Assembly (NCBI RefSeq): GCF_016863615.1
Contig: NZ_BOPF01000066.1
Span: forward strand, 1-36,396
Length of the DNA: 36,396 bases
Direction of reading: 5' to 3'
Source: Virgisporangium aliadipatigenens
GTDB lineage: Bacteria; Actinomycetota; Actinomycetes; Mycobacteriales; Micromonosporaceae
Shown here: positions 1 to 36,396 of the stretch, in pieces
Layout of the letters: every line of letters starts with the position of its first letter
How positions within the stretch are numbered: the first letter of the stretch is position 1
Program-made: the position numbers and the translations under genes
The notes under the pieces: model-generated
The model's input: only the letters and a program-made list of their open reading frames with translations
What the model was told of the DNA's origin: nothing
Databases searched by the model: none

Positions 1-28
1 AACATTCCCTGGCTCCGGTAGGGCGGCG

Positions 29-47
29 GCCGGTGGTGAACACCGGC
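29..47 (+). terminator. possible terminator hairpin at left edge
   Basis: A 7-bp perfect stem (GCCGGTG / CACCGGC) with a 5-nt loop is followed on the plus strand by TAGATTT. It could end a plus-strand gene lying left of the window. No coding region can be assigned to positions 1-63, so this is only a structural call. Confidence 0.3.
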
Positions 48-63
48 TAGATTTGGACATACG

Positions 64-96
64 AAGGCCCCCGGCGATGCGAGCGCCGGGGGCCTT
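64..96. terminator. strong terminator hairpin after the GlsB gene
   Basis: A 13-bp perfect inverted repeat (AAGGCCCCCGGCG at 64-76, CGCCGGGGGCCTT at 84-96) with a 7-nt loop lies just beyond the stop codon of the minus-strand membrane-protein gene. The flanking A/T pairs on both sides suggest it can act in both directions. Confidence 0.75.
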
Positions 97-107
97 TACG
101 TAGTGGA

Positions 108-395
108 TTACCGGTAGCTGCGGCGACCACGCCCACCGATGCCGGCCACCAGGGCCACACCGACGGCGGCGAGCAGGACCTGCACCAGCAGCTCCATCCA
201 GTCGATGCCGTTGGTCTCGGTCGCGATGCCGAGCGCGCGGGCCACAACGGTGCCGAGCAGCGCCGCGACAACACCGATGACCATGGTGAGCCAGATGGGC
301 ATGTTCTGGCGGCCCGGCACCACGAGGCGGCCGAGCGCACCGACGATCAGACCCACGATCAGCGCCGTGATGATGCCGAACAGAGTGAGTTCCAC
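108..395 (-). CDS. GlsB/YeaQ/YmgE family membrane protein
   Basis: A 95-residue protein of the transglycosylase-associated (GlsB/YeaQ/YmgE) family, small hydrophobic stress-associated membrane proteins whose biochemical role is not established. Three hydrophobic segments are visible, at about residues 5-27, 35-55 and 66-86. The first contains the glycine-rich GLIVGALGRLVVPGRQ motif typical of the family, and the C-terminus is short and basic. The start is GTG at 393-395, chosen because a very strong purine-rich ribosome site (AGGGAGGAAAAGGA) lies directly upstream. It appears monocistronic and ends at the hairpin at 64-96. The family call is firm; the function is not. Confidence 0.85.
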   Translation of the reverse strand: MELTLFGIITALIVGLIVGALGRLVVPGRQNMPIWLTMVIGVVAALLGTVVARALGIATETNGIDWMELLVQVLLAAVGVALVAGIGGRGRRSYR

Positions 396-462
396 GTCCT
401 TTTCCTCCCTAGCCGGGGGTGAGTTTTCGGTACGACGTGTTATTGCCCGGCACCGGGACGGA

Positions 463-948
463 TCAAACGTGGGCTCTCACCTCATTAATCGCGGCGTCCA
501 TCGAGGCGAACGCCAGCGGCGGCACCTCGGCCAGCGCGACCCAGCGCAATTCGCTCGCCTCGGCCGGATCCGCACGCGGCTGACCTGCACTGATATGGGC
601 GGCCCAGAAACAGTCCAGGACCGGCAGAAGCTCCCCCTGAAAGGGGTACGTCGCGATGAACATGCCCACGAAACGATCCAGCGCGATGTCGACGCCCAGT
701 TCCTCGCGGGCCTCCCGGACGGCGGCGTCGGCCGGCGCCTCCCAGCCGTCGCAGAAGCCTCCGGGCAGCGCCCACCGGCCGGCCTCCGGGTCCCGGGCGC
801 GGCGCAGGAGCAGCACCCGGTCGCCGTCGAGGATGATCGACAGGCCGGTGGGGCGCGGGTTGACGAACTGGGCGTAGCCGCACGCCGGGCAGGTCACCGG
901 CGGTGGGCCCGGCAGCGCCGCCGCGCATGCCGGGCAGTAGCGCGGCAC
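463..948 (-). CDS. NUDIX hydrolase with N-terminal zinc ribbon
   Basis: A 161-residue cytoplasmic hydrolase predicted to cleave nucleoside-diphosphate-linked substrates. The N-terminus has a zinc-ribbon pattern with cysteines at residues 5, 8, 20 and 23 (CPAC...CPAC). A perfect NUDIX box (Gx5Ex7REUxEExGU) spans residues 64-86, with the metal-binding REAREELG core. The zinc ribbon plus NUDIX layout recalls NADH-pyrophosphatase NudC-type or ADP-ribose-type enzymes, but the C-terminal specificity motifs are not clear, so the substrate is left open. The GTG start (946-948) lies 2 nt after the lepA stop on the same strand, so the gene is very likely co-transcribed with lepA and translated by reinitiation. 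Confidence 0.85.
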   Translation of the reverse strand: MPRYCPACAAALPGPPPVTCPACGYAQFVNPRPTGLSIILDGDRVLLLRRARDPEAGRWALPGGFCDGWEAPADAAVREAREELGVDIALDRFVGMFIATYPFQGELLPVLDCFWAAHISAGQPRADPAEASELRWVALAEVPPLAFASMDAAINEVRAHV

Positions 949-950
949 TC

Positions 951-2825
951 CTACTTCTTGCCCTTGGTGTCGGCGGGGGCGTCGGAGGTCGACAGCGCGG
1001 CGATGAAGGCCTCCTGCGGCACCTCCACCCGGCCGACCATCTTCATCCGCTTCTTGCCTTCCTTCTGCTTCTCGATGAGCTTGCGCTTGCGCGTGATGTC
1101 ACCGCCGTAGCACTTCGCGAGAACGTCCTTGCGGATCGCCCGGATCGTCTCGCGCGCGATGATGCGGCTGCCGATCGCCGCCTGGATCGGCACCTCGAAC
1201 TGCTGCCGCGGGATGAGCCCACGCAGTTTGGCCGCGATCGTGACGCCGTAGTTGTACGCCTTCTCCTTGTGCACGATCGCGCTGAACGCGTCCACCGCCT
1301 CGCCGTGCAGGAGGATGTCCACCTTCACCAGGTCGGACTCCTGCTCGCCGGTCGGCTCGTAGTCCAGCGACGCGTAGCCCTTGGTGCGGCTCTTCAACTG
1401 GTCGAAGAAGTCATAGATGATCTCGGCGAGCGGCAGCGTGTAGCGCAGTTCGACCCGGTCGGAGGAGAGGTAGTCCATGCCCTTGAGCTGGCCGCGCCGG
1501 CCCTGGCACAGCTCCATCACCGCACCGACGTAGTCGTTGGGCGTGAGCACGGTCGCCCGGACCACCGGCTCGTAGACCTTGGCGATCTTGCCGGTCGGGT
1601 ACTCGCTCGGGTTGGTGACCGTCGCCTCCGAGCCGTCCTCCAGCTCCACGCGGTACACCACGTTGGGCGCGGTGGAGATGAGGTCGAGGTTGAACTCCCG
1701 CTCGAGGCGTTCCCGGATGATCTCCAAGTGAAGGAGCCCGAGGAACCCGCAGCGGAACCCGAACCCGAGCGCGGCCGAGGTCTCGGGCTCGTAGTTGAGG
1801 GCCGCGTCGTTGAGCTTGAGCTTGTCGAGCGCGTCGCGCAGCAGCGGGTACTCGGAACCGTCGATCGGGTACAGCCCGGAGTACACCATCGGCTTCGGGT
1901 CCTTGTACCCGCCGAGGGACTCGGCCGCCGGCCGGGAGTTGATCGTGACGGTGTCACCGACCCGGGACTGGCGCACGTCCTTCACGCCGGTGATCAGGTA
2001 GCCGACCTCGCCGACGCCCAGGCCGGTCCCCTTGACCGGCTCGGGCGAGATGACGCCGATCTCCAGCAGTTCGTGGACGGCGCCGGTGGACATCATCTTG
2101 ATCCGCTCGCGGGCCTCGATCTTCCCGTCGATGACCCGGATGTAGGTGACGACGCCCCGGTACACGTCGTACACGGAGTCGAAGATCATCGCGCGGGCCG
2201 GCGCGCCGGCGTCACCCACCGGCGGCGAGAACTGCCGCACGATCTCGTCGAGCAGGTGCGGCACGCCCTCGCCGGTCTTGCCGGAGACCTTGAGGCAGTC
2301 CTCCGGCTCGCAGCCGATCAGGTGCGCCAGCTCCTCGGCGTACTTCTCCGGCTGGGCGGCCGGCAGGTCGATCTTGTTGAGCACCGGGATGATGTGGAGG
2401 TCGTTCTCCAGTGCCAGGTACAGGTTGGCCAGCGTCTGCGCCTCGATCCCCTGCGCGGCGTCGACCAGCAGCACCGCGCCCTCGCAGGCGGCCAGGCTGC
2501 GGGAGACCTCGTAGGTGAAGTCGACGTGCCCCGGAGTGTCGATCATGTTCAGCACGAACGGCTCGCCGGCCCGCTCGCCCTCGCGGACCTGCCAGGGCAT
2601 CCGCACGGCCTGACTCTTGATCGTGATGCCGCGTTCGCGCTCGATGTCCATCCGGTCCAGGTACTGGGCGCGCATCTGACGGGCGTCCACCACCTCCGTG
2701 AGCTGCAGCATCCGGTCCGCCAACGTCGACTTGCCGTGGTCGATGTGGGCGATGATGCAGAAGTTGCGGATGCGCTCCGGTGCGGTGGCGCCGGGGTGGC
2801 TGCCGGGATCGAGCGTCGGTGGCAC
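951..2825 (-). CDS. lepA: elongation factor 4 (LepA) GTPase
   Basis: LepA is a ribosome-associated translational GTPase acting on stalled or misassembled elongation complexes. The 624-residue protein has the G1 loop AHIDHGKST, the G2-region RERGITI, G3 DTPGH and G4 NKIDLP. These are followed by the domains and the LepA-specific C-terminus ([19 protein letters not shown]). The frame extends upstream to 2909, but GTG at 2823-2825 gives the usual actinobacterial N-terminus (a short Pro/Gly-rich lead, then [15 protein letters not shown]), so it is preferred. The gene is divergent from the DUF4291 gene, with 68 bp between the starts, and is followed by the NUDIX gene after 2 nt. Confidence 0.97.
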
Positions 2826-2893
2826 AGCGTTCCGTTCGGTCGGGAACAAAATTCGGATTGGCGCGCACGCCGTCTCCATGGTCCCATGCCGAC

Positions 2894-3505
2894 ATGACCG
2901 AGCCCTCACCCCCGCCTCGACAGGTGCGGGCCGTCTTCGACGACACCTCGATCATCGTGTACCAGGCGTACCCGCCGGAGATCGCCGACGCCGCGCTCGC
3001 CGCCGGCACGCTCGTGCCGCCGTTCAAGCGGGAGCGGATGACGTGGATCAAGCCGTCGTTCCGCTGGATGATGTACCGCTGCGGCTACGCCACCAAGCCG
3101 GGCCAGACCCGGGTGCTCGCGATCCGGATGAGCCGGGACGGGTTCGAGTGGGCGTTGGCCAATGCCGCGCTGAGCCACTACGACCGGCGCGTGTACCCGT
3201 CGGCCGAGCTGTGGTCCCGGGTACGCGACAGCAGTCCCGTGCGGGTGCAGTGGGATCCGGAGCGTTCGCTGCGGATGGGGCCGCTGGACCACCGTTCGAT
3301 CCAGGTGGGGCTGAGCGGCGAGGCGGTCGACCGCTACGTCGACGAGTGGATCACGGAGATCGTGGACATCACCAACTTCGTCCACGAGATCGGCGGCCTG
3401 GTGCGGGGCGCACACCCCGACATCGTCGAGGCCGCGAGGCGCCTACCGCCGGAGCGTCCCTATCCCCTTCCGGGGGCGGTCGCGGCCCGGGTCGGCGCGT
3501 CCTAG
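2894..3505 (+). CDS. DUF4291 domain-containing protein
   Basis: A 203-residue soluble protein matching the DUF4291 family over its whole length. Family features that can be seen are the N-terminal [15 protein letters not shown] segment, the central [19 protein letters not shown] block and the [11 protein letters not shown] strand. The family is widespread in bacteria and eukaryotes and has no established function. The start is ATG at 2894; no good Shine-Dalgarno is present, so the message may have a very short leader. It is divergent from lepA. The C-terminal ~20 residues are less conserved in appearance. Confidence 0.85.
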
Positions 3506-3692
3506 CTCTTCTCCTGTGGGGCGCACCGGTCCGGTTCCGACTCCGGCACGGTGCGATGCCCGCACGACGAGTTGCGTCACCTCCAGATCGGCTCGCCCTG
3601 CTTACATCCGGGTTCGGGTCAGATCCGAGCACGGCGATCGATGCGGCCGAAAGCGATACGCCCGGACACCACCTCTGACCTGCGTGAAGGCG

Positions 3693-3704
3693 TGAAAGCT
3701 TTCA
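3693..3704. promoter_or_regulatory. perfect 12-bp palindrome TGAAAGCTTTCA
   Basis: TGAAAGCTTTCA is a perfect 12-bp palindrome about 200 bp before the cellulase start. It is AT-rich in very GC-rich surroundings. Its core resembles the GAAA-(G/C)-TTTC palindromes reported upstream of actinobacterial xylanase and cellulase genes and bound by LacI-type repressors. The identity of the binding protein is inference. Confidence 0.5.
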
Positions 3705-3728
3705 GTCACCGGACGTCCCGGTTGCGCG

Positions 3729-3742
3729 TGGGAGCGATTCCA
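3729..3742. promoter_or_regulatory. CebR/CelR-like operator
   Basis: TGGGAGCGATTCCA matches 12 of 14 positions of the CebR/CelR operator TGGGAGCGCTCCCA, which controls cellulase and cello-oligosaccharide genes in Streptomyces and Thermobifida. It lies about 160 bp upstream of a secreted GH6 cellulase, where such an operator would be expected. The base pattern is seen directly; repression relieved by cellobiose is inferred from the known family. Confidence 0.6.
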
Positions 3743-3902
3743 TGCCACGCTTCCGATCCCTGGCACATCTCGGGTTCCACGGTCGCCGCGGAGTATTTCC
3801 GACACCCCGGCCGCGACCACTTTCCGATCACCCCTTCGCATCGCGCGGCCACCCCCTGAACCGTGCCGCCGGTGCGAGAGATGTCGCGAGGAGCGCATCC
3901 GC

Positions 3903-5702
3903 ATGAGACTCATCCCCCGCGTACGTTGGGCGCGCCGACGCCGCGGTCTGGCCGCCGCGGCGGCGGTGGCCCTCGTCGCCACCGGCACCGTGGCCGCAGT
4001 CGCCACGAGCGCCAGTGCGGCCGCCGGCTGTTCGGTCACGTACACCGCCAACTCGTGGCCGACCGGCTTCACCGCCAACCTCAAGATCACGAACCTGGGC
4101 GACGCGCTGTCGAGCTGGACGCTGAAGTTCTCCTACGCCGGCAACCAGCAGGTGACCCAGTCCTGGGGCAGCAGGTACCAGCAGTCGGGTCAGAACGTCA
4201 CGCTCACCAACGAGACGTACAACGGCAGCATCCCGACCAACGGTTCGGTGACGCCGGGCTTCAACGGCTCCTACTCGGGCACCAACGTCGACCCGACGTC
4301 GTTCACGCTGAACGGCGTCACCTGCAACGGCGGGGTCATCCCGACCGGTGGCCCGTCGAGCCCGGGCTCCAGCCCCTCGTCGGCCCGCCCGTCGAGCGCC
4401 GCACCGTCATCGGCCCGCCCCTCGTCGGCCGGCCCGTCGGTCACCACCTCACCGCCGCCGGTCGGCAGCCGGGTGAACAACCCGTACGAGGGCGCCACCG
4501 GCTACGTGAACCCGGAGTGGAAGGCGAAGGCCGAGTCGGTCTCCGGCGGCAACCGCGTCTCCAACAACCCGACCGGCGTGTGGCTGGACCGCATCGCCGC
4601 CATCGAGGGAACCGACGACAGCTCCTCGAACGGCTCGATGGGTCTGCGTGACCACCTCGACGCCGCCGTGGCGCAGGGCGCCGGCTACGCGCAGTTCGTC
4701 ATCTACAACCTGCCCGGCCGCGACTGCTCGGCGCTCGCCTCCAACGGTGAGCTGAAGCCGGGCGAGCTCAACCGATACAAGGCCGAGTACATCGACCCGA
4801 TCGCGTCGATCATGAGCGACACGAAGTACCGCAACCTGCGGATCATCGCGATCATCGAGATCGACTCGCTGCCGAACCTGGTGACGAACACCAACCTCGC
4901 CACCTGCGCCACGATGAAGTCCAACGGCGAGTACGTCAACGGTGTCGCGTACGCCCTGCAGAAGCTCGGTGCGATCCCGAACGTCTACAACTACATCGAC
5001 GCCGGCCACCACGGCTGGCTGGGCTGGGACAGCAACTTCGGCCCATCGGCCGAGCTGTTCGCGTCCACCGCCCGCCAGGCCGGGTTCAACAACGTGCACG
5101 GCTTCATCACCAACACGGCGAACTACTCCGCGCTGGTCGAGCCGTACGTGAAGATCACCGACACGGTGAACGGCACCTCCGTCCGCCAGGCGAAGTGGAT
5201 CGACTGGAACTTCTACGTCGACGAGCAGTCCTTCGCCCAGGCGTACCGGACCAAGCTGGTGTCGCTCGGCTTCGACGCCAACATCGGCATGCTGATCGAC
5301 ACGTCCCGTAACGGCTGGGGCGGTTCGGCCCGTCCGGCGGGCCCCGGCCCGACGACGAGCGTGGACAACTACGTCAACGGTGGCCGCGTCGACCGGCGCA
5401 TCCACGCCGGCAACTGGTGCAACCAGAGCGGTGCGGGCCTCGGCGAGCGGCCGCGGGCCAACCCGGCCAGCGGCATCGACGCCTACGTGTGGATCAAGCC
5501 CCCGGGTGAGTCGGACGGCTCCAGCAAGGAGATCCCGAACAACGAGGGCAAGGGCTTCGACCGGATGTGTGACCCGACCTACGGCGGCAACGACCGTAAC
5601 GGCAACAACCCGACCGGTGCCCTGGACGGCGCGCCGATCTCCGGTGCGTGGTTCCCGGCGCAGTTCGCGCAGCTCATGCAGAACGCCTACCCGGCGCTCT
5701 AG
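3903..5702 (+). CDS. secreted CBM2-GH6 cellulase (cellobiohydrolase-type)
   Basis: A 599-residue secreted cellulase hydrolysing beta-1,4-glucosidic bonds in cellulose. An Arg-rich signal peptide (about residues 1-40, cleavage near the Ala-Ser-Ala stretch) precedes a family 2 cellulose-binding module (about 42-141, with end cysteines and binding tryptophans). A Ser/Pro/Ala linker (about 142-188) follows, then a GH6 catalytic domain to the C-terminus. The GH6 signature IYNLPGRDCSALASNGE is present. Asp274 in it and Asp321 in the EIDSLPNL motif correspond to the two catalytic aspartates (D175 and D221) of Trichoderma Cel6A. The N-terminal CBM2 and long loops resemble exo-acting Cel6B enzymes, so cellobiohydrolase is favoured over endoglucanase. 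GAGGAG lies 9 nt before ATG. Two operator candidates precede it and a strong terminator follows. Confidence 0.93.
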   Translation: MRLIPRVRWARRRRGLAAAAAVALVATGTVAAVATSASAAAGCSVTYTANSWPTGFTANLKITNLGDALSSWTLKFSYAGNQQVTQSWGSRYQQSGQNVTLTNETYNGSIPTNGSVTPGFNGSYSGTNVDPTSFTLNGVTCNGGVIPTGGPSSPGSSPSSARPSSAAPSSARPSSAGPSVTTSPPPVGSRVNNPYEGATGYVNPEWKAKAESVSGGNRVSNNPTGVWLDRIAAIEGTDDSSSNGSMGLRDHLDAAVAQGAGYAQFVIYNLPGRDCSALASNGELKPGELNRYKAEYIDPIASIMSDTKYRNLRIIAIIEIDSLPNLVTNTNLATCATMKSNGEYVNGVAYALQKLGAIPNVYNYIDAGHHGWLGWDSNFGPSAELFASTARQAGFNNVHGFITNTANYSALVEPYVKITDTVNGTSVRQAKWIDWNFYVDEQSFAQAYRTKLVSLGFDANIGMLIDTSRNGWGGSARPAGPGPTTSVDNYVNGGRVDRRIHAGNWCNQSGAGLGERPRANPASGIDAYVWIKPPGESDGSSKEIPNNEGKGFDRMCDPTYGGNDRNGNNPTGALDGAPISGAWFPAQFAQLMQNAYPAL

Positions 5703-5712
5703 GTGACAAAGG

Positions 5713-5744
5713 AGCGGCGCCGGTCCTGACGGGCCGGCGCCGCT
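5713..5744. terminator. cellulase terminator
   Basis: A perfect 11-bp stem (AGCGGCGCCGG at 5713-5723, CCGGCGCCGCT at 5734-5744) starts 10 nt after the cellulase stop. A minus-strand gene ends at 5758, so this convergent hairpin can serve both genes. Confidence 0.8.
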
Positions 5745-5757
5745 TCGTATGTGGTGG

Positions 5758-6297
5758 TTAGAGAAGTCCCCCGTCGTCGTGCAGCCAGTCGATGAACCCG
5801 CCCGCGACGGCGGCGGCACAGTCGACCAGCTCGCGCAGCAGCGCGTCGTGCACACCGGCTCCCAGCGGCACCTGGAGCTCGGCGTAGATGGGTAGCTGGC
5901 CGCGGTCGGTGGGGTCACCGACGTAGGCCTTGCAGAACCGGCGGGTGTGGTTCCACTCGTTGACAACACGGTAGGCGCGGTCCGCCCAGTCGGGCGGCAC
6001 CGTCGCGTGTGGACGGACCCGGATCACCAGGATCTCGTCGGTCGGGCCTTCCAGCGTGAACAGCACGGCGTGCCGTTCCCACAGCGCCAGCAGGCTGCCG
6101 CCACCGTCGGTCAGAAATCGGATGTCGACCGCGTCGAGCGCCTCGCCGAGCCGCTCCATCGTGACCGGTGCGACCCGTGCTTCTTCCTCCGTCGTCGGCG
6201 TGACGTCTTCCAACGGTGTGGCGGTCACCGTGGCGACACCCGCCGAATTCTCCGGTGTCGTGTCGGCATTACCGGCACGCCAGGAAAACCATGGCAT
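5758..6297 (-). CDS. YbjN domain-containing protein
   Basis: A 179-residue protein with an N-terminal low-complexity Thr/Glu-rich part (about 1-45) and a YbjN-like domain (about 46-179). The domain has a type III secretion chaperone-like fold, and the pattern RAYRVVNEWNHTRRFCKAYV is typical of actinobacterial members. These proteins are thought to be regulatory or chaperone-like; no enzymatic motif is visible. The ATG start has a CAGGGAGCG ribosome site upstream. It stands alone, with about 160 bp separating it from the next minus-strand gene upstream, so it probably has its own promoter. The fold assignment is fairly good; its role is unknown. Confidence 0.75.
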   Translation of the reverse strand: MPWFSWRAGNADTTPENSAGVATVTATPLEDVTPTTEEEARVAPVTMERLGEALDAVDIRFLTDGGGSLLALWERHAVLFTLEGPTDEILVIRVRPHATVPPDWADRAYRVVNEWNHTRRFCKAYVGDPTDRGQLPIYAELQVPLGAGVHDALLRELVDCAAAVAGGFIDWLHDDGGLL

Positions 6298-6459
6298 AGC
6301 ACGCGCTCCCTGCTTAAGAGCATCTCCCCAGTCGAACCCATCTCATCGGTCTGTATCTATCCGATAACCGACCGTGGGCTCGACGCACGACGGTACCCGT
6401 TCGGGGGACCGATGGCAGCCCCCCAAATCCCCCGTCTGAGTGATCGGATGATAGGCACC

Positions 6460-7095
6460 TCAGCCGTTGGGTTGATAGGGGGCTACCTGCAGGTAGAGGG
6501 TTTCCCCGACGGGCAGGTACCAGCAGCTACCGTGCGTGGCGGCCAGGCCGGTCCATCGCGCGGCCCGACGCACGGCGACCGGGTCGTCACCCAGGAAGCC
6601 CATCCGCACGAGCCCCTGCACCTGACGCTGCGGTACGTCGAAGCGTTCGCCGGCGTGATCGATCACGAACGGCACGTGGTCGAGCATCGCGTCGCGGATG
6701 CGCCGCGTGCCGACCGCGCGCCCGCCGACCCCCTCGGCGATCGCGTCGCGCACCACCTTGGCGGCCGCGTCGACCACCCTGCGCACCTCGGCGGCGGGCA
6801 ACTCCTCGACCTGCGCGCCCGCGTGCGGAGGCAGCGGCCACCGCCACTGCGCGTCGACGGCGGCCGGCAGCCGGTCACCGCCCGACCGCACCACGTCAAA
6901 AAGATCCTTCGCGCGAACGGTCACGTCGCGCACCACCCCGGCCCGCACCTCGCGGGTCACGAGGACACCGAAGGGCAACCGCGCCCAGAGCTGCACGACG
7001 CCGCCCGCGGGACGCAGCCGGACCACGGCCGTCCCGTCCAGCCGCAGCAGATGCGCCAGGAACGCCCCGGCGTCGCGCCCGATCAGTCCCGCCAC
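6460..7095 (-). CDS. conserved actinobacterial protein of unknown function
   Basis: A 211-residue predicted cytoplasmic protein that I do not recognise beyond an impression of actinobacterial conservation. It has an N-terminal beta-rich half (VVRLRPAGGVVQLWARLPFGVLVTR) and an alpha-helical middle. The C-terminus contains a tryptophan-containing strand, GSCWYLPVGETLYLQV. No signal peptide, membrane segment or catalytic motif is apparent. The GTG start (7093-7095) lies inside the end of the thioesterase gene, overlapping it by 13 bp. The two genes are therefore translationally coupled and probably function together. Confidence 0.7.
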   Translation of the reverse strand: MAGLIGRDAGAFLAHLLRLDGTAVVRLRPAGGVVQLWARLPFGVLVTREVRAGVVRDVTVRAKDLFDVVRSGGDRLPAAVDAQWRWPLPPHAGAQVEELPAAEVRRVVDAAAKVVRDAIAEGVGGRAVGTRRIRDAMLDHVPFVIDHAGERFDVPQRQVQGLVRMGFLGDDPVAVRRAARWTGLAATHGSCWYLPVGETLYLQVAPYQPNG

Positions 7096-7484
7096 GGCTC
7101 CAGGAACTCCCGTTCGGCGTCGGTGAGGCGGCGTGGACGGCCGCCCGTGAGGTCGTACGGCACACAGGTCGTCCGCGCCCGGCTGGCGACGGCCTCCCCG
7201 TCGAACAGCTCGTATGCGACGGTGAACCGGCTGGCCCGGATCTCCTCGATCCAGAGTTCTACCCGCACGCCGTCGGTGTAGTCGACCGGTCGCAGATAGT
7301 CCACTTCATGGCGTGAGATCACGATCCCGCGACTGAACGATTTCACCCCGGCCTTGCCTGCTTCCACGAACATCAGCGCGACCCGGGCCTCCTCGTACAG
7401 CGTGAGGAACCGGGCGTTGTTGACGTGCCCGTACGCGTCCAGGTCGGACCAGCGCAGCGGACAGTGATACAGGTAGCGAGACAC
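7083..7484 (-). CDS. hot-dog acyl-CoA thioesterase (4HBT-like)
   Basis: A 133-residue single hot-dog domain protein predicted to hydrolyse acyl-CoA thioesters. The family motif WSDLDAYGHVNNARFL (about residues 12-27) contains the catalytic Asp of 4-hydroxybenzoyl-CoA thioesterase-type enzymes. The following helix and the strands IVISRHEVDYLRPV and FTVAYELF fit the fold, and the length is normal. The start is GTG (7482-7484). It is the first gene of a two-gene minus-strand unit, overlaps the unknown protein downstream by 13 bp, and is divergent from the glycosyltransferase gene. The acyl substrate is not predictable from sequence. Confidence 0.85.
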   Translation of the reverse strand: MSRYLYHCPLRWSDLDAYGHVNNARFLTLYEEARVALMFVEAGKAGVKSFSRGIVISRHEVDYLRPVDYTDGVRVELWIEEIRASRFTVAYELFDGEAVASRARTTCVPYDLTGGRPRRLTDAEREFLEPWRD

Positions 7485-7557
7485 CGTGAAAGGCTAGTCC
7501 GATCGGCTGACTGATTGGCCATGGGAGTGACGGACATCCGGTCGAAACCGGCTCACG

Positions 7558-7563
7558 TACGAT
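7558..7563 (+). promoter_or_regulatory. putative -10 box of the glycosyltransferase gene
   Basis: TACGAT lies 8 nt before ATG 7572, with no Shine-Dalgarno between them. The geometry suggests a leaderless or nearly leaderless transcript, which is common in actinobacteria. No clear -35 box is seen. Confidence 0.35.
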
Positions 7564-7571
7564 TCGACGCT

Positions 7572-8600
7572 ATGACTGGCCCCGCGCTGACATTGAGCGT
7601 CGTCATCCCGATGTACAACGAGGAGGACGTCGTCGGACTACTGGCGGCGCGGCTACGCCCCGTTCTGGACGCGCTACCGGACGCTTACGAGGTCGTGGCC
7701 GTCGACGACGGCAGCACGGACGCCACGGCGGCGATCCTGAGCGGCATCGCCCGGGACTGGCCGCAGCTGCGGATCCTGCGCCTGCGCGGCAACAGCGGAC
7801 ACCAGGCGGCGCTGCTCGCCGGCCTGTTCAGCTGCCGGGGCGCGTACGCCGTCAGCATCGACGCCGACCTGCAGGACCCGCCGGAGAAGATCCCGGAGAT
7901 GCTGGCCCTCGCCGTCGACAAGGGACTCGACGTCGTCTACGGCGCGCGGGACGACCGCAGCACCGACACGGCGTTCAAGCGGCTCACCGCCGGGCTGTAC
8001 TACCGGATGATGCGCAGGGTCGTCGGGCGCCGCATGCCCAACCACGCCGGCGACTTCCGGCTGCTCAGCCGCGCCACGATCGAGGCGCTGCGCGCGCTGC
8101 CCGAGCGCCAGCCCGTGCTGCGCATGATCATCCCGTGGCTCGGCTTCCCGAGCGGCGAGGTCACCTACGCGCGGGAGGCCCGGGCCGCCGGCAGCACGAA
8201 GTACCCGCTGCGCAAGATGTTCCTGCTCGCGACCGACAGCATCACCAGCTTCTCGGCCGCGCCGCTGCGCATCGCGACCTGGCTCGGCGTCGGCGGGGTG
8301 GTGCTCTGTTCGGTGCTCGCCGTCATCGCCATCGCGGCGCACTTCGGCGGGGCCACGGTCTCCGGCTGGACGTCGCTGTACATCGCCGTGCTGTTCCTCG
8401 GCGCCGTTCAGCTGCTCTGCCTCGGGCTGCTCGGCGAGTACATCGGCCGCATCTTCGTCACCGTGCAGGGGCGTCCCATGTACTTCATCGGCTACGACTC
8501 GCTCAACGCCGGCCAGCCGATGACCCCGGAGCAGACCCTCGCGGCCGAGCCGGCGCTGGTTCCGGCGCAACGCGTGCCGATGGCCCAGCAGACCCGATGA
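7572..8600 (+). CDS. GT2 polyprenyl-phosphate glycosyltransferase (DPM1/GtrB-like)
   Basis: A 342-residue glycosyltransferase of family GT2, predicted to move a sugar from a nucleotide donor to polyprenyl phosphate at the inner membrane face. The N-terminal catalytic domain (about 1-230) has SVVIPMYNEE, the nucleotide-binding DDGSTDAT and the metal-binding DADLQDPPE motifs. Two C-terminal membrane helices (about 238-262 and 275-300) followed by GLLGEYIGRIF are characteristic of GtrB/DPM1-like enzymes. ATG 7572 is chosen because it lies just before the domain and after a -10-like box; an in-frame ATG at 7515 is less likely. The stop overlaps the next start as ATGA, coupling it to the polytopic protein that probably uses its product. 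Confidence 0.85.
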   Translation: MTGPALTLSVVIPMYNEEDVVGLLAARLRPVLDALPDAYEVVAVDDGSTDATAAILSGIARDWPQLRILRLRGNSGHQAALLAGLFSCRGAYAVSIDADLQDPPEKIPEMLALAVDKGLDVVYGARDDRSTDTAFKRLTAGLYYRMMRRVVGRRMPNHAGDFRLLSRATIEALRALPERQPVLRMIIPWLGFPSGEVTYAREARAAGSTKYPLRKMFLLATDSITSFSAAPLRIATWLGVGGVVLCSVLAVIAIAAHFGGATVSGWTSLYIAVLFLGAVQLLCLGLLGEYIGRIFVTVQGRPMYFIGYDSLNAGQPMTPEQTLAAEPALVPAQRVPMAQQTR

Positions 8601-10861
8601 GCACGGCGCTCGTCGACGCGCCCACGACGGGAGGACCGGCCGTCGCGGGCGCGCGTTCGCCGCTGCGCTGGGCGCCGCTGGCCGTCACGCTGCTCTTCAC
8701 CGCCGGGGCGCTGATCGCCACGGGCACACCCGTCCTCGACATCCTCAAGTACGCGCTGTACACGCTCGGGGCCGTTCTGGTGCCGGGGACGCTGGTGTAC
8801 CGCGCCGTCCGGCCGACCGTGCACTCGCTCGTCGACGACCTGGCGATGGGCATCGCCGTCGGCCTCGTGCTGGAGATCGCCGGCTGGGCCGTCTTCGTCG
8901 GCCTCGGTGTGCCGGGGCTGCTGTGGCTGTGGCCGCTGGCCGTCGTGGTGCCGTTCGTGGCGGTGCCGCGGCTGCGCCGGCACTGGTGGGTGCGCGGGTA
9001 CACGCCGGTGCCGATCGGCTGGGCCTGGGTCGTCGCCGCGGCGGCCGTGTTCTTCGTCGGCTATCTCGCGTTGGCGTTCCTCCGAGTGAATCCGATACTG
9101 CCGGCGGGCGAGGACGACCGGCAGTACCTGGACCTGGCGTATCAGCTGTCGTTGGCCGGGGAAGCGGCCCACCGCTTCCCGCCGGACCTCCCGCAGGTGT
9201 CGGGGGAACCCCTCACCTACCACTGGTTCGGCCACATGCACATGGCCGTCGTGGGCCTGATCGGGCACATCGACCTGACCGTGGTCTCGCTGCGCCTCGC
9301 CGTCCCCGGGCTGTCGCTCGCCTCGGTGCTGCTGACCGCCGTCATCGGCTGGCGGGTCAGCGGGAAGCCGTACGCCGGCGCCGCCGCCGCGGTCCTCATG
9401 TGGGTCATCGGCGAGGTCAGCTTCAGCAACCCGCTGACCCAGCCGTTCGGCACGCAGGTGCGCTTCGCCGTGTGGCACGGGATGTCGCTGACCTACTCCT
9501 GGGTGTTCCTGCTGGCGCTGATCGGTGTCGTCGCCGTCCTCCTCGAACGCGCCCGCGCCACCGGCCTGTACGTCCTGGCGTTCCTGTTCATGCTGGCGTC
9601 CACCGGGGCCAAGGCGTCGTCCCTGCCGGTGGCGCTCGCCGCGCTGGGCATGGTGTGGCTCGCCCTGCTGGTGGCGAAGCGGCGCATCCCCTGGCCGGTC
9701 ACCGTGCTGATCGCGCTCGGCCTGGCGGCACAGCTGATCGCGACGGCCGTGCTGTTCCGGTTCCGCACCTACGGCCTCGCCCTGGACCCGCTGTCCAACC
9801 TCGCCGTCTTCTGGGACGGGCCGGCCGACCGTCCACTGTGGAAACACCTGCTGATCGTCGGCGGCGTGGTCCTCGGCTTCCTGGTGAACATGCAGATCCG
9901 GGGCCTGGCCGCCGGGCCGCTGCTGACCCGGAAGCCGCGGGAGTGGGAGCCGGTCGTGTGGTTCCTGCTCGGCGGCGCGCTCGCCGGGCCGGCGCTGTAC
10001 CTGGCGTTCAGCACGGTCAACGCGCAGTACTTCGCGCGGGCCGGCTTCACGTTCCTGGTGCTGGCGGCCGGGTGGGGCTACGCGATCGCGCTGGAGAACG
10101 CCCGCCTCACCCGGCGGGCGTTGGTGGCGCTCGCGTCGGGCTCGGCTCTTCTCGCGCTGGCCCTGCTCGCGGCGCAGGTCCGCTTCGCGTCGCCGGACCA
10201 GGGCACGCATCCGTACTCCCCGGTGCTGCCGATCCTGAAGTGGTCGGCCGGGCTCGCGCTGATCGGGGCGCTCGGTGCCGGTGCGTGGTTCGTCGGGCGG
10301 CGGTTCGCGCCGGCGCTGCGCGGCAGGGGCGTGCTGGTGGCGCTGACGTTCGTCATGCTGGCCGGTGCGCACCACCTGCCGATGGACGTGTACCAGACGC
10401 TCAAGGCGCCGCAGGGCGGGCCGTACTTCACCGCCCCGCTGCCGCGTTCCCGGGTGGACGCCGCGCGCTGGGTGCGGGCGCACAGCGATCCCGGGGACAT
10501 CGTCGCCACCAACGCGCACTGCCTGTACCCGCCCGCCGCCGGGCAGGACGTGTCGAACTGCGACGCGCGCGTCTTCTGGCTCAGCGGCTACGCCGGGCGT
10601 TCGGTGCTCGTCGAGGGCTGGGGCTTCGCGCCGCGCCCCACCGGGCCGTACGGGGAGTTCTGGGATCTGGAACGGTTGCGCGCCAACGACGCGGCGTTCC
10701 TCTCCCCCACGGCGGACGGGCTGCGCGACCTGCGCACCCGCTACAAGGTGCGGTACCTGGTGGTCGACCGGCGCAGCGGCACCGAGTCGCCGACGCTGGC
10801 ATCACTGGCCGACAAGCGCTACGACAACGGCCAGCTGGCGGTGTACGAAATCCGCCGCTGA
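8597..10861 (+). CDS. polytopic membrane protein, probable GT-C-like glycosyltransferase
   Basis: A 754-residue integral membrane protein with roughly a dozen or more hydrophobic segments across residues 20-600 and a soluble, probably extracytoplasmic C-terminal region (about 605-754). After the fifth helix comes an acidic loop, EDDRQYLDLAYQLS, then a YHWFGHMHMA segment. This recalls the loop-1 acidic motif of GT-C enzymes that use polyprenyl-phosphate sugars. The C-terminal domain has RWVRAHSDPGDIVATNAHC and YLVVDRR, which are common in actinobacterial GT-C-like proteins. ATG 8597 overlaps the GT2 stop as ATGA, so the pair is coupled: GT2 would charge the lipid carrier and this protein would transfer the sugar. 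The acceptor is unknown, and the GT-C assignment is inference from topology. Confidence 0.65.
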   Translation: MSTALVDAPTTGGPAVAGARSPLRWAPLAVTLLFTAGALIATGTPVLDILKYALYTLGAVLVPGTLVYRAVRPTVHSLVDDLAMGIAVGLVLEIAGWAVFVGLGVPGLLWLWPLAVVVPFVAVPRLRRHWWVRGYTPVPIGWAWVVAAAAVFFVGYLALAFLRVNPILPAGEDDRQYLDLAYQLSLAGEAAHRFPPDLPQVSGEPLTYHWFGHMHMAVVGLIGHIDLTVVSLRLAVPGLSLASVLLTAVIGWRVSGKPYAGAAAAVLMWVIGEVSFSNPLTQPFGTQVRFAVWHGMSLTYSWVFLLALIGVVAVLLERARATGLYVLAFLFMLASTGAKASSLPVALAALGMVWLALLVAKRRIPWPVTVLIALGLAAQLIATAVLFRFRTYGLALDPLSNLAVFWDGPADRPLWKHLLIVGGVVLGFLVNMQIRGLAAGPLLTRKPREWEPVVWFLLGGALAGPALYLAFSTVNAQYFARAGFTFLVLAAGWGYAIALENARLTRRALVALASGSALLALALLAAQVRFASPDQGTHPYSPVLPILKWSAGLALIGALGAGAWFVGRRFAPALRGRGVLVALTFVMLAGAHHLPMDVYQTLKAPQGGPYFTAPLPRSRVDAARWVRAHSDPGDIVATNAHCLYPPAAGQDVSNCDARVFWLSGYAGRSVLVEGWGFAPRPTGPYGEFWDLERLRANDAAFLSPTADGLRDLRTRYKVRYLVVDRRSGTESPTLASLADKRYDNGQLAVYEIRR

Positions 10862-10880
10862 CCCCTGAGGGCCAGCGGCG
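10853..10880. terminator. bidirectional terminator between convergent genes
   Basis: CGCCGCTG (10853-10860) pairs perfectly with CAGCGGCG (10873-10880), and part of the loop (CCCTGAGGG) can extend the stem. It begins inside the last codons of the membrane-protein gene and ends 12 nt before the ettA stop, so it can terminate both. Confidence 0.65.
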
Positions 10881-10891
10881 GATCGCGGAGA

Positions 10892-12568
<1,677 letters not shown>

Positions 12569-12604
12569 CGTGTTGCGCCCCTTCGGGGAAGTTGAACGAG
12601 AGAC

Positions 12605-12633
12605 GGGCCACCCGGAATTGTCCCAGGTGGCCC
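12605..12633. terminator. terminator hairpin upstream of ettA
   Basis: GGGCCACC (12605-12612) pairs perfectly with GGTGGCCC (12626-12633) around a 13-nt loop. It lies after the stop of the minus-strand membrane-anchored gene and before ettA, so it probably separates the two transcripts. Confidence 0.6.
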
Positions 12634-12664
12634 GCCGCGGCCCAAATCGGCCCGTGACCTGCGA

Positions 12665-13261
12665 TCAGTCTCCCCAGCGGTCGATGGCGCGCTCGTTGGA
12701 GTCGTCCCTGCCGTTGATCGTGATCCGCAGGTAGTCGTGCCCGACGTAGTACTTCGTCGTCGCGCCGTCGTTGCCGACGTTGGTGGCCACGTAGGCGTCG
12801 CCGTCCCTCGTCACGTCGGAGAGGCAGATCGAGTCGTTCGACATGGCGGCGGTGAACGGCTTGCCGCGCCGGTGGCCCTGGTAGAAGAGCTTGTTGTCGG
12901 GCGACTTGCAGATCCAGGCCTCGGACTTGTCGGTCACGATCGACCGGACCGCGATCAGGTTGGCGATGCCGGTGGCGTCCCTGGTCTGCTTCGGGCACTG
13001 GTCCTTGACGGCGGCCGGATAGCCACCGCCGGAGCTGCCGCCGCCCGGGGCCTTCGAGGCGCCGGCCGTGGCCTGCGGCGGAGCGGACGACGCGGCGTCG
13101 AATGGCGGCGCTCCCGTGTTGCTGTCGCCCGCGCCTTTGCTCTTGGCGAGGATCACGCCGACCGAGGCGCCCAACACCGTGAGAAACACCAACGCGAGCA
13201 CCACCACGAAGGTCGTCGACCGGCCACCCGGCCGGTCCGCGGTCGCGTCCAGCTCTGACAT
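12665..13261 (-). CDS. membrane-anchored protein of unknown function
   Basis: A 198-residue protein of a common actinobacterial type that I cannot name. A short cytoplasmic N-terminus (about 1-16) precedes one transmembrane helix (about 17-38). A Pro/Ala/Gly/Ser linker (about 40-80) leads to an exported C-terminal domain with two cysteines early on (in DQCPKQT and AWICKS) and one in SICLSDV, suggesting disulfide bonding. ATG 13261 is preferred to the upstream in-frame ATG at 13330 because GGGAG sits 7 nt before it. It is divergent from otsA and followed by a hairpin. No enzymatic motif is visible. Confidence 0.7.
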   Translation of the reverse strand: MSELDATADRPGGRSTTFVVVLALVFLTVLGASVGVILAKSKGAGDSNTGAPPFDAASSAPPQATAGASKAPGGGSSGGGYPAAVKDQCPKQTRDATGIANLIAVRSIVTDKSEAWICKSPDNKLFYQGHRRGKPFTAAMSNDSICLSDVTRDGDAYVATNVGNDGATTKYYVGHDYLRITINGRDDSNERAIDRWGD

Positions 13262-13472
13262 ATTCGCTCCCGACGTGTGTGAACCCGGCGAGTCTGGCAT
13301 TACCGTCGGAGCACCTCCAACGACCCCCACCGATCACGGCACGATTCTGGGACGACCCCGCAAGCGTGTCCGCACCCCGACAGGCGCTAGGTAGCGTGTT
13401 GCTGTCGCACAGCGCTGACGCCGGAAGGAAGCCCCGGGGCACGTCCCACGGGGTGGAAGGGATCTGACAGAG

Positions 13473-14885
13473 GTGGCTGGAAGCAGTTCGTTCGTCGTCG
13501 TCGCCAACCGACTCCCCGTCGACCAGGTCAACACCCCGGAGGGACCGACCTACCGCCGCAGCCCGGGCGGACTGGTCACCGCACTGCAGCCCGTGCTCGC
13601 CCAGCACAAGGGCACCTGGATCGGGTGGACCGGGGCCACCACGAAGCATGAGGATCGGGCGCCGGAGGCGTTCGAGCTGGACGGGATGGAGCTGTATCCG
13701 GTCCCGCTGTCCCCCTCGGAGATGGAACGCTACTACGAGGGCTTCTCCAACTCGAGCCTGTGGCCGCTCTACCACGACGCGGTCGAACAGCCCGTGTACA
13801 AGCGGCGCTGGTGGGAGGAGTACCGGCGGGTCAACCAGCGGTTCGCCGACGCCACCGCGAAGGTCGCCGCGCAGAACGCGACCGTCTGGGTGCAGGACTA
13901 CCAGCTGCAACTGGTTCCGGCGATGCTCCGCGAGCAGCGGCCCGACCTGCGGATCGGCTTCTTCCTGCACATCCCGTTCCCGCCGGTGGAGCTGTTCAAC
14001 CAGTTGCCGCGCCGGGCGGAGGTACTCAAGGGGCTGCTCGGGGCCGACCTCGTCGGGTTCCAGCGGCCACTCGGCGCGCACAACTTCCTCCAGCTCACGC
14101 GGCACGTGCTGGGCCTTCGGCCGCGCGGCGACAGCGTCGAACTGCCGGACGGGCGCACCGTCGTCGCGGGGGCGTTCCCGATCTCCATCGACTTCGCGGA
14201 GATGCAGAACCTGGCCCAGAACCCGGAGGTGATCCAGCGTTCCGAGGAGATCCGCTCGGAGCTGGGCAATCCGCGTTCGGTCATCCTCGGGGTGGACCGG
14301 CTGGACTACACCAAGGGCATCGAGCGGCGCCTGAAGATCTTCCGGGAGCTGCTGACCGAGAAGCGCCTGACCGCCCCCGAGGTGGTGATGGTGCAGGTCG
14401 CCACGCCCAGCCGGGAACGGATCGAGCAGTACCAGTCACTGCGGGTGAAAGTCGAGCGCGAGGTCGGTCGGATCAACGGGGAGTACGGCCGGGTGGGGCA
14501 GGCCGCCGTGCACTATCTGCACCAGTCGTACAGTCGCACCGAACTGGCCGCGTTGTACCGTGCTGCGGACGTCATGATGGTCACCCCCCTCCGGGACGGG
14601 ATGAACCTCGTGGCGAAGGAGTACGTCGCAGCACGCGTGGACAATGCGGGGGCGTTGGTGCTGAGTGAGTTCGCGGGTGCCGCGGCCGAGCTGCGGCAGG
14701 CGTTCCTGTGCAACCCGCACGACCTTGACGGCGTTAAGGAGTCGTTGATGCGCGCCGTCACCATCGATCCGACAGACGCGGCGCGGCGTATGCGTACGAT
14801 GCGCCGGCACCTCCGAACCCACGACGTTCAGGCGTGGGCGGAATCCTTCCTGACCGCTCTTGACCGAACAGGCCGAACGGCATGA
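13473..14885 (+). CDS. otsA: trehalose-6-phosphate synthase
   Basis: A 470-residue GT20 enzyme that makes trehalose 6-phosphate from UDP- or ADP-glucose and glucose 6-phosphate. Family signatures are [10 protein letters not shown] near the N-terminus, the GGL donor-binding loop, [22 protein letters not shown], the [14 protein letters not shown] motif, and [16 protein letters not shown] near the end. The length is normal and the start is GTG 13473; the nearest purine-rich site (GGAAGG) is about 13 nt upstream. The stop overlaps the next start as ATGA, so it is coupled to the OtsB-GH15 fusion. It is divergent from the membrane-anchored unknown. Confidence 0.95.
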
Positions 14886-17539
14886 CCGAACCCACCGCCG
14901 ACCGCCCGGCGAATTCCGACCGACCCGCTGTCCCGACCGGCCTCGCGCCGGTGAGCGGCGCCGGCCTTTCCGAGGTCCCCCTTCCCCCGCCCGACGCGCT
15001 GGACCCCTCACTGCGCGCCGCGCTGGCGAAGGTGGCCCGGGTCCCGTGGCTGCTCATCGCCTGCGACTACGACGGGACCCTCGCACCGATCGTGGAGGAC
15101 CCCACCAAGGCCGCCCCGCTGCCCGAGGCGGTGGCCGCGATCCGTGCGCTGGCGGCACTTCCGCAGACGGCCGTCGCCGTCATCTCCGGGCGTGCGCTGC
15201 GCGATCTCGCGGCGCTGTCCCGCCTGCCCAGCGAGGTGTACCTCGTGGGCAGTCACGGCTCCGAGTTCGACGTCGGCTTCGTCGACGCCCTGCCGGCCGA
15301 CCGGCTCCGGCTGCGCGCCGAACTCTATGACGTTCTCCAGGAAATCGTGCGGGACCAGCCCGGGATCAAGCTGGAGGTGAAGCCGGCCAGCGTGGCGGTC
15401 CACACCCGAAACGCCGCCCGCGACGTGGCGGAGCGGGTCGTCGAAGCGGTTCGGAGCGGACCGGCTTCGTGGGCGGACATCCAGGTGACCCACGGCAAGG
15501 AGGTCGTCGAACTCTCGGTGATCACCACGCACAAGGGCACCGCGCTGGACACGCTGCGCACCCAGCTGTCGGCCAGCGCCGTCGTGTTCACCGGCGACGA
15601 CGTCACCGACGAGAACGCCTTCGCTCACCTGCACGGCCCCGACGTGGGCGTGAAGGTCGGCCCGGGCGAGACCGCGGCGCAGTATCGGGTGGACGACCCG
15701 ATGGACTCGGCGCGGATGCTCGCGCTGCTGCTGCAGACCCGGCGCAAGTGGCTCTTCGGCGAGCGCGCCGTCCCGATCGAGCGACACTCGATGCTCGCCA
15801 ACGGGCGCACCGTGGCGCTGCTGACGCCCGACGCCCGGGTGAGCTGGCTGTGCCACCCGCGTCCGGACTCGGCGGCGCTCTTCGCCGACCTGCTCGGTGG
15901 CGCGCCGGCCGGTCACTTCACGATCGCGCCGGAGCGCGGCGGGCTGCCGCTCGGCCAGCGTTACCGGCCGCGCACGATGACGATCGAGACCCGCTGGTCC
16001 GGCCTCACGGTCACCGACTTCCTCGACCACACGCCCGTCGCCGGCGCCAACGGCGACCCGGGCAACGCGCTCGTGCGGGTCCTCTCCGGGACCGGCCGGG
16101 CGGTGGTCGAGTTCGCGCCGCGGCCGGAGTTCGGGCAGGTGGCGATCAGGCTCCAGCCGCTCGGCGACGGCCTGGTGGTGCTCGGTTCGGCCGAGCCGAT
16201 GGCGCTCTACTCCCCGGGTGTGGAGTGGGACATCATCGACGACGGCGGGACCGACTCGGCGCGCGCGGTCGTCGACCTGGCCGCCCTGGGCGGGTCTCTT
16301 CCGTTGGAACTGCGGCTGGGCACCGGAAGCACCGAGCCGCACACGCTCGACGCCGCCCAGCGGCAGGCCGCCACGGAGAACTCCTGGAACGACTGGGCCA
16401 ATTCGCTCAAGCTGCCCGGCACGGCCCGCGACGCCGTGCTGCGCAGCGCGCTCACGCTGCGCGGCCTGTGGTACGAGCCGTCGGGCGGCTTCATGGCGGC
16501 GGCCACCACGTCGCTGCCGGAGGAACTGGGCGGCATCCGCAACTGGGACTACCGCTACTGCTGGCCCCGCGACGCCGCGCTGACCGGGCGGGCGCTGGTC
16601 GACCTCGGGTCGTTCGAGGAGGCGGAGGCGCTGCTGGCGTGGATGCTCCGGGTCGTCGAGCACACCGGCGGCCACCCCGAACGCCTCCACCCGCTGTACA
16701 ACCTCGACGGCACCGAGCTGGGTCCGGAGGCGGTCATCGAGACGCTGCCGGGCTACGCCGGTTCGCGGCCGGTGCGCGTCGGGAACGCCGCCAACCGGCA
16801 GGTGCAGCTGGACGTGTTCGGCCCGGTGGCGGACCTGATCTTCGCCCTCGGCGAGGTGCGGGAGCCGGCCGCGGCCGACATCGAGCTGATGGAGAACATG
16901 GTCGAGGCCGTGGCGCGCCGCTGGCACGAGCCCGACCACGGGCTGTGGGAGGCCCGCCGGCCGCCCCGGCACTACGTGTACTCCAAGGTGATGTGCTGGC
17001 TGACGGTCGACCGGGCGATCCGGCTGTTCGAGCGGCGGACCCGCGAGGTGCCGGCCGAGTGGCTGACGCTGCGCGACACCATCGCCGACAACGTCCTGAC
17101 CCACGGGTGGAGCGAGGAGGCCGGGGCGTACTCGGTCGCCTACGACGAACCGGAGCCGGACGCGGCGGCGCTGTGGATCGGCCTGTCCGGGCTGCTGCCG
17201 GAGGACGACCCGCGGTTCCTGGCGACGGTGCTCAAGGTCGAGGCCGACCTGCGCAGCGGGCCGACGGTGTACCGGTACCGCTGGGACGACGGCCTGCCGG
17301 GTCGCGAGGGCGGCTTCCACCTGTGCACGAGCTGGCTGATCGAGGCCTACCTGCGCACCGGCCGCCGAGCCGACGCGGAGGAGCTGTTCGAGCAGATGCT
17401 CGCGTGCGCGGGTCCGACGGGGCTGCTGCCCGAGGAGTACGACCCGGAGACGGAGCGCGGACTGGGCAACCACCCGCAGGCGTACTCGCACCTGGGCTTG
17501 GTCCGCTGCGCCCTTCTTTTGGAACAAAGAGCCATTTAG
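14882..17539 (+). CDS. OtsB-GH15 fusion: trehalose-6-phosphatase plus glucoamylase-like trehalase
   Basis: An 885-residue two-domain enzyme. The N-terminal ~280 residues are a HAD-type trehalose-6-phosphate phosphatase: the nucleophile motif DYDGT (Asp62, Asp64), SGR, GSHGSE, the HKGTAL lysine motif and the acidic [10 protein letters not shown]. From about residue 290 to the end is a complete GH15 (glucoamylase-like) module: [26 protein letters not shown] (about 555), a catalytic-acid candidate in DHGLWEAR (about 687) and a base candidate in LLPEEYDP (about 849). In actinobacteria GH15 proteins of this look are often trehalases. The polypeptide could thus dephosphorylate trehalose 6-phosphate and then split trehalose, or the second domain could act on another alpha-glucoside. 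It is coupled to otsA by ATGA, and a strong hairpin follows. Confidence 0.9.
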
Positions 17540-17600
17540 GGCCTTTTTGCCACGGTCCGTCGTGGGTGCAGACCGCTGCTCCCGCGGCGGACCGCTCCGC

Positions 17601-17634
17601 TTCCCGGCAGGGCAGCTGCGCGCCCTGCCGGGAA
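17601..17634. terminator. terminator of the trehalose operon
   Basis: A perfect 13-bp stem (TTCCCGGCAGGGC at 17601-17613, GCCCTGCCGGGAA at 17622-17634) with an 8-nt loop lies between the convergent trehalose and cysG genes. Confidence 0.8.
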
Positions 17635-17662
17635 GACTCCGCTGCCAGATCCGGGGGTGGCC

Positions 17663-18874
17663 TCAGACGCGGGTCGCCGCGAGCACGCCGACCACGTCGC
17701 CGATCACCACCACCGCCGGCGGTTTCACCTGTGCGGCGGCCTCGGCCACCGTTGCCAGCGTGGCGTGCGTGACGTGTTGGACGCTCGTCGTCGCGTCCGC
17801 GACCACCGCTGCCGGGGTGTCGCCTGAGCGGCCGCCGGCCATCAGGGCCTCGGCGATCAGTGGGAGGTTCTTCAGGCCCATCAGGACGCAGATGGTGCCC
17901 TTGAGCCTGCCGAGGGCGGACCAGTCGACCTTGGACTCCGGGTGGCCGGGGCGCAGGTGTCCGGAGACGACGACCAGTTCGTGGGCGACGCCGCGGTGGG
18001 TCACCGGGATGCCGGCCGCCGCCGGAGCGGCCAGCGCGCTGGTCACCCCGGGCACCACGGTCACCGGCACGCCAGCCTCGGCGCATGCGAGCAGTTCCTC
18101 GCCGCCGCGGCCGAACAGGTACGGGTCGCCGCCCTTCAGCCGCACGACGCGGTGGCCGGCGAGGGCGCGTTCGACCAGGACGGCGTTGATCTCCTCCTGG
18201 GTGCGGGCCGGCCCGTAGGGAATCTTGGAGGCGTCCACCACCTCGACGTCCGGCCGCAGCTCGTCCAGCAGCAGCCCGGGCGCGAGCCGGTCGACGACCA
18301 CCACGTCGGCGGCCGCGAGGAGGCGCCGGCCCTTCACGGTGATCAGTTCCGGGTCGCCGGGGCCGCCGCCGACGAGTGCCACGGCTCCCTTGCCCCGTTC
18401 GGCCTCGCCCGCCGGTTCGTCGGCGGTCGCCAGGTACTCCCGGATCGCGTCGCGCACGGCCACGGCCCGCTTCGGCGCGCCGCCGCCCAGGACGGCGACC
18501 GTCACCGGGCCGTGGCGGGTCACGGCCGGCGTCCAGGCGGTCGCGGCGTGGCGGTCGTCGGCGCGCACGCAGAAGACGCGGCGTTCGCGGGCCGCCGCGC
18601 TGACGGCCGCCGCCGCGAGCCGGTCGTCGACCGCGACGTGCACCAGCCACGCCCCGTCCACGTCGGACGCCTCGAACCGGCGGTCGATCCAGGTGATCCG
18701 GCCGGCGTCGACGAACCCCTGCAGCGCCGGCGTGAGCGCGGGCGACACGAGCACGACCCGCGCGCCGGCGTCCAGCAGGGCCGGCACCCGCCGGGTGGCC
18801 ACCGATCCGCCGCCGACGACCAGCACCCGAAGGCCCTCGAGTTTCAGCCCCAGCGGATAGAGCACGCCGCTCAT
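17663..18874 (-). CDS. cysG: siroheme synthase / uroporphyrinogen-III C-methyltransferase
   Basis: A 403-residue CysG-type enzyme. The N-terminal ~150 residues form a Rossmann precorrin-2 dehydrogenase/ferrochelatase domain (VLVVGGGSVATRRVPALLDAGA). The C-terminal ~245 residues form the SAM-dependent methyltransferase domain, with VALVGGGPGDPELITVKG, VVRLKGGDPYLFGRGGEE, VVPGVTSALAAPAAAGIPVTHR and VVSGH. Together they convert uroporphyrinogen III to precorrin-2 and onward to siroheme, or supply precorrin-2 to cobalamin synthesis. The start ATG (18872-18874) overlaps the stop of the second repeat mini-ORF as ATGA and has GAGG 7 nt upstream, provided by the repeat. It is the last gene of the cobC-cobT operon. 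Confidence 0.92.
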   Translation of the reverse strand: MSGVLYPLGLKLEGLRVLVVGGGSVATRRVPALLDAGARVVLVSPALTPALQGFVDAGRITWIDRRFEASDVDGAWLVHVAVDDRLAAAAVSAAARERRVFCVRADDRHAATAWTPAVTRHGPVTVAVLGGGAPKRAVAVRDAIREYLATADEPAGEAERGKGAVALVGGGPGDPELITVKGRRLLAAADVVVVDRLAPGLLLDELRPDVEVVDASKIPYGPARTQEEINAVLVERALAGHRVVRLKGGDPYLFGRGGEELLACAEAGVPVTVVPGVTSALAAPAAAGIPVTHRGVAHELVVVSGHLRPGHPESKVDWSALGRLKGTICVLMGLKNLPLIAEALMAGGRSGDTPAAVVADATTSVQHVTHATLATVAEAAAQVKPPAVVVIGDVVGVLAATRV

Positions 18875-18957
18875 GCCGTCGCCTCGCTTCGCTCACCGGC
18901 GCCATGAGACGCGGAGCGCACAGTACTGACGATTCGCTCCCGCAAGCGTCCGCTCAT
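18871..18957 (-). CDS. repeat mini-ORF, copy 2 (28 codons)
   Basis: The second repeat unit encodes 28 residues starting MSGRLRERIVSTVR and ending GERSEATA. Its ATG overlaps the stop of copy 1 as ATGA, and its own stop overlaps the cysG start as ATGA. The peptide differs from copy 1 at one residue (Thr27 instead of Ala27). Codon choice is unusual for this genome (CGA twice, TTG, AGT, ACT, TCT, CAT, GCA), with about two-thirds GC at third positions. The frame is therefore probably there to carry ribosomes through the element rather than to make a selected peptide. Whether it is translated is untested. Confidence 0.5.
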   Translation of the reverse strand: MSGRLRERIVSTVRSASHGAGERSEATA

Positions 18958-19040
18958 GCCGCCGCCTCGCTTCGCTCACCGGCGCCATGAGACGCGGAGC
19001 GCACAGTACTGACGATTCGCTCCCGCAAGCGTCCGCTCAT
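18954..19040 (-). CDS. repeat mini-ORF, copy 1 (28 codons)
   Basis: The first repeat unit encodes 28 residues starting MSGRLRERIVSTVR and ending GERSEAAA. Its ATG overlaps the cobT stop as ATGA and its stop overlaps the start of copy 2 as ATGA. The start codon forms the base of the unit's hairpin. The length of 29 codons minus the 4-nt overlap gives the 83-bp period, so repeated duplication keeps the stop/start chain intact. No known domain is recognised in the peptide, which is basic and small. Confidence 0.5.
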   Translation of the reverse strand: MSGRLRERIVSTVRSASHGAGERSEAAA

Positions 19041-20086
19041 TTCTTCGCCACGCCCGCGGAGTCGAACGTCGCCACCTCGCGCAGCACCCGCGCCGCCGCG
19101 GCCACCATCGGCACCGCCAGCAGCGCACCGGTGCCCTCACCCAGCCGCAGCCCGAGGTCCACCAGCGGGGTGAGGCCCAGGTGCGCCAGGGCGAGCGAGG
19201 CACCCGGTTCGACCGAGCGGTGGCCGGCCACCATGGCGCCCACGGCGTCCGGCGCGAACGCCGCTGCCGCCAGCGCACCCGAACAGGCGATCACGCCGTC
19301 CACCACGACCGGCACCCGGCGCGCGGCCGCCCCGAGCATGAACCCGCACAGCGCCGCGTGCTCCAGCCCACCCACGGCGGCCAGAACGCCCAGCGGGTCG
19401 GCCGGGTCCGGCCGGCGCAGTTCCAGGGCGGCCCGCACCGCCGCCACCTTGCGCGCGAGGGTCTCGTCGTCGACACCGGTGCCGCGGCCCGTCGCGTCGG
19501 CCGGCGTCGCGCCGGTGAACGCGGCCACCAGGGCCGCTGCCGGGGTGGTGTTGCCGATGCCCATGTCACCGCCGACGAGCACGAGCGCACCCCGTTCGAC
19601 CAGGGTATGGGCGACGGAGATGCCCACCTCGACGGCCGCGCGGGCCTCGTCGCGCGACATGGCCGGCTCCCGGGCGATGTCGCCCGTGCCGGCGCGGACC
19701 TTGCGCTGCAGCAGCGCCCCGGCCGGGTCGAGCGGCCCGGCGATGCCCACGTCCACGACGGTGACCGACGCGCCGACCTCCCGCGCGAACGCGTTGACCA
19801 CCGCACCGCCGGTGACGAAGTTGGCGACCATCTGTGCGGTCACCTCCTGCGGCCAGGGGGTGACGCCCGCCGCGTGCACTCCGTGGTCGCCGGCGAAGAT
19901 CGCCACTGCGGGATGTGCGGGCTGCGGCGGCGGGCAGGTGCCGGCCAGCCCGGCCAGCCGCACGGAGAGCGCCTCCAGCTCACCGAGCGAACCGGCGGGC
20001 TTGGTGAGCCGGGTGTGCAACGCCCGCGCGGCCTCCATCGCCGCGCTGTCCGGGGGACGGATCTCGGCCAGCGTGCTGTCGATCAT
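19037..20086 (-). CDS. cobT: nicotinate-nucleotide:dimethylbenzimidazole phosphoribosyltransferase
   Basis: A 349-residue CobT enzyme, which forms alpha-ribazole 5'-phosphate from nicotinate mononucleotide and 5,6-dimethylbenzimidazole for the lower ligand of cobalamin. Landmarks are KPAGSLGELE near the N-terminus, IFAGDHGVHAAGVTPWPQEVT, a VGGDMGIGNTTPAAAL phosphate-binding region and LRLGEGTGALLA. The Glu in the last motif is residue 317, matching the catalytic Glu317 of Salmonella CobT. The length is typical. ATG 20086 overlaps the cobC stop as ATGA; its own stop overlaps the first repeat mini-ORF as ATGA. Confidence 0.96.
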   Translation of the reverse strand: MIDSTLAEIRPPDSAAMEAARALHTRLTKPAGSLGELEALSVRLAGLAGTCPPPQPAHPAVAIFAGDHGVHAAGVTPWPQEVTAQMVANFVTGGAVVNAFAREVGASVTVVDVGIAGPLDPAGALLQRKVRAGTGDIAREPAMSRDEARAAVEVGISVAHTLVERGALVLVGGDMGIGNTTPAAALVAAFTGATPADATGRGTGVDDETLARKVAAVRAALELRRPDPADPLGVLAAVGGLEHAALCGFMLGAAARRVPVVVDGVIACSGALAAAAFAPDAVGAMVAGHRSVEPGASLALAHLGLTPLVDLGLRLGEGTGALLAVPMVAAAARVLREVATFDSAGVAKK

Positions 20087-21111
20087 GTCTCTCCAACCTC
20101 CCGGGCCAGGGCCTTCAGAAACGCGTCGCTCGTCGCCGGGTCCCGCACGGCGATCCGCAACCAGTCACCGCCCAGTCCGGGGAACGTGTCCCCGCGGCGC
20201 ACCGCCCAGCCGCCGCTGCGCAACGCCTCCCGGATCCGCGTGCCGTCGGCCACCCGCACCAACACGAACGAACTGGCCGGCGGTCCGGCGACGACGCAGC
20301 CGGGGACGGCGGCGAGTCCGTGGACGAGGTGCGCGCGGTCGGCGGCGAGGCGTTCGGCGATCTCCCGCTCGGCGGCGACGGCGAGCGGTGACGCGCACGC
20401 TACCGCAGCGGCGAGCGCCGGGGTGGAGACCGGCCACAGCGGTGCGGCGGAACTCACGCGCGCGATGAGCTCCGGCGCCGCCACCAGGTAGCCGATGCGC
20501 AGGCCGGCGAGGCCCCAGGTCTTGGTGAGGCTGCGGGTGACCATGAGGCCGGGCAGGTTCCGGTTGCGCACCAACGATTCCGGCTCGCCCGGGACGGTGT
20601 CGGCGAAGGCCTCGTCGACCAGCAGCGCGCGCCCGGGCCGGGCCAGGGCCGCGATGGTCTCCGCGCGGTGCAGCACCGAGGTCGGGTTGGTCGGGTTGCC
20701 GAGCACGACCAGGTCGGCGTCCGCCGGCACGGCGCGCGGGTCGAGGGCGAAGTGCGGCTCTTCGAGCAGGACCCTCTCCACGGGAACGCCCGCCGCGCGC
20801 AGCGCCGCCTCCGGCTCGGTGAACTGGGGATGCACCACGGCAGCCTTGGCGATCGCCAGCCCGAAGGCCACCATCGTGAACGCCTGCGCGGCACCGGCGG
20901 TCAGCAGGATCTCGTCCGGGGTGCGCCCGTGCCGCGCGGCGAGCGCCTCCTTCGCGGCGGTGTCGTCCGGGTAGGCGGCCAGCTCGGTGAGCGACGCGGC
21001 GATCGGCGCGGCGAGCCACTCCGGCATCGGTGCGGAACGGACATTGACCGCGAGATCGACCAGACCGGCCGCAACCTCTCGGTCACCGTGGAACCGCAAC
21101 GCGTCATGCAT
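20083..21111 (-). CDS. cobC: CobC-type PLP-dependent aminotransferase/decarboxylase (Rv2231c-like)
   Basis: A 342-residue fold-type I PLP enzyme of the Rv2231c/CobC group, related to L-threonine-O-3-phosphate decarboxylase (CobD) and histidinol-phosphate aminotransferase. It is placed in making the aminopropanol arm of cobalamin. Visible motifs are VLGNPTNPTS, the cofactor Asp in LLVDEAF (residue 166), and the PLP lysine in SLTKTWGLAGLRIGY (Lys197). ATG 21111 has GAGG 7 nt upstream. It is the first gene of the minus-strand operon cobC-cobT-repeat-cysG and is coupled to cobT by ATGA. No cobalamin riboswitch was recognised in its 144-bp upstream region. Confidence 0.88.
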   Translation of the reverse strand: MHDALRFHGDREVAAGLVDLAVNVRSAPMPEWLAAPIAASLTELAAYPDDTAAKEALAARHGRTPDEILLTAGAAQAFTMVAFGLAIAKAAVVHPQFTEPEAALRAAGVPVERVLLEEPHFALDPRAVPADADLVVLGNPTNPTSVLHRAETIAALARPGRALLVDEAFADTVPGEPESLVRNRNLPGLMVTRSLTKTWGLAGLRIGYLVAAPELIARVSSAAPLWPVSTPALAAAVACASPLAVAAEREIAERLAADRAHLVHGLAAVPGCVVAGPPASSFVLVRVADGTRIREALRSGGWAVRRGDTFPGLGGDWLRIAVRDPATSDAFLKALAREVGET

Positions 21112-21168
21112 CTGTTGCCTCGGTTCGCGACAGCGGTGCTCGCAAGCTGCGCTCCTCCCTGCTCACGC

Positions 21169-21181
21169 AAGGATGATCCTT
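21169..21181. promoter_or_regulatory. inverted repeat AAGGAT-G-ATCCTT in divergent promoter region
   Basis: A perfect 6-bp inverted repeat with a 1-nt centre lies between the divergent cobC and penicillin-binding protein genes. It is AT-rich relative to its surroundings and could be an operator for either gene. No regulator can be named. Confidence 0.35.
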
Positions 21182-21243
21182 CATCGGCTCGGAGTGGCGC
21201 GACGGGAGATCGGGAGTGGGGGACCGATAATGCCGGTTTGTCC

Positions 21244-21249
21244 TAGCCT
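21244..21249 (+). promoter_or_regulatory. putative -10 box of the penicillin-binding protein gene
   Basis: TAGCCT ends 6 nt before ATG 21256, with no Shine-Dalgarno between. This is the geometry expected of a leaderless transcript. No convincing -35 box is seen. Confidence 0.35.
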
Positions 21250-21255
21250 GTAAGC

Positions 21256-23502
21256 ATGGCCGCACCTGTCCGCGCGATCCGGGGCGCCGCGATCCTGCTG
21301 CGGACCGGCATCCTCGCGGGCATCGTCGTATCCGCGCTGCTGCTGCCCATCGCCGCGGTCGCCGGGCTCGGGGTGCGCGAGGGCGCCAAGAAGGTCGCCG
21401 CCGACCTCGGCATGCTGGACATCGCGCCGCTCTCCCAGGTCACCAAGGTCTACGCCAGCGACGGCAAGAGCCTCATCACGCAGTTCTACGAGGAGTACCG
21501 CATCCCCACGACCATCGACGCGATGTCCCCGCACATCCAGAACGCGATCATCGCCGCCGAGGACAACCGCTTCTACGAGCACAACGGCGTCGACATGCGC
21601 GGCATCGCGCGGGCGTTCGTCGCCAACCAGCAGGCCGGTGGCGTCTCGCAGGGCGCCTCCACGATCACCATGCAGTACGTGCGCATGTCGCTGCGCGACT
21701 CGGCCCGCACGCCCGAGGAGGTGTTCGACGCCACCGAACGCACCCCCACCCGCAAACTGCGCGAGATCCGGCTCTCCATCGACCTGGAGAAGCACCTGTC
21801 CAAGACCGAGATCCTCGAGCGCTACCTGAACGCCGCCTACTTCGGCCACCGCGCGTTCGGCGTGCACGCCGCCGCCGAGGTCTACTTCTCCAAGAAGCCC
21901 GCCGATCTGACCCCCGCCGAGGCGGCCATGCTCGCCGGGCTGGTGCAGGCGCCGTCGGCGTACGACCCGGCCAAGGAGACACAGGCCCAGGCCGCGCAGA
22001 ACCGGCGCGACTACGTCCTGCACCGCATGATGACCCTCGGGTACCTCTCTGCCGCCGAGGGCGAGGCCGCCCTGGCCGAACCGCTGCGCCTCAACCTGCA
22101 CGAGCCGCCGAACGACTGCGGCGACGTACCCCGCGACACGCGGCACTGGGGGTACTTCTGCGACCTGTTCAAGACCTGGTGGGTCAACCACTCCGACACC
22201 GGCGGCGACCCGGTCGAACGCCTCGACGCGCTGCGCCGGGGCGGCTACACGATCGTCACCACCCTGGACCCCGGCTTCCAGTGGGTGGCCCAACGGGAGG
22301 TGCTCGCCCACCAGCCGACGGGTTCGCCGTTCGCGCTCGGCACCGTCACCGTCGAACCGGGCACCGGCAAGATCTTCACGATGGCCGTGAACCGCGAATA
22401 CACCCTCGACCAGTCGCACAACGGCCGGCACAGCGATCCCGCCCGGGCCCGCACCGGCCAGGTCGGCACCTACCCCGCGACCGTGAACCCGCTGCTCGGC
22501 GGCGGCTGGCTGCCCGGCTACCAGGCCGGCTCGACGTTCAAGATGTTCACGATGCTGGCCGCCCTGGAGAAGGGCATGCCGCTGCACACGGAGATCAACT
22601 CGCCGCAGCGGTACCAGTCCAAGTTCAAGGTCGAGTCCGACAGCCCCGCCCGCTGCGGCCTCTACTGGTGCCCCGCGAACGCCTCCGGCAAGATGAGCGG
22701 CCGCCACACCATGTGGGGCGGCTTCGGCAAGTCAGTCAACACGTACTTCGTCCAGCTCGAGGAGCAGGTCGGCGCCGAGGCGGCCGTCCGCATGGCCGAA
22801 CGCCTCGGGCTCACCTGGCACACCGACATCGACAAGCAGCAGGCCGCACCCGAACGGGCCGGCTCGTGGGGCGCGTTCACGCTCGGCGTCGCCGACACCA
22901 CGCCGCTGGAGATGGCCCTCGCGTACGCCACCGTCGCCGCCGAGGGCATGTACTGCGAGCCGCTGCCCGTCGAGACGATCGCCCTCCCCGGCGCCGAACC
23001 GGTCCGGGTCGAACCGACGTGCCGGCGCGCCGTCTCCGAGGACGTCGCCCGGGGAGCGCTCGACGCGGCGCGGTGCGTCACCGGCTACCGGGCCGCCGGT
23101 GGGGACTGCGGCGGCTGGTCCACCGCACCCGGCGTGTACAAGCAGGTCGGGCGGCCGATCGCCGGAAAGACGGGCACCACGGACGACAACCGGGCGCTGT
23201 GGTTCATCGGGATGGCCCCGGGGCTCGCCTCGGCCAGCTTCATCGCCGATCCCGACAACCCGTTCCACGAGGTGGCCGTCGGCGACCGGACGAAGCCGCG
23301 CGACGCGGTCGCGGCGACCATGCGCGAACTGCTCGCGCCGCGGCCGGTGCGGGACTTCGTGCCGCCGTCACCGGCGATCATCGGCAAGCCCAGCCGCCCG
23401 GCGCGCACCTACCAGGGCGTCCCGTCCGGCCCCCGGGTCCGCAATGCCCCGCCGGTACGCCCCCGCTCGGTCCCGCCGGTCCGCGTGCTCCCGCCGGACT
23501 GA
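21256..23502 (+). CDS. class A penicillin-binding protein (PBP1a-type)
   Basis: A 748-residue bifunctional peptidoglycan synthase. One N-terminal membrane anchor lies at about residues 14-38. A GT51 glycosyltransferase domain follows (about 60-260), with the catalytic Glu in AIIAAEDNRFYEHNGVD and the GASTITMQYVR motif. A transpeptidase domain then has the nucleophile Ser426 in GSTFK, KSVN (Lys492 to Asn495) and KTGT (Lys638). The C-terminus is Pro/Arg-rich (about 700-748). The YPLLAAG-type motifs of other genes are absent, and the architecture is ordinary for actinobacterial PBP1/PonA proteins, though there is no PASTA domain. It is divergent from cobC and converges on the GNAT gene with a long hairpin between. 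Confidence 0.95.
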   Translation: MAAPVRAIRGAAILLRTGILAGIVVSALLLPIAAVAGLGVREGAKKVAADLGMLDIAPLSQVTKVYASDGKSLITQFYEEYRIPTTIDAMSPHIQNAIIAAEDNRFYEHNGVDMRGIARAFVANQQAGGVSQGASTITMQYVRMSLRDSARTPEEVFDATERTPTRKLREIRLSIDLEKHLSKTEILERYLNAAYFGHRAFGVHAAAEVYFSKKPADLTPAEAAMLAGLVQAPSAYDPAKETQAQAAQNRRDYVLHRMMTLGYLSAAEGEAALAEPLRLNLHEPPNDCGDVPRDTRHWGYFCDLFKTWWVNHSDTGGDPVERLDALRRGGYTIVTTLDPGFQWVAQREVLAHQPTGSPFALGTVTVEPGTGKIFTMAVNREYTLDQSHNGRHSDPARARTGQVGTYPATVNPLLGGGWLPGYQAGSTFKMFTMLAALEKGMPLHTEINSPQRYQSKFKVESDSPARCGLYWCPANASGKMSGRHTMWGGFGKSVNTYFVQLEEQVGAEAAVRMAERLGLTWHTDIDKQQAAPERAGSWGAFTLGVADTTPLEMALAYATVAAEGMYCEPLPVETIALPGAEPVRVEPTCRRAVSEDVARGALDAARCVTGYRAAGGDCGGWSTAPGVYKQVGRPIAGKTGTTDDNRALWFIGMAPGLASASFIADPDNPFHEVAVGDRTKPRDAVAATMRELLAPRPVRDFVPPSPAIIGKPSRPARTYQGVPSGPRVRNAPPVRPRSVPPVRVLPPD

Positions 23503-23510
23503 CCTTGCGC

Positions 23511-23579
23511 GATCTTGAAGTTGTGGCGCCCGTTTCGGGGGCCTCGGCGGTGTTTTGTCCGCGCCACAACTGCAAGATC
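23511..23579. terminator. long imperfect hairpin between convergent genes
   Basis: The arms 23511-23529 and 23561-23579 are 19 nt each and pair at 18 of 19 positions (GATCTTG...TTGTGGCGC against its complement). The intervening 31 nt are rich in G and T. It lies between the stops of the penicillin-binding protein gene (23502) and the GNAT gene (23588). It probably ends both transcripts, but the size and symmetry also fit a repetitive palindromic element. Confidence 0.7.
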
Positions 23580-23587
23580 GGCGCGGC

Positions 23588-24181
23588 TCAGACGCCCGCC
23601 GGGGCCTTCAGGTCGGCGCTCACCAGCGACCAGACCTCCACGTCGGTCCGGCCGCTGTACACGTGCCCGGCGTTGCGGAGCACTCCCTCGAACGTGAACC
23701 CGGCCTTCTCCGCCACCCGCCGGCACGCGGTGTTACCGGCCGAGATGCGCAGCTCCACGCGTTCGAACCCGTGCTCGCACAGCAGCGCGATCGCCAGCGC
23801 GTCGATCGCCTCCCCGGCCACCCCGAAGCCCCGCGCGTCCGGCGCGATGGACACCGACGCCTCCGTGGAACGCGCCACCCAGTCCGTGCGTCGCGTCCAG
23901 ACACAGCCGACCAGCCGGCCGTCCTCGCGGCGCACCACGCCGTAGTGGTCGCCGTCGCCGAGATCGCGGCGTTCGGACGCCAGTTCGGTGCACCAGGCGA
24001 GGCCGTCGATCGGGCCGTACTCCTGCGGCACCGGCAGCCACCGCTGGGTGCGCGGGTCGGCGAAGATCTCGGTGACCGCCTTCGCGTCGTCCGCGCCCAA
24101 CTGGCGCAGCAGCAGCCGTGGCGTCGACACGATCAGGCGGGGGAACCGCCGCACGGCGACCGGCCATCCGGTCGCGTTCAT
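23588..24181 (-). CDS. GNAT family N-acetyltransferase (RimJ/RimL-like)
   Basis: A 197-residue acetyltransferase of the RimJ/RimL-type GNAT group, using acetyl-CoA on an amine, perhaps a protein N-terminus. The N-terminus has the STPRLLLRQLGADDAKAV pattern. The centre has the acetyl-CoA-binding region DARGFGVAGEAIDALAIALL, and the C-terminus has ELRISAGNTACRRVAEKAGFTFEGVLRN, the usual closing strand and helix. ATG 24181 is used; the open frame upstream to 24643 is the complement of the CobB tail and is not coding. It lies downstream of cobB on the same strand with a gap of about 124 bp. Confidence 0.88.
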   Translation of the reverse strand: MNATGWPVAVRRFPRLIVSTPRLLLRQLGADDAKAVTEIFADPRTQRWLPVPQEYGPIDGLAWCTELASERRDLGDGDHYGVVRREDGRLVGCVWTRRTDWVARSTEASVSIAPDARGFGVAGEAIDALAIALLCEHGFERVELRISAGNTACRRVAEKAGFTFEGVLRNAGHVYSGRTDVEVWSLVSADLKAPAGV

Positions 24182-24305
24182 CGCCGCATCCCGCCCATGT
24201 GCGCACACCTCGTCGTGTTCGTGCCGGCGCGTGGAAGTATCGCCCGCCCGCCGTTCAACGGCGCGCGCAAGGTCAGGTTCTTGTCCGAGCGGGCACCCGG
24301 CAGGG

Positions 24306-26966
24306 TCACGCGGTGTCCACCGGGCGGGCGCGGTTGCGCGGTTCCTCGTCCGGGTCGCGCACCAGGACCGTCGGCGCGTCGTCGGCGAGCCGCGTGGTCG
24401 GGGTGTCCCCGTCGCCCCGATCCTGCTCGTCCCCGGCGCCGTCGGACCCGGCGGGCCGGGTCGTGGGCTGGGTCGTGGGCCGCGTCGTGGGCTCGCCCGC
24501 CGCCCGGCTCGCAGACGCCGGGCCCGACGCGGAGCCCGCGGACCCGGTGTGCGCCGCCGCACCCGCTGTCCCCGTTGCGCCCGTGGGCGCGGGACCCGAC
24601 GCGGCGGACAGCGGCGCCGCCGGCCCGTTGGGAGCCGCGACACCGGGAGAGCCCGGCCGACCCACCGCTGCCGGCTCCGACGCCGGAGTTACCGGCGCCG
24701 CCGAGCCGGCAGAGCCTGCGGCACCAGCGGGAGTCGCCGGGGTGGCGGGCGAAGGCCGGCCGGCCGGCGACGCCGTGGGCGCGGCCTGATCCGAGGCGGC
24801 GCTCCGCGCGGGCGGTGCGCCTTCCGTATGCGGCCCGGCGGCCGGTGCGCCACCGGACGGAGTGACAGGAGCGGCCGCCGCTGCCGAGCCCTCGAATGCG
24901 GGCGGCGCCGACGACGGTGCGGCAGGCACCCGCGACGCTCCCGAAGTGGCGGCCGCCGGCGACCCGGCCGGCGTCACGGGAGCGGATGCCGGGGCGGCCG
25001 GCGTGACCGGCGCGGAGGCCGGCGCGGCCGACTCCACCCGGGCGGATCCGGCGGCCGGCGACGCCTCGGACGCGCCCGACCGACCCGACGGCGCGATCAA
25101 CGACCCCACCGTCGGCAGCTCCGGCCACCCGAGATGCGACCCCGTCGTTCCCCTGCCGGCGGCCGGCGCCGAGGCCGAAGCGGGAGCGGTCACCACCCCG
25201 GGATGGGTCTGCGCCAGCCCGACCGGTGACGCCGCCGGAGCCGGCGAGACCGGCGCGGGCGCCGAGACCGCCCGGGACCCGGCGGGCGCGGAAGCGGTCC
25301 CCGAAGCCGAAGCGGGCACCGGGGCAGAGGCGGAGGCGGGCCCGAAGGCCGGCGTCACCGGCGCCGAGGCCGGGGTGGCGGCGGGCGCGGGTTCCTTGGT
25401 GAGGACCGGTGCCGGCCGGCCGGCCGAATCCGACGCGTGCGCCGCCGCGATCTCCTCCGCCGACATGACGTCCGACTGCTCGGGCGCGACGATCGCGGAG
25501 ACCGGCAGCTCCTTCGGCCGCATGTAGCCGCTGTGGTCGACCGGCCCCCAGGCCGGCCCGGCCGCCGGCTGCGGTTCGGGACCGGCCGCGGCGGCCGCGA
25601 GCCGAGTGGCGATCTGCGGCGAACCCGCCCAGTGCACCGAAAGGTAGGAGGCGTGGATCGCGCCCTGCACGTACCCCTCGGGATGCCCGCCGGCCCACTG
25701 CCACGCGGCCCGGCTCCCGGAACGGGGCGTGACCAGTGTGCGGTGCAGCTTGTGGCCGACGACCGTGGCCCCGCGCCGGTGCAGGATCGAGTCGGCGGCG
25801 GCGGTCGCCTCGCGGTACCCGACGACGTACCGGTCGGCGCTGCGCGCACTGCCGTCGAGAACGCCGCACATCGGCCGCCCGTCGAGTTCGCGCATGAGCC
25901 ACACGAGGCCCGCGCCCTCGGCCACGACCGGACGGCCGGAACGGGCCAGCGCCCGCACCTCCTCCCGCAGCCGCTCATTGGCGGAGAGCTGGTCGGCGTA
26001 CGACTCGGGCAGGCCGCCCGGCACCACGAGCCCGTCCGTTCCCTCGGGAAGCCGCTCGTCGCGCAGCGGGTCGAACGACACCACGTCCGCACCCGCGGCC
26101 CTGATCAGCTCCGGCGTCTCGGGGTATCCGTACCGGGACGCCACGGCGATCAGCGGCCGCCGGTGCAGCACGTGCGGCCGGGCGAGGTCGCCGGAGGAGA
26201 GGGCGTCGACCAGCGCGCCCTCGGGCGACCACGGCTCGGCGGACATCTGCGGCGCCGAACGCGCGAGCATCAGCGCCCGGTCGAGGTCGACCGACGCGGT
26301 CATCAGCTCACCGAGGCGGCGCACCCCGCGCAGTGCCTCCAGGCCGCGCTGAACGGCGGGCGCGAGCCCGTGCTCACGCGGCGGCAGCGCGCTGCCGCCC
26401 GGCCCCAGGGTCGCGAGGTCCGAACGGCGGATCGACCCGAGCACCGGCACGCCGATGTCGGCGAGCGACTCGCGCAGCAGGTGTTCGTGGCGGCTGGACA
26501 TGACGCGGGTGAGGATGACGCCGCCGAGCCAGAGCAGTTCGTCGTACGAACGGAAGCCGTGCACCACGGCCGCGGCCGACTGGCCCATGGCGCCGACGTC
26601 GACCACGAGGATGACCGGCGCGCGCAGCAGGCCGGCGATCTGGGCGGTGGACTCCCCGTCGGTGCGGCTGGTCAGCCCGTCGAAGAGGCCCATGGTCCCC
26701 TCGACGACGGAGATCTCGGCACCGGCCGCCCCGTGGGCGAACAGCGGGCCGATGCGCGACGCGCCGACGAGCCGCGGGTCGAGGTTGCGTCCCGGGCGGC
26801 CGGCGGCGAGGCCGAGGTAGGCGGCGTCGACGTAGTCCGGCCCCACCTTGAACCCGGTGGCCCGCAGGCCCCGCGCCGCGAACGCCGCCAGCAGGCCGAC
26901 CGACACCGCGGTTTTCCCGTGCCCGGACGACGGGGCGCTGATCACGAGCCGCGGGATGGCGCCCAT
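24306..26966 (-). CDS. cobB: cobyrinate a,c-diamide synthase-like protein with Gly in place of the glutaminase Cys and a long disordered tail
   Basis: An 886-residue protein. Residues 1-440 match CobB/CbiA, which amidates the a and c side chains of cobyrinate with ATP and glutamine. Visible are the P-loop SAPSSGHGKTAVSVG, GFKVGPDYVD, PGRNLDP, GTMGLFDG and a class I amidotransferase half. The glutaminase nucleophile motif, normally AEC(A/G)GL, reads AEGAGL: codon GGC at 25914-25916, residue 351. The downstream GHKLHRTLVTP and ASYLSVHW remain. Residues from about 447 to 886 form an Ala/Pro/Ser/Thr/Gly-rich tail with repeats such as ASAPVTPA and TTRPTTQPTTRP. It has two less degenerate islands near its start and middle and an acidic end. 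ATG 26966 has GGAAGGA upstream. It may be ammonia-dependent or have another role. Confidence 0.85.
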   Translation of the reverse strand: MGAIPRLVISAPSSGHGKTAVSVGLLAAFAARGLRATGFKVGPDYVDAAYLGLAAGRPGRNLDPRLVGASRIGPLFAHGAAGAEISVVEGTMGLFDGLTSRTDGESTAQIAGLLRAPVILVVDVGAMGQSAAAVVHGFRSYDELLWLGGVILTRVMSSRHEHLLRESLADIGVPVLGSIRRSDLATLGPGGSALPPREHGLAPAVQRGLEALRGVRRLGELMTASVDLDRALMLARSAPQMSAEPWSPEGALVDALSSGDLARPHVLHRRPLIAVASRYGYPETPELIRAAGADVVSFDPLRDERLPEGTDGLVVPGGLPESYADQLSANERLREEVRALARSGRPVVAEGAGLVWLMRELDGRPMCGVLDGSARSADRYVVGYREATAAADSILHRRGATVVGHKLHRTLVTPRSGSRAAWQWAGGHPEGYVQGAIHASYLSVHWAGSPQIATRLAAAAAGPEPQPAAGPAWGPVDHSGYMRPKELPVSAIVAPEQSDVMSAEEIAAAHASDSAGRPAPVLTKEPAPAATPASAPVTPAFGPASASAPVPASASGTASAPAGSRAVSAPAPVSPAPAASPVGLAQTHPGVVTAPASASAPAAGRGTTGSHLGWPELPTVGSLIAPSGRSGASEASPAAGSARVESAAPASAPVTPAAPASAPVTPAGSPAAATSGASRVPAAPSSAPPAFEGSAAAAAPVTPSGGAPAAGPHTEGAPPARSAASDQAAPTASPAGRPSPATPATPAGAAGSAGSAAPVTPASEPAAVGRPGSPGVAAPNGPAAPLSAASGPAPTGATGTAGAAAHTGSAGSASGPASASRAAGEPTTRPTTQPTTRPAGSDGAGDEQDRGDGDTPTTRLADDAPTVLVRDPDEEPRNRARPVDTA

Positions 26967-27109
26967 CGATGGTCCTTCCGATGTACGGATATGCCTCAGC
27001 GCCCGAAATGCCGCCGGGCGCCGCCCGGCACGATACCGAATCGATGCCACAGACTTGCGCCGTCGCCACTTCCGACGCACCACCGCCCGGCGTCTCCCGG
27101 GCATCGCCA

Positions 27110-27115
27110 TAGACT
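27110..27115 (+). promoter_or_regulatory. putative -10 box of the SURF1 gene
   Basis: TAGACT ends 6 nt before GTG 27122. No ribosome-binding site fits in between, so a leaderless transcript is suggested. Confidence 0.4.
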
Positions 27116-27121
27116 CGGCGC

Positions 27122-27886
27122 GTGTACCGGTTCCTGCTGACCCCGCGCTGGCTGGGGTTGGCCGCGCTCACGCTGGTGCTGGCCGGCGTGATGGTGGGCC
27201 TCGGCGACTGGCAGCTGCACCGGTACCGGGACCGTTCGGCGATCAACGAACGGGTGGACGCGGCCACACACGCCACCCCGGTGCCGGTCGTCGACGTGCT
27301 GCCGGTCGGTGCCGCGCCCGCCGCGGAGCGGCGGTACACCCGGGTGACGCTGGTGGGGAAGTTCGACCCGGGCAACGAGATCCTGGTGCGCAGCCGCACC
27401 GTCGGCGGCAGCGTCGGGTTCGAGGTGTTGACGCCGCTGGTGCTGGCCGACGGTTCGGCGGTGCTGGTCGACCGGGGCTGGGTGCCGCCGGCCCGCGAGT
27501 CGGCCTCGGCGGATCCGCGGGTCCCGGCGGCGCCGATCGGCGAGGTCTCGCTGACCGGGGTCGTCTTTCTGCCGGAGCGGGCCACCGGCACCGTCGAGCG
27601 CCGCGACGGCCGCCTGCACGTGCGCCGCATCTCCCCGACGCAGTTGGCGTCCGCGCTGCCCTACCCGGTCCGCGGCGGTTACGTCGTGGTCGACCAGGAG
27701 GGTCTCCGCCAGATTCCGGTGGAACATGAGAACGCCTGGCAGAACGGCGGATACGTGGTGCAGTGGTGGGCGTTCGCCCTGCTGACCCTGTACGGCTACG
27801 GGTATCTGGCCCGGCGGGAGGCGCGGGAACGCTCAGGCGTGGTGGATGGCGCGGACCGTGTCGATCGTGTCGGCGTCGGCGGCTGA
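27122..27886 (+). CDS. SURF1 family cytochrome oxidase assembly protein
   Basis: A 254-residue membrane protein of the SURF1/Shy1 family, which helps insert haem a into aa3-type cytochrome c oxidase. An N-terminal helix (about residues 9-27) is followed by the family motif LGDWQLHRYRDRSAIN. A large external domain follows, with VTLVGKFDPGNEILVRSR, GFEVLTPLVLADGSAVLVDRGWVP and GGYVVVDQEG. A C-terminal helix (about 217-237) begins HENAWQNGGYVVQWWAFALLT. The length and ends are complete. GTG 27122 lies immediately after a -10-like box. The last 54 bp overlap the end of the convergent DNA ligase gene. It is divergent from cobB. Confidence 0.92.
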   Translation: MYRFLLTPRWLGLAALTLVLAGVMVGLGDWQLHRYRDRSAINERVDAATHATPVPVVDVLPVGAAPAAERRYTRVTLVGKFDPGNEILVRSRTVGGSVGFEVLTPLVLADGSAVLVDRGWVPPARESASADPRVPAAPIGEVSLTGVVFLPERATGTVERRDGRLHVRRISPTQLASALPYPVRGGYVVVDQEGLRQIPVEHENAWQNGGYVVQWWAFALLTLYGYGYLARREARERSGVVDGADRVDRVGVGG

Positions 27887-29350
27887 CTTGTCCTCGCGGT
27901 AGCGCAGCACCCGGGCGAAGCGCAGCGCCACACCCCCCGGGTAGCGCGGCGAGGTCTGCACCCCGTCGAACGCGATCTCCACGACCAGCTCGGGCCGGAC
28001 CGTCACGACCCACTCCCCCTTGTCGACGGCGAGCGCGAGCAGGCGTTCGGTCTGCCAGCGCAGCAGCTCGTCGGTGAGCCCCTTGAACGTCTTGCCGAGC
28101 ATCACGAAGCCGCCCGTCCGCGGATCGCGGGCGCCCAGGTGCAGGTTGGACAGCCAGCCCTTGCGCCGCCCGCTCCCCCACTCGACGGCGAGAACGACCA
28201 GGTCGAGTGTGTGCCTCGGCTTGACCTTGACCCACGCGGCGCCGCGCCTACCCACGTCGTACGGCGCGGCGGCGGCCTTGATGACCAGCCCCTCCTGCCC
28301 GGCGGCGAGGGCGGCGGTCCATGCCGTGTCGGCGTGCCCGGGCTCGGTGACACGCGTGCGCGCGACCAGGACGTCGGCCGGGGCCACCCCGGTCAGCGCC
28401 GTCCAGCGGTCGGTCAGCGGCGCGTCGAGCAGGTCCCCACCGTCGAGATGCAGAACGTCGAAGAAGTACGGCCGGACCAGCGGTGCCCCGTCGCGGCGGG
28501 CGGCCCGGGCGGCGGTCTCCTGGAACGGCAGCGGCCGCCCGTCGGGCCCGACGCCGAGCGCCTCCCCGTCCAGGACGACGGTCTCGACGGGCATCGCGTG
28601 AACGGCCTCCACGACGGCCGGCACGCGCGCGGTGATGTCGTCGAGGCTGCGCGACCAGACGGAGACGGCGTCGCCGCTGCGGTGCACCTGGATGCGGATG
28701 CCGTCCAGCTTCTCGTCGGCGTATGCGGGCATGCCGGTCGCCTCCAGCGCACCCGCGACGTCCGGAGCGCTGCTGGCCAACATCGGGGCGAGCGGGCGTC
28801 CCACGTTCAACGAGAAGGCAGTGAGATCACCACCGGTGAGGGCGACGGCCGCGACCTCCTTGAGATCACCCGCCAGCAGCAGCGCCCGGCGGACCTGCGC
28901 GGGCGGGACCCCGGCGGCGGCCGCGACGGCGTCGGCGAGAAGGCCGAGTTGGGCGCCTTGCCGCAGCTCGCCGCTCAGCAGGCCGACCAGCACGCGTTGC
29001 TCGTCGGCGGTCGCGGCGGCGAGCAGGTCGTGCAGCCGGCGGCGGCGCTCCACCTGGGAACCGGGGCCGGTCAGGTCGGCGAACCCGGCGATGCGGGTGT
29101 CGACGTCGTCGACGCGGAGCGTCGGTGTGTCGGCGGCCGGTGGTCGCTCGCGGAGGCTGGCCCAACCGACGCCGGTGTTGCGTTGGCGCAGGTCACCGGC
29201 GAGATAGGCGGCGCCGGCGCGGAGCACCCGAGGATCGCGGGTGTCGGCGGCGAGCCGGCGCAGGCAGTCGGCGAGCAGTGCGGTCTTGGTGCGGCGCGAA
29301 CTCGTCGCCGCGACGGCGGCCGAGGTCGCCGCGATGTCGGCGAAGAGCAC
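27833..29350 (-). CDS. ligB: ATP-dependent DNA ligase (LigB type)
   Basis: A 505-residue ATP-dependent DNA ligase. The N-terminal ~200 residues are the DNA-binding helical domain. The adenylation domain has the catalytic lysine in ADEKLDGIRIQVH (Lys214), then VVLDGEALG (motif III), the PYFFDVLHLDG segment, EGLVIKAAAAPYD (motif IV) and AAWVKVKPRHTLDLVV (motif V). The OB-fold follows to the end. This is the actinobacterial LigB/LigC-like accessory ligase used in repair rather than the essential NAD-dependent LigA. GTG 29348-29350 is chosen because the N-terminus MLFADIAATSAAVAATSSRRTK matches LigB proteins. The gene overlaps SURF1 by 54 bp at the 3' ends and lies 40 bp after a small gene on the same strand. 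Confidence 0.93.
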   Translation of the reverse strand: MLFADIAATSAAVAATSSRRTKTALLADCLRRLAADTRDPRVLRAGAAYLAGDLRQRNTGVGWASLRERPPAADTPTLRVDDVDTRIAGFADLTGPGSQVERRRRLHDLLAAATADEQRVLVGLLSGELRQGAQLGLLADAVAAAAGVPPAQVRRALLLAGDLKEVAAVALTGGDLTAFSLNVGRPLAPMLASSAPDVAGALEATGMPAYADEKLDGIRIQVHRSGDAVSVWSRSLDDITARVPAVVEAVHAMPVETVVLDGEALGVGPDGRPLPFQETAARAARRDGAPLVRPYFFDVLHLDGGDLLDAPLTDRWTALTGVAPADVLVARTRVTEPGHADTAWTAALAAGQEGLVIKAAAAPYDVGRRGAAWVKVKPRHTLDLVVLAVEWGSGRRKGWLSNLHLGARDPRTGGFVMLGKTFKGLTDELLRWQTERLLALAVDKGEWVVTVRPELVVEIAFDGVQTSPRYPGGVALRFARVLRYREDKSAADADTIDTVRAIHHA

Positions 29351-29390
29351 GGGACCATCATGTCCCCGCCGTACGACAGAAAACGCGCTT

Positions 29391-29627
29391 CTAGGCGGCG
29401 TAGGCCTCTTCGACCGCGCACAGGCACCAGCACATCCGGCCCACGGCGGTCTCCGGGTGGTCGCCGTACTCCTCGGCCACCCGGGCGGCGAGCCCGCGCA
29501 GGCCGTAGCGGCGCACGTTCTCCGAGACGGTCCGCCGGACGTCGTCCGGTGACAGCGGATCCGACCGTTGCAGGTCGGACACGAACAGCGCCTCGGCGCG
29601 CAGGCTCTGGATCTCTTCCCCCGACAT
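29391..29627 (-). CDS. small conserved protein with Cys-rich C-terminus
   Basis: A 78-residue soluble, mostly helical protein. I do not recognise a named family. The N-terminal half has the acidic GEEIQSLRAEALFVSDLQRS, and the middle is a helical RRTVSENVRRYGLRGLAARVAEEYGDHPETA. The end carries the motif GRMCWCLCAVEEAYAA with three closely spaced cysteines but too few other ligands for an obvious zinc finger. GGGGGAC lies about 8 nt before ATG 29627. It sits 40 bp before ligB and is probably co-transcribed with it. The coding call rests on length, ribosome site and codon bias. Confidence 0.7.
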   Translation of the reverse strand: MSGEEIQSLRAEALFVSDLQRSDPLSPDDVRRTVSENVRRYGLRGLAARVAEEYGDHPETAVGRMCWCLCAVEEAYAA

Positions 29628-29787
29628 GGCGTGTCCCCCTTCTCGAACTGCCCTACGTTGGTTTCGTCACTAGACAACCGCCGGATTGGTGTGCGGACGA
29701 CGCACGCCAGGTGCGAGTCGGTGAGCACGGGCGAGGTTGACCGATCGGGGGACACGGCGCGTTGCCGGAACACGCACCATTGGTGAC

Positions 29788-31311
29788 GTGCTGACCGTAG
29801 GTGACCGCAGTCCAGTCCGGCGTGTGCCGGTCTGGCTCTGGTTCGTGTCGGCGTGTGCCGCGGTAATGGTCGCGTACTTCACGGTGCCGCTCGGCAATGC
29901 CAGCAACCTGCTGTACACCACGGTGTCGGCGATGACGACGCTCGCGTTGGCCGTGGGAGTGGTCAAGCGCCGGCCGGCCGCCTGGTCGGCGTGGGTGATG
30001 ATCGCCCTCGGACAGGCCTCGTACACGTTCGCCGACGGGCTGTACTACCTCCTGCAGAGCGTCAGCGGCGAGATCCCGTACCCGGGCCCGCCGGACGTGT
30101 TCTACCTGCTGGCGTACCCGCTGCTCGCGGCCGGGCTGGTGGTGCTGGTGCGCCGCCGCACGCCGCTGTGGCAGTCGGCGACGCTGATCGACGCCACCGT
30201 CGTCGGCACCGCGGCCACGCTGCTGTGGTGGGTGTACGTGCTGCACCCGATCTCCACCGCGGCCGCCGGTTCGTCGTTGGAGAACCTCATCTCGGTCGCG
30301 TACCCGGTGCTCGACATCCTGATCTTCGTGGTGGCGCTGCGCCTGATGCTCGGCGCCGGCACCCGCAACACCGCGTACTACCTGATCATCGGCAGCCTCG
30401 GCCTCATGCTGGTCGCCGACACCGTCTACGCGGTCGCCAACTTCGCCGACACCTGGATGGAACACACCTGGGTCGACGGCGTGTGGCTCGCCTCCTACGC
30501 CCTGCTCGGCGCCGCCGGCCTGCACCCCTCGATGCGCCGCCTCGACGAGAAGGCCACCGTGCCGGCTCCGGACGCGACGAGCAGCCGGGTGGCCGTTCTC
30601 GCCGTGGCGTCGCTGGTGGGGCCGGTCGTGCTGTTCATCGAGCACCTGCGCGGGCGGGACGGGGACGTGCCGGCGCTGGCCGTCGGCTGCGCGGTGATGT
30701 TCCTGCTGGTGCTGCTGCGCATGGCCGGGGTCCTGGCCACCACCCGGATCGAGGCCACCACCGACGCGCTGACCAGGGTGTACAGCCGGCGCTTCTTCTC
30801 GGAGAGCCTGCGCGTCGAGCTCGAACGCGCCAACCGTTCGCACGGCACCGTCGGCCTGATCCTCATCGACGTCGACCACTTCAAACAGATCAACGACACG
30901 TACGGCCATCCCGCGGGCGACCGCGTCCTCGTGGAGCTCGCCCGCCGGTTGCGTGCCATCAGCCGGCCCGGCGACATCCTGGCGCGCATCGGCGGCGAGG
31001 AGTTCGCGATGGTGCTGCCGAGTGCCGACGCGGCCAGGGCCGTGTCGCTGGCCGAACGGGTGCGCCGCTTCGTGTCGGCGACGCCGTTCCTGCTGGGGGA
31101 CCCGAAGATGCTGTCCGTGACGGTGTCGGTCGGGGTGGCCGTCTCCCCCGGTGACGGCGTCGAGGACACGGAGCTGATCCGCGCCGCCGACCAGGCGCTG
31201 TACGCCGCCAAGCGGGGCGGGCGCAACCGGGTCGTGGCGAGCACGGCCGCGACGCCGCCCACGCCCGTCGGCCCCGTCCCGGCCCCCCGCACGGCCGCCG
31301 CCGCCGCATGA
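29788..31311 (+). CDS. membrane diguanylate cyclase (GGEEF) with feedback I-site
   Basis: A 507-residue enzyme predicted to make cyclic di-GMP from two GTP. The N-terminal ~325 residues contain about eight to nine hydrophobic helices forming a sensor module (WVMIALGQASYTFADGLYY, PDVFYLLAYPLLAAGLVVL, TLIDATVVGTAATLLWW, YPVLDILIFVVALRL, LLGAAGLHPSM). A complete GGDEF domain follows. It has DALTRVYSRRFF, IDVDHFKQINDTYGHPAGD and an active site GGEEF at residues 402-406. RPGD at 393-396, exactly five residues before, is a canonical inhibitory I-site. GTG 29788 is tentative; an upstream TTG at 29737 and weak ribosome signals leave the start uncertain. It converges on a GGDEF-EAL gene with a related sensor module. 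Confidence 0.9.
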   Translation: MLTVGDRSPVRRVPVWLWFVSACAAVMVAYFTVPLGNASNLLYTTVSAMTTLALAVGVVKRRPAAWSAWVMIALGQASYTFADGLYYLLQSVSGEIPYPGPPDVFYLLAYPLLAAGLVVLVRRRTPLWQSATLIDATVVGTAATLLWWVYVLHPISTAAAGSSLENLISVAYPVLDILIFVVALRLMLGAGTRNTAYYLIIGSLGLMLVADTVYAVANFADTWMEHTWVDGVWLASYALLGAAGLHPSMRRLDEKATVPAPDATSSRVAVLAVASLVGPVVLFIEHLRGRDGDVPALAVGCAVMFLLVLLRMAGVLATTRIEATTDALTRVYSRRFFSESLRVELERANRSHGTVGLILIDVDHFKQINDTYGHPAGDRVLVELARRLRAISRPGDILARIGGEEFAMVLPSADAARAVSLAERVRRFVSATPFLLGDPKMLSVTVSVGVAVSPGDGVEDTELIRAADQALYAAKRGGRNRVVASTAATPPTPVGPVPAPRTAAAAA

Positions 31312-31374
31312 TCGCTACTTCTTACGGAAAGGGTGGCGCTGGATCGCGCCTTTCCGTAGAACGTCGCGATCATG
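31307..31374. terminator. bipartite long hairpin between convergent c-di-GMP genes
   Basis: The outer stem is CATGATCGC (31307-31315) with GCGATCATG (31366-31374). The inner stem is TACGGAAAGG (31323-31332) with CCTTTCCGTA (31349-31358). They are separated by an asymmetric internal loop, and the inner loop is 16 nt. The element spans the stop codons of both convergent genes, so it probably ends both transcripts. Confidence 0.7.
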
Positions 31375-34300
31375 AAGCCGGCGGGCCGTTCCACATCCTC
31401 ATCAGCTCCGTCACCCGCTCGGGCGGGACGGCCGCCGCGTACAGGTACCCCTGCACCCACGGGCACTCCTGCGCCAACAGCGCCGCCGCCTGATCCGGGG
31501 TCTCGACCCCCTCTGCGATCGTCACCAGATCCAGCCCCGCCGCGAGCTGCAGGACCGCGCCGGTCACGTGCCGCTGCCGCCCCTTCCCCACGGTGAACGA
31601 CCGGTCCAGCTTCAACACGTCCACCGGCAACGTCATCAGGTACGACAGCGACGAGTAGCCCGTCCCGAAGTCGTCGACGGCGATGCGCACCCCGTGCGTG
31701 CGCAGCCGCCGCAGGTCGTCCAGCGCCGTTCCGGCGTCGGTGATCAGCGTGGACTCGGTCAGTTCGATGATCAGCGCGCGGCCGGGCACCCCGGCCGACT
31801 CCATCGCGGCGAGCACCCGGTCGGCGAAGTCCGCCTCGTGCAGCTGGTGCGCGGAGAGGTTCACGGTGACGGCGACGCCGTACCGGTCGTACCAGCCGCG
31901 CACCTGCGCCAGCGCACAGGTGAGGATCCACCAGCCGATCGGCACGATCAGCCCGGTCTGCTCCGCCACCGGGATGAACTCCACCGGCGACACCCGTTCG
32001 CCGTCCGGCCGCCGCCAGCGCAGCAGCCCCTCAGCGGCGACCATGCGGCCGGTGGCCAGTTCGACGACGGGTTGGTAGTGCAGCTCCAGCTCGCCGCGCT
32101 TGAGCGCGTGGCGCAGCCCTTCGGCCAGTTCGTTGCGGCGGATGAGCTTGGCCCGCAGCTCCGGCCGGAACGTCATCACCCGGTCCCGCCCGGCCGCCTT
32201 CGCCGCGTACAGGGCCAGGTCGGCGTCGCGCAGCGCCGCGGCGGGCTGCCCGCCGGCCCGCACGGTCACCAGGCCGGCGCTGGCGGTGAGCACGAGTTCG
32301 CGTTCGTTGATCCGGTACGGCGGGCGCAGCGCGGCGAGCGCGCGTCGGGCCGCCGCCTCCCCCTCCCCGGGCGGGAAGATCGCCGCGAACTCGTCCCCGC
32401 CCGGCCGGGCGATCAGTCGCGCCCCGCCGAGCGCCGCCCGCAGCCGCCCGGCCGCCTCCATCAGCAGCGCGTCGCCGACGACGTGCCCGTGCGCGTCGTT
32501 GACCTCGGCGAACCCGTCCAGGTCAAGCAGCAGCAGGTCGCCGTCGCGGGCACCGGCCCCGAGCCGGGTCAGCAGCGCGGAGCGGCTGGCCAGTCCGGTC
32601 AGCGGGTCGTGGGTGGCGCGGTGGCGCAGTTCGTCGCGGAGGGCGTCGAGGTGGGCGAGATCCGCCGAGGCGCGGCCGAGCAGCGAGGCGACCGTGCCGA
32701 GGCGCACCACGAGCAGGAGTCCGACGGCGGCGCCGAGCAGCGCCGGTATGACCGTTCCCGGAGGTGCTCCGGGGACCAGGACCGGGACGATCGGGACCGC
32801 CACCGCGAGCGAGGCGAAGACCATCAGGCGCCGCCGCGACCACGCCGGGTCGGCCGCGCGCCGCTCGGGCTCCGCGGCCGGGTGCAGGGCCGCCCCCGCC
32901 AGCGCAAATGCGGCAAGCATCCAGAGAACATCCGGAGTACGGCCGCTCGCGAAATCCGTGAAACCGCCGCCGAGGACGCTGATCACGTACGTGAGGTCGC
33001 CCACGACCAGCGCGGAGGCCCCGCCCGCGAGCAGAACGTGCGCCGCCGGAGGCCGCCGCCCGAACCCGACGAGCCGCAGCGTGGCCGCCATGACGACGAG
33101 CCCCAGCAGCACGTATCCGCAGCCGGCGGCGATCTCGACCGGGCTCACACCCGGCGTCCGGACGAACGGCCCCACCACGAACATCCACGCCGGAATCGCC
33201 GCGACGCCGGTGACCAGGGTGGCGTCGACGGCCGCGCCGGGTGGATCGCCGCCCCGCGCCCGCGCGATGACCACGAACCCGGCCGCCAGCAGCGGATACT
33301 GCGCCAGGAACGCCACCCCGGTCCACGACGGCTGCGCGGGCCCACCGGCGGCGGCCTCGATCCCGTTCCAGTACACGGCGGCGCCCACCCACGACGCCCG
33401 CCCGAGCACGATCAGGATCCACCCGCGCAGCTCGTCCGGCCGCCGCCCGAACAGCGCGACCGAGGTGAAGCCCAGCGCGACGAGGTAGCCCAGCGACCCG
33501 GCGAGCTGCCCCACGGGATCCGGCAGGAACCCGGCCATGAACCCCACGGGAACGCCTGCGGCGGCCACGCCGGCCCAGCCCCACCGCCGCAGCACCCCGT
33601 CGACGGCCGCTGCGCCGCCGGCCCCGCGTGCGGCCGGCGCTTCCCGACTCAGCGGCGCGTCGCCGGCCTCCCGAGCGGAACGACCGCTGCGCCCCTGCCG
33701 GGCCGGCTCCCGCACCCCAGCACTGCCACGCGTCTCTCCGCCGGCACCCCGGTCGGGCGACCCGGCTGCACCCCCGGTCGGCCGATCGCGCAGGTCACCG
33801 GGACGCGAACCCGTGACGCCGCCCACCGGCGAACCCGAGCGGCCCGCCCCCCGCTCACCAGGCCCGGCCTGCGCCCCGACCGGCCGCCCGGCTCCGTCAC
33901 GGCCCCGCACCGCCGACCGCCCACGGCCACCGGCCGCACGATCCCGCAGCCCGGCCCCGCCCTCGACACGCCGATCGGCTCCGTCACCCTCACGCGCCGC
34001 CGACCGCCCACGCCCGCTCGACTCCCGATCCGGCAGCCCGGCTCCGCCCTCGGCGGGCCGACCGGGACCGTCACCGTCGCGCACGGCCGACCTCCCACGG
34101 CCACCCGCTGCACGATCGCGCGGCGCCTCCGGGACAGCCCGCTCGCCACCGGGCGAATCGCCACCGGCCGGCCCGGCACCGGCGCCCGCCGGCCGCTCGT
34201 CAACGCCGGCGTCACCGTCACGCGGCGCACCACCACCGGCTCGCCGCGACTCCCCGCCGGTCCCGTCGAACGCGCGCCGCACCGCCTCCCGCCCGGCCGA

Positions 34301-34759
34301 CACGCCCCGGGCGGCGGCGTCCGCGGGTTCATCGCCGGTCGGCCACTCGTCCGCGACGACACCGATCGCGCCGGCCTCGACCATGCCGGACCAGTCGGGA
34401 AGGACCTCGTCGCCGGCCCACGGGGCGGAGCGCGCCGCGCCGTCGACAGCGTCGCGGGCAGCACCGGCAGGTCCGCCGCCCGCCGCCCCGGCCCGCGCCG
34501 GGAGGCCCTCATCGCCGACCGCCACGGCCGCCTGCCCGGAGGAGAAGGCCCCGCCGCCGGTGCCGTGGACCGCACCGGCAGGGCCGCCGGACCGCGCCGA
34601 GCGGGCGTCGTCGGGGACGCGCGCGGGCCCGTCGTCGGCGGGACCCGGCAGGGCGGGCGGGGCCTCGGTGCGGGCGTTCCCGCGCGGGCGGGGTCGGGGA
34701 CGACGGCGGGGTGCACCGGCGGTGTCGTCCGGTCCGCCCCGGTGCTGTGCCGCCACCAC
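31370..34759 (-). CDS. GGDEF-EAL hybrid membrane protein with long disordered N-terminus
   Basis: A 1129-residue c-di-GMP turnover protein. Residues 1 to about 390 are Gly/Arg/Ala/Asp-rich and probably disordered, with three 29-residue tandem repeats (215-301). Residues about 392-640 form a multi-helix membrane sensor module resembling that of the neighbouring cyclase. The GGDEF domain follows, with DPLTGLASRSALL, DLDGFAEVNDAHGH and intact GGDEF at 787-791 but no RxxD I-site. The EAL domain (about 880-1125) has EGL instead of EAL (Glu910 kept), VNLSAHQL, IELTES, VDDFGTGYSSL, LKLDRSF, AEGVET and VQGYLYA, so the metal-binding and catalytic residues look intact. It may synthesise or degrade c-di-GMP depending on its signal. 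GTG 34759 or the adjacent GTG is the start (GGGAG upstream). Confidence 0.88.
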   Translation of the reverse strand: MVAAQHRGGPDDTAGAPRRRPRPRPRGNARTEAPPALPGPADDGPARVPDDARSARSGGPAGAVHGTGGGAFSSGQAAVAVGDEGLPARAGAAGGGPAGAARDAVDGAARSAPWAGDEVLPDWSGMVEAGAIGVVADEWPTGDEPADAAARGVSAGREAVRRAFDGTGGESRRAGGGAPRDGDAGVDERPAGAGAGPAGGDSPGGERAVPEAPRDRAAGGRGRSAVRDGDGPGRPAEGGAGLPDRESSGRGRSAAREGDGADRRVEGGAGLRDRAAGGRGRSAVRGRDGAGRPVGAQAGPGERGAGRSGSPVGGVTGSRPGDLRDRPTGGAAGSPDRGAGGETRGSAGVREPARQGRSGRSAREAGDAPLSREAPAARGAGGAAAVDGVLRRWGWAGVAAAGVPVGFMAGFLPDPVGQLAGSLGYLVALGFTSVALFGRRPDELRGWILIVLGRASWVGAAVYWNGIEAAAGGPAQPSWTGVAFLAQYPLLAAGFVVIARARGGDPPGAAVDATLVTGVAAIPAWMFVVGPFVRTPGVSPVEIAAGCGYVLLGLVVMAATLRLVGFGRRPPAAHVLLAGGASALVVGDLTYVISVLGGGFTDFASGRTPDVLWMLAAFALAGAALHPAAEPERRAADPAWSRRRLMVFASLAVAVPIVPVLVPGAPPGTVIPALLGAAVGLLLVVRLGTVASLLGRASADLAHLDALRDELRHRATHDPLTGLASRSALLTRLGAGARDGDLLLLDLDGFAEVNDAHGHVVGDALLMEAAGRLRAALGGARLIARPGGDEFAAIFPPGEGEAAARRALAALRPPYRINERELVLTASAGLVTVRAGGQPAAALRDADLALYAAKAAGRDRVMTFRPELRAKLIRRNELAEGLRHALKRGELELHYQPVVELATGRMVAAEGLLRWRRPDGERVSPVEFIPVAEQTGLIVPIGWWILTCALAQVRGWYDRYGVAVTVNLSAHQLHEADFADRVLAAMESAGVPGRALIIELTESTLITDAGTALDDLRRLRTHGVRIAVDDFGTGYSSLSYLMTLPVDVLKLDRSFTVGKGRQRHVTGAVLQLAAGLDLVTIAEGVETPDQAAALLAQECPWVQGYLYAAAVPPERVTELMRMWNGPPAS
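33857..34117 (-). repeat. three in-frame 87-bp tandem repeats in the GGDEF-EAL N-terminus
   Basis: The units lie at 34117-34031, 34030-33944 and 33943-33857 on the minus strand. Each encodes 29 residues beginning DR(A/E)(A/S) and containing GRGRSA(V/A)R and a Gly-rich second half ending GAGLP, GAGLR or AGPG. Residues 215-301 are covered. The units are diverged, so the duplication is not recent. Confidence 0.8.
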
Positions 34760-34803
34760 GTTCTCCCGCCGATCGTCCGGACCCGCCTCGTGACGTAGTC
34801 GGA

Positions 34804-34840
34804 CTAAATACTAAATAGGTACGAAACCACTCTTATCGGA
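34804..34840 (-). promoter_or_regulatory. AT-rich promoter region with CTAAATA tandem repeat
   Basis: The 7-bp unit CTAAATA occurs twice in tandem (34804-34810 and 34811-34817), within about 37 bp that are strikingly AT-rich for this genome. It lies 45-80 bp before the GGDEF-EAL start. On the minus strand it offers TATTTAGTATTTAG as -10-like sequence. It is the most plausible promoter of that gene, and the exact repeat could also be an operator. Confidence 0.5.
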
Positions 34841-34858
34841 CTCGCCAGGAAAACGAAA

Positions 34859-34896
34859 GGCCGCGCCGGGTGGAAACGAGCCCACCCGACGCGGCC
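34859..34896 (-). terminator. intrinsic terminator of the DUF7455 gene
   Basis: GGCCGCG and GGGTGG pair with CCACCC and CGCGGCC (13 bp with a 2 x 2 internal mismatch) around an 8-nt loop. On the minus strand it is followed by TTTCGTTTTCC, giving the T-run of a classical intrinsic terminator. Confidence 0.85.
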
Positions 34897-34914
34897 GCGT
34901 CACGTTCACACTGC

Positions 34915-35142
34915 TCAGATCGGCTGAGCACCCTTCCAGCCGAATCCCGACTCGACGACGACACGCTCGGCGGCGGTGCCGATCCCGTCCGCGAAGCGGT
35001 TCGCGTGGTGGCCGCAGAAGGTGAGTTCCCCTCCACCGGCCAGGCCGATCTTGACCTTGCCCGCAGCCCCGCAGCGGTCGCAGCGGTCCGTCAGCTCGGC
35101 AGCGACGGTGACGGTCGCGCGGGTAGCCATGCTCTGCGTCAT
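34915..35142 (-). CDS. DUF7455 small zinc-ribbon-like protein
   Basis: A 75-residue actinobacterial protein of the DUF7455 family. The core is DRCDRCGAAGKVKIGLAGGG followed by LTFCGHHANRF. The CxxC and CxHH groups probably bind zinc. Function is unknown; members are small, abundant and often monocistronic. ATG 35142 is chosen over an upstream in-frame start at 35199 because a strong GGAGGG lies 4-5 nt before it. A good intrinsic terminator follows. It is divergent from the secreted polysaccharidase gene. Confidence 0.85.
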   Translation of the reverse strand: MTQSMATRATVTVAAELTDRCDRCGAAGKVKIGLAGGGELTFCGHHANRFADGIGTAAERVVVESGFGWKGAQPI

Positions 35143-35550
35143 TGCGCCCTCCAAGGTTGTCGGCGGCGTCGCCGCGGCCGGTTGACGATTCGACACCAAA
35201 CGTACGATCGCGGGCTTTTGCCAGGGAAGTTCGAGACCGGTCGCATTCGGCTGCCGTTAGGTTGCCGCCGCCCGCAACCCGGCCGGAGCCACCGATCCGT
35301 TCGGCGTTACCGGTGTGGGTAACCGCCCGACAGCGAACCGGCCTCCGAACCCGTGTCACGCGGCCCCACCTGCACCGGCACCGATCCCGCAACCGACCCG
35401 CCCGCACCTGCGAAAAGGCGCTCCACGCGCAGATGTCCACTGTGGACGGAGCCCGGCACCGCAACGGCAACGGAGCGCGAACCGGGGGCGCTCCCGGCGG
35501 CCCGGATGGTTCTCGTTGTCCAGCCAAGCGGACTTCGAGGAGAAGCCCCC
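35143..35550. other. divergent intergenic region
   Basis: These 408 bp separate the DUF7455 gene from the secreted enzyme gene and hold no credible gene. Visible elements are the inverted repeat GTCCAC-T-GTGGAC (35435-35447), a weak CebR-box resemblance at 35483-35496 (11 of 14), and GAGGAG (35537-35542) eight nt before ATG 35551. Confidence 0.5.
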
Positions 35551-36396
35551 ATGACTGCCACCGCAGGTAGCCGCAAGCCCGTCAACCGCCCGTCGACCTC
35601 CCGGATGATCACCCGCCGGGTTCTTCCCGTGGTGGCGACGTCGCTTGCCCTCGGTGGCAGCGTCTTCCTCGCCGGGAACGCGTTCGCCGCCGACGCCACC
35701 GAGCTGAAGGTGACCGCCGCCGAGGACTCCTACACCTCCAGCGCCCGGCCGACGTTCACGTTCGGCGGCAGCGACTCGATCGTCGCCGGCCAGAACGGCA
35801 CCGACCGCATGGCCGCGTTCCTCAAGTTCACGGCGCCGGCGACGCCCTCCGGCAAGGCGCTGTCCAAGGTGGAGCTGAGGCTCACCCGCGACAAGAACCC
35901 GCTGCCGGGCGCCGTCGCGCTGAAGAAGGTCGCCGGCACCGGCTGGACCCAGAAGGCGCTGAACGCCGGCAACGCCCCGGCCGTCGGTGCGACCGTCGGG
36001 ACGGCCACGCCGGCCGCCACGGCCGCCACCGTGTCGTTCGACCTGACGAGCACCGTGACGTCGGCCGGCACCTACGCCTTCGCCGTGACGGCCACGCAGA
36101 AGGACGCGATCGCGCGGTTCGCCTCGACCGAGGCCGCCACCGCGGCGAGCCGGCCGCAGCTGGTGTTCACCTACCGCAGCACGCCCGCTGCGACGCCGTC
36201 CAAGCCGGTTACCCCGCCCACCACGCCGACCGGCCCGAACTCCGGCTGCACGGTCGACGCGAAGCTCGTGCCCTCGTGCAACATCCTGTGGGGCGCGGCC
36301 GCCGGCGGCTTCTCCGACACCCCGCGCGACGAGGCCCTGAAGCAGTGGGAAGCCAAGTCCGGCCGGACCGCGTCGATCTACCACACCTACCACCGC
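35551..36396 (+). CDS. secreted DNRLRE-domain polysaccharidase, probably GH26-like (truncated by window end)
   Basis: The frame is open for all 282 codons to the window edge, so the 3' part is missing. A twin-arginine-containing signal peptide (ITRRVLPVVATSLALGG, cleavage after AFA near residue 46) precedes a beta-sandwich domain of the DNRLRE/CBM96 type (about 48-208; EDSYTSSARPTFTFGGSDSI, AFLKFTAPA, VELRLT, RPQLVFTYRS). A Thr/Pro linker (about 209-230) leads to the start of a catalytic-looking domain, CNILWGAAAGGFSDTPRDEAL with the GRTASIYHTYHR segment. This resembles GH26-type mannanase-like enzymes. GAGGAG gives a clear ATG start. The GH26 assignment is tentative because the catalytic glutamates lie outside the window. 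Confidence 0.75.
   Translation, partial: MTATAGSRKPVNRPSTSRMITRRVLPVVATSLALGGSVFLAGNAFAADATELKVTAAEDSYTSSARPTFTFGGSDSIVAGQNGTDRMAAFLKFTAPATPSGKALSKVELRLTRDKNPLPGAVALKKVAGTGWTQKALNAGNAPAVGATVGTATPAATAATVSFDLTSTVTSAGTYAFAVTATQKDAIARFASTEAATAASRPQLVFTYRSTPAATPSKPVTPPTTPTGPNSGCTVDAKLVPSCNILWGAAAGGFSDTPRDEALKQWEAKSGRTASIYHTYHR

Follow-up and report, generated by a model that had tools for sequence, protein, structure and literature searches.

What kind of sequence can fill the space between two genes of an operon, be repeated there, and still leave a stop-start overlap at every junction of the chain? The question is raised by a stretch of DNA from Virgisporangium aliadipatigenens (Micromonosporaceae; contig NZ_BOPF01000066.1, positions 1 to 36,396), which is referred to here, at its full length of 36,396 nt, as the window. 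On the minus strand, positions 18867-19040 are filled by two head-to-tail 83-nt units with a period of 83 and identity at 82 of 83 positions, and sequence comparison agrees on this point with an initial annotation made from the letters alone. The first TGA of copy 1 is the cobT stop, and the final ATG of copy 2 is the cysG start codon. The 28-codon frame of each copy, the GAGG found 7 nt before its end and the 4-nt ATGA overlap at all four junctions from cobC to cysG, which the same annotation had reported, were each recovered, as was its estimate of about 68 percent for third-position GC (0.68 measured). Copy 1 encodes MSGRLRERIVSTVRSASHGAGERSEAAA, copy 2 encodes a peptide that ends ...EATA, and the codons CGA, TTG, AGT and ACT are present in these copies. 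The features of the locus are, in the direction of transcription:

20083..21111, minus strand: cobC-like aminotransferase gene (PF00155), ATGA-overlapped with cobT (Pfam)
20083-20086, minus strand: ATGA junction cobC/cobT (sequence, reading frames)
19037..20086, minus strand: cobT (PF02277), the upstream gene, its stop overlapping the first ATGA (Pfam)
19037-19040, minus strand: ATGA junction cobT/copy 1 (sequence, reading frames)
18954..19040, minus strand: repeat copy 1, an 87-nt ATGA...ATGA frame (83-nt unit plus shared ATGA) of 28 codons plus stop (sequence, translation)
18953..18991, minus strand: copy 1 hairpin, unit positions 50-88, CTCATGGCGCCGG...CGGCGGCATGAG, pairing the final start codon, with GAGG in its upper part (family consensus)
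18965..18968, minus strand: GAGG, Shine-Dalgarno-like, 7 nt before the ATG that ends copy 1 (sequence)
18954-18957, minus strand: ATGA junction copy 1/copy 2 (sequence, reading frames)
18871..18957, minus strand: repeat copy 2, an 83-nt unit as copy 1 with one substitution (sequence, translation)
18870..18908, minus strand: copy 2 hairpin around the cysG start, one pair weakened by a G-to-A change (family consensus)
18882..18885, minus strand: GAGG, Shine-Dalgarno-like, 7 nt before the cysG ATG (sequence)
18871-18874, minus strand: ATGA junction copy 2/cysG (sequence, reading frames)
17663..18874, minus strand: cysG-like gene (PF13241 and PF00590), downstream, starting at the end of copy 2 (Pfam)

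The answer that we prefer, with a probability of roughly 0.78, is that the unit is a non-autonomous dispersed repeat which inserts at gene start codons and passes translation on by stop-start coupling, in the manner of the mycobacterial interspersed repetitive unit (MIRU), for which Supply et al. 1997 is the source given (reference 77 of PMC12548453). Over 79 positions the two window copies show a single difference, and every other 83-nt copy is at least 7 positions away from them, so the tandem pair probably arose by local duplication. By eye, both copies carry a TANNNT motif (TACTGT) that is absent from the commonest unit variant. Elsewhere in the window, positions 33862-34121 hold three imperfect 87-nt direct repeats that are ~76% alike.

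A dispersed unit at gene starts

The genome to which the window belongs comprises 10.29 Mb in 112 contigs. When it was searched by BLAST with an 87-nt query, 44 matches were obtained, 39 of them spanning the whole query (40 of the 86 first-look candidates were scored); together with seven further complete copies and one 3' half (L083), the genome contains ~52 units, and the multiple copies expected on the initial annotation's reading are thus present. Pattern searches returned 48 matches to the 3' end including the start codon (reversed-pattern control, 1), 50 matches to the 3' body without the start-codon requirement at one mismatch or fewer (reversed control, 0), one of which (L082) was false and was dropped, and 48 matches to the 5' end at three mismatches or fewer (reversed control, 0), including one at C3:63008 that has three mismatches and was counted unread. 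The copies elsewhere in the genome exclude chance as the source of the window repeat, and their presence at 45 sites rules out local tandem duplication alone.

All 50 copies with both ends in this genome run from RTGA to NTGA, as the ATGA ends of the window copies had led the initial annotation to expect, and all 50 combine an open frame with a length of 2 mod 3. Of these, 46 are 83 nt and four are 80 nt long (L148 was measured separately from the other 49), and 19 candidate 3' ends of the whole parse, own and other genera together, stand outside the length counts because no 5' end was assigned to them. The remaining 49 copies correspond to 45 sites, four being tandem pairs, and at every one of the 45 a frame whose third-position GC resembles that of coding sequence begins on the final NTG; the bases behind the final ATGA are GC at 40. 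The unit is a real, multicopy repeat that inserts at start codons and keeps the reading frame. It had been placed between operon genes, which describes the 30 of 45 sites where an upstream frame, counted if it has 50 or more codons and a third-position GC no lower than 0.75, stops in the first RTGA. The other 15 sites have no overlapping upstream gene by this threshold and there the unit is a 5' leader, so the rule is a position before a gene's start codon and not one between operon genes.

The target genes that were looked at are diverse and include the cysG-like gene, an ABC transporter, a DUF993 protein and, from an arginine-type operon, a class-III aminotransferase and a carbamoyltransferase. 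Two units lie in one operon at L019 (2500-3832), before argD-like and argF-like (PF02729) genes. A further locus, L028, was kept out of the 45 sites; its unit, which has lost the first ATG, forms one continuous frame with another leader, and a further leader lies between this fusion and the gene. The chain is intact there (upstream RTGA, fused leader plus unit with a length of 107, GTGA, second leader, ATGA, gene), and at ~2401-2690 on the minus strand a second leader-like repeat (MSEGSTPRCGLD..., VSERSTPRRGLE...GEHR*) flanks the unit on both sides, possibly as a member of another coupler family.

Empty sites, relatives and the conserved frame

In two congeners (G001 and G002), 40 distinct sites were queried by joined flanks or by N-terminal protein, and 40 regions chosen from the hits were fetched. 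Read by hand, all 23 sites that could be judged show the orthologue beginning with no unit before it, 20 of these empty starts being RTGA; the remaining 17 of the 40 had no readable orthologous start. The GAGCGNAGCGR core was absent from all 40 fetched congener loci, and a search of the congeners for the unit at E 1e-6 gave a single copy in G001 and no copy in G002. The 23 unit-free sites place the spread of the copies, on this comparison of loci, after the split from the congener species. The cysG gene of G001 has no cobT before it, so the cobT-cysG position in that genome is not an empty site. When N-termini were compared by eye with unit-free congener orthologues, 12 were longer, often by 1-2 codons, eight were equal, two were shorter and one was unclear, and at two of the 12 longer ones (L009 and L017) the other congener was longer or equal. 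That the genes behind units are often 1-2 codons longer than their unit-free orthologues hints that the unit may bring AGC behind its ATG.

Relatives of the unit extend beyond the genus. The pattern GAGCGAAGCGAG-N5-9-ATGAG was found in 56 of 200 genomes of the family and in 17 of 44 genera. A wider pattern was found in 49 of 249 genomes in the order and in 15 of 296 in a phylum sample. Once Micromonosporaceae and a Mycobacterium-like family are set aside, the majority of genomes in the order lack a match, with up to 3 in a few of them. In the 296-genome phylum sample, genomes from beyond the order gave at most 2 matches each to the class pattern, which is barely separable from chance. Three junctions hold units both here and in another genus, namely cobT-cysG, an amino-acid-kinase/class-III-aminotransferase junction that we take to be argB-argD, and the L010/L166 junction, which has a DUF993 protein downstream. 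Units of other subfamilies occupy these shared junctions (L104 in G206 at cobT-cysG, L090 in G193 at the argB-argD-like junction and L166 in G206 at the L010-type junction). Because both congeners lack the unit at the argB-argD-like junction, repeated use of some junctions is suggested.

Most units have RTGAGCGAGCGNAGCGAGCGAATC-like 5' ends and GAGCGNAGCGAGG...NTGAGC 3' ends, and across the family their lengths are 59, 68, 71, 74, 77, 80, 83 and 122 nt. Of 81 units from other genera, whose sites (58 could be parsed) were sampled partly because they are tandem, 80 are 2 mod 3 in length after removal of two false 104-nt units (L068) and resetting of the 5' ends of L047 (to 80 nt) and L154 (to 71 nt). 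The exception is a unit of 81 nt in L066, which fuses in frame with its 72-nt neighbour into one leader. The proposal that any copy number would keep the chain was borne out by tandem periods of 68, 71, 77, 80, 83 and 122, with 32 of 34 neighbouring pairs (own and other genera together) at 2 mod 3, and it extends to differing unit lengths; the two exceptions are L066, with a period of 72 and copies that join into one frame, and L100, with a period of 87 across a run of N that adjoins a doubtful 110-nt unit. Tandem arrays occur as pairs at 4 of the 45 own sites and as 2-4 copies at 17 or more of the 58 other-genus sites, some arrays being split by the parser. Since copies share ancestry, all such sequence counts are not event counts.

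Several loci show how far the unit can vary. At L066 there are three tandem units, two with one extra base, fused in frame into a long leader that still ends in ATGA, and at L070 a 122-nt unit consists of a 74-nt unit with 48 extra bases, in frame. Minimal forms of 26 or 35 nt, running RTGA to RTGA, are found at L156, L157, L165 and L163 (MSERSEADA*, VSERSEAAA*, MSERSEVAR* and VSERSERSEAAA*), and the 26-nt forms look like deletions between two GAGCGNAGCGAG blocks. The GAGCGNAGCGAG sequence is strongly conserved as DNA, and the 5' block and the GERSE block are conserved.

The frame itself appears to be under constraint. When each distinct change was counted once, synonymous changes were not enriched (P 0.13 in the own set, 0.11 in the others), leaving peptide-level selection unsupported. 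In-frame stops were rarer than expected from random placement (P 0.02 own, 0.038 others), the other-genus test being rough in that 80-nt units were compared by position though some carry compensated small shifts. It seems that an open, correctly phased frame matters and that the amino acids do not.

The predicted start-codon hairpin and what it may mean

Folding of the 45 own units with RNAalifold places the final start codon in a stem (CTCA.G.CGCCG with CGGCG.C.TGAG), and the family consensus has a hairpin there, its 10 pairs split into separate blocks on the two sides of a stem that takes in the final ATG. The initial annotation had drawn a 15-bp hairpin in three blocks; the pairing of the final ATG stands above shuffles, and the stem is shorter, with the 10 pairs of the consensus and ~12 around the final ATG of copy 1 folded singly, while copy 2 folded singly has a different minimum-energy fold. 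The final ATG is paired at 0.80 in the own units, compared with 0.41 in unit shuffles (higher in 43 of 45), and at 0.82 compared with 0.45 in 43 distinct other-genus units (higher in 41 of 43). With 36 nt of the gene added the values are 0.79 (own) and 0.81 (other genera), against 0.38 for the start codon at 40 native Virgisporangium junctions without a unit; the unit's first ATG in context is paired at 0.50 and the ATG of the 68-nt class at 0.51. Pairing of the ribosome-site region is no higher in units (0.61-0.63) than at native junctions (0.62), and overall folding energy is slightly below that of shuffles (mean z -0.61 own, -0.87 other genera).

Covariation over the whole stem is, on these alignments, moderate. 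The other-genus set has 27 compensatory cells, compared with 6.4 in shuffles and 8 to 21 in slid stems, and the own set has 2, compared with 0.1 in shuffles and 0 to 3 in slid stems. The clearest sign of the predicted hairpin is the tracking of the start base by its partner, for which A-T was counted 47 times, G-C 10 times, T-A once (a TTG start, L078) and crossed combinations 0 times; in 37 of the 95 units a G stands opposite the start base and is unpaired there. This count covers 45 own 83-nt units, 49 other-genus 80-nt units and L028, with other lengths left out, and a Fisher test on its T/C by A/G part gives 2e-11 when shared ancestry is ignored. Either RNA or single-stranded DNA could be the molecule in which the pairing acts. 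Since simple ATGA overlaps are coupled even where there is no hairpin, the one in the unit may have a role other than coupling.

Taken from sequence and predicted structure, we infer both the movement of the unit and its coupling, which may work as follows. The 28-codon leader would be translated from the ribosome site and start codon that the host gene had before the insertion, or by a ribosome arriving from the upstream gene; the ribosome would open the start-codon hairpin, stop at the TGA within ATGA and reinitiate on the gene, aided by the unit's own GAGG. If the leader is translated and the gene reinitiated in this way, insertion would cost little and the unit could spread and duplicate in tandem, the peptide itself being immaterial. 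Translation probably still passes from gene to gene across the unit. A further-reaching idea, which is possible and which we hold tentatively, is that the unit is a frame-shaped mobile gate that makes translation of the host gene depend on itself and that is an ancestor or sister of the MIRUs. We are equally guarded about the structural part of this idea, in which the unit's own start codon would be locked in the hairpin, its partner base following ATG, GTG and TTG, such that the host gene would be translatable only by ribosomes that read the leader.

It is unlikely that the unit is instead an element of the IS200/IS605 or REP-RAYT type, mobile as single-stranded DNA, whose hairpin and CTCAT-ATGAG pairing would serve Y1 cleavage and not translation. 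No terminal inverted repeats were seen, orientation is strict, the left junction is RTGA and arrays are head-to-tail, all of which such an element would explain, and the hairpin pairs the terminal tetranucleotide with internal sequence, as in the guide and cleavage-site logic of IS608. The Y1_Tnp domain (PF01797) was found in 9 of 31 genomes, 7 of 17 unit-rich compared with 2 of 14 unit-poor by our own grouping, so a link with the unit may exist in other genera. However, the search gave 0 candidates for this domain in the window's genome (G000), where no resident IS200/IS605-type transposase was found, and nine further genomes rich in units likewise gave no match (G174, G190, G206, G074, G118, G127, G089, G361 and G296). 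Moreover, no frame constraint is expected of such an element, yet the units keep to 2 mod 3 in length. The unit may have been moved by a transposase that was present in the past or by an enzyme from a different family.

A host regulatory leader, in which leader frame and start-codon hairpin form a translational switch for joint control of many genes, is a quite improbable alternative. The paired start codon, its co-varying partner base and the conserved 5' and GERSE blocks fit such a switch, but the target genes looked at are diverse and the congeners lack the unit wherever their sites could be read; nor is there a sign of amino-acid selection, which argues against an amino-acid-sensing attenuator. 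A search of window positions 18600-19300 against Rfam gave no match to a described RNA family up to E 1. We give very little credence to a genuine micropeptide family (...GERSEAAA) selected as protein: the frame is open in every both-ended own copy and an ERSE-like ending is common to units of several genera and to MIRU frames, but synonymous changes are unenriched and minimal 26-nt forms (VSERSEAAA*) persist. A DNA site for protein binding or chromosome organization that merely lies near gene starts would account for the DNA conservation of GAGCGNAGCGAG, but is scarcely tenable, as it predicts neither exact start-codon joins at 45/45 sites, nor 2 mod 3 lengths, nor a partner that tracks the start base.

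Comparison with known systems

The repeat that we propose to insert at start codons and hand on translation shares features with several known systems. Like natural ATGA overlaps and bicistronic leader designs, it has a 4-nt overlap for termination-reinitiation and a leader frame that could open a hairpin; unlike these, it is a multicopy unit at sites that are empty in congeners. A terminal hairpin, a tetranucleotide junction and strict orientation are features of the IS200/IS605 and REP/RAYT families, and the unit resembles them in all three and in that no inverted repeats were seen. It differs from them in that units keep frame and sit at gene starts, and in that they occur in a genome in which no Y1 transposase was found.

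The closest comparison is with MIRUs, which underpin tuberculosis strain typing and for which we know of no accepted account of origin or way of moving. According to one published description, MIRUs appear to be mobile and to insert at start codons, and the frame inside them is coupled to the gene at -4 (PMC12548453). Excerpts of other papers give 77- and 53-nt MIRU units in senX3-regX3 and ETR-D (PMC4213456; PMC2453075), and an excerpt of a further one identifies a 77-nt 5' UTR in M. bovis with one MIRU, where M. marinum has a leaderless start (PMC4128351). The MIRU-bearing genomes compared here belong to another family of the order, and their repeats, together with the proteins encoded next to these, indicate that they are probably Mycobacterium. 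These proteins are presumably AcpS-like and RegX3-like, and a response-regulator domain was found in the RegX3-like one.

Both the Virgisporangium unit and the MIRU are short, dispersed, multicopy repeats at start codons (here in ~52 copies of 83 or 80 nt), and both place a frame at -4 to the gene, the former at 45/45 sites, where coupling is predicted from the frames. Both form tandem arrays that keep frame, the MIRU periods of 53 or 77 nt being 2 mod 3, and both have a core, GAGCGNAGCGA, followed by a GGAGG-like stretch and then RTGA, the mycobacterial units being mostly 53 nt (lengths of 40 in the MIRU parse are inner GTGA picks). The frame endings are ..DAERSD.. in the MIRU and ..DAERSE.. 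in the Micromonosporaceae unit. The two differ in length, in the 5' half, in host (mycobacterial in one case, Virgisporangium of the Micromonosporaceae in the other) and in their joins, which are RTGAGC in the Micromonosporaceae unit and mostly RTGAC in the MIRU. The MIRU start codon is paired at 0.36 (16 parsed units, some with a mis-set 5' end), compared with 0.79-0.81 in Micromonosporaceae units; the background for the 0.36 is the 0.38 of native Virgisporangium junctions, which is not a mycobacterial one. Local alignment of the consensus unit with MIRUs gave a core of 19-26 nt in matching place and frame that stands only weakly above shuffles (P 0.012, 0.065 and 0.07); common descent of the two is plausible.

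Within the mycobacterial set, a tandem unit at L127 (G296) is 52 nt long, out of frame and breaks the -4 coupling. By eye, the dinucleotide that follows RTGA is often identical at the two ends of mycobacterial units (for example L098, L111, L120, L126 and L127), and a mycobacterial target duplication longer than 4 nt is possible.

A search of the open literature found no printed account of such repeats outside mycobacteria, and a Micromonospora carbonacea genome note, in the part drawn on here, counts 27 interspersed repeats that it leaves undescribed (PMC4392142). Start-codon insertion and frame coupling are already in print for MIRUs, in the portion of the source cited above (PMC12548453). 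The idea of a portable translational coupler or selfish repeat, with which the initial annotation had explained the window copies, was partly supported and largely right, but it is not new in kind; the apparent novelty lies in a family of such units in Micromonosporaceae and in the hairpin at their start codon. This related-looking family offers independent comparative material on MIRUs, with its many lengths, its empty sites and its covarying start codon. The comparison can indicate which parts of such a unit must stay (ends, frame and hairpin) and which may go (peptide and middle), and with its start codon paired the unit opens the coupling idea to a direct test.
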